Shown here: one piece after another, positions 1-64,000 of the stretch | Layout of the letters: the number at the start of each line of letters is the position of its first letter | How positions within the stretch are numbered: position 1 is the stretch's first letter | DNA from: Methanobacteriales archaeon HGW-Methanobacteriales-1 | GTDB taxonomy: Archaea; Methanobacteriota; Methanobacteria; Methanobacteriales; Methanobacteriaceae | Assembly (NCBI GenBank): GCA_002839705.1 | Contig: PGYO01000001.1 | Span: 310,001-374,000 of the forward strand | Length of the DNA stretch: 64,000 nt | Direction: 5' to 3' | The notes under the pieces: generated by a model | Database searches by the model: none | The model's input: only the letters and a program-made list of their open reading frames with translations | Told to the model about the DNA's origin: nothing | Made by a program: the position numbers and the translations under genes

Positions 1-78
1 CTAAAAAAGAGTTTTAATTTGGGCAATGATTTAATTTTAGAATATCATGTCTTAGATAATTTATTAAAAAAAGAATAA
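1..78 (+). CDS. C-terminal end of an unidentified protein (5' truncated by window edge)
   Basis: An open frame runs from base 1 to a TAA at 76-78 and encodes the last 25 residues of a protein that begins outside the window. The tail is Leu/Lys/Asn-rich and ends in KKE. It converges with the PHP gene on the other strand, with about 90 AT-rich bases between them. Too little remains to name a family. Confidence 0.4.
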   Translation, partial: LKKSFNLGNDLILEYHVLDNLLKKE

Positions 79-171
79 GTATCTATATAAAAAAATATTT
101 AATTATTTTTAACTTATAATTAAAATTAGATTCTAATAATATTATATAATAATTTACTTTTTTCTATTTAA

Positions 172-837
172 TTATAACAAACCTTTATTTTTTAAAATTC
201 TTTCAGGATTTGTAGTTAATGCTTTTTTAACTTCTTTTTTGGGCAAACCAGCACCTAATCCATAACTATAAGCTGTTTCATAATTAATAAGGTCGACTGG
301 AGAGTGAGTATCTGTATCTATAATTAAATTCGCTCCTACTTCCAGGGCAACTTTTCCCACATGCCCATTTCCCAATGAATGTCCTCGCCTGGAGCTAATT
401 TCAAGATATATATTATTCTCTTTAGCTATTTCAGCTTCTTCATAAGTAATAAGTCCGGGATGTGCTAATATGTCTACATCTGGACAATTTACAGCAGCCC
501 AGTTGGTTCCTTCAATAACTGGTTCTACTAATGTTTCCCCGTGAACTACTATAACTTCTGCACCCAATTCTTTAGCTTTTTTAGCCAATTTAGGAATAAT
601 TTCTGCAGGAGCATGGGTTATTTCAGCACCAGGAACAATGGTAATGCCCCAATTATCGTTTATATCTTGTACAGCATCAATTATGCGGCCCACACAATCC
701 ATATTGGTTGCATCTACATGGTCTGTAATGGCAATAGCTTTATGATCTAAAACACATGCTCTTCGAGCAATTTCAGATGGTAAAAGTTCTCCATCACTAA
801 AAAGACTGTGAATATGTAAATCTATTCTTTGTGTAAT
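172..837 (-). CDS. PHP-domain metal-dependent phosphoesterase, probable ATT start
   Basis: This is a single-domain PHP (polymerase and histidinol phosphatase) hydrolase of about 221 residues. The metal ligands are visible in order: LHIHS near the N-terminus, TDH, GAEIT, VVHGE, AHPG and DTDTHS near the C-terminus. PHP enzymes are usually phosphoesterases; the substrate is unknown. The first ATG in frame (702) would delete the HxH and TDH metal motifs, so it cannot be the true start. The frame is open to a stop just beyond 850 with no ATG, GTG or TTG before HxH. An ATT at 837-835 sits 7 nt after an AGGGG Shine-Dalgarno sequence, the same spacing as other starts here, and gives [11 protein letters not shown]. 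The family call is secure; the ATT start is inferred. Confidence 0.8.
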
Positions 838-1104
838 TTTAATTCCCCTAATTGTTTAATAAATAATAAACATATGCTGAAATAATGATTATGTTAATTA
901 TAAATAATTTATAAATTAATTAATATATTAAATTTGTTTATTAACCTAACTATTATTTAATTAATAATCTAATAATCTATTTTTATAGAATAATAGTTTT
1001 ACAAAATATAGGATAAATTCTGTTCAATAATCTAATATAATTAATATCATATATTAATATCCAAAATACTGTTTGAAATTTTAAAGTTTTAAAATTGTGA
1101 TAAA

Positions 1105-1971
1105 ATGGAAGTTTCAATATTTGTGCCATCCCATATTACTGGCTTTTTTCAAATTATAAATCATAATAATCCTTTAAAAAAAGGTTCCCGTGGTGCGGGT
1201 GTGGTTATGGATAAAGGAGTCATAACTAGAATTAAAGCTTCTAAATCAGATAATAAAATAGATATTAGTATAAATGGAAAATCTGAATCTTTCAATAATT
1301 CTATTACTCTGAAAACTGTTGAATTACTCCAAAAAAAATTTTCCATTTACTGTGGGTTTAAAATAGAACATGAAATTCAGGTTCCCATAGGATGTGGATT
1401 TGGAACGTCTGCTGCGTGTGCATTAGGAACTGCATTAGGGTTAGCATATATCTTTAATTTACCAATGACTTTTAATGAGGCCTCAGGAGTAGCTCATCAG
1501 GCTGAAGTAGAATTAGGAACGGGGTTAGGTGATTTAATCGCAGAAACTTCGGGTGGAATCGTTATCAGATTAAAAGAAGGCTCCCCTGGATTCGGAAAGA
1601 TTGATAAAATCATCAGCGAGCCTCTTTATGTGATATCAAAAACTTTAGGAGATATAGACACTTCTTCTATTATTCAGAATCCATCTCATCAGAGAATAAT
1701 AAATCGCACTGGTGAGGGTATGCTTAAGAAATTATTATATGATCCAACACCTCAAAAATTCATGTCATTATCTAAAGAATTTGCTGAGAAGACTGCACTG
1801 ATGAATGAAAATGTAAAAGAGCTGGTTGATATTTTAAATGAAGAAACCATAGGGGCCTCCATGGCTATGCTTGGAAATACAGTTTTTGCCTTATCTAAAA
1901 CTCCAGATAATAGTCTTGAAAATAGTATTGTAAGTAAAATAGATTTTCATGGAGTTAGGTTCTTAGAATAA
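1105..1971 (+). CDS. Pantoate kinase (GHMP kinase family)
   Basis: Archaeal pantoate kinase phosphorylates pantoate to 4-phosphopantoate in the archaeal CoA pathway, replacing bacterial pantothenate synthetase and pantothenate kinase. The 288-residue protein has the GHMP kinase glycine/serine motif PIGCGFGTSAACALG at residues 94-108, an N-terminal VPSHITGFF segment typical of this branch, and LGTGLGDLIAETSGG around the middle. The ATG follows GTGATAAA, a good Shine-Dalgarno context. Another CoA gene of this pathway, GTP-dependent dephospho-CoA kinase, lies at 60.4 kb. The aromatic biosynthesis genes follow on the same strand but are separated by AT-rich spacers. Confidence 0.9.
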   Translation: MEVSIFVPSHITGFFQIINHNNPLKKGSRGAGVVMDKGVITRIKASKSDNKIDISINGKSESFNNSITLKTVELLQKKFSIYCGFKIEHEIQVPIGCGFGTSAACALGTALGLAYIFNLPMTFNEASGVAHQAEVELGTGLGDLIAETSGGIVIRLKEGSPGFGKIDKIISEPLYVISKTLGDIDTSSIIQNPSHQRIINRTGEGMLKKLLYDPTPQKFMSLSKEFAEKTALMNENVKELVDILNEETIGASMAMLGNTVFALSKTPDNSLENSIVSKIDFHGVRFLE

Positions 1972-2087
1972 AAAATTTGGTATGGATTCATTAATAAATA
2001 AAATTAATTTTGAGTCCTGAATAAAAATATAAATCTGAAATTAAAATCAATTTAATAAAAATATCAATTTACATCATTTATTTAATA

Positions 2088-2753
2088 TTGGTTCAACAAA
2101 TTATATATGATTCTACTTATCTAATAACAAACTATAGAAAGCGTGTTATTGCCATGTTATGGGCAATGAACAGATATGTGGATTCTATGATTAAAATCGT
2201 ATATGATATTAAGGTTTATCGGGAGAATATCCAACAGATTGTCCAAAAAAACGATGTTGTTGTTGAATTAGGATGTCATATTGGTAATTCTACTCGTATA
2301 CTAGCCGAATTAGCATCAGATGGTAAAATAATAGCAGTTGATAATAGTCCGGAGGCTGGATCCAGTATGGAACGGGTCATGGCGGATTACAATAATGTAG
2401 AATTCATTAATGCAGATGCTAGACTTCATGAAACATTGGAGGAAGTATTTCAAAAAATTAAAAAATGCGATTTACTTTCTGTTGATTTAGGTGGTGGTTA
2501 TCACCCGGACACGACTTTCAAAGTATATTTCATTTGGGCTTCCACATTAAAGCCAGAAAAAACTATTATCCGTAATAGAGGTTTGTTGGATTTTGCACTT
2601 TCAGCAGAAACTCAAGAAGTTATCAAGTCACAAAAGGGTTGGTTGGAGTCCAGCGGCGATGCAGGGATTCCTCCCAGGCTAAAAGAATTTAAACACTGGT
2701 CAAAAAAGATATATCAGGAGGGTGTTGATGATAGGAAAGAAAATAAGGATTGA
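2088..2753 (+). CDS. Class I SAM-dependent methyltransferase-like protein
   Basis: This 221-residue protein has a Rossmann-type SAM-binding motif ([14 protein letters not shown], residues 57-70) followed by the acidic end of strand 2 ([10 protein letters not shown]) and a motif-III-like FINADAR. The substrate is not evident. The start is uncertain: TTG at 2088 has no clear ribosome-binding site, and an ATG at 2154 (MLWAMNRY) is a reasonable alternative that keeps the whole SAM fold. The 3' end overlaps the next gene by about 26 bp, so the two are probably translated together, which suggests a link to aromatic or cofactor metabolism without proving it. Confidence 0.7.
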
Positions 2754-3525
2754 AAGAATTATTGACCGAAAAACAGGAAAAAGTGTAATTGTTCCCATGG
2801 ATCACGGTGCTTCCATAGGTCCTGTCCCCGGGATTATTGATATGGCTAAAACCATTGATGATGTCTCAAAAGGTGGCGCAAATGCAGTTTTAATGCATAA
2901 AGGAATGGTTGGAAGGGGCCACAGAGGATATGGGAGCGATATTGGTTTAATAATCCACCTATCTGCTAGTACTGGACTCAGCCCACACCCTAACCATAAG
3001 GTTTTAGTCACTTCAGTTGAAAAAGCCTTAAAAATCGGTGCGGATGCAGTTTCAGTACATGTAAATGTGGGCTCTGAGCGAGAACCAGAAATGCTTATTA
3101 AACTAGGTACTATTTCTGAAATCTGTGATGATTGGGGAATGCCTTTGATTGCTATGATGTACCCTCGAGGAAAGCATATTAAAGATGAACACGATGCAGA
3201 AGTTGTTAAAATAGCAGCCCGGGCTGGTGCAGAATTGGGTGCAGATATTATAAAAACTAATTATACTGGAGATCCAGATACCTTCAAAGAAGTTATTGAT
3301 GGTTGTCCAGTTCCATTGGTAATTGCTGGTGGCCCGAAAGTTGAAACAGATAGACAACTTCTAGAAATGGTTAAAGACTCTGTTGATGTTGGTGGGGCGG
3401 GTGTTGCAATAGGAAGAAATGTATTCCAGGCTAAATCACCTCAAAAAACAACTAGGGCTATTTCTGAAATTGTTCATCATAAATTAGAAGTTGATGAGGC
3501 TTTAAAAATATTAAATGGAAACTAA
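2728..3525 (+). CDS. 2-amino-3,7-dideoxy-D-threo-hept-6-ulosonate synthase (ADTH synthase)
   Basis: This is the class I aldolase-type enzyme that opens the archaeal shikimate route, condensing L-aspartate semialdehyde with a 6-deoxy-5-ketofructose phosphate to make the precursor of 3-dehydroquinate. Family landmarks are [11 protein letters not shown] near the N-terminus, the barrel strand with the Schiff-base lysine ([10 protein letters not shown]) and [18 protein letters not shown] phosphate-binding segments. The ATG at 2728 lies 7 nt after GGAG in AGGAGGG, better than the in-frame GTG at 2722. It is followed on the same strand by dehydroquinate synthase II, the next step. About 265 residues, normal for the family. 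Confidence 0.92.
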
Positions 3526-3681
3526 ATTTAGTGGATTGATATTAAGCCTAATTTAATATCTAATTCCATTAATTTTTAATATTTTTACAGGAGTCTAAAA
3601 TTAATTAATTCCATTAAATCTATTTAATAATTGATCCTATCTTAAATTATTTAGATATATTAAATATTAGGACGGTAAACT

Positions 3682-4806
3682 ATGAAATTCGCTTGGATAA
3701 TGCCTCCAGGAAGGACCTGGGATGAAAAAAAAGGTTACATAACCACAGCTTTAGAATCTGGCATAGATCATGTTCTAGAAATGGTGGAACTAGACAATAT
3801 TCACAAACTAGGTAATATAACCGTTATTTCTGATCAGGAAGAAGCAGACATAATTTTAGTTGGAAAGAATGGAGAAGGAGATAGTACGTTACATCTTCCT
3901 AATGACCTAGTTGAATCCAAGGATATGGCTGCGGCTTCCAGCTTCAAAAGAAAAGGAAAAACTGTAGCGGCCTATGTGGAAATAGCCAGTAAAAAACACG
4001 AAGAATTGGCCCGAAATTTAGGTCGAGTGGTTGATTATCTAATTTTAGTGGGAAAAGACTGGACAATTATCCCCCTGGAAAATATCATTGCTGATCTCCA
4101 AAGTGAGGATGTTAAACTGATTGCTGCAGCTTCTGATTATAATGAAGCTAAACTAGCTTTAGAGACACTGGAACATGGTACGGATGGTATTTTGATTCAA
4201 CCTCAAGATTTCTCTGAAATAAAGAAAATAGCAGAATTAATTGAAAAAATAGAATCTGAAAAGTACGATCTTCAAGCAGCCACTATAACTCGCATAGAAC
4301 CTGTTGGTTCGGGTGATAGGGTATGTGTAGATACTTGCTCTATGATGAATGTGGGAGAAGGTATGTTAATCGGTTCTTATTCTAAGGGATTATTTTTAGT
4401 TCACAGCGAATCATTAGAAAGCGAATATGTTGCTTCTAGACCATTTAGAGTTAATGCCGGCCCAGTACAGGCCTATGTAATGACTCCGGGCAATAAAACC
4501 AAGTATTTATCTGAGTTGGAAACTGGGGACGAAGTTTTAGTTGTGGATGATACTGGAAAAAGCAAAACTACCATCGTAGGCAGAGTTAAAATTGAAAAAA
4601 GGCCACTAATGTTGCTGGAAGCTGAATTTGAAGGCATTAAAGTCAAAACCCTCTTGCAAAATGCCGAAACAATTCGTCTGGTAAATGAAAATGGGGCTGC
4701 TGTTTCGGTTTCTGATCTTGAAGAAGGGGACAAAGTCATGGTCTATTTAGATAAAGGGGCCAGACATTTTGGAATGTCCATAGAAGAAAGTATAATTGAA
4801 AAATAA
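3682..4806 (+). CDS. 3-dehydroquinate synthase II (archaeal AroB')
   Basis: This NAD-dependent enzyme oxidatively deaminates and cyclises the ADTH product to 3-dehydroquinate, replacing bacterial DAHP synthase plus AroB. The 374-residue protein begins MKFAWIMPPGRTWDEKKG and carries the family segments RIEPVGSGDRVCVDTCSMM, GMLIGSYSKGLFLVHSE and RPFRVNAGPVQAYV in the C-terminal half. It lies 156 bp after ADTH synthase, so the two consecutive steps sit together. Beyond its stop, T-rich tracts at roughly 4800-4870 are plausible oligo-T terminators. Confidence 0.92.
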   Translation: MKFAWIMPPGRTWDEKKGYITTALESGIDHVLEMVELDNIHKLGNITVISDQEEADIILVGKNGEGDSTLHLPNDLVESKDMAAASSFKRKGKTVAAYVEIASKKHEELARNLGRVVDYLILVGKDWTIIPLENIIADLQSEDVKLIAAASDYNEAKLALETLEHGTDGILIQPQDFSEIKKIAELIEKIESEKYDLQAATITRIEPVGSGDRVCVDTCSMMNVGEGMLIGSYSKGLFLVHSESLESEYVASRPFRVNAGPVQAYVMTPGNKTKYLSELETGDEVLVVDDTGKSKTTIVGRVKIEKRPLMLLEAEFEGIKVKTLLQNAETIRLVNENGAAVSVSDLEEGDKVMVYLDKGARHFGMSIEESIIEK

Positions 4807-5085
4807 ACTTTTTATTAAAGTCTAACTCATTATTTTTCTATTAACTCTAACTTTTTATTTTACTTTTTATTAAAAATTATTTTATTTTATAGCTTCATTT
4901 ATTTAGTTTACTAAAAATGTTTTAAATATTTATTTTTCATCAAAATCTTTTTTTATTATTTATTAAAATATTTCTACAATAATAAATTTAATAAATAATT
5001 GTATTCCATAACATAATATTCATTAACAAATAATATTTCTATATTCTCTAAAATATGATATTTTATAACACTCTGGGGGAGTTTC

Positions 5086-6027
5086 ATTAGTTATAATGTA
5101 GAAATTATTAGTCCTACACAGAAAGATGAGCTTTTGGATGAACTAAATTTTAATTATACTTTTGAGCGAAAAGCAAATATTCACGGAGCATGTATCAAGC
5201 TTCTAACGGATAATGCTGATTTTAAAGAAGAATGGGAAGATAATTTCAAGTTTATGAATGAGGATATTAGGCCTCATGCTAAAATTATTTCGGTGGATAA
5301 TGGCGGAGATTTAAAGGTTCAATATGAACCCCAGTCTCATACTTGTATAATTGAAAACTGTGATTATTATGGATGGATAAAAAGTATTGCTTTAGCTGCT
5401 GTCTCTGACTTTTTTGAAGAATATAATTCTGAAAATCGCCGATATTCACTCCACGCATCTGCTGTAGATTTTGGAGGGCACGCAATAGGTATTATGGGTC
5501 CACCCGGGACTGGAAAAACCACATTAACTTATGGGATGCTAACTGAAAGATATTTTAATTATATATCTGATGACTGGTTTTTTACACGTATTTTTAAAAA
5601 TGACACGGTTATTTACTCATCAGAAAAGAATTCTTATATTCGGGATGATATTGCTGATGTTTGGCCAGAGTTTTCAGATACAATAAATCGCGTTAAACTG
5701 GATAATCGCCAAAGGGGCCTGGCAGATGTAAAAAATCTTTTTCAGGGAAGAGTTCGTGAATCTTCAACATTACATTCCATGATACTACTGGAGAGAGATT
5801 TAAACAAAAGCCCTTTTAGAAAATTAAATGTTTCTGATGCGCTAGATTACATGAAAAGCACTGACTTTTGTAATCCTCACCAATTAATTAGGAATGAAAG
5901 AAAATTTAATCTTCGAATGAACTTCTTCAAGGATATCTTTTCAAAAATGGATGTCTACATGTTAAATACAATTGAATCCCCTCAAAAGAGTTTAAATAGG
6001 ATAATGAGTTTAATTTCAGAGGCTTAA
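5086..6027 (+). CDS. HPr kinase-like P-loop protein, possible ATT start
   Basis: The protein has a Walker A motif GPPGTGKTT (residues 138-146 from the ATT start), preceded by a YSLHASAVDFGGHAIGI segment and followed by YISDDWFF, an arrangement seen in HprK/PEP-carboxykinase-type kinases that phosphorylate serine on HPr. No HPr or PTS gene is visible, so the substrate is unknown. The first canonical start is TTG at 5134 without a ribosome-binding site. An ATT at 5086 lies after GGGGGAG and would add 16 residues beginning I/M-S-Y-N-V-E-I-I. Family assignment is moderate; the start is a guess between these two. Confidence 0.65.
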   Translation: MSYNVEIISPTQKDELLDELNFNYTFERKANIHGACIKLLTDNADFKEEWEDNFKFMNEDIRPHAKIISVDNGGDLKVQYEPQSHTCIIENCDYYGWIKSIALAAVSDFFEEYNSENRRYSLHASAVDFGGHAIGIMGPPGTGKTTLTYGMLTERYFNYISDDWFFTRIFKNDTVIYSSEKNSYIRDDIADVWPEFSDTINRVKLDNRQRGLADVKNLFQGRVRESSTLHSMILLERDLNKSPFRKLNVSDALDYMKSTDFCNPHQLIRNERKFNLRMNFFKDIFSKMDVYMLNTIESPQKSLNRIMSLISEA

Positions 6028-6094
6028 TCTACAATAATTTTATTATATTGAATAAATACTAATTTAGATATTTTAATGCCAAAAAGTGGTACAA

Positions 6095-6661
6095 ATGGTC
6101 ATTTCTCAAGATGTACGAGCTTTTTTAGCTGTTGATATAGATGAAAGTTTAATTGATAAGATTGTGGAAATTCAAGAGATTTTTAAACATATAAATGCTC
6201 CAGTTAAATTTGTAGAACCTGAAAATCTTCATTTCACCCTAAAGTTTTTTGGAGATGTAAATGAAGAAAAAATAGAAGAAGTTAATGATATAATTGTCAA
6301 AAGGGTAGAAAATTTTTCACCTTTTGAGATTTTGATTAAGGGAGTTGGTGTTTTTCCTAGTTTAAGATATATACGAGTTTTATGGTTAGGTGCAGAAAAT
6401 TTTGATTCATTTTCAAAATTACAAATGGATCTAGATCAGGAATTTGTTAAAATAGGCTTTGAAAAGGAAAGAAACTATGTTCCCCATCTTACAATGGGGA
6501 GATTAAAAGGTTCTGGAAATAAAGATGCTTTAATTAAAAAAATCGAGGAACTAAATAATATTGCTGTGGGGAAAACTACAATAGATAGATTAATTCTTAA
6601 AAAAAGTGAACTAACTCCTGATGGGCCAATTTATACAGATTTAAAGGTATTTAATCTTTAA
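6095..6661 (+). CDS. thpR: RNA 2',3'-cyclic phosphodiesterase (2H superfamily, ThpR)
   Basis: This 188-residue protein belongs to the 2H phosphoesterase superfamily, historically called 2'-5' RNA ligase, which opens 2',3'-cyclic phosphates on RNA ends. The two catalytic HxT motifs are present as HFTLKFFG and HLTMGRLKG, and the N-terminus has the usual RAFLAVDID. ATG at 6095 follows AGTGGTACAA and is preferred to GTG at 6086. The CCA-adding enzyme lies 229 bp downstream on the same strand, consistent with a tRNA-end processing role. Confidence 0.88.
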   Translation: MVISQDVRAFLAVDIDESLIDKIVEIQEIFKHINAPVKFVEPENLHFTLKFFGDVNEEKIEEVNDIIVKRVENFSPFEILIKGVGVFPSLRYIRVLWLGAENFDSFSKLQMDLDQEFVKIGFEKERNYVPHLTMGRLKGSGNKDALIKKIEELNNIAVGKTTIDRLILKKSELTPDGPIYTDLKVFNL

Positions 6662-6890
6662 ATGTTTTTCAAACTTCAATTTTTTTGTTATTATTAGATT
6701 TAATTTTACTTAATAAAATCTATTTAATATTTTAACAAGAATCTAAGAATTATTTATAGGATTAATCATCTAATAAATTATAATTAAAAATAATTATGTG
6801 GATAGGGATAGCTTATATATTAAATTAATAATTAATTAAAGCCAATTTTACTTAAGGATATAAAAATTGAATATAATTAGGAGAATATGA

Positions 6891-8297
6891 ATGGATTTTG
6901 ATGCTCTTTTAAATGAAATAAAACCCAATAAAATTGAAAAACAAAAAGTAGAATCACTAGCTGACTCTATGATTGATTTTATTAATAATTTGGCCCAGGA
7001 AAAGGGGATTCATACTGAAGCAATTTTAGTTGGTTCAGTTGCTAAAAATACATGGCTTTCTGGCAATGCAGACATTGATATTTTCCTACATTTTCCTCTG
7101 GAAACTCCACTGGCTGATTTAAAAGAGCAAGGACTATATTTGGGTCATGAATGTATAAGAAACATGTTCGGTGAATCAGATGAGCGTTATGCTTCTCATC
7201 CTTATGTTACTGGATATATTAATGGATACAGTGTAGATTTTGTTCCATGTTACCTCATTGAGAATGCAGAACAACTAAAATCGGCTGTAGATCGCACTAT
7301 TTTACATACTCATTACATTAAAGAGAATTTAAAAGAAAACCAGATTGATGATGTTTTAATCCTTAAAAAATTCATGGAAGGTATTGAAACATATGGTTCG
7401 GAATTCAAGGTAGGTGGGTTTGCAGGATATCTATGTGAACTCTTAATTTTGGAGTATGGGTCTTTTAATAATGTTTTAAAGTCAGCGGCCTCTCAATGGA
7501 AAAAAGGACTCATAATTGATCTTGAAAATTATGGTACTGGGGGTATTTTTACAGATTCTTTAATTGTTGTGGATCCTACAGATAAAAAACGAAATGTTGC
7601 AGCGGCATTAACTACTCAGAAAATGGCAGAATTCATGGTGGCCGCACGGAATTTTTTAAAATGTTCCATTAATGATTCTACTCATAATACTACTAATAAT
7701 CTGGAATACTTCCATTCTGTGACTTACTGTAGTGATTTAGACTCAATAAAAAAAGAATTTGCAGATAATGGAACAAAAACATTCTTAATCTATTTCAATC
7801 CACCGGGAATACCTTCAGATGCCATATATCCTCAATTAAAAAAGACTGAAATGTCATTAAGCTCAAAACTTGAATTAGAAGGATTCAAAGTATTTAAAAG
7901 TTCTTACTGGACCAATGAATCTAATATCGCACTTATAATACTGGAATTTGGAGTATGGGAACTGCCACATTACAAAATTCATGAAGGGCCCATGGTATGG
8001 GATGAACTCCATCAAGAACGATTTTTAGATAAGTACTCCTATGGGGCTTGGGTTGAAAATGATCGGTGGAAGGTACAGGTTCCCCAAAAAAATAATAAAG
8101 CAGATAAAATGATAGAATTTTTCTTAAAGCCTGAAAATATTCATCATCTAAAGATAGGAAAACATCTTAAAGATGAAATTTTAAAAAACAATGTGATAAC
8201 AGATATTAATGAATTTTTATCATCTGAAAATGTTTCTAAGGAACTTTTGGAGTTCATGGATGATTTTTTAAATCCTGGAAAGAATTTATGGAGATAA
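6891..8297 (+). CDS. cca: Archaeal CCA-adding enzyme (class I tRNA nucleotidyltransferase)
   Basis: This enzyme builds and repairs the 3' CCA of tRNAs. The 468-residue length is typical of the archaeal class I enzyme. The nucleotidyltransferase signature GSVAKNTWLSGNADIDIF is at about residues 47-65, with the two metal-binding aspartates in DIDIF and a third carboxylate in YSVDFVPCY. The ATG at 6891 follows GGAGAATATGA. It follows thpR. Confidence 0.92.
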   Translation: MDFDALLNEIKPNKIEKQKVESLADSMIDFINNLAQEKGIHTEAILVGSVAKNTWLSGNADIDIFLHFPLETPLADLKEQGLYLGHECIRNMFGESDERYASHPYVTGYINGYSVDFVPCYLIENAEQLKSAVDRTILHTHYIKENLKENQIDDVLILKKFMEGIETYGSEFKVGGFAGYLCELLILEYGSFNNVLKSAASQWKKGLIIDLENYGTGGIFTDSLIVVDPTDKKRNVAAALTTQKMAEFMVAARNFLKCSINDSTHNTTNNLEYFHSVTYCSDLDSIKKEFADNGTKTFLIYFNPPGIPSDAIYPQLKKTEMSLSSKLELEGFKVFKSSYWTNESNIALIILEFGVWELPHYKIHEGPMVWDELHQERFLDKYSYGAWVENDRWKVQVPQKNNKADKMIEFFLKPENIHHLKIGKHLKDEILKNNVITDINEFLSSENVSKELLEFMDDFLNPGKNLWR

Positions 8298-8388
8298 ATA
8301 TTCAATTTATTTTTTTTAGAGTATTTTAAGTATTTATTTACTAATTACTTTTTAATTAGTTAGGAGGTTCTTTTTTAATTATCTTTAA

Positions 8389-9414
8389 TCAGTATCCTTT
8401 TCTCTCACTAACAAATTTGGGAACCGCTTCTTTTAAGGGATCAAAGGTTTCTATATTTTTTACTTCCATGCAGCGCATACTTACCTTAGAATGGAGAGAA
8501 GTGGGCATTCTCAAAATTCTTTTAAGATCTATACTCACTTTAGCATCAACCAGACCCATATTAAGTTTTGATATTCCTTCAACCAGATTTCTATATCTTA
8601 TTGGTCCAATTTTATTTTTGAATAGGCCCCATTCATCTTTTTGAACCATTTCACGATACTTTAAAACATCTTTCATTAATTTAGGGTTAACCTCTTCCAT
8701 TTTCTCAGTTCCATTCATATTTGTTATTGCATATTTCACTCTTTTTGTAAAAACTGCAGGATATCCAAAAGGAATTAAATAGTGATCCATTTTATCATAG
8801 CCTGGAGCACGGTCTTTTTTATATACTTCTTGTGCATAATAATTTCTTTCTTTACTTTCTATTGAAGAGTATTTGGACTTAGGAACTTCTGCACCTACTA
8901 CATATTTCAATATTTGAGATCTTACTTCACTATTTAACTTCATTACATTTTTGTCTAATATTCTAATGTGATAACCTCTACCTGAATAAATGACATGTAT
9001 ATCAGTAAGTCCTAAATCATCTTTGAGTGTGTCTAAAATATTTGAAACTATTTGTCGAGCTTCATCAAGACAAATTTCGCATACACCATCACAATCGCAT
9101 GATCTAATGGGAATATCTTTAGCATCAACGTCAAAAATAAGCTCAGATTTTAGCCAATCTCCTCTTCTACGAGGTTTGTTATAAAATGCGACAGAGCAAT
9201 AAGCTGCAAATGGAAACCTAATCCTTAAAAATTTTTTGAGTTCATTTGAATTTTTAAAAACTCGATGTCTATCATTAGGTCCTCTACCTAAATGATCAAA
9301 TCCAAATTCTCTATTATGAATATTTTCATTTATAAATTCAGGCAATTTTTTGATATCCCATTCTTCAGTATAATATTGTTTTCTTTCGGCTTTGGTTGCT
9401 GGTTCAAAAATCAT
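8389..9414 (-). CDS. priS: DNA primase small (catalytic) subunit PriS
   Basis: PriS makes the RNA/DNA primers for archaeal replication. The catalytic DxD is in LIFDVDAKD (D95, D97) and the nucleotide-binding SGRGYH motif is at residues 144-149; a cysteine cluster CDCDGVCEIC at 106-115 is the zinc-binding knuckle. The 341-residue length is normal. The gene follows priL with a single base between stop and start, so the subunits are translationally coupled. GGTGAT immediately precedes the ATG, closer than usual for this sequence. Confidence 0.93.
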   Translation of the reverse strand: MIFEPATKAERKQYYTEEWDIKKLPEFINENIHNREFGFDHLGRGPNDRHRVFKNSNELKKFLRIRFPFAAYCSVAFYNKPRRRGDWLKSELIFDVDAKDIPIRSCDCDGVCEICLDEARQIVSNILDTLKDDLGLTDIHVIYSGRGYHIRILDKNVMKLNSEVRSQILKYVVGAEVPKSKYSSIESKERNYYAQEVYKKDRAPGYDKMDHYLIPFGYPAVFTKRVKYAITNMNGTEKMEEVNPKLMKDVLKYREMVQKDEWGLFKNKIGPIRYRNLVEGISKLNMGLVDAKVSIDLKRILRMPTSLHSKVSMRCMEVKNIETFDPLKEAVPKFVSERKGY

Positions 9415-9415
9415 A

Positions 9416-10765
9416 TCACCTTGAATTATTTTTTGCGGGATTATTAGAATTATTAGAATTATTAGAATTATTAGAATTATTAGAATTGGCTCGTTTTTTT
9501 AGTTCCCATTGTTTTCTATTGTAATAAGATAGTGGATTATTAACATTATCCTTTTTACATGTTGCATCTGGCTTGCAAAGTGATGATAAATGAATTTTTA
9601 TTTTATCACAACTCATAGGAGTATACCACTTACTTTCTCCTTCATGCTTCATTTCAGGAATTTCATAAACACCAAAACCTAATTTTGCAGTTATATTAAG
9701 TTTTTCCTGAGGATCATCTTCAAATAAAGGGGGATTACATCTATTTGCAGCATCATAAATTAATGGTAAAATTTCGTTGATAGTAATTTTTAGATCTGCA
9801 TCCAAATCAGAAACTTTTCTAAAATCTTTATTTTTAAAAATAGAAGGATATAATCTAGCATAAGATAAAAAAGACGTCAATAAAAGTACTATTGCATCAT
9901 TTCTATTTCCAGATCCGACACCAGATATTGTATTTTTAATACAAGGGGGAAATGCATCTTGTTCTAGGGTTGAAGCTTTTATTTCAATATTAGTGCCTAC
10001 TTTTAATATTTTAGAAATTTTATCTGCAATATTAATTAGTGATGGGTGTGGATCTATTATTGAAGAGTTTTTTGAGACTTCTTTTATATAATCATCAATA
10101 TTTTGTTTAATTACAGATTTAACAATCAATTCTGTAGTTTCTTTTTGAATTACTGCTTTAAAAACCGTTGCGGGATCTCGATTTTTTATTTTATTCCCGA
10201 ATATTTCCATGAATTCATCTTCAGATAGTATGATATTGCCATTATTTAATACTAATTCCTGAAGGTTTAATTTTTTAGAACTAAACAAATCTGAAAGGTG
10301 AGTCCATTTCACTTCATCTAAAGAATCTATGGTTCTTTGAATAATTTCTTCACTTTCACGATTACTTAAATTAAATAATCTTCTTTCTATTAGAAATCCT
10401 TGAGATTCAACAAATTCCTTAGATTCTCTCGAGGCTGGACCGAATTTTATTGCAATTGCTTGAGCTAAAATATAGAAAGATATAACATCAAATTTCGCGA
10501 TTTTTTTATCAAAAAGGTATTTATATTGATTTAAATCAAATTCCTTAGGGCTGTATGTTTTTTTCACGTAGCATTCTAATCTTTTTAAAGATAAATCAAT
10601 TAAATTCGTGGGTATGTTATCAATATCATCAAGTTGTCCTGAAGATCGCTCGACGGCATAAATTAAATCGCCATTATCCTCATTAACGCTGTTTAGAGAA
10701 CCATTTTCCCTTACTATTTGTTTTCCCTCATCTGAAAGTGGATTAATGAATGATAAAAGAACCAT
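9416..10765 (-). CDS. priL: DNA primase large subunit PriL with low-complexity Asn/Ser tail
   Basis: PriL binds PriS and regulates primer length through a C-terminal domain containing an iron-sulfur cluster. The conserved cysteine regions are visible as PPCIKNTISGVGSGNR, RCNPPLFEDD, MSCDKIKIHL and SLCKPDATC. The protein begins MVLLSFINPLSDEG and is 449 residues, slightly long because of a terminal Asn/Ser tail encoded by a 9-bp tandem repeat. It is directly upstream of priS on the minus strand. Confidence 0.9.
   Translation of the reverse strand: MVLLSFINPLSDEGKQIVRENGSLNSVNEDNGDLIYAVERSSGQLDDIDNIPTNLIDLSLKRLECYVKKTYSPKEFDLNQYKYLFDKKIAKFDVISFYILAQAIAIKFGPASRESKEFVESQGFLIERRLFNLSNRESEEIIQRTIDSLDEVKWTHLSDLFSSKKLNLQELVLNNGNIILSEDEFMEIFGNKIKNRDPATVFKAVIQKETTELIVKSVIKQNIDDYIKEVSKNSSIIDPHPSLINIADKISKILKVGTNIEIKASTLEQDAFPPCIKNTISGVGSGNRNDAIVLLLTSFLSYARLYPSIFKNKDFRKVSDLDADLKITINEILPLIYDAANRCNPPLFEDDPQEKLNITAKLGFGVYEIPEMKHEGESKWYTPMSCDKIKIHLSSLCKPDATCKKDNVNNPLSYYNRKQWELKKRANSNNSNNSNNSNNSNNPAKNNSR
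9441..9487. repeat. 9-bp tandem repeat TTATTAGAA, five copies, inside the end of priL
   Basis: Five perfect copies of TTATTAGAA run from 9441 to 9485 with two further matching bases. Read on the minus strand each unit encodes N-S-N in register, giving the Asn/Ser tail of PriL. The unit length is a multiple of three, so copy-number change would preserve the frame. Confidence 0.95.
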
Positions 10766-11111
10766 GTTTTTATTTAGTCAAACAACAAATAAAAATCTTG
10801 GCTATTTAATTAAATTATAAATAAATATATTTTTTTAATTAATATTTTTTCTTGAATATAATTTCATTAATAATATCAAATCTTTAAAATTTTTCCACAG
10901 GAATTTGACATAAACTATTTCAATACTTAAGGCTGGAAATTCTTTTTTAATTAACTGCATAGATTTATATAGTAACTTTTATGCTCTATTTAGACTTATA
11001 GAATATTAATATTAAACTTTGGAAAAAATTAAAAAAAGAGAGTTATTAGAACACAATTTTATTATAATTAGATATAATCAATTATTTTCAATTAATATTG
11101 GAGTAACCAGT
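10766..11111. other. Intergenic region: priL promoter side and left flanking repeat
   Basis: AT-rich spacer between priL (minus) and the repeat-rich membrane protein (plus). It holds the left copy of the long direct repeat (10916-10975), whose end contains a TATA-like TTTATATAG. On the minus side, AATTTATAATTTAATT near 10800-10815 could be the priL TATA element. I see no RNA gene or further ORF. Confidence 0.5.
10916..10975 (+). repeat. Left copy of an imperfect ~60-bp direct repeat flanking two orphan genes
   Basis: The segment from TATTTCAATACTTAAGG to AGATTTATATAGTAA recurs in the same orientation at 14634-14698, with a few substitutions, a 4-bp TTTC indel and a 1-bp indel. It ends in a TATA-like sequence and could also act as promoter for the downstream membrane protein gene. 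Confidence 0.8.
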
Positions 11112-12698
11112 ATGGATTCCCATCATCAGTTATCTAAAGGATTTAAGGTTTATGGTGTTATAGTCATTATTTCACTTTTTTCATTTATTGTATTATATTC
11201 TTTTTTTCCAGATTGGACGAAAATGACTAATATTGATAGTGCATCAAGTGTTTTAAGCTCTTTAGTACAAAGTGAAGCTGCAATTTTAGGTATTGTGTTG
11301 ACTGTGAGTTTAGTAGCAGTTCAACTCACAGCATCATCTTTTTCAACAAGAGTTATCCAAATATTTAAAAATTCTTTCACATTATGGATATTAGTTTCAA
11401 TATACATATTTGCTATAATCTACAGTATCGGTGTTTTGAAATTTATAAGTCCTATTAATACAGTTTCTAACAATGAATTTTATATATGGATTGCTTATTT
11501 GCTAGGAATATACTCCTTTTTCGCATTAATACCTTATATGCTGGATATTCTTGACTTAATGCAACCTTCAAAAATAACTCTCATATTATCCGAAAATATT
11601 ACAGAAAAAACTCTACAAAATTATCTATTAAAAGATAAAAGTGATCCTATCCAACCCTTAATGGACATATTGATTCTTTCATTATTAAAAAAAGATTTTG
11701 GAACCTTAAGAGAAGGATTAACTCATTTAAAAACTAATCTGCTGACAATATTTAACTCAAATAATATTGAAAATGAAGATTTAACAAATCATATTTTTGA
11801 TCAATTACACATTTTATCTTCTTTTAAAGAAATTACTAAAGATAAAAAATCTGCTTCAATTTTAGTAGATATTCTAAAAGAATGTGGGAGTAAATCTGCT
11901 GAAATGAAACTTGAAAAATCAACTCTTAAGTCAATTCACACTCTTCGGATTTTTGGCAAAGTAACATTAAATGAAAATCAAGAAAAACTAACATTGAAAG
12001 TTTTGGAATCATTTGAAAAGATTGGAGTGAAGTGTGCAGAAAATAAGTTAAAACGAGCAACACCTTTATCTCTTCAGTTTTTAGATGAAATTGGAGCAAT
12101 AACTGCCCAAAAAAGACTTAATAAAGCATTATGGCAAACAATTGACTGTATAGAAAAAATTGGTTATAGATCTGCAGAATTTAAACTTAAAAAAACTAGT
12201 CGTCAATCAATTTATTCTCTTGAAAAGGTTGCCATAGCTGCAGCAGAGCAAAATTTAGAAAATAGGAGGCGCCAAGCTATTCAATCAATTGGAAGACTCG
12301 GAAAAAAAGCAGCTCAGCAACGTTTAAAGTTTGCTACATTGGAATCTATATATTCACTAAGAAAAATTGGAGAGTTAACTTCAGCACCCAAAAAAACATT
12401 GGTTTTGTCAATTTCAGCAATTCTAAGTGTTGGAAAAAAAGCAACTGAACAGAATATTGATAAAGGTAGTAAAATATCAGTTACTGCACTTGTCATACTT
12501 GGAAAAAAAGCATCTGAAAGAGAAATGAACGAATTAGGATTAAAAACAATTTATCTCATTGAACAAATACTGGACTTAGAAAAGGAAAATATTGAACTGA
12601 GAGATGATATTAAAATGTATTTAAAAGAATTATTCTTGAAAAATAGACATAAATTAAAAAATAAACCATTGAAAATCGAATCTTTAATTTATGACTAA
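11112..12698 (+). CDS. Membrane protein with ten tandem 23-residue repeats
   Basis: I do not recognise a named family. From the ATG at 11112, which follows TTGGAG, the protein is 528 residues. The N-terminal third has about four hydrophobic helices (roughly residues 15-35, 60-80, 92-115 and 128-148), with a loosely DUF2254-like look. Residues 255-482 are ten consecutive repeats of 23 residues (one of 21) with consensus L-x-x-I-G-x-x-x-A-E-x-x-L and a following S-I. Conserved G, A and L positions imply a short-helix solenoid in the cytoplasm. The C-terminus is charged. It converges with the beta-helix protein gene, and both lie between long direct repeats. An upstream TTG at 11019 is possible but less likely. 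Confidence 0.7.
   Translation: MDSHHQLSKGFKVYGVIVIISLFSFIVLYSFFPDWTKMTNIDSASSVLSSLVQSEAAILGIVLTVSLVAVQLTASSFSTRVIQIFKNSFTLWILVSIYIFAIIYSIGVLKFISPINTVSNNEFYIWIAYLLGIYSFFALIPYMLDILDLMQPSKITLILSENITEKTLQNYLLKDKSDPIQPLMDILILSLLKKDFGTLREGLTHLKTNLLTIFNSNNIENEDLTNHIFDQLHILSSFKEITKDKKSASILVDILKECGSKSAEMKLEKSTLKSIHTLRIFGKVTLNENQEKLTLKVLESFEKIGVKCAENKLKRATPLSLQFLDEIGAITAQKRLNKALWQTIDCIEKIGYRSAEFKLKKTSRQSIYSLEKVAIAAAEQNLENRRRQAIQSIGRLGKKAAQQRLKFATLESIYSLRKIGELTSAPKKTLVLSISAILSVGKKATEQNIDKGSKISVTALVILGKKASEREMNELGLKTIYLIEQILDLEKENIELRDDIKMYLKELFLKNRHKLKNKPLKIESLIYD
11874..12557 (+). repeat. Coding tandem repeat array, 69-bp period, ten units
   Basis: The DNA encoding the ten 23-residue repeats of the membrane protein. 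Units are diverged at the nucleotide level but keep the 69-bp phase; the sixth full-match-like units (near 12174-12381) are the most alike, with repeated GGAAAAAAAGCA and CAATC/TCTATT blocks. One unit is two codons shorter. Confidence 0.75.
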
Positions 12699-12896
12699 AA
12701 ATGTTCCAACTAATTTTTAATGGAATATTTGCTACCATATGTTTTTTTAAAGTTATTTTCTTAAAATGATTTTGTTGAGCTTCTATTTTCATGAATATGC
12801 TAACAAAATTTAGTTTTAATGCTTAATTTATTCAAAATTATTTAATAAAATGTGATGATTTCAATTTTAAGTTAACCTATAGATTAATAACGAATG

Positions 12897-14390
12897 TTAA
12901 CGTGACATTTTTCTTGCAAAACTATAAACAAATAAAGCCATGAAAAAAGGCATTAAAACGATTTGAATAAGTAGATCTCCATTTTGGAGTAATGTAGCTA
13001 GACTATCAATTTGTTTAAAGTAAATGAATAAAATAATTAAGATTACTATCAAAATAACCAAGCGTATAGGTTGTTCACCATATCCACTTAAAATCTTCAA
13101 CAAGCCAAAAAGAAACCAATTAGTCCTATTTTCACTGTAGTAAACGTTTCTTTTCATATCTAACTCTTTAATATAGAATTCTCCGGCATCTGCATAAGCT
13201 CCTTCATTTTGTAAGCATTGCCTAATTCTTCTGTAAGTGTCAGAAATTGTTCTGGCACTATTAACAAAATCTGGAGAAAAAGAAACCTTTAAAAAATTTG
13301 GTAATATATCTAAAAATAATGCATCAAGATTCCTCAACCTTTCTGAGATTTCAAATTCCAATTCAATCTCTTCAAAAATAGTTTTAGGTAGTTCAGAAGT
13401 TGATAACTCGCAATTTTCAAAAATAACATCCTTGAAGTATGTATTTTTTAGATTACAATATCTAAAAACAACATTCCTGAGTCTAGCTCCTTCAAAAGTT
13501 GCTTCAAATTTTATTAATTCTGAAAATAGTCCTTTAGCTAGAAAAGAGGATTCATTGAAATTAACAGTTTTCCCAAATATCTCTTTAGTATTTGGTTCAG
13601 TTTTTATAAAATATACGGCTCCATTAAAAATGGCCTTTTTAAAATCTGCGATGTCATAGAAAAAAACATTTTCAAATCGGGCATCATCAAAGATTTTTAT
13701 CCAAGAGAAGTAAGCTTCTTTGTGGAAAATTGTATCTTGAATATACATATCTTCCATTACTTTCAAATCATCAAAATATATATGTTCACGAAAATTTACA
13801 CCATATATTTCTAATCTTTGATGGACTGTAGTTGAACGGAAATCAACAAATCCGACATAATTTGGGGAAAAAATAAAATTTCCACTCACATTGCCATTTC
13901 TAAATACAAATAAATCCTCCAATGTTGCCATGGCAAAATTTATATCTCCAGTGATTTTGGATTTGTTGAATACAACATTTTTAAGCATGTTAACTCCTTT
14001 AAAATCAGCAGTTCCATGCAGTTCTGAATCTGTTGAAAAAAAACTTCCGCAAATCTTCGCCCCATTGAATCCTAAATTACCCTTAATTATTGAATTAGAT
14101 AAATCAACATTTCCATATATTATAGCTTCCCAAAAAAATAAGTCTTTTTTGATTTCTTTACCTGTTAAATCAATATCAATCAACTTAGCTCCACTAAAAT
14201 CATAATCTTCATTACTTATTTTTTCTTGCATTATTTGGTTTTTTTCATCTATTATTTTCATTAAATAATAAAATTCAAATGAAAATCGGTCAAAATTAGA
14301 AATTGGATAATCAGAATGTAAAATACAATATGAATGGTCTAATGCATCTCTTTCACAAGAATGCGCCGGATTTTCATATATACATTTCAT
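12897..14390 (-). CDS. Pentapeptide-repeat-type beta-helix protein with zinc-knuckle-like N-terminus and C-terminal membrane anchor
   Basis: The N-terminus has a Cys/His pattern (C-x8-C then C-x2-H, ending SYCILHSD) resembling the short zinc-binding heads on other archaeal pentapeptide proteins. Residues of about 60-340 show recurrent F/L-centred five-residue spacing (DLSNSIIKG, ADFKGV, AYFSWI, ADFKKAIFNGAVYF, ARLRNVVFRYCNL), the pattern of a quadrilateral beta-helix. Near the end, two hydrophobic helices (IRLVILIVILIILFIYF and IQIVLMPFFMALFVYSF) indicate membrane attachment, followed by a basic tail. ATG at 14390 is chosen; a TTG six bases earlier is possible and no Shine-Dalgarno is obvious. 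The role is unknown. Confidence 0.7.
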   Translation of the reverse strand: MKCIYENPAHSCERDALDHSYCILHSDYPISNFDRFSFEFYYLMKIIDEKNQIMQEKISNEDYDFSGAKLIDIDLTGKEIKKDLFFWEAIIYGNVDLSNSIIKGNLGFNGAKICGSFFSTDSELHGTADFKGVNMLKNVVFNKSKITGDINFAMATLEDLFVFRNGNVSGNFIFSPNYVGFVDFRSTTVHQRLEIYGVNFREHIYFDDLKVMEDMYIQDTIFHKEAYFSWIKIFDDARFENVFFYDIADFKKAIFNGAVYFIKTEPNTKEIFGKTVNFNESSFLAKGLFSELIKFEATFEGARLRNVVFRYCNLKNTYFKDVIFENCELSTSELPKTIFEEIELEFEISERLRNLDALFLDILPNFLKVSFSPDFVNSARTISDTYRRIRQCLQNEGAYADAGEFYIKELDMKRNVYYSENRTNWFLFGLLKILSGYGEQPIRLVILIVILIILFIYFKQIDSLATLLQNGDLLIQIVLMPFFMALFVYSFARKMSR

Positions 14391-14396
14391 AATCAA

Positions 14397-14989
14397 TAAT
14401 AATACTTATTTATTTAATAATTTTTCTATCTAACTCATTGGGTGGAGTTAACAATATGCTTAAAAATTATTTTAATTAATTAAATATTGAACAAACACTA
14501 GCTGATCTTAATGGATTAAAACTCATATTTTTGTTTTATGATTCTTTTTTATACAAAAAACAAATATTTATCTAGTATTATTTGTATTAGGTCATTTTAA
14601 TTATTTTATTCGATGATTTATAAGTTTATGAAGTATTTTAATACTTAAGACTTGAAATTCTTTCTTTTTTAATCAACTGCATCAGATTTATATAGTAAAA
14701 TAACTTAAAATAGGATAAATATTTCTAAATTAATTATGGTATCTTATTAAGAATAATATTTATAAATTTGAATAGTATAACCTCATTTTTATTTGGCTTT
14801 TGAAGTCCATTTATTGGTTATATTATCTTATATTTGATTTAAGACATTTATTTGAGATCATGTTTATTTGGATATTAAATATCCTTTTAATTAAATTTTA
14901 CATTAATGGTCGAGAAATAGAAATATTATTGATTATAAAAATTAATAAAATACTAATTATCAAGCTTATTGGGCTTTAGGAGGAATAAT
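14397..14989. other. Long AT-rich intergenic region before metG with right flanking repeat
   Basis: Nearly 600 bases without a supported gene. It contains the right direct repeat (14634-14698) with a TATA-like TTTATATAG. Several other TATA-like stretches occur (for example around 14755 and 14825), so the metG promoter cannot be placed. A GGGTGGAG followed by an ATG near 14455 opens only seven codons. Confidence 0.5.
14634..14698 (+). repeat. Right copy of the imperfect ~60-bp direct repeat
   Basis: It matches 10916-10975 in the same orientation, from TATTTTAATACTTAAGA to AGATTTATATAGTAA. It sits upstream of metG but about 290 bp from its start codon. Confidence 0.8.
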
Positions 14990-17056
14990 ATGGGTAAAAT
15001 ATTTATAACCAGCGCACTTCCCTATGCTAATGGACCTACTCATTTAGGCCATTTAAGGTCGACTTATATTCCTGCAGATATTTATGCACGTTTTAATAGG
15101 ATGAAGGGACATGATGTGCTTTTTGTTTGTGCTACTGATGAACATGGTACTCCCATCGCGGTAAAAGCTGAAAAAGAAGGTAAAAAACCTTTAGAAATAG
15201 CCACCAGATACCATGAAATGATCAAGGAAGATTTATTATCTTGTAATATTTCTTTAGATAATTTTTCAAGGACTACTGATCCAGTTCACTACGAACTTTC
15301 CCAAAACTTCTTTTTAAACCTTTATAATAAAGGTTTTATTTATGAAAAAGAAATTAAACAACCTTATTGTGGGCAATGTGCTAGATTTTTACCTGATCGA
15401 TATGTAGAAGGAATTTGTCCGGATTGTGGGAGTGAAGGGGCCCGTGGAGACCACTGTGAATCATGTGGTCGGCATCTGGAGCCTACTCAACTTCTAGAAC
15501 CTCAGTGCTTAATATGCAGCAGTAAACCTGAAATTAGGGAGTCAAAACATTACTTTTTTAAATTAAGTCATTTTCAAGATGATGTTCAGAATTGGATAAC
15601 CAATAATAATGATTTACCTCCAAATGTAAAGAATTATGCTCTCCAATGGGTAAAAGAAGGATTGAAAGATTGGATTCTCACTCGAGACATGGAATGGGGA
15701 GTTCCAGTTCCTTTAGAAGGTGCTGAGGGTAAAATTATTTATGTATGGGGTGAAGCATTCTTAGGTTATCTCTCATCGGCAAAACAATGGTCTAAAAAGA
15801 CAAATAAAGATTGGATTGAATACTGGGATGAAAATGCGGTTCATTTCATTGGAAAAGACATAATTTACCATCATTCCATATTCTGGCCAGCACTTTTAAT
15901 GGCCCGTGAATGTACTTTACCAAAAAACATTATCGCTGGAGAATATTTATCACTGGAAGGCCAAAAAATGTCTACCAGTAAGAATTGGGTTATATGGACC
16001 TCTGATTTCTTGAAGGACTTTGATGCCGATATTTTGAGGTACTATTTAACTATAAATGCTCCCTTAAACAAGGACACTGACTTTTCATGGGATGATTTCC
16101 AGAGAAGAATAAATGACGAACTGGCCGATGTTTTAGGTAATTTCCTGCACCGTACATTCTCATTTACTAAAAGATTTTTCCAGAATGTTATTCCCGAAAC
16201 AGAATCGTTCGTGGAAGAAGACCGGGAATTTGAAGAATTAATCAAAAATGCTCCAGGGAAAATTGGAGATTTAATATCTCAATTTAAGTTTAGAGAAGGT
16301 TTAGTCGGGATTATTAAAATGGCAAAGGCCGGAAATAAATACTTTAATGACCAGGAACCCTGGAAAACAGTAAAATCCAATCCTGAAAAGGCAGCGAATT
16401 GTATCTATCTTTGTAATCAAATGTCGAAAACATTAGGAATTCTTTTAAGGCCTTATATGCCTAATAAATCTTCAGAAATTCTGCAAATATTAAATATTGA
16501 TGAAAAAATTGTTAATATTGAAAAATGGGATGATGCCGGGATATTTTTAGATTCTGGACATGAAATTAATAAAGCTAAACCTCTTTTTGCTAAGATAGAT
16601 AATGATTTCATTGAAAAACAAAAAGAAGATCTTTATAAAAATTTAGGTGCTGATAATAAAGACGTCGAAAGTTCAGAAAAAGCTAAATCTAATACTAACC
16701 CTGATAATTCAAATAAAACAATGGAGACAGATAAAATGGGACAAATAATCAACATCGACGATTTTGCTAAATTAGACTTAAGAATTGGACAAGTAACCAG
16801 TGCAGAAGCAGTGGAAGGTTCAAAAAATTTATTAAAACTTAAAGTTGATATTAAAGATAAAGAATTACAAGTGGTTGCTGGGGTGGCCAAAAAATATTCA
16901 CCTGAAGAAATTTTAAACCAGAAAGTAGTAATATTAGTCAATTTAGAACCAGCAAAACTCTTTGGAATTAAGTCTGAAGGAATGATACTGGCTACTGGTG
17001 ACAGTTCCAGCCTTTTAACTTCTCAAAATGCAGCCGTTGGTGAAAGAATAAAATGA
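14990..17056 (+). CDS. metG: Methionyl-tRNA synthetase with fused C-terminal tRNA-binding domain
   Basis: It charges tRNA-Met. The class I signatures are HLGH at residues 18-21 and KMSTS at 326-330. Between them (about residues 127-185) are paired CxxC-type zinc knuckles (CGQC, CPDC, CESC, CLIC). After a Lys/Asn-rich linker, a C-terminal EMAP/Trbp111-type OB domain begins near residue 587 ([15 protein letters not shown]). The start is the ATG at 14990, preceded by TAGGAGGA at normal spacing. Its stop overlaps the start of the DUF530-type gene in ATGA, so the two are co-translated. Confidence 0.95.
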
Positions 17057-18636
17057 ACGAAACCGTGCTTATTGGTAAGTCCGAGAAATTTTTAGACCGC
17101 ATTGCGTGGGAAAAAATTGATCTGAGTGAAATTTCAACTTTAGAGAAATTTCTAAAAACTTACCAGTACCTGAAAGAAAACCTGGATGAATTACAGGATT
17201 TAAAGGAAAACATGGAATCTCGAGGTTATAAGGCCCCTTATAGGTCCTTGGCTCGTTATGGATCCAGTGCTCCAGGTGAAGTTGTGGTAGAAGAACTTTA
17301 TGAAGTTAATCGCCACAATCAATATTTCAGGATGAAGGCCGCTGCAAAAAAGAATGTTTTAGACCGGGCAAAATCATCTATATCTTCTCATAAAATTGCT
17401 TTAGGACATTTAGAAGATTATGCATCTTTAAAATGTATATCTTGTGGGAAAAGTTTCCGAGTTCATGAATTTAGTGATTTAAATCAAGAGGATAATATTA
17501 TTAAATGTACCTGTAACTCACCAGATTTTGAATTGGAAGTTAATGAACACCATAGTTCCAGAATAGGTATAATTTCGGAGCTTCCCCTTTCTGGAAATTA
17601 CATGGTTTTAATGTCACAGTTAACTCCTTTGGGAAGAGACTCATTTAAAATGATAATGAAACTTTTAAAACAGGAAAGAAAAGGTGTTGTAAAAACTGTT
17701 TCTCTTGTTATAAAGGTTATGGAGTCTGGAAGATGGATTAGAAAGCGTGTTACTCAAGACGCTGATGATAATTTGAATTATGAATCAGAGCTGCGAAAAA
17801 AATACGGTCCAAATGTTCGTATTGAGTTTTTACAGTTTCAGCGCAAGAAGCCTACAATTATTAATGATAAACATACTCGTACCGCATTAGCTTTGGCATA
17901 TGCTCGTTTTTTAGAAAAATTTTTAAAAAAATTCGCTGATGAAATTTTAAATGAGCACCTAAATAATCTAGAAATGGTCGAACTTTATGATGATCTTTTT
18001 TCAAAGGCAGAATCGTTTAATCCGGTTCTTTGGGAGGCAGATGATACTGTTTCTGAAGCCCGTAAAAGGGAATTTAATAGGCTTCTTATAGATCATGGAA
18101 TGATGAATGAAAATGAGGAAATTAATTCTAATTTAAAAAAAGACCTCAAGTTAAGGACAGAAATTCAGAAAAATATTTTTACATTAATCCCCATTACTTT
18201 AATTTCATGGGATATACTAAAATATTACTTAATAACTTCTTACGATCGCAGAACAACTTACGCTGGCCCTTTCCCTTATTTAAGATATAATCTTGATCGT
18301 AATCAAATCAAGGTTTTTCAAGATTTTGATTTAGATGTTATTGAAATATTAAAAAATTTCATGAAAGAGAAAATTGATTATATTCCCTCAATGCAGAAAA
18401 CAATACTGAAGAAATTTGAAATAGAACAAAAAATGAAAGGTTTGAATATGAAAACCAATCCTTCAGCTTTTGGTGCAGCTATTGTTAATTTAGAATCCGA
18501 ATTAGATATTAAAACATGTGCTGAATTATTTTCGGTTAATATAAAAGATATTGAAATGGAAAAAGAAAATATAAACACGATGGGTAAACCCAAAACTAAA
18601 AAAGCCAAAAAGTTCATGGAAATGATTAAAAAATGA
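17053..18636 (+). CDS. DUF530-type archaeal protein of unknown function
   Basis: This 527-residue protein resembles DUF530, an uncharacterised family of methanogens. A cysteine cluster [13 protein letters not shown] followed by [10 protein letters not shown] (about residues 130-165) looks like a zinc ribbon inserted between helical regions. The C-terminal half is helical and basic, ending [14 protein letters not shown]. No catalytic motif is visible. The ATGA overlap with metG suggests a tRNA- or translation-related role, which is inference only. Confidence 0.65.
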
Positions 18637-18813
18637 GTTCCTAGTTAAAATCCAGGTTTTAAATCAAATAGCCTATTTAAACTCAATGTTTTACATTATT
18701 TTTATTCAAATTTCGGAATAATCATTTGTTGATATTTATTAATTTAATTTAAACTAATTAACTCATAAACTTATAATTTCAAATTTTATATTACTACTTG
18801 TTCATGTGATTTC

Positions 18814-19278
18814 ATGTCATTGGAGAAAGTTCATATAAATCAACCATTAACTTCAAGAAAGATAATGGAAGTACTGGAAAAGTATCCTGACTTAAAAAAA
18901 ATAACTTGCCCGATTAGTTTATACAAAAGAACATCTCCTAAATATTTAGATGCTCTTAAAGAGCTGGGTATTGAAGTAGAACCCTTATATTCTAGGGGTA
19001 GGCCAAATAAATATGATGAAAAAAAGGTTTTTGAAATTAAAAGTCTCCTAAAAGATGGTAAGACTCCTAAAGAAATTTCTAAGCAGATGAAAATTCCTTT
19101 GAAATCTGTTTATTACTTAAATAAAGATTCACATCTAAAAAAGGGTCGAAAATCTAAGTATGCTAAAGGGATACATATTAAAGTCCGAGAAATGGCTAAA
19201 AATGGAGTTCCACGTAAACAAATTTCAGAAAGACTCCATATACCCCTTAGAACAGTTTATTATATTTTAAAAAAATAA
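18814..19278 (+). CDS. Small DNA-binding protein with two tandem helix-turn-helix units
   Basis: The 154-residue protein has two similar C-terminal units, each a basic GRPNKY/GRKSKY leader followed by a resolvase-type HTH (GKTPKEISKQMKIPLKSVYY and GVPRKQISERLHIPLRTVYY). The N-terminal 60 residues (QPLTSRKIMEVLEKYPDL) are unlike a known effector domain. It is probably a transcription regulator or chromosome-associated protein; no target is visible. ATG at 18814 follows GTGATTTC. It is 22 bp ahead of the glycosyltransferase gene, so the two may be co-transcribed. Confidence 0.65.
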   Translation: MSLEKVHINQPLTSRKIMEVLEKYPDLKKITCPISLYKRTSPKYLDALKELGIEVEPLYSRGRPNKYDEKKVFEIKSLLKDGKTPKEISKQMKIPLKSVYYLNKDSHLKKGRKSKYAKGIHIKVREMAKNGVPRKQISERLHIPLRTVYYILKK

Positions 19279-19300
19279 TTTTACTTAAAATGGTGATAAA

Positions 19301-20272
19301 ATGGTATTCCATGTTTCAATTGGATATTCATTAATATTAATTATATCTGGGCTGTGCGGATTATTAGCATTTGCTTCTACTTATTTAGTAATGCCTAGGC
19401 TTATTAGTAAATTAGAGAATGCTAATGTTGTAGGTAAAGATATACACAAGATTTCAAAACCTATTGTCGCTGAAATGGGCGGAATCGGAATACTTTTTGG
19501 ATTTACAATTGGAATGTTTTTTGGTATTTATGCATATCCTGATCTTCATTATGAATTAATCATTACTCTGCTAGTTATTCTTCTGGTGGGAATAGTGGGT
19601 ATGGTGGATGATTTGGTAATGTTATCTTCCCGAGAAAAACTTCTTTTGCTTTTTTTAGCAGGATTACCTTTGATTTGGGTGGCACCTCCCGAGGTAGGAC
19701 TTCTATATCTTATTATGATGCCCATTTCTGTTTCCATAGCATCTAATTTAACTAATATGTTGGCTGGATTAAATGGAGTTGAATCTGGATTAGGTGTCAT
19801 TGCCATGACTTCACTCACGGCTTCCTGTATTATAATGGGAAAATACGATGTCTCCATAATAACTATAGCTATGTTAGGTGCGCTATTAGCATTTTTATTA
19901 TATAACAAACATCCATCACGTGTTTTTCCAGGTGATGTGGGAACTTTAATCATCGGTGCGTCCATTGCTTCGGTAGCTTTTATTGGTAGGGTTAAAATAA
20001 TTGCACTTATAGTTTTATTACCTAATATTATAGATGGTATTTTAAAATTCTACAGTGCTGGGGTGGTCGAAAGACAGAAACATGCACCTACTAAAGTAGG
20101 AAAAGATGGAAAGCTATTGGCACCTCCACAAGGATTCAAATCTTTAATTCGCTGGATATTAAGAAGACCAATGGAAGAAAAAACTGTTGTTATAATTGTA
20201 TGGTCAATAGGAATATTATTTGGAGCTATAGGAATATTACTGGCATTCATACTTCCTTTAGATCCAGTGTAA
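19301..20272 (+). CDS. MraY/WecA-family GlcNAc-1-phosphate transferase
   Basis: An integral membrane enzyme that transfers a UDP-linked aminosugar phosphate to a polyprenyl phosphate, starting pseudomurein or glycan synthesis. About ten hydrophobic helices span the 323 residues. Family signatures are present: the aspartate pair in GMVDDLVML (residues 103-104), SNLTNMLAGLNGVESG (148-163) and FPGDVGTL with D212. A cytoplasmic histidine-containing loop (QKHAPTKVG) follows. The start has GGTGATAAA directly upstream. Whether the product is for pseudomurein or N-glycans cannot be told from sequence. Confidence 0.85.
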   Translation: MVFHVSIGYSLILIISGLCGLLAFASTYLVMPRLISKLENANVVGKDIHKISKPIVAEMGGIGILFGFTIGMFFGIYAYPDLHYELIITLLVILLVGIVGMVDDLVMLSSREKLLLLFLAGLPLIWVAPPEVGLLYLIMMPISVSIASNLTNMLAGLNGVESGLGVIAMTSLTASCIIMGKYDVSIITIAMLGALLAFLLYNKHPSRVFPGDVGTLIIGASIASVAFIGRVKIIALIVLLPNIIDGILKFYSAGVVERQKHAPTKVGKDGKLLAPPQGFKSLIRWILRRPMEEKTVVIIVWSIGILFGAIGILLAFILPLDPV

Positions 20273-20504
20273 TTATTTAATTTAGTATTCAATTAAACTA
20301 TTTTTTTATATTATTTTTTATATTATTCTGGTTTTTATTATTAAATTAATAAATTATAACTTAATAAGTTAAGAAAAACTAAACGTTTAATTGATAAGCA
20401 AGAATATAACAATCGAAAAATTTCAAATGCAGAGAACAAATCCTCTGGAAAAAAAGATTTATAACAAATATTAGGAAAAATGAGATGTTAATCAAAATAA
20501 GGAT

Positions 20505-21413
20505 CTACTCATTGTATAGTGTATTTAAAATATCAATTGCAGCAGATTCCGCCTTTTTATTATCTAATTGTTGGAATTTTTCCACGGCTTTTCTAAAATT
20601 TTCAGAAACTCCCTCAATATTGCCTTGAATAAAATTCACGGTTCCTAAAATAATCATAGCACCCGCTAATCCACTTTCATCACCTAAACGTTTGAATAAT
20701 GATTTAGAATTCTCTAAACATTTTTCTGCTTCATCATATTTCTTTTGTTTTAGATTTTCATTTCCCATTATTAAAAGTAGAGCTGCTTCTCCACTTGCAT
20801 CACCAATTTCTTTGGATATTCTGAATGCTTGACTAAGATGAATAAGTGCATCTTTTTCATTGGAGTAAGTTTCATAAATAGAAGCAGATTCCACAAGTTG
20901 AACTATATCGTCCAGTTTAGGGCTCATGTTTGATAAATCTGTTTCATGATCGTCTTCTTCAGAAAGTGAACTAGACTTACTTTTCATTTTTTCCAATTCC
21001 GATAATTCAATAGCTTCTTTAATTTTTTCTACTTCTTTTATCTTTTCTTGGAGTTCTTCAACTAGTGGGGAGTTGTTTGAGGCATAAATTCGCAGGGATT
21101 CATTATAATATTCCAGAGATTTGATTATTTTTCTAGTATTTAAGTAGACATCTCCAATAGAATCCAAAACAAAAGCTTCTAATTCGTCATCTTTTAGATT
21201 TATGGACATTCGTAATGCCTTTTCAAAATATTTCAAGGAATTTTCGTATTCTTCTGATTCTAAATAAATGACGCCTACATTAATCAGCACATTAAATTCA
21301 TCATTTTGTAGCTCATCTAGGCGTTGAAGATAATACTCTAGACTACCTTCTTCTTCATCTTTCTCTTCCTGGTTCTTGAGAACATCAAATACGCCTAAAA
21401 CTTGAAGAATCAT
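20505..21413 (-). CDS. Tetratricopeptide-repeat protein
   Basis: The 302-residue protein contains TPR helix pairs in two blocks, about residues 35-125 (NVGVIYLESEEYENSLKYFEKAL and following) and 175-295 (GNENLKQKKYDEAEKCLENS, GTVNFIQGNIEGVSENFRKA). A charged Glu/Lys/Ser linker separates them. TPRs scaffold protein contacts. It is the last gene of the minus-strand Roadblock/GTPase/KaiC-like cluster, 171 bp after the last ATPase, and is a candidate partner or output adaptor of that module. The ATG follows GGAGAAAAATAG. Confidence 0.8.
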   Translation of the reverse strand: MILQVLGVFDVLKNQEEKDEEEGSLEYYLQRLDELQNDEFNVLINVGVIYLESEEYENSLKYFEKALRMSINLKDDELEAFVLDSIGDVYLNTRKIIKSLEYYNESLRIYASNNSPLVEELQEKIKEVEKIKEAIELSELEKMKSKSSSLSEEDDHETDLSNMSPKLDDIVQLVESASIYETYSNEKDALIHLSQAFRISKEIGDASGEAALLLIMGNENLKQKKYDEAEKCLENSKSLFKRLGDESGLAGAMIILGTVNFIQGNIEGVSENFRKAVEKFQQLDNKKAESAAIDILNTLYNE

Positions 21414-21584
21414 CTATTTTTCTCCATATGATTTATTTTACAGTAAATTATTATTTTTCCAAAAATTTTAAAAAATGATTATGCCTGGTTATTTGATAGT
21501 TAAATCTACTGATTTTTTAAAAGTAATACCTAATTTGATTTCACATTCAAGTTATTTCAAAGGCACGAATTAAAATTTATCGAA

Positions 21585-22277
21585 TTAAAAAATATTTATG
21601 CCTTGATCGTTTATTTCATACTCTGCTTCACTTGAATGATCTTCGGAGCTAATATATATATTTTTACCATCCATTCCTACTGCAAAATCTACTAAATCAC
21701 CCAAAATCTCTTCAGTTTGATGATCAACAGTTCCTTGTGTGTGGGTGATTAATGCAACACCATTAGCTTCTTTTATTCGTTCGATATATGATTTTAAAAC
21801 CCTTAAAACTAAATTTTCTGGATTGAAAGCAAACTGAGTTGTTAATGAATCTAAAATGGATCTAAATTTTGGTGATTTTTGAAATAAAAACCTAGTTCCA
21901 ATCCCTACTTTAACCATCATATCGGTTGGATTCTGAAGTGAAGAAATTTTATAAGTTGCTGATTCTTCCAGTTTTGCCCCAGACAACTTGGAAATAAGAT
22001 CTATAATATATAAATTTTGATTTTGAATGTGTGATTGAAGAAACCAGTTAAAATCCATAGTTCTTTGTTGTAGCTGTTTAATTCCATAGTCAGCTGTGAT
22101 GTAGAGGCATGGCTCGCTTTGCTGTAGTCCGTTGTACATGAATTGGTAGCAGAATATGGATTTTCCTACCTTAGGAGGCCCATATATGAGGGCTACTGAA
22201 TCTTCACTGATTCCTAATCCTTCTTCACCAATTAAAGCGTCGAAACCTGGAATGCCAGATTGATAGTATTTTGTCAT
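21585..22277 (-). CDS. KaiC-like RecA-fold ATPase, paralogue 1
   Basis: A single-domain KaiC/RadA-type ATPase of about 230 residues. Walker A is GPPKVGKSIF near residue 35, and a hydrophobic strand ending in Asp in FRSILDSLTT is the Walker B candidate. There is no second KaiC domain. It is closely related to the next gene upstream, with near-identical DNA around the P-loop. ATG at 22277 follows GTGGTTATA; the in-frame GTG at 22286 is an alternative. Its neighbours suggest signalling or polarity control rather than recombination or circadian timing. Confidence 0.8.
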   Translation of the reverse strand: MTKYYQSGIPGFDALIGEEGLGISEDSVALIYGPPKVGKSIFCYQFMYNGLQQSEPCLYITADYGIKQLQQRTMDFNWFLQSHIQNQNLYIIDLISKLSGAKLEESATYKISSLQNPTDMMVKVGIGTRFLFQKSPKFRSILDSLTTQFAFNPENLVLRVLKSYIERIKEANGVALITHTQGTVDHQTEEILGDLVDFAVGMDGKNIYISSEDHSSEAEYEINDQGINIF

Positions 22278-22398
22278 TATAACCACATGTTAAATCTAAA
22301 CAAATCAACTATTGTTAATAGTAGTTATGCTCATAATCAATTTTTACTATGATTATTATTTGGAGCATACTCTACATGAATGTCGTGTTTATTGGATA

Positions 22399-23118
22399 TT
22401 ATTTTTGTTTATCAGAGGTTCCAATAGAAATACCATTTTCATTCACGGCATAACTAGATTTTTTCTTTCCAACACCAACCATGGCTTCAATTGTTATTTC
22501 ATCTCCATTAAGATGAATTATGTTATCTACTATAGATTTTAACATTGCTTCGACTTTAGAATCTGCTGATCCTTCAGTATAAGTCACAATTGCAGTCCCT
22601 CCTGATTCTTTAATGCGCATTATATATGCGGTTAGGACTCTAACAATTAACATTTCGTCATTGAAAGCCATTAATGTAGTGAGTGAATCGAGGATTGATC
22701 TAAAACGTGCTGATTTTTTCGATATAAATCTGGTTCCAACTCCTAATTTAACCATAATGTCTGTGGGATTGTGTACTGAAGATGAAGCATAAGTTGGAGT
22801 GTCTATTACTTTGTTACCAGAAACGCTTGATATGGCATCAATTAGATACAAAGTTTCTTCATTGAAATATGTGCTTAATTCCCATCCAAAATCTAAAGTA
22901 TTTTGTTGTATTTGTTTTATACCATAGTCTGTGGTGATGTAGAGGCATGGTTCGCTTTCTTTTAGTCCGTTGTACATGAATTGGTAGCAGAATATGGATT
23001 TTCCTACTTTAGGGGGTCCATATACTAATGTGACTGTATTTTCTGGAATACCTCCAGTACCATTACTGGAAACCATATCGTCAAAACTTGAAATTCCTGA
23101 TGGAATACGGGGTATCAT
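22399..23118 (-). CDS. KaiC-like RecA-fold ATPase, paralogue 2
   Basis: A 239-residue paralogue of the adjacent ATPase. It starts MIPRIPSGISSFDDMV, a KaiC/RadA-style beginning, with Walker A GPPKVGKS at residues 34-41 and FRSILDSLTTLMAF as Walker B. The C-terminal strand region differs from paralogue 1 (VGVGKKKSSYAVNENGISIG). The two probably form homo- or hetero-oligomers. It lies 56 bp after the GTPase fusion gene on the same strand. Confidence 0.8.
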   Translation of the reverse strand: MIPRIPSGISSFDDMVSSNGTGGIPENTVTLVYGPPKVGKSIFCYQFMYNGLKESEPCLYITTDYGIKQIQQNTLDFGWELSTYFNEETLYLIDAISSVSGNKVIDTPTYASSSVHNPTDIMVKLGVGTRFISKKSARFRSILDSLTTLMAFNDEMLIVRVLTAYIMRIKESGGTAIVTYTEGSADSKVEAMLKSIVDNIIHLNGDEITIEAMVGVGKKKSSYAVNENGISIGTSDKQK

Positions 23119-23174
23119 TTAATCACCTATTTACTGAATATTTAATGAATTAAAATTAATTATGAGTAATTTGA

Positions 23175-24350
23175 TTAATCTCCATAAAGAATTTTTAGAA
23201 GTGCATCCAAGGCCTCTTCTATTCCTTTCTTCTCAGAGATTACGGTAGGTATTATAGGTATACTTTTATCTAATTTCATTTTTTCTCTAATTTCGTCTGG
23301 TGAAAGTGCACCATCTAAATCCTGTTTATTAGCTACAATTATTTTGGGGATTGATTCTGAGCGAGTTTTCCTAATCATTTCTTTGGCTCGTGCAAAGGTT
23401 TGCTCTGCAGTTGAATCAACTAATATAAATGCACCAACGGCTTCTTTAGATAAAACACCTAATATCAAGTCAAATCTCTCTTGACCAGGTGTTCCAAATA
23501 CATCTGCCAAAAATCCTTTATAATCCACGTGTCCAATATCCATAGCAATTGTGGTCGGAAATGCAGACATGGCTTGCCTATCAACAGAAACAGATTTTTT
23601 AGATATGGCCTTGACAAAACTGGATTTTCCGGAGTTATAGGGTCCCGTAACAAGTATTTTAGGAACATAGACCTTTACCCCACCTGGCTGAACTATAAAG
23701 AAAAGAACCATAGTATCTGCAGGGTTTGACCATGAGGAATGAGCAACCATAAATCCTTGTCCGATAATTACTCTTTCTTCTATTGTTTTTAAGTCTACAA
23801 CACAATCCATAGAATCTTTAATTGCAGTGATCACATCTTTATCATAGTCCCATTCGGTAAAAACATAAACAAGTGTTGTTTTTGTTTCTTTAGCTTTATC
23901 ATTCCATTTTTTGATTAAATCTAACGTGTTTCCATTACTCAAATAATCTATAAGTACCGAAAGATTATTTATAACTCCTATGCCTCCGGCAACATCTTCT
24001 ATAGCAGCTAAAATAACGTCTTCTACTTCAGAATAATCATTAATAGAATATTTGCTATCACTTTGGGAACCTAAAAAACTGGAACTACCATCTACAAAAA
24101 AAACTTTTTCTGCTTCTAAAAAAGATTCTAAGTCCCAACCATAGGAATTGAATTCATATTGTATTGTTTCCGGTTCTGAAACATTTGTAAAAATAAATGC
24201 AGGATCTCCTTCTTCTACCCGACCATTAAGCATTTGATAACCGAATGCTTCACAGTCTACTCCAGGATATGCACAAAACATGATTGATGCATCATCTAAA
24301 ATTCCACCACCCAGCAAGTCGTCAAGCTTGGGGATGTAGGTTTTTTTCAT
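23175..24350 (-). CDS. Degenerate KaiC-like domain fused to a small GTPase
   Basis: Residues 1-225 have the KaiC layout ([23 protein letters not shown]) but the Walker A lysine/serine signature is missing: the loop reads [11 protein letters not shown]. Residues 231-391 are a small GTPase: G1 GPYNSGKSS (236-244), a switch-I Thr in FPTT, G3 [11 protein letters not shown] (283-293), G4 NKQD (341-344) and a probable G5 near SEKKG. The G3 form FGTPGQERF matches the COG2229 GTPases that pair with Roadblock proteins in bacteria. It starts two bases after the Roadblock gene stops, so the two are coupled. The KaiC part is probably a non-catalytic oligomerisation or partner-docking domain. Confidence 0.85.
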
Positions 24351-24352
24351 GT

Positions 24353-24730
24353 TTACATCTCCTTAAGGATTTCATCGACTTGACTTGCCCGACTTTCCAT
24401 CTCAAAAAGAATTAATCCTAATTGGGCGTCTGGTTCAGTCAAAGCATTGAATATAGCTTTATCTCCTGCTGGTTTTAAAATAATAATTCCTTTTTCAGTT
24501 CTAACAGAAATTTCATTTACAGATCCAGTAGTCATTTGACCGGAAGCTGCTTCTGCCGCACCCATAATTGTAGAACATAGTGCGGAAAAAATACGAGCAT
24601 CTACATCTGGAGGAGCTCTGGAATTAATTAGCAACCCTTCTTTAGATACAATACCACATGCTTTAATCTGCCCCACTTGCATGAAAGCGGAAAGTACATC
24701 ATCCAGTTTTTCCTTTTTTGTTTTACTCAT
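24353..24730 (-). CDS. Roadblock/LC7-domain protein
   Basis: A 125-residue single-domain Roadblock/LC7 protein. Members of this family dimerise and bind small GTPases as GAPs or scaffolds (MglB with MglA; CvnB with CvnD). Recognisable features are [18 protein letters not shown], the amphipathic helix around [16 protein letters not shown], and the strand [18 protein letters not shown] probable TATA box (minus-strand TTTTATATAATT near 24777-24787) and GGTGAATGC before the ATG suggest its own promoter in addition to read-through from the pilin-like genes. The adjacent GTPase is its expected partner. Confidence 0.88.
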
Positions 24731-24908
24731 GCATTCACCCAGTATTTGTATTCCTATTATTATCTTTATGTTTATAATTATATAAAATGAGTAGTTATTT
24801 TATGCATTGGAAAATAAATTCTATAAATTAAGTTTTATTTTGTATAATAATAATTATTTTAACCTGATGAATATAAATATTTATACAACAAATTTTTATT
24901 AAAATAAT

Positions 24909-25415
24909 TTAAATCCATTTAATATCAGCTGTGGTGAAAACATATTTTGGGGAAAAAGCAGGGTTATAAAAACTATTTGTTAAATTTTCATTTTTAAAAC
25001 ATATGCTTATGCTTTTTCGGATATTAAAATTTATTCTATCTCCTAAGGAATTCTTTTCATTACTATTAAGTGGTTTAGTGCAAGAGACGAAAACCTTTAA
25101 TTGAATTTTTGTTTTTTTATAATTTATATTATATCCTTGATTTTTGGCTTCAATTTTTACAATTTTTATTGATGAAGGTGAAATTAATGTTGGTTTTTCA
25201 GTTTCATAGGTGTTAAATGTTTCTTTAGGATAAATAGCAAAGTTATTCATATTTATACCTTCTGAAGCTCCGGATCTAGCTGCTCCTAAGGCATTATCTA
25301 GTTCTTGTTCAGTATTTATAAAATTAAGAACCATTAAGGATATTATAAATGCCATCCCTACAATCAGCATATATTCTATAGCTATGTTTCCATGATTGTC
25401 CATAAATTTTGACAT
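24909..25415 (-). CDS. Pilin-like secreted protein with class III-type signal segment
   Basis: The 168-residue protein begins with a short polar head followed by NIAIEYMLIVGMAFIISLMVLNF, the layout of archaeal class III/prepilin signal peptides, where a conserved Glu a few residues into the hydrophobic helix guides assembly. The remainder is Asn/Lys-rich with beta-strand character and two Cys (VSCTKPL, ICFKNEN). It follows another pilin-like gene and precedes the Roadblock cluster on the same strand. GGAG lies six bases before the ATG. It is probably a minor pilin or adhesin. Confidence 0.65.
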   Translation of the reverse strand: MSKFMDNHGNIAIEYMLIVGMAFIISLMVLNFINTEQELDNALGAARSGASEGINMNNFAIYPKETFNTYETEKPTLISPSSIKIVKIEAKNQGYNINYKKTKIQLKVFVSCTKPLNSNEKNSLGDRINFNIRKSISICFKNENLTNSFYNPAFSPKYVFTTADIKWI

Positions 25416-25476
25416 ATATATCTCCAGCAGTTTTTTAATTAAAAATTATTATTATTATTATTAATTAAAATCCTCC

Positions 25477-25920
25477 TTATTCACATTCTTTTATGATAAT
25501 GGTCTTTAAATGAATGTTTGAAGGATCATTTTGAATTAAATACGATTTGCCTGGATAAAGAATCGTTTTAGCACTATTTTCTGTAATTTCATTTATAATG
25601 ACTGTAGGATATATCTCTGATTTTCCTTTCAAGCCTTCTATTTCAATATAAACTCCTGATGAATTTATGGATATAATATAATCACTTGAATTCCCTATCT
25701 TTTCCGGCATTTTAATTTTAATTTCATGTCCGGTGCCTGTTTGAACATTATTTATGGCACTGGCTATTTTTTCAGTTAGTATTCTGGCTTCTGATAGTTT
25801 TTCACTTGCTTGAGCATGATCTATTCTATCAGAAACTATGGATATTAGGCCAATTGATATAATTATGGCTATAAAAAATGATAAAATAAAATCTCCTGCT
25901 AAAGCTCCCTTTTGATCCAT
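25477..25920 (-). CDS. Short pilin-like membrane-anchored protein
   Basis: The 147-residue protein opens MDQKGALAGDFIL and then has a single hydrophobic helix (SFFIAIIISIGLISIV) followed by an extracytoplasmic beta-rich domain. The Lys-Gly-Ala site before the helix resembles a prepilin-type cleavage site. It appears leaderless: no ribosome-binding site, and a TATA box about 25 bases upstream. It is the first gene of the minus-strand cluster containing the second pilin-like gene and the Roadblock/GTPase/KaiC genes. Confidence 0.6.
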   Translation of the reverse strand: MDQKGALAGDFILSFFIAIIISIGLISIVSDRIDHAQASEKLSEARILTEKIASAINNVQTGTGHEIKIKMPEKIGNSSDYIISINSSGVYIEIEGLKGKSEIYPTVIINEITENSAKTILYPGKSYLIQNDPSNIHLKTIIIKECE

Positions 25921-25940
25921 AAAAATATTATATTATTTAA

Positions 25941-25950
25941 TATATATAAA
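25941..25950 (-). promoter_or_regulatory. TATA box of the pilin-like/Roadblock cluster, leaderless start
   Basis: Minus-strand TTTATATATA is centred about 25 bases before the ATG at 25920. That places transcription start at or next to the start codon, consistent with the lack of a Shine-Dalgarno sequence. Confidence 0.5.
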
Positions 25951-26101
25951 GTATTACTTTTTTAGGTTAATTATAATTAATTGAACTTAGATAAATATTT
26001 TTATTGTTAGATTAATAGTTGTTATATTCGAACACATTCATACAAATTTTATCAAATAACATTGATATTGTCTGTGATTAATTAATGGCCAAGAGGATTA
26101 T

Positions 26102-26596
26102 ATGTACCAAATAAGAATTTATTCCGGAGGTTTATATAAATTCAATGAATTTATTGAGTTTATAGATGATTTAGGGGGCTTAGTTCTTAAAAGAGACAAA
26201 TTTCATATAAGTAGGGGCGAATATTTTTTATCAGAGGAAGTACATGCACTTACAGTTATTCCCACTCCAGAAAGTCAAAATGCTGAAATAAAGGCTAAAA
26301 ATTTGAAAGGGAGTTTAAATCTTTTGGATGTTGAAAAAGACAACAGAATAAAGATTTTATCTTGTTTAACATTGCGTGACTTATTAAGTAAGAATAGAAA
26401 TGGTCTTAATAAAGAACAGATTATTAATGAGATTCAATGTCCGTGTATTTCTGAAATTTGCAGTGAAAATGAAGAAGAATGTCTTTTAAATTGCTTGGAT
26501 GAAGTACTGGATGGTATGTTGCAAATGGAAATGATTGAAGAACATGTAATTGATCAGTTAATTGTTTATAAAATTTTTAACCATGAAAAAGATTGA
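26102..26596 (+). CDS. Hypothetical protein with C-terminal cysteine cluster
   Basis: I do not recognise this 164-residue protein. The N-terminal part (MYQIRIYSGGLYKFNEFIEF) looks alpha/beta. The C-terminal part has a dense cysteine group (CPCISEIC, then EECLLNC) that could bind a metal or iron-sulfur cluster, followed by a helix and strand reminiscent of a winged-helix end. GAGG lies just before the ATG. It is divergent from the pilin-like genes, with 181 bases between starts, so shared control is possible. Confidence 0.5.
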   Translation: MYQIRIYSGGLYKFNEFIEFIDDLGGLVLKRDKFHISRGEYFLSEEVHALTVIPTPESQNAEIKAKNLKGSLNLLDVEKDNRIKILSCLTLRDLLSKNRNGLNKEQIINEIQCPCISEICSENEEECLLNCLDEVLDGMLQMEMIEEHVIDQLIVYKIFNHEKD

Positions 26597-26736
26597 GAGG
26601 CATATATTCAATTAGTGAAATTATAAATCATATCAAATAAATTTATTAAATCCATTTAAATAAAATCAGTAATTTTTAAAAGTTTATTAATTAATAAATA
26701 GCAATAACCTAATAAATAGACCAAAGGAACTAATTA

Positions 26737-27000
26737 ATGATTAATGGAAGTACTCTAGTCAATATAGGCTTTTTTGTAGTAGTAGCTGGAATTCTACTAA
26801 TCTTTTTGGGCAGTATGATTCAATCAACTTCTTCAGAAAATACTAAAGAAAGTTCTAATAGTGAAATTAAAACTGGTGGAGTCATTTTAATAGGCCCCAT
26901 ACCAATTATTTTTGGCAATGATAAAAATATGCTAGTTACTAGTGTTATTTTAGGTGTTATTTTAATGCTAGTTGCTTATTTTCTATTTTACAGACATTAA
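26737..27000 (+). CDS. DUF131-family small membrane protein
   Basis: The 87-residue protein has an N-terminal membrane helix (IGFFVVVAGILLIFLGSMI), a polar Ser/Asn loop, the family-type segment KTGGVILIGPIPIIFGND, and a second C-terminal helix (SVILGVILMLVAYFLFY). This matches DUF131 (TIGR00304), a conserved archaeal family of unknown function. No operon partner is evident. Confidence 0.75.
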   Translation: MINGSTLVNIGFFVVVAGILLIFLGSMIQSTSSENTKESSNSEIKTGGVILIGPIPIIFGNDKNMLVTSVILGVILMLVAYFLFYRH

Positions 27001-27122
27001 AAAAAACATTTAAAAGTATGAATATTTTTATTTAATAATTTTTAAGTGTGTTTTAACTTTAATAATTTATTTAATCAATATTAATCAATAAACAAAGAAT
27101 TAATAATTGATCAAGGGATAAA

Positions 27123-28046
27123 ATGAAAATTGTAATTTTAAGTTCTGGTGAATATGGCTCTAGGATTGTTAATACTATTGCTTCAAAGGGATTTGCACAG
27201 TATATTGTAGGAATTTACGAATTTTCAGATGACTTACCTGAGTTTTTAGATGATGTTTCGACTTACATTCCTGAAAATCTTCCAGAAGCTGACTTATTAA
27301 TATCCGTTGGCCTATTTGGTGATATCAATTTAGTAATTCCGGAAATTATTTCTCAAACTGGTATTAAATCAGTTATCGTACCTATTCATGATCCTAAACA
27401 GATTCCAGCTGGACTTCAAAATGAAATAGAAAGTATGGTTAAAAATATCAATAGTGAAGTTAAAATAATATTTCCTAAACCATTTTGTTCCTTAATTCCT
27501 AATGGTGATGAATTTATAGATCGATTTGCAGAGCTTTTTGGAAAACCAAAACTTGAAATAGATGCAGATAGTAGAATAAATGGTATAACTGTTATTAGGG
27601 GCGCTCCTTGTGGTTCAACATGGTATATAGCTGAAAAACTGGCTGGGCTACCTATTGAAGAGGCTGAATTCGAATCAGGAAATAAATTTCATAATTATCC
27701 CTGTCTGGCCTCTATGAACACAGATCCTATGGTGGGAGATACAATTATGCATCTGGCTGGTTATAAAACCAAAGAAGCTGTAAAAAGGGCTTTAGGTTTT
27801 ACTCTCAAATCTGCTGTTGTGGATAATGAAGTGTGTTTGGGTGGGGAAGACTGTGATTATTTATGTCGTGCTTCTTGTCCTAATGTGAGGGCGGGAGATG
27901 AAACCGTTTTTGTTGATAATGATGGAAAAGCTGAAATTGACCCGGCTTCTTGTGGAGTTTGTGAAATTTGCATAAAAGAGTGTCCTTATGGAGTAATAGA
28001 GATTTATGAAGAAAAAATTAATATTAAACCAGATTCCATAAAATAA
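27123..28046 (+). CDS. DUF166-family protein with C-terminal iron-sulfur motifs
   Basis: The 307-residue protein begins MKIVILSSGEYGSRIVNTI and has segments ADLLISVGLFGD and RGAPCGSTWYIAEKL, consistent with the DUF166 family of methanogens. The C-terminus is ferredoxin-like: CLGGEDCDYLCRASCPN followed by CGVCEICIKECPYG, enough cysteines for two 4Fe-4S clusters. The redox role is unknown. GGGATAAA precedes the ATG. The cobamide gene cbiF follows 150 bp downstream on the same strand, without proof of a link. Confidence 0.75.
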   Translation: MKIVILSSGEYGSRIVNTIASKGFAQYIVGIYEFSDDLPEFLDDVSTYIPENLPEADLLISVGLFGDINLVIPEIISQTGIKSVIVPIHDPKQIPAGLQNEIESMVKNINSEVKIIFPKPFCSLIPNGDEFIDRFAELFGKPKLEIDADSRINGITVIRGAPCGSTWYIAEKLAGLPIEEAEFESGNKFHNYPCLASMNTDPMVGDTIMHLAGYKTKEAVKRALGFTLKSAVVDNEVCLGGEDCDYLCRASCPNVRAGDETVFVDNDGKAEIDPASCGVCEICIKECPYGVIEIYEEKINIKPDSIK

Positions 28047-28198
28047 AATTCAAAAATTTGATGGAATTTTAATCGATGAATTTTTATTAATTTATATTTC
28101 AATTAAAAAATTATATTTAATTGATACAATTCTTAATATAATCTTAAAATAATTCAGTAACTAATTTAAACATATTAAAATCAGTGTAAAGTGAAACT

Positions 28199-28963
28199 AT
28201 GATTGGAAAAGTAATTTTCATCGGTGGAGGTCCTGGAGACCCGGAACTACTTACTGTCAAGGCTTATAAAGTTATTGAGAACGCAGAAATTATAATATAT
28301 GCTGGTTCTTTAGTAAATAAAGATATTTTAAGCTGTGCTCGAGAAGATGCAACTATTCATAATAGTGCTTCTTTAAATCTAAATGAAATTATTGATTTAA
28401 TGGAAAGCGGGGTTTTAGAAGGTAAAACTGTGGCCAGGGTCCATACGGGCGATCCTGCTATTTATGGTGCTATTGGGGAGCAAATTCGAGAACTGGATAA
28501 AAAAGGTATTGAATATGATATAATTCCTGGAGTAAGTTCTCTTTTTGCAACAGCAGCTGCTTTAAGATCTGAATTAACCCTTCCTGAAATTTCACAGACT
28601 GTGATTATCACTCGACCTGAAGGTAGAACTCCTAAACCCTCAAAAGAATCAATATCTAGTCTGGCCAGTCATCAGGCGACTATGTGCATATTTTTAGGCG
28701 TGCATATGATAAAAAATGTGGTAGAAGATCTTTTGAGTCATTATCCTTTGGATACTCCAGTGGGTGTTGTTCAGAAAGCTTCCTGGCCAGAAGAAATAGT
28801 TGTTAGAGGTACTCTGGAAAATATTTCTAAAAAAGTACTTGATGCGGGAATTAAAAAAACAGCTATGATTGTGGTGGGTCCGGTTTTAGATCCAGGAGAC
28901 TTCAAAGCATCTAAATTGTATGATGCTACATTTAAGCATGAATATAGGGACTCTGAATGTTAA
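28199..28963 (+). CDS. cbiF: Cobalt-precorrin-4 C11-methyltransferase
   Basis: A SAM-dependent tetrapyrrole methylase of the anaerobic cobamide pathway, needed for the corrinoid of methyl-CoM formation. The family motifs are VIFIGGGPGDPELLTVKA at the N-terminus, IIIYAGSLVNKDIL, VARVHTGDPAIYGAIGEQ and IIPGVSSLFATAAAL. YAGSLV and GVSSLFA are characteristic of CbiF/CobM rather than of the other tetrapyrrole methylases. 254 residues, normal length. Confidence 0.92.
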   Translation: MIGKVIFIGGGPGDPELLTVKAYKVIENAEIIIYAGSLVNKDILSCAREDATIHNSASLNLNEIIDLMESGVLEGKTVARVHTGDPAIYGAIGEQIRELDKKGIEYDIIPGVSSLFATAAALRSELTLPEISQTVIITRPEGRTPKPSKESISSLASHQATMCIFLGVHMIKNVVEDLLSHYPLDTPVGVVQKASWPEEIVVRGTLENISKKVLDAGIKKTAMIVVGPVLDPGDFKASKLYDATFKHEYRDSEC

Positions 28964-29058
28964 AATGAATTAGATAAATTTATTCAATATTATTTACTTC
29001 AAATTATTTAATTATTTTTTTTTAAATATCTGATATTTGTTTATTATTTTACACTAAT

Positions 29059-29442
29059 CTAAAAAACAATCACCTTGAGATGCTCCATTTTCCCACAGTT
29101 TCTAAACTTCCGAGCAAGGTCTTTTATTCGCAAAGCATCGCCTTCTAAAATGAATATTTCAAGACAATTTCCCTCTTTTAAATGACTGTGTATTTGAGTA
29201 TTTATGATGTCTTCATAGTTGTGTTTAACCTCAGTTACTTTATCTTCAACTTTTTGACTATGTATTAAAAAAATTACAGCATTCACATTTCCTGAGATAT
29301 TTTTGCTTTGTCGGTTATCATCAATTAATATTCTAGCAGCGGCTCTAATAACATCGGATCTGCCAGAAAATCCCATATCTTCTTTTAGAGAGTCTAATTC
29401 TCCTAAAAGTTTTTCATTTAGGGATATGCTTATTATGGTCAT
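29059..29442 (-). CDS. NikR-family ribbon-helix-helix metal regulator
   Basis: The N-terminal 45 residues are a ribbon-helix-helix DNA-binding domain (ISISLNEKLLGELDSL, GFSGRSDVIRAAAR). The C-terminal ACT-like metal domain carries H74, H85, H87 and C93, the same spacing (+11, +13, +19) as the nickel ligands of E. coli NikR. It should therefore bind nickel or a related metal. It is transcribed away from a Zn/Mn-type ABC transporter operon, its probable target. A candidate operator lies in the shared intergenic region. Confidence 0.85.
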   Translation of the reverse strand: MTIISISLNEKLLGELDSLKEDMGFSGRSDVIRAAARILIDDNRQSKNISGNVNAVIFLIHSQKVEDKVTEVKHNYEDIINTQIHSHLKEGNCLEIFILEGDALRIKDLARKFRNCGKMEHLKVIVF

Positions 29443-29583
29443 AACATTAATTTTTTTAATAACTATTTATAAATGTTTTCATAAATTTTATTAAGATTAA
29501 TTTTAAATATTAATAAATATTATATATTAAATTAAGAAAAATTAATAAATCAAAATTAATAAATTTATTATCTTAACTTTCAA

Positions 29584-29605
29584 GGTCTTAAACAATCATT
29601 AGACC
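29584..29605. promoter_or_regulatory. Candidate metal-regulator operator (GGTCT-N12-AGACC)
   Basis: A perfect 5-bp inverted repeat, GGTCT and AGACC, is separated by 12 bases, in the 273-bp region between the NikR-like gene and the ABC transporter operon. NikR proteins bind spaced dyads of this general geometry. Short arms make chance occurrence possible. Confidence 0.3.
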
Positions 29606-29715
29606 AGGTTAGAGTTAGGGGTTAATTAAAATTTTAGATATCATTATAAAGTTATTGAAGTTAAAAAAATATTATAAATTGACTCTAATCTCAATAAAAT
29701 AAAAAGAGGAATCAC

Positions 29716-30660
29716 ATGGAAAAAGACTTTAAGATTCTTTTTATGGTAGTTTTAATAATTTTGACTGTTTCCGGAACACTAATTTATTTTTCTAATTATC
29801 ATGATTTCTTGAATTATAATAATGCTTCAAATGTATCTAATAGTAAAATAGTTGTCGCAGCATCTGTTTTACCTCAAAAAGAATTCATTGAAAAAGTGGG
29901 TGGGGATAAAGTCCAGGTAATCATTATGGTTCCTCCCGGAGCGGATCCACATACCTATGAACCAAAAGCCAGCCAAATGGAGCAGATTGCTAATGCTCAA
30001 ATCTATGTTCAGGTAGGGTCGGGAATTGACTTTGAAATGACTTGGATTGATAAAATCAAATCTCTTAATCGTAATATGATTGTAATAAATGATTCTAAGG
30101 GGATTACTTTTATTCCAAGTATTGAAAATACTTCAAATACTGAAAAAAATGGAGAAAACTTTTCTAGTACGGGAATAATTGAATCTGATCCTCATGTCTG
30201 GGTTTCGCCAAAAAATGCCCAAATAATGGTTGAAAATATTTATCAAGGTCTGGTAAAAATTGACCCACAAAATAAGGAGTATTATTTAATTAATAAAGAA
30301 AACTATTTGAAAGAACTAAGACAACTGGATAAAAACATTACTCGTGAGCTTTCTAATCAAAAAGGGTCTAAAATATTGGTTTATCATCCTTCATGGGGAT
30401 ATTTTTGCCAGGATTATGGAATGACCCAAATAGCTATTGAGAAGGAAGGAAAAGATCCAACACCTAAAGAAATGATGAATATTATTAACTTATCCAAAAA
30501 AGACAATATTACGGCAATATTTGTTTCGCCTCAGTATAATACGAGAAGTTCAGAGGTTATAGCTTCTGAAATAGGGGCTAAACTTATTTTTGTAGATGAA
30601 CTTGCACCAGACTATGTCGTTAATATGAGAAAAATTGTCAAGGCCTTCGAAAATGGGTGA
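29716..30660 (+). CDS. Zn/Mn-type ABC transporter substrate-binding protein (ZnuA/TroA family)
   Basis: The 314-residue protein has an N-terminal membrane anchor (ILFMVVLIILTVSGTLIYF) and a cluster A-I binding fold. Metal-ligand histidines are visible in GADPHTYEP, ESDPHVWVSP and LVYHPSWGYF, and a probable acidic ligand in FVDELAPDY. There is no long His-rich loop. It captures a divalent metal outside the membrane for the two following genes. The neighbouring NikR-like regulator raises the question of nickel versus zinc. Confidence 0.88.
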   Translation: MEKDFKILFMVVLIILTVSGTLIYFSNYHDFLNYNNASNVSNSKIVVAASVLPQKEFIEKVGGDKVQVIIMVPPGADPHTYEPKASQMEQIANAQIYVQVGSGIDFEMTWIDKIKSLNRNMIVINDSKGITFIPSIENTSNTEKNGENFSSTGIIESDPHVWVSPKNAQIMVENIYQGLVKIDPQNKEYYLINKENYLKELRQLDKNITRELSNQKGSKILVYHPSWGYFCQDYGMTQIAIEKEGKDPTPKEMMNIINLSKKDNITAIFVSPQYNTRSSEVIASEIGAKLIFVDELAPDYVVNMRKIVKAFENG

Positions 30661-30750
30661 AATAATAAATTCTATTTAAACTGAGCTTAAATTGGATTAA
30701 TCAATGAATCTTTATAAAATAAATTATTAGATTGTGATGTTGGTGATTTA

Positions 30751-31497
30751 ATGTCTTTTAATGTGGTTTCAATTAAAAATATGAGTTATAAAATTAGGGA
30801 TAACTATATTCTTGAAGATATAACTCTTTCTATAAAAAATAATGATTTTTTAGCAATAATTGGTCCTAATGGCGGCGGAAAAAGCACATTGCTAAAAATT
30901 ATAATGGGATTATTAAAACCCGAGAAGGGCACCGTGTCGGTTTTTAATACCTCTCCTGAAGAAGCAAGAGGTAAAATCGGATATTTGCCTCAAATAACTC
31001 ATTTGGAATCTGATTTTCCTATTAATGTATTTGATACGGTCATGATGGGTAGATATAATGGAATTTTTAAGGATTACACTAATAAAGACGAAAAATATGT
31101 CATGGAATCTCTAGAAGCAGTTAAAATGGCCGATTTTAAGGATAAACAAATTGGAAATTTATCTGGAGGTGAGATGCAGCGTGTTCTAATTGCAAGAGCT
31201 TTATCTAGAAGGCCTAAATTATTATTACTTGATGAGCCAACTGCTAGTATTGATCCGGAAATGCAAAGCCTGTTTTATGAACTTTTAAAGAAAATTAGGA
31301 AAGAAATGGCAGTTGTTTTAGTTTCTCATGATGTAGGTGTGGTTTCATCTTATGTAGAAAGCATTGCTTGTTTGAATGGTCGACTATTTTCGCATGGCCC
31401 TGTTGAAACTGCAGCTAAAGGTATAAAAGAAGCATATAACTTTAAATTGGATTTGTTAACTCATGGAACACCTAGAAGGATATTAAAAGAACACTAA
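30751..31497 (+). CDS. Metal ABC transporter ATP-binding protein
   Basis: A 248-residue ABC ATPase of the ZnuC/MntB group. Walker A is GPNGGGKST, the signature is LSGGEMQR, and Walker B is LLLLDEPTASIDPE, with the switch histidine in VLVSHDVG. The ATG follows GGTGATTTA. It energises the permease encoded 39 bp downstream and is fed by the binding protein upstream. Confidence 0.93.
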   Translation: MSFNVVSIKNMSYKIRDNYILEDITLSIKNNDFLAIIGPNGGGKSTLLKIIMGLLKPEKGTVSVFNTSPEEARGKIGYLPQITHLESDFPINVFDTVMMGRYNGIFKDYTNKDEKYVMESLEAVKMADFKDKQIGNLSGGEMQRVLIARALSRRPKLLLLDEPTASIDPEMQSLFYELLKKIRKEMAVVLVSHDVGVVSSYVESIACLNGRLFSHGPVETAAKGIKEAYNFKLDLLTHGTPRRILKEH

Positions 31498-31536
31498 CTT
31501 CATTAATATATTTGAACAATTTTTAGGAGCGATTTA

Positions 31537-32340
31537 ATGCTTGATTTTCTTCAATATCAATTCATGCAAAATGCAATTATTTCTGCTATTTTAGTCAGTG
31601 TAGCATGTGGCCTGGTGGGAACTTATGTAGTTCTCAAAAAAATAGTTTCTATAAGTGGTGGAATATCACACGCGGCATTTGGTGGAATTGGATTGGGATA
31701 TTTTCTGGGAATTAATCCCGTATTAAGTGCCATACCATTTAGTATTTTATCGGCTGTTTTTATGGGTGAGATAAGCAAAAAAGTTGATATTAGTGAAGAT
31801 ACTGCTATAGGAATATTATGGTCTGTGGGAATGGCCATTGGTATAATATTTATTAATTTAACTCCAGGATATGCTCCAGATTTGTTTAGTTACCTTTTTG
31901 GAAGTATTTTAACAGTTCCTAGTTCTGATTTAATTATAATGTTGGTTTTAGATGTAATTATTTTATTAACCGTAATTTTATTTAGAAGAGAATTTGCAGC
32001 CATATCCTTTGATGAAGAGTTCGCAGAAGCATTAGGAATCCGTGCTAATCTTTTTTACATACTTTTACTGGCTATGGTGGCTTTGAGTGTTGTTGTTTTG
32101 ATTAAAGTGGTGGGTGTGATATTAATAATAGCTCTTTTAACGATTCCATCTGCTATTGCCCGACAGTTTACTTACAATCTTCCAAAATTAATGTTATTAT
32201 CTATTTTCTTAGGTATGATTCTTACCATGTCGGGCCTGATGTTATCATATATTTATGATATTTCCTCAGGAGCAACCATAGTATTAGTGTTAGGAATGGC
32301 CTTTGCGGTGGTATCAATTGCACGAAGATACTTGTATTAA
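31537..32340 (+). CDS. Metal ABC transporter permease (ABC-3 family)
   Basis: The 267-residue protein has eight or nine hydrophobic helices and ABC-3 features such as [18 protein letters not shown] near residue 45 and [13 protein letters not shown] in the cytoplasmic coupling region. It forms the membrane channel for the metal captured by the upstream binding protein. GGAG lies 7 nt before the ATG. It is the last gene of the three-gene operon. Confidence 0.92.
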
Positions 32341-32646
32341 ATTATAATTAAAATTTGGGTTAATTTTTATTTATAGATTTATTATAATAGCGGATTAATT
32401 ACTAATTTTGACTGGATTCTATTTTTTATCAGTATTTATTAATTGAAATATTAAAATAAATTTAAATAAGAATTCTTAATTTATAAGTATAAGTTTTAAT
32501 AATAAAATTTATTAGTGAACTAAAAAAAATCATGATACCATCATGTTAAAATATCATATAATTTCAAAATTTAGAATTTTATAAGTATTAATAAATAATT
32601 TCAGGCATTTCAAAGAAGATATTATATTCAAAATGAGGGATTTAGT
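32341..32646. other. Intergenic region before the Sm-like gene, with a short palindrome
   Basis: About 300 AT-rich bases. The only ordered element is CATGAT-ACC-ATCATG at 32531-32545, a perfect 6-bp dyad about 100 bp before the Sm-like gene. No ORF or RNA gene is apparent. Confidence 0.4.
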
Positions 32647-32853
32647 ATGGAATGCGGTTCAGATCTTAGAGATACACTTAAATCAGCTTTAGGTGATTAT
32701 TTAAGTATAACCCTTATCACGGGTAAAACATATTATGGTGAAGTTAAAACTGTAGAAACAGATTATGTACTTATAGAGCTAAGATTACGTGGAGGCAAGA
32801 ATAAAACTTCGGTTATATTGCCATTTGCACACATAGTTACTATAACCATTTAA
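32647..32853 (+). CDS. Tiny Sm-like (LSm-fold) protein
   Basis: The 68-residue protein has a helix followed by the beta pattern of an Sm fold: DYLSITLITGKTYYGEVKTV resembles Sm1 strands 1-2, and VILPFAHIVTITI resembles the Sm2 end. Sm proteins form rings that bind U-rich RNA, but the canonical Sm2 RNA-binding KG/RG signature is not clear. It stands alone between the transporter operon and rpiA. The fold call is inference from the strand pattern. Confidence 0.45.
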   Translation: MECGSDLRDTLKSALGDYLSITLITGKTYYGEVKTVETDYVLIELRLRGGKNKTSVILPFAHIVTITI

Positions 32854-33052
32854 ATGAAAAATTAAGTGTTTTTTAAAAGAAATATTATACTAAATTAAAT
32901 TTATATCTTAAATATATTATAAAAATTTTTTTTTAATTTTATTATTAATTTAATAAAAATAAATTAAATTTTTAGTTAATATCATTCTATTTTTTTAAAA
33001 TAATTTTATTTCAAAAATTTAGTTCATAATAGTTTGCAATCTATCTATAAAA

Positions 33053-33718
33053 CTAAATCTTTTTTATACCGTCTGGTGTTCCCACAAAAACTTGATCAAC
33101 AACTCCAGAGAAAATTCCGTTTTCAACAACGCCTGGAATGGAATTTAATTCAATTTCAAGTTCTTCTGGATCATTTAAAATCCCGAATTCAGCATCTATG
33201 ACAAAATTTCCATTGTCAGTTATAACTGGACCATCTTTTCGCTCAGCCATTCTTATTGAAGTAGCCACTCCCATATCTTCTAAAATTTGAGAAACGACTC
33301 TAGCGGCAGTAGGAATAACTTCTAATGGTACTGGGAATTTTCCAAGGGTTTCGACCATTTTAGAATCATCTACAATAACAATAAATCGATCTGCAGAGTA
33401 ATCGATAATTTTTTCTAGTGTGTGAGCCGCACCTCCTCCTTTAATGAGATTTAAAGCAGGATCTACTTCATCAGCACCATCTACAGCGAGGTCTATATCG
33501 TGTTCTTCTAGAGTGGTTACTGGTATATTGCAGTCGTTGGCCAGGAAAAAAGACTGATAAGATGTGGGTATTCCCATAATGTCCAAATCTTCTTCTTTTA
33601 TTCTCATTCCTAGTTTTTCTATAAAATAATGAGTGGTTGATCCAGTTCCTAAACCAACGACCTGCCCATCTAAAACTTCTTTAGCTGCCTCATAACCGGT
33701 ATTTTTTTTTAAATTCAT
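33053..33718 (-). CDS. rpiA: Ribose-5-phosphate isomerase A
   Basis: It interconverts ribose-5-phosphate and ribulose-5-phosphate, giving ribose for nucleotides. The 221-residue protein has the family motifs [16 protein letters not shown] near residue 21, [23 protein letters not shown] around the active site with the catalytic Asp and Lys, and [21 protein letters not shown]. The start has GGAG 7 nt upstream. Confidence 0.94.
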
Positions 33719-33862
33719 TTTAAATCTCCTTATTTAAAAAATTTGAGCAAATATTTGAATTAATAAATAAATTACAATAATATGTGGAATGAATGTAAGA
33801 TTTCAATATATTAATTTGTCTTTAATGAGCTAGTTAATTAACTTAAATTAATAATAAAAAAT

Positions 33863-34294
33863 TTAGTATTTCAAAATGACCCGATTAAGATCATACCCCT
33901 TAGCACATTTTTTGGAAGGTTTTCCTAGTGTCTTAACAATTTTACATTTGTCATCTTCATATAATCCTTCTGGGAAACACATATCATGCATTTCACATTC
34001 TTCTTCACAATTAGGATGTTTTATTGAGATCATAGATCCTTCAAAAGCTCTTTTTGAATCAACTAGAGCTTTTATATTGGCCTTTTCAACTTCTATAACT
34101 TTTACTTTATGGCCTTCGTGTAGATTACATTTCTGTTCAGAATCTTTGATATTTTTGATAATATACATTCTTCCTTCTTCTAGAGAATCAACACAAGTAC
34201 CTTTAAAACGGCATTCATCGCATTCTGGAGCAGATCCACAATGCATAAATATTAATCCTTTTTTTGCAAGTTTTTTTCCAATGAGGGTTATCAA
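33863..34294 (-). CDS. UPF0179 cysteine-rich protein
   Basis: The 143-residue protein matches the UPF0179 family of archaea, with paired cysteine groups HCGSAPECDECRFKGTC near the N-terminus and HPNCEEECEMHDMC further on, plus KKCAKGYDLNRV near the end. These probably hold zinc or an Fe-S cluster. The start is a TTG directly after the egsA stop codon, with GTGATTTAA supplying the ribosome-binding site, so it is translationally coupled to egsA. Function unknown. Confidence 0.85.
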   Translation of the reverse strand: MITLIGKKLAKKGLIFMHCGSAPECDECRFKGTCVDSLEEGRMYIIKNIKDSEQKCNLHEGHKVKVIEVEKANIKALVDSKRAFEGSMISIKHPNCEEECEMHDMCFPEGLYEDDKCKIVKTLGKPSKKCAKGYDLNRVILKY

Positions 34295-35338
34295 TTAAAT
34301 CACTTCCGTTTTAATGGCCAGCTTTTCTGCTGCTTCTCTGGTAAGACCACGATCTCCCAGAATTGTGTATCTTTCTTTTCGAATACTATGTGCCATAGTA
34401 AGGGCTTCAATAATATATTCTGCGTCTATACCTAGCTCTTCTGCAGTAGTGGGTGCGTGCATTCTTTTTAGAGCATCCCTAATAAACTGCCAATCTTCTC
34501 CATGAAGATGCATCATCATTATAGTTCCTACACCGCATTGTTCTCCGTGCAGGGCTGGTTTTGGAGCAATCATATCTAGGGCATGACTGAATTTATGTTC
34601 TGAGCCACTCGCGGGCCTACTTGTGCCGGCAATACTGATGGCAATACTACTACTAATTAATGATTTTACAACCATACGTGCGCTCTCTTCTAAGCCTTCT
34701 TTAATGGAATCTGAGTATTTGATTATCATTTTGGCAGTCATTAATGAAAGTGCAGAAGCAGATTCACTGTAATCTTCATTTAATAATCGGCTGGCAAGTT
34801 TCCAATCAAGTATGGCTGTATAATTTGAAATTATATCTCCACATCCTGCAGCTAATAGTCTTATAGGAGCTTTACTAATAATTTCTGTATCAGCAATGAC
34901 TCCTAAAGGAGAATTTGCTTCTAAAGAAACAGTTCCTCCACTATTACGTATGGAAGCTCTTGGTGAAGCAATTCCATCGTGAGATGCAGCTGTAGGTACA
35001 CTAATAAAATGAATATTGGAATTGGTGGACGCCATTTTTGCTACATCTATTACTTTTCCCCCACCTACTCCTAAAACAGCAGAAACATCGTTTATTTTTT
35101 TCTGAACTTTTTTAACAGCTTTATCAGAAGCTTCATGGATTGTTACATTTTCAACATTAAATCCTTCGGCTTCAAGACTTTCAATAGCTTTTTCACCACC
35201 AATACTCAGTGTTTTAGGGCCAGTGACTACTAATATATTGTCTTCAAACCTTAAATTACGGCATATAATGCCTGTTTTGTTGATTACTCCTGCTCCGGTA
35301 TGTATCTCACGGGGCAGTTGTATTTTCTTTGAATCCAT
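34295..35338 (-). CDS. egsA: Glycerol-1-phosphate dehydrogenase [NAD(P)+]
   Basis: It makes sn-glycerol-1-phosphate, the archaeal lipid backbone, from dihydroxyacetone phosphate. The 347-residue protein has the NAD motif [36 protein letters not shown] and the metal-ligand histidines in [13 protein letters not shown] and [16 protein letters not shown]. It is upstream of and coupled to UPF0179. A 9-bp inverted repeat next to its probable TATA box may be an operator. Confidence 0.94.
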
Positions 35339-35869
35339 GTTATCTTACCTGTTTATAATGATTATATTTTAAGCACCTTTAATAAAATAATTTTGGATTT
35401 TTAAGCCACTCTTACGCTTAAAAAGTTTAATATAAATTTTATGTTGTTATTATCTATCTAAGTAACTATTGTATTATTCTTATCATATTTTTTGAAATTA
35501 AATGTATAAATATAATAATTAACAAGGATAATAAATCGGATATTAATAAGAATGATTAAATAATATTAAAATAAGGATTAAAATAATGTACTAAGTTAGT
35601 TATAAGAAATAAATGTAGTTAATTAAAATATTAGTTTTCTAAACTGAATAATATTCTAGAAATAGATTATTGAAATTAAAAGTTTTAAGTATTGATTAGT
35701 TATGAATTTTTTAAATAATCTTTAAATGATATGGGAGTAGATTATTGTTATTGATAATATAGGTCGATTTAATTTAATCAATTTTATAATAAATATTTAT
35801 TATTTAAACTCCATAAATCAATTATAACGCTTATTACTAACTTTATCTCAGTAAATCACGGTGAAAAAT
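35339..35869. other. 530-bp divergent intergenic region between egsA and proS
   Basis: AT-rich and without a supported ORF. It holds the egsA operator candidate (35398-35424) and, on the minus strand, a TATA-like TTTATATTAAA just beyond it. The proS promoter is not clear among many TATA-like stretches. No tRNA or conserved RNA fold was recognised. Confidence 0.5.
35398..35424. promoter_or_regulatory. Perfect 9-bp inverted repeat upstream of egsA
   Basis: TTTTTAAGC and GCTTAAAAA are separated by nine bases. The element lies 60-86 bp before the egsA ATG and just downstream of a minus-strand TATA-like TTTATATTAAA, where a bound repressor would block transcription initiation. Confidence 0.45.
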
Positions 35870-37273
35870 ATGACAAATTTCAGTGAATGGTTTCACAATA
35901 TATTAGAGGAAGCAGAAATTTTAGACTCCCGTTATCCAATCAAAGGAATGAATGTTTGGCTTCCTAATGGTTTTAAAATAAGAAAATACACTTTAAATAT
36001 CCTTAAAGATATTTTAGATAAAGAACATGAAGAAGTGCTTTTCCCATTACTTATTCCTGAAGATGAACTTGCAAAAGAGGCTATTCATGTAAAAGGATTC
36101 GAAGAAGAGGTTTATTGGATAAATCATGGTGGTTTAACTGAATTAAACAAAAAAATGGCTTTACGGCCAACCAGTGAAACTGCAATGTATCCTATGTTTT
36201 CTTTATGGGTTAGATCTCACACAGATTTACCTATGAAGTTTTACCAGGTTGTAAACACATTCCGGTATGAAACTAAACACACCAGACCACTAATAAGAGT
36301 AAGAGAGATTACTACTTTTAAGGAAGCACACACGGTTCACAGCAGCAGAGAAGACGCTCAAAAACAGGTTGAAGATGCTATTAAGATTTATAAAGAGTTC
36401 TTTGATGTTTTAGGAATTCCTTACTTAATTACTAAAAGGCCAGTATGGGATAAATTCCCGGGTGCAGACTATACCATGGCTTTTGATACATTACTACCTG
36501 ATGGAAAGACTTTGCAGATTGGTACGGTCCATAATTTAGGCCAAACCTTTGCCAAAACTTTTGAAATCACTTTCGAAACTCCTGAAGGGGAGCACGAATA
36601 TGCTTATCAAACGTGTTATGGTCTCTCGGATAGAGTTATTGCTTCAGTTATTGGTATTCATGGAGATGATTCTGGTTTATGCCTTCCACCTGAAATTTCA
36701 CCATATCAAGTAGTAATAGTTCCGATCATATTTAAAAAAGGCGGGGAAGAAGTAATAGCTGCTTGTGAGGAAATTCAGAGTAAACTGAAAGATGCTGGAT
36801 TCAGAGTTCACCTGGATAATCGGGATATACGGGCCGGTAAAAAATTCTATGATTGGGAAATGAAAGGAGTTCCCTTAAGAATAGAATTAGGGCCAAGAGA
36901 TTTAAATGATAATAAAGCTGTCTTCTTAAGAAGAGATACCATGGAAAAAATCAGTGTTTCCCTTGAAGAGGATATTATAGATAATGTTAAAAACTTAATG
37001 TCGGATATTAGTTTGAATATGGGAGAAAAAGCCCGGGAAAAATTCAATACTCATATTCGCCAAGTAAATAATATTGAAGATGTTAAAGAGTCTATAGAAA
37101 ATGAAAAAGGTATAATTTCATTTGCATGGTGTGGTGAAGAGTCCTGTGGAAAAGAAATAGAAGAAATAGCAAATGTAGATATTTTAGGTGTTCAAGAGGA
37201 AGAACCTTCTGGAAAATGTTTCAATTGCAGTAGAAAAGCTAAATTCAAGGCTTTCCTGGCAAAAACATATTAA
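35870..37273 (+). CDS. proS: Prolyl-tRNA synthetase (archaeal/eukaryotic type)
   Basis: Class II synthetase that charges tRNA-Pro. Motif 2/3 regions include [36 protein letters not shown] and [19 protein letters not shown]-terminal zinc-binding domain has CGEESCGKE and [10 protein letters not shown], ending in the family's terminal aromatic residue (AKTY). The ATG at 35870 lies five bases after GGTGA; the GTG at 35861 is part of that site. Confidence 0.95.
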
Positions 37274-37403
37274 TTAATGATTTAGAATTCGATAAATTTG
37301 AATTTACATTTTTAATAATACATTTTTTACTAGAATTAACTGATATGTAAATTAAATTTAATAATTAAAATAATGTATAACCCTAAAGGACTGAGGAAGA
37401 GTA

Positions 37404-38096
37404 ATGAATTACCGAATCATTTTGATGTTAATGGTCATATGTTTATTTGCTGTAGGATTTGGAGCTATGAATTTCATATCTGCCAAAGGATTAACCCTAG
37501 AGGAAGCTTATAATGCGGGTAATGTTGTTATTACTCAGCAAACACCTGCAGGAACCATACCTCATGAAATAAATATTCAAAACAAAGGAAAAAATCCGGT
37601 GAATGTTCAAAAAGGCACTATCCTCTCCAGTAAAGATTCTCAAGATTTAGTAATTGCTCGTGATGAAGTTGTTTCACCTAATACTAAAATAACAGTTCCT
37701 GCTTACTGCATTGAGCCTGATCAAAAAGCAATTGAAAATAAAAAGCTTACAGTATCAGGTTTAGCTCCTCAGGTTATTACTGAGATTGCATCATCTTCCA
37801 ATCCTGAAAATCCTTCTGATGCATTAAATGCTCAACTAAAAATCTGGACTATTGTGGGCGGGCCTGACTTTAATATTTACACGGGAGAAGTAGCTGCGGT
37901 TAGTCAAAAACAAGATATAAGCTTCTATGATATTAAAGGAAACTTATCTAATGCTAAAATTGAAGTAATGACCAAATTTAATTTAACTGCAGATCAAATG
38001 AACAATGTAAATATTAATAGTTCAATATTAAACCAAAGCCAGAGTTTTACTGAACAAGTAACGAATTGGTTTAGTGGGTTAGGATTAAATTTATGA
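37404..38096 (+). CDS. Secreted or membrane-anchored protein of unknown function
   Basis: The 230-residue protein has an N-terminal hydrophobic signal/anchor (IILMLMVICLFAVGFGAMNF) followed by a beta-rich extracytoplasmic domain. Segments such as HEINIQNKGKNPVNVQKGTIL and VPAYCIEPDQKA suggest an immunoglobulin-like fold with one exposed cysteine. The C-terminal part is Asn/Ser-rich with several N-x-S/T sequons that could be glycosylated. I do not recognise a named family. It lies 74 bp before cofC on the same strand. Confidence 0.55.
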   Translation: MNYRIILMLMVICLFAVGFGAMNFISAKGLTLEEAYNAGNVVITQQTPAGTIPHEINIQNKGKNPVNVQKGTILSSKDSQDLVIARDEVVSPNTKITVPAYCIEPDQKAIENKKLTVSGLAPQVITEIASSSNPENPSDALNAQLKIWTIVGGPDFNIYTGEVAAVSQKQDISFYDIKGNLSNAKIEVMTKFNLTADQMNNVNINSSILNQSQSFTEQVTNWFSGLGLNL

Positions 38097-38169
38097 TATA
38101 TCCTTTGAGTAATAACCTTTTAGTTAGAATACAATATAATAGAAAAATATTATTTTCTGGAGATTAACT

Positions 38170-38847
38170 ATGAAATCAACTTATGCAATAATTCCTGTTT
38201 CCAGGTTTTCCCATGCGAAAACACGGCTTTCTCCCACTTTAACCCCAAGTGAAAGAGAGGGTTTATTAAAGGCCATGTTAACTGATGTTACCATGGCCTT
38301 AAAAGGTGCTGTTGATGAAGTAGTGGTCATAAGCGCTGATGAAGATGTTCTTGAATTTGCATATGAATTAGGAGTAACAATTATTCAAGAAAAAGGCCAG
38401 ACTGATTTGAATGGTGCTCTTAAACAGGCCATTGAATGGTGTTCTGAAAATTGTAGCCAAGTAATAATAACTCCTTCAGATATTCCATTACTAGGTATTG
38501 CTAACCCAAAAAAATTTATTGAAGATTCCGAGAAATATGATGTAGTAATTGCTCCGGCTAAAGGTGGTGGAACTAATGCTATTGCATTCCAACCTGGAAC
38601 AATTGAATTAAAATTCGGTGATTGCAGCTTCTTTGAACATTTGCAAGATGCAAAAAATAATGAACTTTCCTTTAAAATATATGATTCATTCTATCTTTCT
38701 CTGGATGTTAATACGGCAGAGGATTTAGGTGAAATTATTTTACATGGTCATGATACTCATACTCAAGCATATTTAAAGAAACTAAAATTAAGTGCCAAGC
38801 CTTTTCACGGATCAGAACGTTTAGAAATCAAAAGAGAATTAATATAA
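38170..38847 (+). CDS. cofC: 2-phospho-L-lactate guanylyltransferase
   Basis: CofC activates 2-phospholactate with GTP for coenzyme F420 synthesis, the hydride carrier of methanogenesis. The 225-residue protein starts with the nucleotidyltransferase motif IIPVSRFSHAKTRLSPTL, has ITPSDIPLLG as the metal-binding segment, and KGGGTNAIAF and SLDVNTAEDL near the end. GGAG lies 7 nt before the ATG. Other F420 genes are not in the window. Confidence 0.92.
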   Translation: MKSTYAIIPVSRFSHAKTRLSPTLTPSEREGLLKAMLTDVTMALKGAVDEVVVISADEDVLEFAYELGVTIIQEKGQTDLNGALKQAIEWCSENCSQVIITPSDIPLLGIANPKKFIEDSEKYDVVIAPAKGGGTNAIAFQPGTIELKFGDCSFFEHLQDAKNNELSFKIYDSFYLSLDVNTAEDLGEIILHGHDTHTQAYLKKLKLSAKPFHGSERLEIKRELI

Positions 38848-38971
38848 ATTAAATAAATTTATTTTCAATTATAATCGTTAAAAGAAATCCACAAACATTA
38901 AGTAGTATTAATTTAATCTTAGTTGATTGTTATTTAAGAGTGATTATAGTTATTTAAGAGTTGCTGATAAA

Positions 38972-39730
38972 ATGATTGCTATTTCTATTGCTGGTTTTGA
39001 TCCTTCTGGAGGGGCGGGAATATTAAGTGATTTAAAGACATTTTCTGCGCTTGGGGTCTATGGAACTGGAGTAATTACTGCACTAACTGCTCAAAATGTT
39101 CAAAGAGTTTCGGGTATAAATCCTATAGAATCTGATTTTATTGAAGAACAGATAGATTTAATTTTAGAAGATCTTCCTATAATTTACGGGAAAACCGGAA
39201 TGCTTTATTCTAAGGAAATCATAAAATCGGTTTCTAAAAAGATTTCAGAATATGAATTAAAAATGGTGGTTGACCCGGTAATGGTTGCCGGATCTGGAAG
39301 TTCTCTCTCACAAGAGGGAATGGCCAGTGCTATAAAAAAATACCTTTTAAAAGAGGCATTAATAGTCACTCCCAATGTTTTTGAAGCAGAATTACTTTCA
39401 GGAATCAATATTGAAACTCAAGAAGATGCTATTGAATCTGCTTACAAAATAGGAAAACTATGTGATGTGGTAGTTACAGGAGGCCATCTAGATGGGGATA
39501 ATATCCTTTATAATGGCCAAATTAGTGTTATTAGTGGAGAATTAATAGAAAGTAGCAATACGCACGGGAGTGGATGCTCCTTTTCAGCAGCTATTGCTGC
39601 TTATATGAGTAAAGGGATTGAAATGGGAACTGCCATTAAAAAAGCTGATATTTTTGTAAAAGAAAGCATTAAAAATGGTCATTGGGGTACTTTAAATCAA
39701 TTCTGGAAGAATAATATAAATGAAAAATAA
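38972..39730 (+). CDS. thiD: Hydroxymethylpyrimidine/phosphomethylpyrimidine kinase
   Basis: ThiD phosphorylates HMP and HMP-phosphate in thiamine biosynthesis. The 252-residue protein has AGFDPSGGAGILSDLKTF, VVDPVMVAGSGSSL and the active-site anion hole NTHGSGCSFSAAIAAYM. The ATG at 38972 follows GCTGATAAA and directly precedes the conserved IAISIAGFD; the upstream in-frame start at 38927 would add residues not expected for the family. There is no fused ThiN domain. Confidence 0.92.
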   Translation: MIAISIAGFDPSGGAGILSDLKTFSALGVYGTGVITALTAQNVQRVSGINPIESDFIEEQIDLILEDLPIIYGKTGMLYSKEIIKSVSKKISEYELKMVVDPVMVAGSGSSLSQEGMASAIKKYLLKEALIVTPNVFEAELLSGINIETQEDAIESAYKIGKLCDVVVTGGHLDGDNILYNGQISVISGELIESSNTHGSGCSFSAAIAAYMSKGIEMGTAIKKADIFVKESIKNGHWGTLNQFWKNNINEK

Positions 39731-39869
39731 TAATATTTTTTTTATTTAATTTGTTTATTAATCAAATTTAGAGAAATAAATTTTAGAGAAAATAAGTAAC
39801 TGGAATTTGGATTTGTTAAATTTGCTATTATTAAAATTAAAAAAAATTTAAATAAATATTTGAGAAGAA

Positions 39870-40892
39870 TTAAAGTAATTCATCTCTTAAATCAATGGTA
39901 TCAACTAGATCTGGGCCAGTAGATATTATTGTTACAGGAACTCCAGTTTCTCCTTCAATTTCATCTATAAATCTTTTTATTTCTGGTTTAAGTGAAGAAT
40001 AATCTGTTGTTCGTTCGCATTCTGGATAAAGACGGTCTACACATGTCAAAGCGATTTGTGTTGCTCCATTTATCATACAGGATTCTTTAGCCATTTCCAT
40101 ATCAAATAGACCAACTCTTCTTCGTCTGCCAGTAACGGTTCCGTACTCTTCAAGTCCCATTTCTTCAGCTTTTTGTTGCGTAATCTCTGTTGGGAATGGT
40201 CCTTCACCTACTCGAGTTATATATGATTTAAAAACAGCTATAACGTCATCGATACGGGTAGGTCCCACACCTACATCTGCTGCTGCAGTACTAGCAGTAG
40301 TGTCTTTACTGGTCACATAGGGATATGTTCCATAGTACAGTGATAATCCAAAACCCTGTGAACCTTCAATAAAAACATCCTGGTCTTGATCTAAAGCTTC
40401 ATTTATTTGCAGAGGCACATTAGCTGTGTAATCTTCGAGTTCTGGTATTTCACTGGCCAGTTTGGCTGTTCTCATTACTCTATCTGAGTTAGCAGGTCCG
40501 CAACCAGTACCAGTACTTCCTATTTTCTTAAAAAGGTGATCAGAAGCTTTATCTCTTTCTTTATGTTGTTCTTCTATTATAGCGCAGCGATAATCAACAA
40601 ATGTTCGCTCTTTAACATTATATTTGTTTAAATAATCCATTTCATGTAAGAATACTTCTGGATCAACTAGTACTCCGGCGCCTATAAACATCTTAGCGTC
40701 AGTATGCACAAATCCAGAAGGAGTTAATCTTAAACCGTATTTTTCACCATTAAATTCTACAGAGTGGCCTGCGTTAGGCCCTACTCCTGCTCTGGCGATG
40801 ATGCTGGGTTTATCATAATGGCATAAATAAGTAATACACTTACCTTTACCTTCGTCACCCCATCCGCCTCCGACTAAAACACTACATGTCAT
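39870..40892 (-). CDS. purA: Adenylosuccinate synthetase (short archaeal form)
   Basis: It converts IMP and aspartate with GTP to adenylosuccinate, the first step to AMP. The 340-residue length is the compact archaeal form. The P-loop-like [11 protein letters not shown] is at residues 8-18, with [41 protein letters not shown] and [15 protein letters not shown] lies 8 nt before the ATG. Confidence 0.94.
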
Positions 40893-41087
40893 TTATTGTT
40901 CTCCTTTGACTGTTGCCTCTTTTATATTAAAAAAGATGTAATAAAAACTTTTCCCTTATTTGAAAAATAATTATTTTTATTTAAGCATTTTTATATTTAT
41001 TATTTTAATCTAGATAGTTTGATAGTAGGTGAATTTGTTTTATTTTTTTAATTATAAGTAAAATATTATTTTTAAATATGGTTTCGA

Positions 41088-42422
41088 TTATTCATCTTTC
41101 TTCTTTCGAATAATTCTATCAAACAGGGCAGGGGTGAATCTTCTCTGCAAAGCAATTAAAACGTGCTGTTGGAGTGCGTTATCCATAATTTCAGAAGTTA
41201 TGACTTCTTCATTTTTTCGGATTCTAACTGCTTGAGCAATTTGGGCTAAATCCCTTGCATGGGCAAAGGTTGCTTGTAGGCCTTCACCACCATTTCTAGT
41301 TGGTTCATATACTTTTTCAAATGTTTTTATTACAGATGGATCGTATTTTTCACCAAGTAAATCAAGATTTCTTTTAAAAACTTTTACTATCTCGGGCAAG
41401 GTAGGGTTTTCCAGGAAAATATGTAGAGGTGCACGCCTCAAGTGTGCTTCATCCATAATAGTTATATCCAGGTTTGTGGAAAATGCAGGTATGAAATGTG
41501 TTTGAACTACCATAGGAGCTCCTTTAATGTAAATCATGTCTTTTTTATTTTCCATAGGAACAATCAAACGATTTAAAAGAGCATTGTGGTCTTCTTTTTG
41601 TCGACCCAGATCATCCAGTAATAGAACACCACCATTGGCTTTAATAATAGGTGAAGTTTCATAAACTCCTTTATGAGGATCAAAATTGGTTTCTAATTTT
41701 TCACTATTCAGTTCAGATCCTGTAAAAACGAATGGTGCGTATATTTTGACCCAACGAATATCTTCTGGTTGCTCAGGACACTCTTTATGAAAATCGGGGT
41801 CAAATAATTGGATTACATGGTCACTGAACTCAATATATCTAGGTATCAATATGGGTGGTAACAAATCTGACATTTTACTGGTAAGGAATGTTTTTCCAGT
41901 ACCGGGAAGTCCATAAATGAAAAATCCTTTTCCACCAATTGCGGATTCAATCAAAGTTCTTTTACCATTCTCATTTCCCACAACTTCTGCAAATGTTTTA
42001 TCTATAACTTCTTGAGGTATCTTTTGGGGAAATCGATCTTTTAATTGAATCTCCATAATTTTGTAGTATGTATCATAAGCTACTGGAGCAATGCCTACGT
42101 ATGGATTCTCTTCTGAAAGCTGATCGGCCTGAGTTTTTCCCACTTTTTTAATGGTAAATGTAACGCTGGGGAACATGAAACCTCCCCCAATGGGAGCGCA
42201 TAGATCTTCTTCTTCCATATCATTTAGGCATTTTTCTAGAATATTTATATGAAGTCCGGTTATTTCGTGTATATGATTAACTTTGATATGACCATAATTT
42301 GAGATAACCTTTAAAATAAGATTTTTTATAAAACTTTCAGAGAGATCAATTTCTTCTAAAGTTTTAGGTTGTTTGAGGATTTCGAATAATCGCTGCATTT
42401 TTTCATCATGGTAGTAATCCAT
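41088..42422 (-). CDS. AAA-type ATPase with N-terminal winged-helix-like domain
   Basis: The protein (444 residues from the ATG at 42422, which has GGAG 7 nt upstream) has an N-terminal helical/wHTH-like region (ILKVISNYGHIKVNHIHEI), then a P-loop GLPGTGKTFLTSKM, Walker B GGVLLLDDLGRQ, and a C-terminal lid with HARDLAQIAQAVRIRKNEE. It resembles predicted archaeal ATPases with a MoxR/ComM-like core, but I cannot name a function. No operon partner is evident. Confidence 0.75.
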   Translation of the reverse strand: MDYYHDEKMQRLFEILKQPKTLEEIDLSESFIKNLILKVISNYGHIKVNHIHEITGLHINILEKCLNDMEEEDLCAPIGGGFMFPSVTFTIKKVGKTQADQLSEENPYVGIAPVAYDTYYKIMEIQLKDRFPQKIPQEVIDKTFAEVVGNENGKRTLIESAIGGKGFFIYGLPGTGKTFLTSKMSDLLPPILIPRYIEFSDHVIQLFDPDFHKECPEQPEDIRWVKIYAPFVFTGSELNSEKLETNFDPHKGVYETSPIIKANGGVLLLDDLGRQKEDHNALLNRLIVPMENKKDMIYIKGAPMVVQTHFIPAFSTNLDITIMDEAHLRRAPLHIFLENPTLPEIVKVFKRNLDLLGEKYDPSVIKTFEKVYEPTRNGGEGLQATFAHARDLAQIAQAVRIRKNEEVITSEIMDNALQQHVLIALQRRFTPALFDRIIRKKKDE

Positions 42423-42656
42423 TAAACCACTCCTAAAATATTTTGTTTCACAAATAAAATATATGTTGTTATGATAACTAATACTCATACTATTACTTTT
42501 TCAATAATTTGATAAATTATCTTGATTTTTTATAAAAAATATAAAATTATATATAAATTAAAGAAATAAGATTCCTTCAAGTTTTTTTAGCCGAATTTGA
42601 TTTTATTTTTTGTGAAAAATATTTATTAAAAGAAAAAGAACATTTAATTAGATATT

Positions 42657-42869
42657 ATGAACACAAAAATTTTATTAGTAGCATTATTAGTAATAATTTT
42701 GATTATAGGAATTTTTGGTTTTTCTGGTCAAGATTCAACTTCTAATAATTCTTCTAATTCCACCAATCAAAACCCGTCTTATGTGCCGGTTACCACTCCT
42801 GCTCAAAATAATTCATCATCTACTTCTTCTCAATCTAATATTCAACATCAAGAGGGAGTTCCCATATAG
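42657..42869 (+). CDS. Small membrane-anchored Ser/Asn/Thr-rich protein
   Basis: The 70-residue protein has one N-terminal hydrophobic helix (ILLVALLVIILIIGIFGF) followed by a low-complexity Ser/Asn/Gln tail with several N-x-S/T sites. It is probably secreted or anchored and lies outside the membrane. There is no ribosome-binding site, so a leaderless transcript is possible. No family recognised. Confidence 0.45.
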   Translation: MNTKILLVALLVIILIIGIFGFSGQDSTSNNSSNSTNQNPSYVPVTTPAQNNSSSTSSQSNIQHQEGVPI

Positions 42870-43001
42870 CTTAAATTAGCTGAATCTAAGCCCATTTAAT
42901 GATTCTCCTAATTTATAACCCGCCCTATCTAGATTAGGATTTTAAGATGAGTTTTAATCTTTTTAAAATTCTAATCTATATATTAATTATTTTAAAATTC
43001 A

Positions 43002-44198
43002 ATGAAAATTAGAAAAGATATAATTCTACCGCCACGGCTGCGTTCTATTGATGGAAATGAGGAGAGACATGCTGAGTGGCTAGAGTTATTGTATGATCTG
43101 GTTTTTGTAGCTGCTGTTTCTATATTGGCCCTCAATTTAAGCTCAGATTTTTCTTTCGCTGGTCTTTTAAAGTCTATTCCTCTATTTTTTGTTATTTGGT
43201 GGGGATGGGTGGGACATACTTTTTATCTCACTCGATTTGGTACAGACGATCTTTTAAATCGATTTTTAACTATGCTGCAGATGATTGCAGTAGCTTCTTT
43301 AGCAGTAAATGCTGAAAATGCTTTTGGAACTAATGGTTCGGGATTTGCGATATCTTATGCCACATTGCGTTTTATACTAGTTTTAGAATATTATCGTGCG
43401 GGTAAACACCTCAAAGAGGCTAAACCATTAACGGATCATTATTGTAAAGGTTTTGGAGCTGCTGCTTTTATCTGGTTGATTTCAGCCTTTGTTCCTACGC
43501 CCTTCCGTTTTGTTTTATGGGTCATAGCAATGGTAATTGATTTATTAACTCCCATAACTGCTGCAGAAGAACAATATAAACTTCCTCCTCACTCAAAATA
43601 CCTTCCAGAAAGGTTTGGACTTTTTACTATTATTTTAATAGGGGAAGCAGTGGTTAGTGTGGTATTCACCATAAATGATGTTGGATTTTATTTTTTATCT
43701 GAAGTTACAGGAATAATGGGGCTAATAATAGCTTTCTGTATATGGTGGAGCTATTTCGAGGAAGCAAAAGGTGCAGAGCCCAAGGTAATTAGTTCTGGAA
43801 ATAAAATAAGTAAATATCAACTATGGTTATATTCTCACTTCCCATTGCTTTTGGGGATTGTTACTTTAGCTGCAGGTATAAAACACGTTATTAATTTAGG
43901 ATATTCTAATTTTCTGCCAGTTAATGAGGCCTGGTTGCTTTGTGTAGCATTAGCTTTAACTTTTCTTTCATTGAGTTTTATCCATCTATCCTCTTTTAGT
44001 CTAGAAGAATGTAAAAATAAAGTATTGATAATCTTTAGAATGCCTTATTATTTTACAACTGTTTTAGTTTTATTAACTGGATTTTTAGGCAGTTTAATCC
44101 CAGCTTGGGCCTTTTTAGGAATTTTATGTATTTTATGTTTGATTAAAGTGGTTTTGTCTTTAAGGGAGATCCCTGAGGATTTGGTTTGTGAGTTATAG
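43002..44198 (+). CDS. LtrA family membrane protein (low temperature requirement A)
   Basis: The 398-residue protein has about ten to eleven hydrophobic helices and the LtrA signature near the N-terminus, EERHAEWLELLYDLVFVAAV, with later conserved WWGWVGHTFYLTRF and ERFGLFTIILIGEAVVSV. LtrA was named from a Listeria cold-growth mutant; its biochemical activity is unclear. It lies alone between a small anchored protein and the katG region. Confidence 0.88.
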   Translation: MKIRKDIILPPRLRSIDGNEERHAEWLELLYDLVFVAAVSILALNLSSDFSFAGLLKSIPLFFVIWWGWVGHTFYLTRFGTDDLLNRFLTMLQMIAVASLAVNAENAFGTNGSGFAISYATLRFILVLEYYRAGKHLKEAKPLTDHYCKGFGAAAFIWLISAFVPTPFRFVLWVIAMVIDLLTPITAAEEQYKLPPHSKYLPERFGLFTIILIGEAVVSVVFTINDVGFYFLSEVTGIMGLIIAFCIWWSYFEEAKGAEPKVISSGNKISKYQLWLYSHFPLLLGIVTLAAGIKHVINLGYSNFLPVNEAWLLCVALALTFLSLSFIHLSSFSLEECKNKVLIIFRMPYYFTTVLVLLTGFLGSLIPAWAFLGILCILCLIKVVLSLREIPEDLVCEL

Positions 44199-44648
44199 TG
44201 GTTTTTTATAGGTTATACTATTGATTATATTTCTGAACTTAAATTACCAACTTATTTTTGGTATAATGTATTTTTAATTTTTATTTAAAAGAATTATTTG
44301 ATTATTAAATTCCATTAATTTTTAAAAAAGAATAATAATTTTAGTATGATATTATTATTAAAGAATTAAATTTGATAAATTGGCCAATATTAATTAGTAC
44401 CTATATACTACTTAATCTAAATTGACTAATTTATCCTGATTTTCTATTTGGACTAGTGTCCTAATGTTCTTCGTCAAACCTATATATTACGAAGATAGAA
44501 ATAAGGTTCCAATATTATGAATGTTTTTTAAGACACAAAAAATTTTTATCATTTATTTAAATTAATTATTAACAGGTGAAGAAAAAAATCACCTGTATAT
44601 TTTTAAGTCTTTTAATACTCATTTAAAAATTCTATGGCCATCCATGAT
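44199..44648. other. 450-bp intergenic region with inverted repeat around a TATA-like box and a hairpin
   Basis: No supported ORF. TCTTCGT and ACGAAGA (44468-44474 and 44489-44495) flank CCTATATATT, a TATA-like core, and a hairpin followed by T-rich sequence lies about 80 bp further on. GGAC-TAGT-GTCC at 44450-44461 is a second small dyad. A short untranslated RNA between these signals is conceivable. Confidence 0.35.
44572..44596. terminator. Hairpin downstream of katG
   Basis: ACAGGTGA and TCACCTGT form a perfect 8-bp stem with a 9-base A-rich loop. On the minus strand it lies 53 bp after the katG stop; on the plus strand it is followed by ATATTTTTAAGTCTTTT. It could end transcripts from either direction. 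Confidence 0.5.
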
Positions 44649-46862
<2,214 letters not shown>

Positions 46863-47021
46863 TTAACCTAAATTAAAATCCTGATTATGACTGATTTTTC
46901 CTCATTTTTAACTCCAAGTTAAATGTCTTATCTAACTACATTTTTGTCTTTGATTATATTTATCATTTAATGATTGTAAATATGAGGATTAATTAAAGAA
47001 AATGTATTGTACTAAACTAGG

Positions 47022-47058
47022 TATTCACGATTTCCAGCATAAATGGAGTTTGTGAATT
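47022..47058. terminator. Imperfect stem-loop between the hydrolase gene and katG
   Basis: TATTCAC...CCA and TGG...GTGAATT form an interrupted stem of up to 15 positions around the loop GCATAAA. On the minus strand it is about 70 bp after the hydrolase stop and about 190 bp before katG, so it is either the hydrolase transcript end or a site upstream of katG. Confidence 0.35.
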
Positions 47059-47125
47059 CTAATTGGACGCGAGGATATAGAATAATCTAAAAAAAGAATT
47101 TAATTTATTTAATTCAATATTTCTC

Positions 47126-47791
47126 TTATCCATACCATTCCCTTAATTTTCTTGTAATAACATCAAAGGTGGGTTCATAAAGGAAAATATCGCTATGAAG
47201 GGCTTCATCAATTTTAACTGTTTGTTCTCCATGTGAATCCAATTCTTGACACTTGGAAATGATTTCAGGGACATCTCGTTCCCCATATAAAATTAGAGAA
47301 TTCTTTTTGGTATCATATAATGGCATATTTTTTAAGATTTGGAAAACAGTGATATCCGATCTTCTGACCCGGTAATCCCTATTTTCTTTAATTAACTGCT
47401 GGGTTTGTGGGCTAAATTCTTTTACGATGGCTGGTGAAATTCCAATAGCATAATCCGCACTACTTATGAGGGAAAGACGGCCGCCTAAAGAATGGCCTAC
47501 TGCCGTGACTTTCCCGAATTGTTTAAAATAAGAAATAGAAGTTTCCAAGTCTAATAATAAGTTTTCATCCAGATTCATGGGATGTTCGCCATGGCCTCGA
47601 AGATCTATAGCTCCGGTCAGGAATCCTTGTTCTGCTATGCGCCAGGCCAACCCTAAAGTTTCTTCTTTAAAACCACCATATCCATGAACCACCACGGCGG
47701 AGCCTACATACTCTGCTGGTTTTAAAATGACACATGGAACTTCAAAATCTTCACCTTTTATTATTTTTCTTTCAATCTCCACTTGAATCAC
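47126..47791 (-). CDS. Alpha/beta hydrolase
   Basis: The 221-residue protein shows the alpha/beta hydrolase core: VVVHGYGGFKEETLG with an oxyanion-hole region, AIDLRGHGEHP, and the nucleophile elbow GHSLGG. A catalytic Asp candidate is in YGERDVPEI and the His in DEALHSDIFLYEP. The substrate is unknown; such proteins are often carboxylesterases or acylpeptidase-like enzymes. The start is GTG at 47791 with no ribosome-binding site; a TATA-like stretch lies about 25 bases upstream, so the message may be leaderless. Confidence 0.8.
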   Translation of the reverse strand: MIQVEIERKIIKGEDFEVPCVILKPAEYVGSAVVVHGYGGFKEETLGLAWRIAEQGFLTGAIDLRGHGEHPMNLDENLLLDLETSISYFKQFGKVTAVGHSLGGRLSLISSADYAIGISPAIVKEFSPQTQQLIKENRDYRVRRSDITVFQILKNMPLYDTKKNSLILYGERDVPEIISKCQELDSHGEQTVKIDEALHSDIFLYEPTFDVITRKLREWYG

Positions 47792-48073
47792 TGGAATATG
47801 ATATGTTTTAAATAGATATTATTTTTAATCACCTGAGAATTTTATTTTAAAAAGCAATTATTTTCCTTAAAAAAATAAAATTGGCATAAAATAGGGCTTG
47901 ATTTGGGAAAAGTTCTTTAAATGTTCACCTTCAAATAAACGCTATTAAGTGTAACTTGAGTTTTAAATTCTCATGAATTTCTAAAATGATTAATTTAAAA
48001 ATCAATCTATTATTTTAGCTATATTTTGCTGAAATGATTAAAATTAATTTAAAAATCTTAATGGAGGTCTGAA

Positions 48074-48631
48074 ATGTTTATAAATTCAAAAATTAGGTTC
48101 GTAAATATTATAAAATTTTTTTATAAAATAAGTGATTTCATATCTCCCTATTTGAGCTTTATATTTGTAATAATTTTTATAATGCCTTGGATTAGCAGTA
48201 ATTTCGCTTTTCACAATTCTGATCAAATTTTAACTTTGATAGAAGTTTTTGTTTTAAGTTCAGCCACTTTATCTCTTTTAATTTTCACTTATATAATGGC
48301 CATGAGTGAATTACATGAGAAAGTGAAAAAATCTATGGTGACTGCTGGAGAATCATTTTTCATATCCACAGTTCAGTTCATTGTTGGTTTGGGCCTTTTC
48401 TTAGTTGTGAATCTTATTAAAAATCATTTTATGGGTGTGGAAGGTTTTAGTTTAAGTTTAAGCATTGATGGATTCATATCCATTTTGTTATTTTCCATTC
48501 AGCTGGTGGGAATTTATGAAGTTGCTTCTGCATTATCAAAATTTTTAAGAGGAATAATTGAGATTTATAAATCATTCCGGGTTATAAGAAGGCCCAGATT
48601 TTATTCTTTCTTAAAGAAATTAATAGAATAA
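48074..48631 (+). CDS. Four-helix membrane protein of unknown function
   Basis: The 185-residue protein has about four hydrophobic helices (YLSFIFVIIFIMPWI, IEVFVLSSATLSLLIFTYIM, FIVGLGLFLVVNLI, SILLFSIQLVGIYEVA) and basic loops. It begins with a basic N-terminus and ends RRPRFYSFLKKLIE. GGAGG lies six bases before the ATG. No family or partner is recognised. Confidence 0.55.
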   Translation: MFINSKIRFVNIIKFFYKISDFISPYLSFIFVIIFIMPWISSNFAFHNSDQILTLIEVFVLSSATLSLLIFTYIMAMSELHEKVKKSMVTAGESFFISTVQFIVGLGLFLVVNLIKNHFMGVEGFSLSLSIDGFISILLFSIQLVGIYEVASALSKFLRGIIEIYKSFRVIRRPRFYSFLKKLIE

Positions 48632-48695
48632 ATTTAGTATAATTTAAAAAATAATATAAAAAAATAAGATTCATGGGATATTCTAATTATTAATT

Positions 48696-50600
48696 TTAGA
48701 ATAAACCACTTTTCTTCAATTTCTCTTCTAACAGCTGGGCACGTTTATCCATTTTTTCTTTGATCAATAAGGTCAGAACAAAGGTTAAAATTGGGAATAG
48801 TGCCAGTGCTATCAAATTGTACCAGTAAGTACTCCATATAACTCCAGCAACTACTTCTCGGAGTGCACCAATGGAATAAGTCAATGGTAAATAGGGATTT
48901 ATGGCCTGGAAGAATGGTGGGAGAATCTCTACTGGGAAAATACCTCCGGCTGCTGTAATCTGTAGAACCAGTATCACCACTACCATAGCTTTTCCTGCAT
49001 TCCCAAAGGCGGATGTTAAGGAGTACACCACTATCATACAGCATAAACCGATAAATAATGTGGTTAAGGCGAATAGTAATGCTGAAGTTATTTGTATGTG
49101 CAAGAATAATGAACCCAATATTACTAAAATTGATTGTAATAAAGCTATTAACAAGAATAGTCCCATTCTTCCTATATAAACACTTTCAGCATTATATTTT
49201 TTACTCTGCCTAACTCTCATGCTTATCATGGCCACGGATATAAGACATCCTATCCATAGTGAAATAGATATATAGAATGGAGCCAGTGCAGATCCATAAG
49301 TATCAACCGGATACATGTGTTTCTTTTCCATTTGTACTGGACTGTCAAAGTAATTAGCCACATCGCTTTGATTCGTATCTGAAAATGCGATTAATTTGTT
49401 TAAATCATCTTCATTTATGGAGTTAAGTTTTGCTGCAGCTATGGGAATAGATTGTTTAACTATAGGCCATTTTGAGTTAACTAAACTTAATTTAGCTGTT
49501 GCATCATTAATTTTCTTATTTATACTGGCTTTATTTTTAACCAGATAATTTACTCCATCATCCATTTCATCAATTAAAGTTTTTAATTTAGTTAATTTTC
49601 CTTGAGGATTTTTACCATCTTTTATATCGGATTCAACACTTTTTAAAATGCCAAGAACTTGATTTGCTTTGTTTATATTGTCTTCAATTTGAGCAATAAC
49701 TGGTTTTAAATTAGCATCACCTGTAGTGTTGTATAAACTGGTTAATATAGCATCAACGTATTTTAGGCCAGTGATGGTGGTACTAACCTTTGTTTCCATG
49801 TCCTGAACAGTAGTTAGTGCCTTGGCAGGATCTGATGCTACTTGATTGTATAATGTGTCGTATTTTCCACGCACATTATTGGAATAAGTTTGTATTTCTG
49901 GTAAAGCAGCACTAATTTTAGGCCAGATTTCATTAACCGTACTCATGACGTTATTTGCTTCCCCCAGGGTGGAATCTATCGCGCCTAATTTTCCATTTAA
50001 TTCATTTATAAATGCTTTTAATTTAAGGAATTGGGCTTTATTATCCTTAACCAGTGATCCTACATCACTGAGTTGACCAAAAATAATTCCATCAATGGTT
50101 TTAACTACTTCATTATTAATCTTTGTCTGCACCGCATCTGCCCCGGCATTGGTAAGCCGTGGTGCAACTGGATTCAACTTATCATTAACTATATATTCTA
50201 TTTGGGCGGGTTGGGGTGTTGTGGTTTCAATTGAAAGTAGGTCTTCACTGAAATTAGATGGTATTATTAGGGCCGCGTAATAGTCTCCATTTTTAACTCC
50301 ATTTAATGCAGTTTTTTTATCAACAAACCTCCAGCTGAAATTTTTATTATCCTTTAATTCATCTACTAAAATATTTCCTACATTATAATGGGTTCCGTTG
50401 GTAGTGTAACCCAAATCATCATTAACTACAGCTACTTCAATATTTGAAGTTCTAGCATAGGGATCCCATGTGGCCTGAACATTAAGTAATGCATAAAGTG
50501 ATGGTATACAAATAATTATGAAAAGAACCAGCACGACGGCCGGGTTATTTTTAATAGTTTTCATATCATTTTTAAATATTTCTCTTGCGCCTTTTATCAT
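48696..50600 (-). CDS. YhgE/Pip-type ABC-2 membrane protein
   Basis: The 634-residue protein has one N-terminal helix (AVVLVLFIIICIPSLYALLN), a large extracytoplasmic region with coiled-coil-like helices (about residues 60-430), and a C-terminal block of five or six helices of the ABC-2 permease type (FYISISLWIGCLISVAMISM onward). This is the YhgE/Pip architecture, linked to phage receptor and export functions in bacteria. The TetR gene is 116 bp upstream on the same strand, which suggests regulated efflux or envelope stress response. No ATPase gene is adjacent. Confidence 0.85.
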   Translation of the reverse strand: MIKGAREIFKNDMKTIKNNPAVVLVLFIIICIPSLYALLNVQATWDPYARTSNIEVAVVNDDLGYTTNGTHYNVGNILVDELKDNKNFSWRFVDKKTALNGVKNGDYYAALIIPSNFSEDLLSIETTTPQPAQIEYIVNDKLNPVAPRLTNAGADAVQTKINNEVVKTIDGIIFGQLSDVGSLVKDNKAQFLKLKAFINELNGKLGAIDSTLGEANNVMSTVNEIWPKISAALPEIQTYSNNVRGKYDTLYNQVASDPAKALTTVQDMETKVSTTITGLKYVDAILTSLYNTTGDANLKPVIAQIEDNINKANQVLGILKSVESDIKDGKNPQGKLTKLKTLIDEMDDGVNYLVKNKASINKKINDATAKLSLVNSKWPIVKQSIPIAAAKLNSINEDDLNKLIAFSDTNQSDVANYFDSPVQMEKKHMYPVDTYGSALAPFYISISLWIGCLISVAMISMRVRQSKKYNAESVYIGRMGLFLLIALLQSILVILGSLFLHIQITSALLFALTTLFIGLCCMIVVYSLTSAFGNAGKAMVVVILVLQITAAGGIFPVEILPPFFQAINPYLPLTYSIGALREVVAGVIWSTYWYNLIALALFPILTFVLTLLIKEKMDKRAQLLEEKLKKSGLF

Positions 50601-50716
50601 TCAAAATCATTCCTAATTCTAAAATGCTATTCAATACTAAATGTATAAATTAATAGTTGAAATTGTAAAAAATTCATAAAAAATTATTATAAATAATAAA
50701 ATATTATAGATATTTT

Positions 50717-51301
50717 CTATTTATTTACTAAAATACCGTTCATGAATATGTCCAGGAAGCTTTCCAGGCATCTTTCATCTTCTACTGGTGGATTCTGTCC
50801 ATAAACTTTCCACATCATATTCATTTGAAAAACAATACTGAAAAAATTCAAAGCAGCCACTTCGGGATCTATTTCCCTTATAGTCCCTTTAACCATTTGA
50901 TCTTTGAAATAACCTGTTAAATTATCTAGCACCATTTTTGAAATTTTAGGCAATACTTTATTTTCAAATGGAACTCCCCTTACTTCTTCCATGGAGATCC
51001 GTATTAAGTTAGTTCTTTTATCGATCATTTTTGAAGAATTTTTCCAGATAGTTCTTAGATAAGTTTGAATGTCACTTTCAGGATCGATTTTTAGAAGCTC
51101 TTCGAGCTCATTAAGAAATTTACCAGCACTTCTATTCTTTGCAGCTTCAAGCATGAGGTTTTTAGTTTTAAATTTTCTAAACAAGGTTACTTCATTCACC
51201 CCGGCTTCAGCAGCTATTCTTTTGGTCGTGGCACCGTCCCATCCCACCTCATCTAGGAGTTTGATGGTTGCATCTAGTATTTTATCTTCGGTATTATCCA
51301 T
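50717..51301 (-). CDS. TetR-family transcriptional regulator
   Basis: The 194-residue protein starts MDNTEDKILDATIKLLDEVGWDG and has a TetR HTH (TTKRIAAEAGVNEVTLFRKF) with an all-helical ligand-binding domain after it. ATG at 51301 is preferred to an upstream frame extension because a TATA box lies 27 bases before it and an operator lies between; the extension would translate through both. It should repress itself and the YhgE/Pip gene that follows. Confidence 0.9.
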   Translation of the reverse strand: MDNTEDKILDATIKLLDEVGWDGATTKRIAAEAGVNEVTLFRKFKTKNLMLEAAKNRSAGKFLNELEELLKIDPESDIQTYLRTIWKNSSKMIDKRTNLIRISMEEVRGVPFENKVLPKISKMVLDNLTGYFKDQMVKGTIREIDPEVAALNFFSIVFQMNMMWKVYGQNPPVEDERCLESFLDIFMNGILVNK

Positions 51302-51309
51302 TTTTGCAA

Positions 51310-51325
51310 GTATGCACTTGCATAC
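51310..51325. promoter_or_regulatory. TetR autoregulatory operator (GTATGCA-CT-TGCATAC)
   Basis: A perfect 7-bp dyad with a 2-bp spacer, overlapping a second dyad TGCAAG-N6-CTTGCA. It occupies the gap between the TATA box (minus-strand TTTATATG, 51325-51332) and the start codon at 51301, ideal for steric repression. Confidence 0.7.
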
Positions 51326-51504
51326 ATATAAATGTTTCTGTTTTTTCAAATACTATTGTGAAAAATGAATTATAAAATGAATGGAAAATAATAACTTAAT
51401 TTTTGAATTTTAAAAAAATAGATAAAAAAATTAGATAAACTTAAAAAAAATTTAAAAATATTTCAATATTCAAAATAATATTAATACAATAATATCTACT
51501 TAAT

Positions 51505-51996
51505 TTAAATTATATCTACTTTATGGACTTCTTTATCCATTTTAGGCATTTCAACAGTTAAAACGGAATCCTCAAAAATTGCTTTAACTTCGTCAGTCTT
51601 TATATTCATTGGTAGAGTCAGTGAACGCAGAAGTTTTCCATGACTTCTCTCTTTTTGAAGGTATTTGATGTTTTCATTTTCTTCAAACAGAACCTTTATT
51701 TCAATACTATCTTCAGATATTCCCAGGTCAATATCATCTTTATTAACTCCTGGAAGATCAAATTTTACTATTAAACTAGTTTCTGTTTCTATAACATCAG
51801 TAAGTGGTTTTTGAAGGGCAGTTTTATAATCAGAGATAGTTTTTCCAAATTCTCCAGCTTTATTTTGAATGTCGCTGATTATATCATTCAATAATTTCTC
51901 AGCATTTATTTCTTTATCTTCTGATTTATTATCTGTATTTTCTTCTTTAATTTCTTCTTCTATATTCTGGTTAATATTATTCTCTTTTTTTTCCAT
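51505..51996 (-). CDS. Hsp20 small heat shock protein
   Basis: A 163-residue ATP-independent chaperone. After a charged, Glu/Asn-rich N-terminus is an alpha-crystallin domain (TSLIVKFDLPGVNKDDIDLGI ... LLRSLTLPMNIKTDEVKAIFEDSVLTVEMPK is the span, about residues 80-160). The terminal VEMPK fits the family, although the usual C-terminal IxI motif is replaced by VHKVDII. The ATG at 51996 lies five bases after GGTGA. Confidence 0.88.
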   Translation of the reverse strand: MEKKENNINQNIEEEIKEENTDNKSEDKEINAEKLLNDIISDIQNKAGEFGKTISDYKTALQKPLTDVIETETSLIVKFDLPGVNKDDIDLGISEDSIEIKVLFEENENIKYLQKERSHGKLLRSLTLPMNIKTDEVKAIFEDSVLTVEMPKMDKEVHKVDII

Positions 51997-52449
51997 AGAA
52001 CTCACCGAATCATTATTCCATTTAAATGCACAATTATTATTGATATTATTATATAATTAATCTTATATCATTATTTTTAAATTAAATTAAACTATTTAAT
52101 CTTAGGATAACATTTTTCATTATTTAATTAGGCATTAAATGCTTGTTGTGTAATTACTACACTATAAAAACATAAATATTAATGGAAATGAATAAATACC
52201 TAAAAATCTAATATAAATTGAACAAATAGAAATTTTATATGAATTAGTTTTTGAGTGAATAAAATTTGCTAAATTTAATAAATAGCTATTATTTCTTAAT
52301 TTACTAAATTAATTTAAAAAATTAATAGTAACTGCATATATCTCTATGATAAATTTTGCAATTAATAGTAAAGATAATATATTAAAATACTCAAAGACTA
52401 ATAATCTATAATAATTAAACTTATAAATAATTTTAAAAGGTAAGATAAG
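51997..52449. other. Intergenic region between hsp20 and the ferredoxin gene
   Basis: About 450 AT-rich bases. On the minus strand a TATA-like AATTATATAATA near 52050 probably serves hsp20. GTGTA-ATTAC-TACAC at 52148-52162 is a short dyad next to ACTATAAAAAC. No ORF or RNA gene is recognised. Confidence 0.4.
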
Positions 52450-52614
52450 ATGATTGTCAAGGAATGGTGTATGTATTGTGGGGAATGTGCAGGAGTTTGC
52501 CCCCGCAACTTAATCGAAGTTAGGGAACTAACTTTGAAATTTAATGAAGACCAATGCAAAGAGTGTAGCCTTTGTGTCCAAGTTTGCCCGGTGAAGGCGC
52601 TGGAAAAGGAATAA
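52450..52614 (+). CDS. Small 2x[4Fe-4S] ferredoxin
   Basis: The 54-residue protein has two complete cluster motifs, CMYCGECAGVCP (Cys 7, 10, 13, 17) and CKECSLCVQVCP (Cys 36, 39, 42, 46). Its stop is 13 bp before the geranylgeranyl reductase start on the same strand, so it is probably the electron donor for lipid saturation. There is only a weak purine-rich AAGGTAAG before the ATG. Confidence 0.9.
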   Translation: MIVKEWCMYCGECAGVCPRNLIEVRELTLKFNEDQCKECSLCVQVCPVKALEKE

Positions 52615-52627
52615 TTAAGGTGTTATG

Positions 52628-53812
52628 ATGGTTATTGAAACTGATGTATTAGTTATAGGTGCCGGACCTGCTGGATCTACTGCTGCTAAACACGCAGCCA
52701 GTGGCGGAGCAAAGGTCTTATTAATGGATAAAAAATCAGAAATAGGAGCACCAAAAAGATGTGCTGAAGGAGTATCCAATGGTGGATTAGAATCATTAGG
52801 AATTGAACATAATCCTAGATGGATAACTAGACAATTAGATGGTGTTCGTTTAATATCTCCTGATGGAACTAATGTGTGGTTAACTTCTGATAAAGTGGAC
52901 TTGCCGGAAGCAGGTTGCATTTTAGAGAGAAAAGTTTTTGATAAATACATGGCCATGGATGCCGGACGTGCTGGTGCTGAAATTAAGATTAAAACTCTGG
53001 CCACCTCCATGGAAAGAGTTGATGAAGGATTTTTAGTAGATGCAGAATGCATGGGTGAAAAATTCCAGATTCAAGCAAAGATAGTAATTGCTGCTGATGG
53101 ACCTGAATCACGTGTTGCCCGATGGGCTGGCCTTAAAACTGCAGTAAAACCTAAAGATATGGAATCTGCTGCCCAGTTTGAAATGGCTGGAGTGGAAATG
53201 GAAAATAATAACTGTATTGAGTTTTACTTTGGTAGTGTGGCCCCTGGAGGATATGCCTGGATTTTCCCTAAAGGTGACGATATAGCTAATGTCGGTCTGG
53301 GTGTTTTAACCACTAATACTGATAAAACAGCATATGAATATCTTTTAGAGTTTGTTAAAAATTGCCCAGCCACTCAAAATGCTCAACCTGTTGAATTAAA
53401 TATTGGTGGAGATCCTGTAGGTGGAATGCCTAAAAAACTGGTCACTGATAACTTAATGGTTGTTGGAGATGCAGCAGGGCAGGTAAATCCTTTAACTGGT
53501 GGTGGAATCATCAGTGGAATGACTGGTGGAATGATTGCTGGTAAAGTCGCTGCTGAGGCCGTCAATGAAGGAGATTTATCTGAAAAGAAACTTAAAGAAT
53601 ATGAAACAACTTGTCGGGCTGAAATTGGAGACTCTATAAATAAATATCTCAAAGTCAAAGATTATATGATGACTTTAAATGATGATGAGCTTAACTCCAT
53701 AGCTGATACCTTTAAAGACAGCGACTTTGAAAAAATTAGTACTGCTGAATTGGTTAAAAAATTAATTAAGGTATCTCCAAAGGCATTATTGAAATTAGGT
53801 AAAGTATTCTAA
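52628..53812 (+). CDS. Geranylgeranyl reductase (archaeal lipid double-bond reductase)
   Basis: A flavoprotein that saturates the isoprenoid chains of archaeal lipids. It has the FAD-binding VLVIGAGPAGSTAAKHAA at the N-terminus, KRCAEGVSNGG, the PxxYxWxFP-type segment PGGYAWIFPKGDD, and the second FAD motif VVGDAAGQVNPLTGGGI. ATG at 52628 is four bases after GGTGT; the ATG three bases earlier is also possible. The ferredoxin just upstream fits as reductant. Confidence 0.92.
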   Translation: MVIETDVLVIGAGPAGSTAAKHAASGGAKVLLMDKKSEIGAPKRCAEGVSNGGLESLGIEHNPRWITRQLDGVRLISPDGTNVWLTSDKVDLPEAGCILERKVFDKYMAMDAGRAGAEIKIKTLATSMERVDEGFLVDAECMGEKFQIQAKIVIAADGPESRVARWAGLKTAVKPKDMESAAQFEMAGVEMENNNCIEFYFGSVAPGGYAWIFPKGDDIANVGLGVLTTNTDKTAYEYLLEFVKNCPATQNAQPVELNIGGDPVGGMPKKLVTDNLMVVGDAAGQVNPLTGGGIISGMTGGMIAGKVAAEAVNEGDLSEKKLKEYETTCRAEIGDSINKYLKVKDYMMTLNDDELNSIADTFKDSDFEKISTAELVKKLIKVSPKALLKLGKVF

Positions 53813-53923
53813 TATAAACTCCTACCTAAATTCATATATTTTAATTTTTTTTAAAACTTAGATTATTTATTTTTATTTTTTTTAATATAAAGAAAATTTA
53901 TCATTTCTATTTATTTAGTAAAA

Positions 53924-53952
53924 TTAGAATAATAGAACGAATATGCAAACCA
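53924..53952. repeat. Exact 29-bp copy of the ubiA-like 3' end
   Basis: These 29 bases are identical to 53986-54014, which are the last codons and stop of the UbiA-family gene. The copies are 62 bp apart in direct orientation. Confidence 0.95.
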
Positions 53953-53985
53953 TTATTTTGTATTTAAATCTTATTTTTACCTAAT

Positions 53986-54783
53986 TTAGAATAATAGAAC
54001 GAATATGCAAACCAGATAGAATATTAAGACAACTTTATGATATAAAAAGTCTGCTAAATTAATCATTTTTTCTTTTTCAAAGAAATTAGATAGATAAAGG
54101 GGTATGGTGGCCAAAAATGATGGTAAAATTACAATCATCACTTGGATGACATTCATATCACCTACTAATAGAATATATGTCATTAAAAGACAAAATATTC
54201 CTGCCAACCCATGCATCAATTTTGTTTTTTCTTTATACATCAAATAGGTACCCATTCCAGCTACAAACATTAAAAGATAAACACTTAATGGTACTAAAAA
54301 AATATTACCCAAAATTACGGTACATGAAGCAACTCTAAGAACATTATTGGTTGATGTACTGGCAAGCGGGGCTAGCGCAGTTTCTTTAAGTCTTATGGGT
54401 GGTAATGTATATAATAACTGGTTTATCACCATCATAAGCATTATTATGGTGAATAATGGGGTCAAAGTTAATATGGAAATACTAAATACGGATAAACATA
54501 AAATTCCGACAAATAACAGAACTATTTTTGGATCTATCGAATCTCTAATAAACGCTCGATTGATCTTACTTTTATCTTTTTTATCAATTTCAAGGTCTGT
54601 TAGATCATTAAGAGAGTAAAGCGCACCCCATAAAATTGAAACCAGTATTAATCCCTCTAAAACTTCTAATGGATTTGTAATAATGGTCTGAGAAAAATAT
54701 GCGTAAGTCAAAGCCAGAAGATACATATGAACATTTTTGGCTGCCCAGGTTAATCTGGTGGACTTTAAAAGAGTGATTATCAT
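53986..54783 (-). CDS. UbiA-family prenyltransferase-like membrane protein
   Basis: The 265-residue protein has about eight hydrophobic helices and the first aspartate-rich UbiA motif NDLTDLEID (N59, D60, D63, D67), which binds prenyl diphosphate through magnesium. The second UbiA aspartate motif is not clear, so the exact reaction is uncertain. Proximity to geranylgeranyl reductase suggests a role in lipid or polyprenyl phosphate metabolism. AGGTAAAAAT precedes the ATG. The last nine codons and stop are duplicated exactly 62 bp downstream. Confidence 0.75.
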   Translation of the reverse strand: MIITLLKSTRLTWAAKNVHMYLLALTYAYFSQTIITNPLEVLEGLILVSILWGALYSLNDLTDLEIDKKDKSKINRAFIRDSIDPKIVLLFVGILCLSVFSISILTLTPLFTIIMLMMVINQLLYTLPPIRLKETALAPLASTSTNNVLRVASCTVILGNIFLVPLSVYLLMFVAGMGTYLMYKEKTKLMHGLAGIFCLLMTYILLVGDMNVIQVMIVILPSFLATIPLYLSNFFEKEKMINLADFLYHKVVLIFYLVCIFVLLF

Positions 54784-54845
54784 ATTTTTACCTATATTTG
54801 GATAAGATAAACTTGGAATTTAGAATTTATTAATAATTTAATTAG

Positions 54846-55601
54846 TTACAAATCATTATCTTTAAGATCATTTAATATGAATCTGGGTTTATGGCCATGT
54901 TTATTTATACATTCTTCCAGTTTTTCATCATCAATATTTTTTAAATGGCTTTTAACAATATTAACTGTTTCGGAACGGGAATAAGAAATTTCTATCACAC
55001 AAAAGAGTTTTCCTAAAATGATTAAAATAATTCTGGATAAAATGCCAAAATCAGTGAATAAATCATATTTTTTACCTCTGATTCGAATTCTCCAAGCGGT
55101 TTGGAAAATTATATTCATTTTTCCGAATTGCTTATGAAATTTAAAATATTCTTTTATGCAGATTAAATAGAACCTGAAAGATTTGAATCCAGCTTTACGG
55201 CTCCATTCACTGAATCCCACTACCTTACTATGTATTAGATGTTTATCATGAAATTGATCAGCAAAAAGAACCGTATCAAATTCGCTTAGTTTGTTATAGG
55301 CCTCTATTTTATCTTTAACATTTAAAGAATATTCCAGGTCGTTTATTAAAGTGAAAAAAACTTCCTGTGAAGGGGCATGTGAACTGGAAATACTGCTATT
55401 TACTTCATATATATTTAAATCCAGTTCTTTTAAAGCCTGATAAATATTTGATGATTTGCCGGTTCCTGGAGCCCCCACAATATGTACTATGCTTCCTCTA
55501 GATTTTTTTAATTTCTTAAACACTTTTTTTATTTTTTTATATATTTTAGTATTTATGAAAATAGAATTATCATCGAATGAATTTACTTTGTGCTGGCTCA
55601 T
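54846..55601 (-). CDS. P-loop NTPase of unknown function
   Basis: The 251-residue protein has Walker A GAPGTGKSS at about residues 43-51 and a probable Walker B DTVLFADQF. The N-terminus is basic (KKIKKVFKKLKKSRG) and the C-terminus has an AAA-lid-like helical part. A hydrophobic stretch IILIILGKLFCVIEI precedes a SYSRSET segment. It resembles archaeal STAND/AAA-type ATPases; the role is unknown. Confidence 0.65.
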   Translation of the reverse strand: MSQHKVNSFDDNSIFINTKIYKKIKKVFKKLKKSRGSIVHIVGAPGTGKSSNIYQALKELDLNIYEVNSSISSSHAPSQEVFFTLINDLEYSLNVKDKIEAYNKLSEFDTVLFADQFHDKHLIHSKVVGFSEWSRKAGFKSFRFYLICIKEYFKFHKQFGKMNIIFQTAWRIRIRGKKYDLFTDFGILSRIILIILGKLFCVIEISYSRSETVNIVKSHLKNIDDEKLEECINKHGHKPRFILNDLKDNDL

Positions 55602-55840
55602 GGTATTATGTATGCTGTGACAGACATATACAATTATATGGTGAAATTATCTGTTTTACAGAACTAACATCCATAAATGTGTTTTATAATATGAATAGGG
55701 AGGCCCATCACATGCTAAGATTAAATAGATCTTACATCATTTCTGGTTGAAATTCTTAAGAAAAATCTTTGTTTGATTATATATGTGTATTGAAATCGAT
55801 TTATTTTTAAAAAAAAGAATTAATTATTTAAATATAGTAT

Positions 55841-56449
55841 TTAAATATCGTTGGATACTTTTAATTTTGGCGGTAATGGCTTAATTTTAGCTGGGGCCCC
55901 TATAGCTAAATACCATGGGGGGACAGGGCGTGTTACAACTGCTCCTGCAGCAACAATTGCGCCTTCTCCAATTTCAATGTTGGATAAAAAAGTAGAATTT
56001 GCTCCAATGGATGCACCTTTTCTTATGATTGGCCCTTTTAGTTTGTAATCGACCCTTACTGGGTATCTATCATTAGTAAAACATGCGCATGGTCCAATAA
56101 ATACATTATCTTCAATGAAACTCTTTTTTGGGATATACACATTGGATTGAATACTTACATTACTACCTATTTTAGAATGTCCCTCAATAACAGTATTGGT
56201 ACCTATCAAAACATCATTGCCTAAGGTTGTTTTTTCCCTTATTAAAACGTTGTGTCCAGTCATTAAGTTGTCACCTATGGTGACGTCATTGTAAATAATA
56301 CTGTTGGATCTAATAAGTGAATTGTTTCCAATGATGGGGGGTTTACTAAATCGTTTATAATCGTAACCAATTATAACATTTTCAGAATCCCTCTTACTTT
56401 CCCAAGCTTCCTGTTCAGATCCAAATATTAAACTTTTAAAATTAGGCAA
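55841..56449 (-). CDS. Left-handed beta-helix acyltransferase (hexapeptide repeats)
   Basis: The 202-residue protein has many hexapeptide repeats ([24 protein letters not shown] and following) that build a left-handed beta-helix, then the acetyltransferase end [27 protein letters not shown]. This is typical of sugar O- or N-acetyltransferases (WbbJ/NeuD-like). The start is TTG at 56449, 7 nt after GGGG; no better ATG is available. The sugar substrate is unknown and no glycan operon surrounds it. Confidence 0.82.
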
Positions 56450-56712
56450 TAATTATCCCCCTATAAAGAGCGTAATTATATATTATATTTTTCATCATTA
56501 TTTATGTTTTGTTAATTGTATCTTATTTTATAATAATTATTATAATAAAAAATTTAGAACTTATTATGTGTTTTTAAATAAATTATAATTAATTATTAAT
56601 ATATATTTTTTAAACTAAATTAAGGAATAGATAATATAATATTCAAATAAAAATAACTATTGTGATATAAATTAAAAGTTTTATAATTATAAATATAATC
56701 CAGGTGTAATTT

Positions 56713-57768
56713 TTGCAATTAACGAAAAATCAATTAATTTCTATCATTGAAGAAATAAGGACTGAAATTGGCCACGAAGAGTCGGAACTTAATATTAAAG
56801 AAGTTATTTTTCATTCAAAAAATAATATGCTTTTAATTATAACCCCTGATCGTCCAGATAAATCTGCAGTAATAGGAAAAGGAGGATGGGTTGTAGGTAA
56901 ATTAAGGGAAAGATTGGGTGTTGAAAATATTCATGTAGCTGCCTACACTGACATTATGGTTAAACAATATCGCATGGAACTTGCTGGTGAAAAAATCCAT
57001 GAAATAACATCAAAAAAACCATTTAATGATTCTAATGCCCTGAATAATTTAATGGACATGCTTTTTGAAAAAATCGAAAACTTATCACTTTTCAATTTTT
57101 CAGATTATTTAAATATTACCGAATCAGAGCATCATTTAAAAAATGAGCAAAATAAAAGCCATAATGCAGTGGTAGCTCTTTCAGGAGGGGTAGATAGTAG
57201 TTTTTCACTAATCATTTCTGCTTTTCTTGGTTTTAATCCTTTAGCAGTAACTGCTGATCCGGGAAGTATAGTACTTCCCCAGCACTTTAAAAATAATATA
57301 AATAATTTATGTGAAACTTTAGGTGTAGATCACAATTACGTGCCCTTGGATTTCTCAGATTTTATTAATGAAAGTTTCGAGGGTCGATTTCATCCCTGCG
57401 GTAGATGCTCTAAAATGATTCATCAGGCGGTAATTAAACACGCTAAAGAAAACGATATAAATATAGTAATTTTTGGAGATATGCTTTCCACCGGATCTCA
57501 GTCTATGGTTTATAAGGACGATATTTTGAGAATAAATCTGCCTGCATTTTTAGGAGTTTCTAAACAAGAACTACAATCTTTAACTTCTTTATTTAATGTA
57601 AAAAAATCAAATCATTTTGGATGTCCTCTTTTAGGAGAAGTGCAAAAGAAGTTTCCCCATATGAGGCGCTACTCAATTCAAAGAGTCCTAAGAGAAACTC
57701 GTGCAGGTGTATTAGAACCAGGTCAGGCCTTAGATCTTATTTGGAGTCTTTGTAAGGACTTAAAATAG
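56713..57768 (+). CDS. KH-domain plus PP-loop ATPase (COG1365-like)
   Basis: The N-terminal ~115 residues carry a KH-type GxxG segment (AVIGKGGWVVGKLRERLG). Residues from about 155 have the PP-loop SGGVDSSFS, followed by HPCGRCSKMIHQ with two cysteines and VIFGDMLSTGSQS, the layout of tRNA thiolation (ThiI/TtuA-like) ATP pyrophosphatases. A third cysteine is in HFGCPLLGEV. The start is TTG at 56713, five bases after GGTGT. The combination suggests RNA base thiolation or another adenylating modification. Confidence 0.75.
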   Translation: MQLTKNQLISIIEEIRTEIGHEESELNIKEVIFHSKNNMLLIITPDRPDKSAVIGKGGWVVGKLRERLGVENIHVAAYTDIMVKQYRMELAGEKIHEITSKKPFNDSNALNNLMDMLFEKIENLSLFNFSDYLNITESEHHLKNEQNKSHNAVVALSGGVDSSFSLIISAFLGFNPLAVTADPGSIVLPQHFKNNINNLCETLGVDHNYVPLDFSDFINESFEGRFHPCGRCSKMIHQAVIKHAKENDINIVIFGDMLSTGSQSMVYKDDILRINLPAFLGVSKQELQSLTSLFNVKKSNHFGCPLLGEVQKKFPHMRRYSIQRVLRETRAGVLEPGQALDLIWSLCKDLK

Positions 57769-57811
57769 TTTAAAATTAATTGAGTAAAATTAATCATTTT
57801 TCCTAAAAGAT

Positions 57812-57952
57812 TCAGGAAAAGACTTTAATTAACCCATAAGCAATTAGGAAGATACCTACCAGATAACCAACTAGGAATGGGTAGATTAACATTAATATTC
57901 CAATTAATATTCCTATTAGTCCAATTATTTTAGGGTCTGTTTTTCCATCCAT
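57812..57952 (-). CDS. 46-residue membrane protein (DUF3096-like)
   Basis: An ORF too short for ordinary cut-offs. It starts MDGKTDPKIIGLIGIL and consists of two short hydrophobic segments separated by YPFLVGY, with a GLIKVFS end. This resembles the DUF3096 family of tiny membrane proteins. It converges with the KH/PP-loop gene and diverges from a zinc-ribbon gene 34 bp away. There is no Shine-Dalgarno; a TATATATA box lies 27 bases upstream, so it is probably leaderless. Confidence 0.65.
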   Translation of the reverse strand: MDGKTDPKIIGLIGILIGILMLIYPFLVGYLVGIFLIAYGLIKVFS

Positions 57953-57986
57953 AATTTTATATTGCATACTAAACTATATATATGTT
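57953..57986. promoter_or_regulatory. Compact divergent promoter, two leaderless starts
   Basis: Only 34 bases separate two divergent ATGs. Plus-strand TTTTATATT (57955-57963) is about 28 bases before the zinc-ribbon ATG; minus-strand TATATATA (57975-57983) is about 27 bases before the small membrane protein ATG. Each TATA box sits close to the opposite start. Confidence 0.55.
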
Positions 57987-58169
57987 ATGAAAAGAAAATT
58001 CTGCCCCAATTGTGGTTCAGACAACATTAAATGGGCTTTACCTCAGAACTGGTCTGTATGGGAATGTCATAATTGTGGATATACTGGAGCTGTGGTTATA
58101 GAGGATGAAGAACTGGCTAAAGAAATAAGTGAAAAACACGAAAAAGAGAAAAATAAGAGAGAAGAATAA
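57987..58169 (+). CDS. Zinc-ribbon protein
   Basis: The 60-residue protein has a single zinc ribbon: CPNCGSDNIKW and, 18 residues on, CHNCGYTGA, followed by an acidic/Lys-rich tail. Such small ribbons often act in transcription or translation complexes. There is no ribosome-binding site; a TATA box 28 bases upstream suggests a leaderless transcript. It is divergent from the 46-residue membrane protein. Confidence 0.75.
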   Translation: MKRKFCPNCGSDNIKWALPQNWSVWECHNCGYTGAVVIEDEELAKEISEKHEKEKNKREE

Positions 58170-58291
58170 TTTATTTTATAATAAAATTTATTTTTATTTA
58201 TTAGCTAAATGAAAATACGCTTAGATAAACTAATTTTATCATAAATATTAATTAAAATATGGAAAATTAATTAATAAATAATTTTTATCTA

Positions 58292-58305
58292 AGAATGATC
58301 ATTCT
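58292..58305. terminator. 14-bp perfect palindrome at the argH stop codon
   Basis: AGAATGATCATTCT is a full palindrome whose last bases overlap the argH TAG. On the minus strand it is followed by A/T-rich sequence with a T-tract, so it may help end the argH transcript; it could also be a protein-binding site. Confidence 0.35.
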
Positions 58306-59731
58306 AGATATTTTTAGTATCTAAATATTCATCTTCTGTTTTTAAAAAGCTTCTTAGATTTTTTAAGGCAAGATTAATCATTTCTGGTGAAGGACCGCCT
58401 GGAACTTTCCTCATTTTAACGTTTTCCAGCGGATCTAATGCTTTTGAAATTAAATCATTACTTAATTCCAATGGGCTGCCAGTTATTTCTTCAGTTATTT
58501 CATCAAGAAAAGCAGAGTTAATATCTTCAGGTTTCATATTAGTTGCCAGAGCATCAGTTACCATTCTGCCTACAATTTTATGGGCAATTCTAAATGGTAT
58601 TTGTTTTTCCCGTACAATAACATCTGCTAAATCAGTAGCTGTTGCAAAATTGGCCCTTGCTAGCTCGAGACCTCGCGCTTTATTAATTTTTATACTTAAA
58701 ACCATTTCTCTAACAATATTCAATGTGGAGTGAGCTGTTTCAATTCCATTCCAGAGATGGGGTGTTATCTCTTGCAAGTCACGGTTGTAAGTGTAAGGAA
58801 TTGCTTTTAAGATGGTTAATATTGTATTTAATTCCCCATACAATACTGCACTTTTGGCCCTTGCTATTTCAGCCACGTCAGGATTCTTTTTTTGAGGCAT
58901 TATAGAAGATGTGGATGAAAATTCATCGGAAATGGTTATAAGGCCAAACTCATGGGTACTCCATAGAACCATTTCTTCACAGATCTTACTAATGGTGGTT
59001 AGCAGCATAGATAAATCAAAAACGGTTTCAGCGATGAAATCACGAGAACTCACGGCGTCCATGGAATTTTCCATGTAACTGTCAAATCCAAGAATCTCCG
59101 TGGTTATCTCCCTATTTATAGGGAAACTAGTAGTGGTCATGGCTGCTGAACCTAATGGATTTATATTAACTCTCTTGTAAGTATCTTTGAGCCTTTCATA
59201 ATCTCTTTTAAGTGAATGGGTATAGGCCATTAAATGATGGGCAAATGTGGTGGGCTGGGCATGTTGCAGGTGAGTGTAACCAATGATTACTGTTTCAGTA
59301 TGTTCACTAGCTAAATCAACTAATCCTTCTATAAAATCAAGAATATCTATTTGAATTTCTATTATTTTTTGCCTAAGGACTATCCTGAGATCCGTAGCTA
59401 CCTGGTCATTTCGAGACTTGGCAGTATGCATGAAACCTGCCTTTTTACCTATTTTAGCGGTAACATAATTTTCCAGGGCCATGTGTATGTCTTCCACGGA
59501 GGGATCCAGATCTAAAGCATCAATACCTTCAATTTTAAGCTCATCCAGTGCGCCCAATATTTTCTGTGCTGTGGAAGATTCAATAATGCCCTGCTTGCTT
59601 AGCATGGTTGTATGGGCCCTATTACATTCAATATCTGCTTCAAATATGTATTTATCAAATTCTAAAGAAGATGTAAATGTAGCAGCATCTTCACTCATCT
59701 TTTTACCAAGTCTTCCAGCCCTTAAATTCAC
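58304..59731 (-). CDS. argH: Argininosuccinate lyase
   Basis: The last enzyme of arginine synthesis, splitting argininosuccinate into arginine and fumarate. The 475-residue protein has the lyase signature [11 protein letters not shown], the [13 protein letters not shown] segment and [15 protein letters not shown] with catalytic residues. The start is GTG at 59731, four bases after GGTGT. No other arginine gene is adjacent. Confidence 0.95.
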
Positions 59732-59967
59732 AAAAACACCTTTTTTTACGTTTATCCTTAATTTTTTGTTAATTATAATATTGAGATTAATTTAATATCT
59801 ATTTATGACTATCTATTAGGAAAGTATTTAATTATCAGTTATTTTAAATATGCTGTAATTTAGGACGGTAATTGAAATAAATTAAAAAAATAAACTAACT
59901 CATAAAAAAAAAATCTGATTTAAACTAAAAATAAAATTAAAAAAATAAATAATTATAAAAAAATTAA

Positions 59968-60129
59968 TTATTTTTTGTCTTTATTTTTCCATTCGGTGTA
60001 TCCACACTTACCACAGGAGTATCTGTCACCGTGGTCAGCCATGAATACTCCGCTGGAGCATCGAGGACAAAAAGGATTTTTTCTATTTAATTTGTCATCT
60101 TTAATGTCGTAAAGTTTACCTTTTTTCAT
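59968..60129 (-). CDS. rps27ae: Ribosomal protein S27ae (eS31)
   Basis: The 53-residue protein is a small zinc-binding 30S protein without the ubiquitin fusion of eukaryotes. It has [20 protein letters not shown] as its core, with the second pair in CGKCGY. The ATG is 2 bp after the S24e stop, with GGAGG in the S24e end acting as ribosome-binding site. It closes the minus-strand translation/transcription operon. Confidence 0.93.
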
Positions 60130-60131
60130 AA

Positions 60132-60437
60132 TTATTCCTCCTCAGTACTCTCTGCTGAGGCTTCTTTATTTTTGTTAAGGACGTGTTCGGTTTCAACATC
60201 GTTTAAACTTTCTGCAGTCCCGTAAATTTTAGCGTAACCTTTGGCTTTACCTTCACCGAAGTGAGGTTTTACTTTATCTACCACTAGGAGGTTTTTATCC
60301 GCATCTAACATAGCTACTAGCTTGCTTTTAACGTCTAATATTTTAGGGGTGGATTCGCCTTGATATACACATTCAAAATCTATTTCGGTTCTATCTAAGA
60401 GTGGATTTTCAGTTTTTTTGATTATATTGATTTCCAT
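60132..60437 (-). CDS. rps24e: Ribosomal protein S24e
   Basis: The 101-residue 30S protein begins [19 protein letters not shown] and contains [19 protein letters not shown], both typical of S24e. Its ATG overlaps the stop of the dephospho-CoA kinase gene as TAATG, with GAGGAGG upstream. It is followed by S27ae. Confidence 0.95.
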
Positions 60438-60940
60438 TATTGTGCCTCCTCAAATTCATTGATTAATTCTTCAGCTTTTTTCTTTAATTTATTCGCTTCA
60501 ACAACAACCAATCCTTCATTGGGTTGCCCATACAGTACAACTGCATTTTCAGGGGCCATTAAAATACTGGGAAGGACCGCCAAGTCTTCCTCTCCTTCAA
60601 CCACAATTAAAAAATTTTCCTTGCTGTTTGATGAAGAGCTAATAGCATGGTCTATGGTTTCCCATAGATCTTCAGTTATGGTTCCAGGTGGATTTTCAGC
60701 ATTTAATATTGTTGCTTGATATTCTATTTCATGATCTGAATCCTTTCTTTGTATTCGATTATCTATTATTCCTAATCGAGGATATACTTGGGATTCAATG
60801 AGATTTCTTGTAGTAACATCACCAACAGAGATTATATAGTCATATTCTGCTAAAGAGTTTTTTACTTCGTTAAGGGAAGTGTATAGATTACCTAATGGCT
60901 CTTTTAACTTTGATCTTAACTCTTTTGTTAGCATTAACAC
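60437..60940 (-). CDS. GTP-dependent dephospho-CoA kinase (DUF359)
   Basis: The archaeal enzyme for the last step of CoA synthesis, using GTP to phosphorylate dephospho-CoA. The 167-residue protein has the DUF359 segments IISVGDVTTRNLIE, GIIDNRIQRK, NPPGTITEDLWE and VVEGEEDLAVLPSIL. The GTG at 60940 overlaps the Spt4 stop as TAGTG and has GAGG at proper spacing; an ATG two codons later is the alternative. Together with pantoate kinase it covers two archaeal-specific CoA steps. Confidence 0.9.
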   Translation of the reverse strand: MLMLTKELRSKLKEPLGNLYTSLNEVKNSLAEYDYIISVGDVTTRNLIESQVYPRLGIIDNRIQRKDSDHEIEYQATILNAENPPGTITEDLWETIDHAISSSSNSKENFLIVVEGEEDLAVLPSILMAPENAVVLYGQPNEGLVVVEANKLKKKAEELINEFEEAQ

Positions 60941-61118
60941 TATCTAACCCTCAGTGCATATTCTCCAGGGATGTTGATATTCAGTTCATGGGCTATATCT
61001 GAACGTTCGGGATCTATTATTATTAAAAGACCACTCCAGTTAGTTGATGTAGTTATATTACATACTGGACAACGTTCCTCTGTTGTTATACGTTTGCACC
61101 GGGTGCAAGCTTTCATAC

Positions 61119-61122
<4 letters not shown>
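60940..61122 (-). CDS. spt4: Transcription elongation factor Spt4 (RpoE'')
   Basis: The 60-residue zinc protein partners Spt5 to keep RNA polymerase processive. It has ACTRCKRIT and [20 protein letters not shown] with the four zinc cysteines, followed by the conserved [10 protein letters not shown]. Its ATG overlaps the rpo7 stop in ATGA, and its stop overlaps the next start, so all three are coupled. Confidence 0.93.
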
Positions 61123-61676
<554 letters not shown>

Positions 61677-61825
61677 ATAGATCCCTCGGTTAAATTTCTT
61701 TTAATTTCATATAAAATTATCAAGTAACAATAGACTTATTAAAAATATAAAACATTAATTTATTTTATATCATCCTACTATTACTAACTATTCCTACTAT
61801 TACTAATTGTTATATTAGTATATTA

Positions 61826-62350
61826 TTATTCTTCTTTTTTATATAAATCTATGGAATGATTAATTGCTTCAAATGCCTTTTGGGCATTTTCCCAACCAAG
61901 TACTTCGGTTGTTTTTCCTTCAAGATGTTTATATTCCTTGAAGAAATGGGCAATTTCTTTTAATAAATGAGAAGGAACATCATCGATGTCTTTTATATCT
62001 GTGAATTTAGGATCGTTTAAGGGGACTGCAAGTATCTTGTCGTCCATGTCTCCACCATCAATCATTCTCATGATACCAATAGGCCGAGCTTCAATAATAC
62101 ATCCGGGGAATGTTGGCTGTTCCATAAGGACCATAATGTCCATGGGATCTCCATCATCATAAATAGTTTGAGGTATTAATCCATAATCTGCAGGATAAAC
62201 AAATGGTGAATATAAAACTCTATCCAGAGCAAAAGACTCTAGATCTTTGTCGTATTCGTATTTATTTCTTGATCCTTTTGGTATTTCGATTACTGCGTAT
62301 ACAACTTCCGGTATTGATGGTCCGGGAACAATATCTTTCCAGAGATTCAC
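61826..62350 (-). CDS. ppa: Inorganic pyrophosphatase (family I)
   Basis: It hydrolyses pyrophosphate released in biosynthesis. The 174-residue protein has the substrate segments [25 protein letters not shown] and the magnesium-binding [11 protein letters not shown], followed by [12 protein letters not shown]. The start is GTG at 62350 with GGAGG upstream. It lies within the aIF2 gamma to S27ae stretch. Confidence 0.95.
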
Positions 62351-62503
62351 TAATATTCCTCCTTATTCATTGGAATTGGATAATGATATATAATCGTTAG
62401 TTAATTAATTTTATTTATTAATTTCAATTCTATTAGAATTATATTTACATTAAATAATTTTAATTCATATTATGATTATAATATTAATTTTATTATAATA
62501 AAT

Positions 62504-62928
62504 TTATTTTAAATGCCCATCTATGGCTAAATACTTTCTTTGCCTCAAGTAAACAACTTTTATTCCATTTTCTCGAGCTTTTTCTCTTAATTCTTTATCA
62601 TTTGTACATAGAATTTTTGAAATCCGAATAAGAGCATCATCTACTTTTTCAGCTTTTTCTAATGGAATTTTTTTGATTTCAAAAGGATGAGATTTTGCCA
62701 TTTTGAGGCCAATATTTGCTGCAATTTTATTTTTTCCTTTAGAACCTTTTTTAATGCCATGCAATTCATTTATAATGAAATCTGGCACAATTAGTCGGTA
62801 AGAAGGTAAAATCTTTTCCAGTTCATAGATTATATCTACATTGAACTGGAAGGGTATCATAAAAAATTTGCGTCTAGGACTGCCTCCTTGGAAGACTCAG
62901 TGTCCTTTGACTTAGATGATGATACCAT
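62504..62928 (-). pseudogene. PIN-domain RNase (Fcf1/Utp24-like) interrupted by a one-base frameshift
   Basis: Two frames together give a complete PIN-domain protein of about 141 residues. The 5' frame starts at ATG 62928, inside the end of the aIF2 gamma gene, and reads through EAVLDANF, which holds the first catalytic Asp, then hits TGA after a run of six T's (62861-62866). The 3' frame continues with MIPFQFNVDIIYELEK, VPDFIINELHG, and CTNDKELREKA with further acidic residues. One missing T restores the fold. It could be a sequencing error, a real mutation or recoding. PIN proteins of this type process rRNA. Confidence 0.75.
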
Positions 62929-64000
62929 ATCCTATTAACCTCCATCTAGCACCAACTCTACGTGATAGAGCAACTCTGTCACCTTTTTCTGCAGCCACTG
63001 GTAGTTTAAGTGTTACTTTGGCTTTATTTCCAGCAGTAGTGACAACTCCTATAGTGGTAGTTGTTCCTGCATTTATCATGAGTGGTTCTTTGGCTTTGAT
63101 GGGTTCTACTTCTCGTTCTTCCTTAGTACCAACTACTCGGTCTAATAAATGAACTTCCATTCCTAATTCATGCAGGACTGGAGGTAATGTCTCTGGTTCT
63201 CCTGCAACAGATCCTGAAAGTGAATCTGCTTTAGTTAGTGCCGCATCGAGATTGGTTCCTATTCCAACCAGTCCACCTGGCCCTACTTCTTCAACATCTT
63301 CTCCACCAGCTATTAACCCAGTGATTTCTGAGTGAAGACTGATCCATTTCTGTTTCCCGTCTTTATTAATTTGAATACCTGGTTTAATCTCAATTTCGTC
63401 ACCGACTTTTAGTGTTCCCTGAACTAGAGAACCTCCAATGACTCCACCTACCATAGTACTTGGATGAGATCCGGGTTTGTTAATATCAAAAGAACGAGCC
63501 ACGTATAATTTGGCTGGTTTGTCAGCAAATCTCTCAGGACTACTAATCTTCTTTTCGATTAAATCAATGAGTATATCAATATTAGCGCCTTGCTGAGCAG
63601 ACACTGGAATTATAGGGGCGTCTTCTGCGCATGTACCCTTAACAAACTCTTTAATTTCGTTGTAGCTCTCTATTGCTCTTTCTTTGGATACAATATCAAT
63701 TTTGTTTTGAACTACTATAACTTCTTTAACACCAATAACATCCAATGCCATTAAGTGTTCTTTGGTTTGGGGTTGAGGGCAGTGTTCGTTAGCGGCAATA
63801 ACCAGAACAGCTCCATCCATAATAGCAGCTCCTGAGAGCATGGTGGCCATTAAGGTTTCGTGTCCTGGGGCATCTACAAAGGATACTTTCCTCAGCATCT
63901 CGGTTTCCTTTCCACATTCTTCACAAACCAGTGCAGTAGTATAGCATTGGGGTTCCGCACATTCCGCACATTTACGGAAAGTAATGTCAGCATATCCTAA
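62912..64000 (-). CDS. Translation initiation factor aIF2 subunit gamma (5' end outside window)
   Basis: The GTP-binding subunit of aIF2 that brings initiator tRNA to the ribosome. Within the window are a zinc knuckle ([10 protein letters not shown] and CEECGKE), the switch [29 protein letters not shown], the G4 motif NKID and the C-terminal beta-barrel domains ending [24 protein letters not shown] and the zinc knuckle separate aIF2 gamma from EF-Tu and IF2. The N-terminus with the P-loop lies beyond base 64000. The PIN gene starts inside its last codons. Confidence 0.95.

Follow-up and report, generated by a model that had tools for sequence, protein, structure and literature searches.

Among the closest described systems, MglA/MglB of Myxococcus and Thermus combines a Ras-like, MglA-family GTPase with a Roadblock partner encoded alongside it, and MglA-GTP activates pili via the tetratricopeptide repeat (TPR) protein SgmX (PMC7668184). 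Definitions of the MglA groups, including a GTPGQ motif for Groups 2 to 5, come from a survey centered on small single-domain GTPases (PMC4316618; Wuichet and Sogaard-Andersen 2014), in which archaeal MglA-type GTPases had neither a known function nor conserved partners, and Group 4 had no conserved neighbors. In Streptomyces, conservons (CvnA-D) unite a Roadblock protein (CvnB) and a COG2229-type GTPase (CvnD) with a histidine kinase (CvnA) and a DUF742 protein (CvnC). Archaeal KaiC-like hubs, including "iKaiC" (PMC4858521, PMC5847659), feature, in a pilus-linked regulatory setting, KaiC-like ATPases together with an inactivated KaiC domain, while ArlH/FlaH of the archaellum is a single-domain KaiC-fold ATPase tied to a type IV-like machine.

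The locus described here, from a 64,000-nucleotide stretch of the genome of Methanobacteriales archaeon HGW-Methanobacteriales-1 (the window), shares features with each of these systems. Like MglA/MglB with SgmX, it encodes an MglA-family GTPase with a Roadblock partner, with a TPR protein and pilins nearby. In contrast to MglA/MglB, the GTPase is fused to an inactive KaiC domain and carries the catalytic motifs of Groups 2 to 5 (GTPGQ, no intrinsic Arg finger), and RomR/RomX/Frz genes are absent from the block. The locus thus places an archaeal MglA-type GTPase, with a near-frozen Roadblock partner and a built-in dead KaiC domain, in a pilus context. We propose, with a probability of about one-half, that the block encodes a GTPase switch of the MglA/MglB type, coupled to KaiC-like ATPases, that would adjust the assembly or activity of a type IV pilus-like fiber.

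Gene layout and conservation in Methanobacteriales

The genes of the block and of the adjoining pilin-like pair, with Pfam matches counted above the curated cutoff, are as follows.

20505-21413, minus strand: TPR protein, 302 amino acids (aa), cytoplasmic-looking; TPR_12, E = 3e-21; colinear homologs in the block loci
21585-22286, minus strand: KaiC2, a paralog of KaiC1; PF06745, E = 1.6e-22; Walker A intact; alternative ATG start at 22277
22399-23118, minus strand: KaiC1, a single-domain KaiC-like ATPase; PF06745, E = 1.3e-31; Walker A (GPPKVGKS) and Walker B (SILDS) both intact
23175-24350, minus strand: fusion protein (FUS), 391 aa; residues 1-230 KaiC-like, residues 231-391 an MglA-type small GTPase
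24353-24730, minus strand: Roadblock/LC7 protein (ROB, MglB-like), 125 aa; PF03259 (Robl_LC7), E = 2.8e-20
24909-25415, minus strand: pilin-like protein B (pilB), class III prepilin N terminus HG^NIAIEY
25477-25920, minus strand: pilin-like protein A (pilA), prepilin-like N terminus KG^ALAGDF

The initial annotation described five same-strand genes, from the TPR protein to ROB, with gaps of 2 to 171 bp. All five open reading frames are present and intact, separated by 171, 112, 56, and 2 bp, and the Pfam matches bear out the domain identities that it gave; the Roadblock, GTPase, KaiC, and TPR family assignments are solid. The co-conservation check that it proposed was also run, and the five-gene block keeps its colinear order at 17 loci, spread over three families of Methanobacteriales. 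The two pilin-like genes upstream, which that annotation had overlooked, belong to the same conserved cluster (order pilA-pilB-ROB-FUS-KaiC1-KaiC2-TPR), so the linked unit comprises seven genes; at one of the 17 loci the contig ends short of the pilins, and one locus is degenerate. Recurrence of the block in a fixed order across 17 loci is far beyond chance.

ROB and FUS form the tightest pair, their genes abutting as one unit with a spacing of -4 to +3 bp at all 17 loci. Both are more conserved (86% identity for ROB and 71 to 74% for FUS) than the neighboring metS (62 to 64%), and no other gene of the block is as conserved as ROB (81 to 91% identity across genera and families). Among 152 genomes of the phylum, Roadblock was found in 21, 20 of which carry an MglA-type GTPase, and the fusion was always accompanied by Roadblock.

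The two halves of the block can function separately. In one genome (G049, locus L084), ROB-FUS is missing as a unit and KaiC1-KaiC2 come straight after pilB, while an outgroup genome (G150) has KaiC1 and TPR homologs without ROB or FUS. These cases would fit two independent units within one operon, with the ROB-FUS switch physically uncoupled from a KaiC1-KaiC2-TPR ATPase pathway. We consider this arrangement improbable, because all 18 fusion-bearing genomes carry KaiC1 and TPR homologs and because the fusion itself links a KaiC-like domain to the GTPase.

In locus L049, pilB and Roadblock lie in a single in-frame open reading frame. We doubt that this is a genuine fusion, since this locus has a truncated pilB and a cut TPR gene and lacks KaiC2; furthermore, a Roadblock domain placed behind a pilin head would be extracellular.

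The GTPase fusion and its Roadblock partner

The GTPase domain of FUS (match to Arf/Ras at residues 231 to 386; Pfam E of ∼1e-11) displays the motifs G1 GPYNSGKS, G2 PTT, G3 GTPGQ, and G4 NKQD. The sequence FGTPGQERF is invariant across fusion homologs and contains the G3 motif of Groups 2 to 5. A Thr occupies the position of the G2 Arg finger of Group 1, and NKQD agrees with the G4 consensus [NT]KxD. There is no G1-G2 insertion, the loop being short compared with those of CvnD and the Thermus/Deinococcus GTPases. Judged by these motifs, the domain fits archaeal MglA Group 4. It resembles the euryarchaeal members of that group in its methanogen hosts, GTPGQ and NKxD motifs, lack of a G1-G2 insert, and coupling to Roadblock, with a Roadblock/MglB gene adjacent at all 17 loci. 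It differs in that Group 4 was defined on small single-domain proteins (<240 aa), whereas every homolog here is a 391-aa fusion, and in that a seven-gene neighborhood is conserved where the survey reported no conserved neighbors.

The N-terminal domain of FUS (residues 3 to 230) matches KaiC (Pfam E = 5.2e-16), and its fold matches PH0284, KaiC CI, and FlaH. The Walker A motif of active KaiC (GxxxxGK[ST]) and the Walker B Asp are lost in all 18 fusion homologs, with A-x-PGV-x-x-EAF and IN[N/C]LS at the corresponding sites, while the Walker motifs are retained in KaiC1 and KaiC2. The fused domain is thus a conserved pseudo-ATPase, a degeneracy overlooked in the initial annotation. The structure model of the fusion is poor (pLDDT of 58.6), too weak for an interface to be read from it. 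Neither PMC4858521 nor PMC5847659 mentions a GTPase-iKaiC fusion; the 2017 archaeal KaiC-hub paper may list it.

The Roadblock protein has the Roadblock/LC7 fold of MglB, and its nearest solved sequences are Roadblock proteins, including CvnB5 (PDB entry 3leq). The conserved Asp-Gly pair of MglB is absent; all 18 homologs contain Lys-Glu-Gly. The genome encodes a second Roadblock protein, beside SepF, a PATAN-like protein, and MinD.

The initial annotation regarded the block as conservon-like, with KaiC domains standing in for the DUF742 and kinase parts. Its pairing of Roadblock with a COG2229/MglA-type GTPase stands, as the GTPase domain has plasmid-borne bacterial relatives in Streptomyces CvnD (about 30% identity) and in Thermus/Deinococcus GTPases adjoining Roadblock genes, and the gene order parallels CvnB...CvnD. 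Among the organisms listed, these bacterial GTPase-domain matches were the only plasmid-borne relatives, with no archaeal ones, and no relatives were found on viral contigs. The proposed replacement is not supported. Pfam scanning of the genes found no CvnA histidine kinase domain and no DUF742, and we therefore reject conservon membership. That the block is nonetheless a true conservon homolog, with KaiC domains in place of CvnA and CvnC, is very improbable: KaiC1 and KaiC2 are RecA-fold ATPases rather than CvnA-type kinases, and the GTPase, with its NKQD motif and no G1-G2 insert, is unlike Group 2.

Two other identities were considered for the KaiC-like proteins. ArlH/FlaH was rejected on score (52.5 bits versus an NCBIfam cutoff of 215), and, unlike in the archaellum, the one strong secretion ATPase listed for this genome lies outside the block locus. 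Clock KaiC has two tandem KaiC domains; KaiC1 and KaiC2 each have one.

Pilin pair and pilus context

Both pilin-like proteins have an archaeal class III prepilin N terminus, with E/D at +5 and a hydrophobic stretch. The Glu at +5 of pilB is invariant in 18 homologs, and the prepilin-like motif of pilA is present in 16 of 17. In a motif scan of 772 open reading frames, 29 of the 30 that carried the prepilin motif were pilA or pilB homologs. The curated class III signal model (PF04021) had no match in the window and was subthreshold in two homologs (E of 0.04 to 0.13). A 50-residue N-terminal helix is predicted for pilB (pLDDT of 81.6); its head domain had no significant match among solved structures, and a profile search of pilB against solved structures likewise returned none.

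Besides one strong pilus assembly ATPase, the genome encodes a prepilin peptidase of the archaeal type. The ATPase locus holds no block genes, which rules it out as an operon shared with the block. Because the ATPase is nearly universal (151/152 genomes of the phylum), correlating its presence with that of the block is uninformative. The pilB-ROB gap is often 112 to 187 bp; thus, a shared pilin/block transcript is putative. In archaea, type IV pilus loci have been reported to have Roadblock and KaiC genes in their vicinity (PMC4858521).

The pilin pair is kept by itself at the same site in most of the block-less genomes examined. Since the pilins and the pilus ATPase persist without the block, the block is dispensable for pili, and the pilins may be old neighbors. 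Accordingly, the block could instead be a KaiC-centered signaling hub whose GTPase switch regulates a nonpilus target (gene expression, division, or envelope), with the pilins being only syntenic neighbors. The neighbors of the second Roadblock gene are in line with such a hub, as is the proposal that KaiC-type genes are general archaeal signaling hubs, whose description includes an inactivated KaiC-like domain (PMC5847659). However, wherever both are seen, in three families, the block comes immediately downstream of the pilins; the KaiC genes added in loci L041, L044, and L047 are likewise inserted between pilB and ROB. We regard a nonpilus hub as possible but somewhat unlikely. A pilus role is moderately supported: an MglA/MglB-like switch set beside two pilin-subunit genes probably controls surface fibers.

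Proposed coupling of the GTPase to KaiC-like ATPases

For a pilus-directed switch, the following steps can be envisaged. A Roadblock homodimer would serve as GAP/GEF for the fusion GTPase, by analogy with MglB. The GTPase, permanently tethered to a KaiC-fold domain, may be docked by that dead domain onto KaiC1/KaiC2 rings, and its nucleotide state would set whether the rings engage the pilins or the one ATPase/platform for pilus assembly. We infer this coupling from the sequences. The TPR protein is a possible SgmX-like effector of the GTP state, by analogy with Myxococcus, although SgmX (14 TPRs, about 1,060 aa) is far longer and only the TPR domain is common to both. A polarity or signaling switch, as the initial annotation suggested, is plausible.

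A more specific and rather unlikely version is a GTPase-gated ring. In this scheme, the pseudo-KaiC domain would allow a Ras-like GTPase to cap, or to be inserted into, rings formed by two active KaiC paralogs, and the GTP state would be converted into ring assembly by which pili are driven or positioned, as an archaeal counterpart of MglA-SgmX ancestral to Methanobacteriales.

If the coupling holds, two large, uncharacterized archaeal signaling families (Roadblock/GTPase and KaiC) would be joined in one testable circuit, and GTPase control of pili would extend from bacteria to archaea. The hosts of the block are methanogens related to growable strains.

Composition and inheritance of the gene block

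The five genes of the initial annotation are present and intact at the positions it gave, and strong domain assignments match its make-up of Roadblock, KaiC/GTPase fusion, two further KaiC proteins, and TPR protein. A KaiC domain was matched in three of the proteins. Two pilin-like genes lie upstream.

25477-25920, minus strand: pilA, pilin-like A
24909-25415, minus strand: pilB, pilin-like B
24353-24730, minus strand: Roadblock protein (Robl_LC7 match, E=2.8e-20)
23175-24350, minus strand: fusion, 391 aa, KaiC-like domain (residues 1-230) and C-terminal Ras/Arf-type GTPase domain of MglA type (residues 231-391)
22399-23118, minus strand: KaiC1
21585-22286, minus strand: KaiC2
20505-21413, minus strand: TPR protein (TPR domain match, E=3e-21)

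The fusion is 99% identical to its counterpart on a Methanobacteriaceae archaeon nzgw21 contig. Co-conservation of the five genes in relatives was borne out: the order pilA-pilB-Roadblock-fusion-KaiC1-KaiC2-TPR recurs in 17 loci from three families (f1 to f3), the exceptions being L042, whose contig stops short of the pilins, and L049, which is degenerate. Within the phylum (in the GTDB sense), the full fusion occurs in 18/152 genomes and a Roadblock gene in 21/152, with an MglA-type GTPase in 20 of these 21; because independent events are few, these co-occurrence counts are not independent tests. A flanking-gene tree places the block in f2, f3, and the early branches of f1 and implies a total of three changes. 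Most simply, the ancestor of the order had the block and the main Methanobacteriaceae clade lost it. Roadblock and fusion are inherited together. At the same site in fusion-less genomes (n = 13), most have the pilin pair without any block gene. Without Roadblock or fusion, genome G150 retains KaiC1 and TPR homologues, and genome G049 keeps pilA-pilB-KaiC1-KaiC2 together at a contig end.

In L049 (8888-9646, genome G010), the reading frame of a truncated pilB continues into Roadblock as a 252-aa ORF. This locus, where KaiC2 is absent and TPR is also truncated, is a decaying copy of the block. One MAG (G078) holds two block copies (L041 and L042, contigs C5 and C6), both adjoining the same flanking glycosyltransferase-like gene, which may reflect strain mixture or duplication.

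The GTPase and its Roadblock partner

The fusion GTPase carries G1 GPYNSGKS, G2 PTT, G3 FGTPGQERF, and G4 NKQD. GTPGQ defines MglA Groups 2-5, of which Group 4 is almost confined to methanogens, has a normal G4, lacks the bacterial G1-G2 insertion, and had no conserved neighbours in the survey (Wuichet and Sogaard-Andersen, PMC4316618). Aligned with conservon CvnD and Thermus/Deinococcus GTPases, the fusion GTPase differs as Group 4 does from bacterial groups. The Thermus brockianus NZ_CP016313 and Deinococcus NZ_CP140100 plasmid loci were matched independently by GTPase-domain and Roadblock queries. The initial annotation's likeness to conservons was not upheld: DUF742 and histidine kinase are both absent from the genes scanned, ruling out a conservon.

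Roadblock is the most conserved block gene (median 86% to the other two families; on the same measure, metS 62-64% and the glycosyltransferase-like neighbour 80%). In place of the Asp-Gly pair of MglB, it carries Glu-Gly.

A second Roadblock gene (L056:11860-15927, G000:C1:20000-38000; also L087, L089, and L090) lies divergent beside DUF1611, SepF-like, PATAN/DUF4388-like, and MinD genes. This cluster, possibly a division-site or polarity module, is kept from outgroup G150 to the window genome (Roadblock 72-95% identical; SepF not called in L085). A third Roadblock domain (L056:4075-5361) is N-terminal in a 428-aa protein adjoining sortase- and MscS-like genes; its homologues vary from 321 to 510 aa. 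A stand-alone MglA-type GTPase (ATPGQERF; L057:7401-7886, G000:C2:117400-117882), between aroA-like and nuclease-like genes, is found in every fusion-bearing genome, G049, and G100.

KaiC domains

Fusion residues 3-230 match KaiC with a degenerate P-loop, AYPGVDCE versus GPPKVGKS in KaiC1 and KaiC2, and the Walker B Asp-Ser is replaced by Asn-Asn or Asn-Cys. Loss of both Walker motifs is common to 18/18 aligned homologues (70-99% identical); thus, judged by sequence, the domain is a conserved pseudo-ATPase rather than a product of gene decay. The AlphaFold model, though modest (pLDDT 58.6, built on 13 sequences), matches PH0284, KaiC CI, and FlaH. KaiC proteins have reportedly been proposed, in one paper, as archaeal hubs. 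An inactivated KaiC domain is termed iKaiC (PMC5847659, companion to the archaeal KaiC-hub paper). An ArlH identity (52.5 bits against a cut-off of 215) and a clock KaiC identity (KaiC1 and KaiC2 each have a single domain) were ruled out.

Around Walker A, the KaiC1 and KaiC2 genes are ~85% identical at the DNA level, and ~40 consecutive bases there match exactly; adjoining blocks are ~52% identical. Gene conversion is a possible cause. In three genera, an extra KaiC-like gene (DUF7504/DUF7090 type) lies between pilB and Roadblock (L041:5667-6335, L044:9891-10568, L047:9735-10424).

The pilin pair and a possible route to pili

Both pilA and pilB products have prepilin N-termini. The prepilin motif occurs in 30/772 ORFs of the block loci, 29 of the 30 being pilA/pilB homologues, and pilB E+5 is invariant (18/18 sequences). 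Structure prediction gives pilin B a helix of 50 residues and a head lacking any relative among solved structures. Independently of this analysis, KaiC and Roadblock genes were noted near many archaeal pilus loci (Makarova et al., PMC4858521).

Roadblock dimers serve MglA as GAP and allosteric GEF (PMC11016934). In its GTP-bound state, MglA switches on type IV pili by way of SgmX, a TPR protein (PMC7668184). By analogy with these established families, a Roadblock dimer would act on the fusion GTPase as on MglA, and the GTPase could reach pili via the TPR protein, an SgmX analogue at most. The dead KaiC domain may dock the GTPase onto KaiC1/KaiC2 rings. The target would be a fibre of the adjacent pilins, conceivably processed by prepilin peptidase and then assembled by the pilus ATPase; the genome has a prepilin peptidase and a single strong pilus ATPase.

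Divergent from pilA, 26102-26596 encodes a protein with an N-terminal MCR_C/methanogenesis-marker-7-like domain (E=3e-8), kept there in most relatives.
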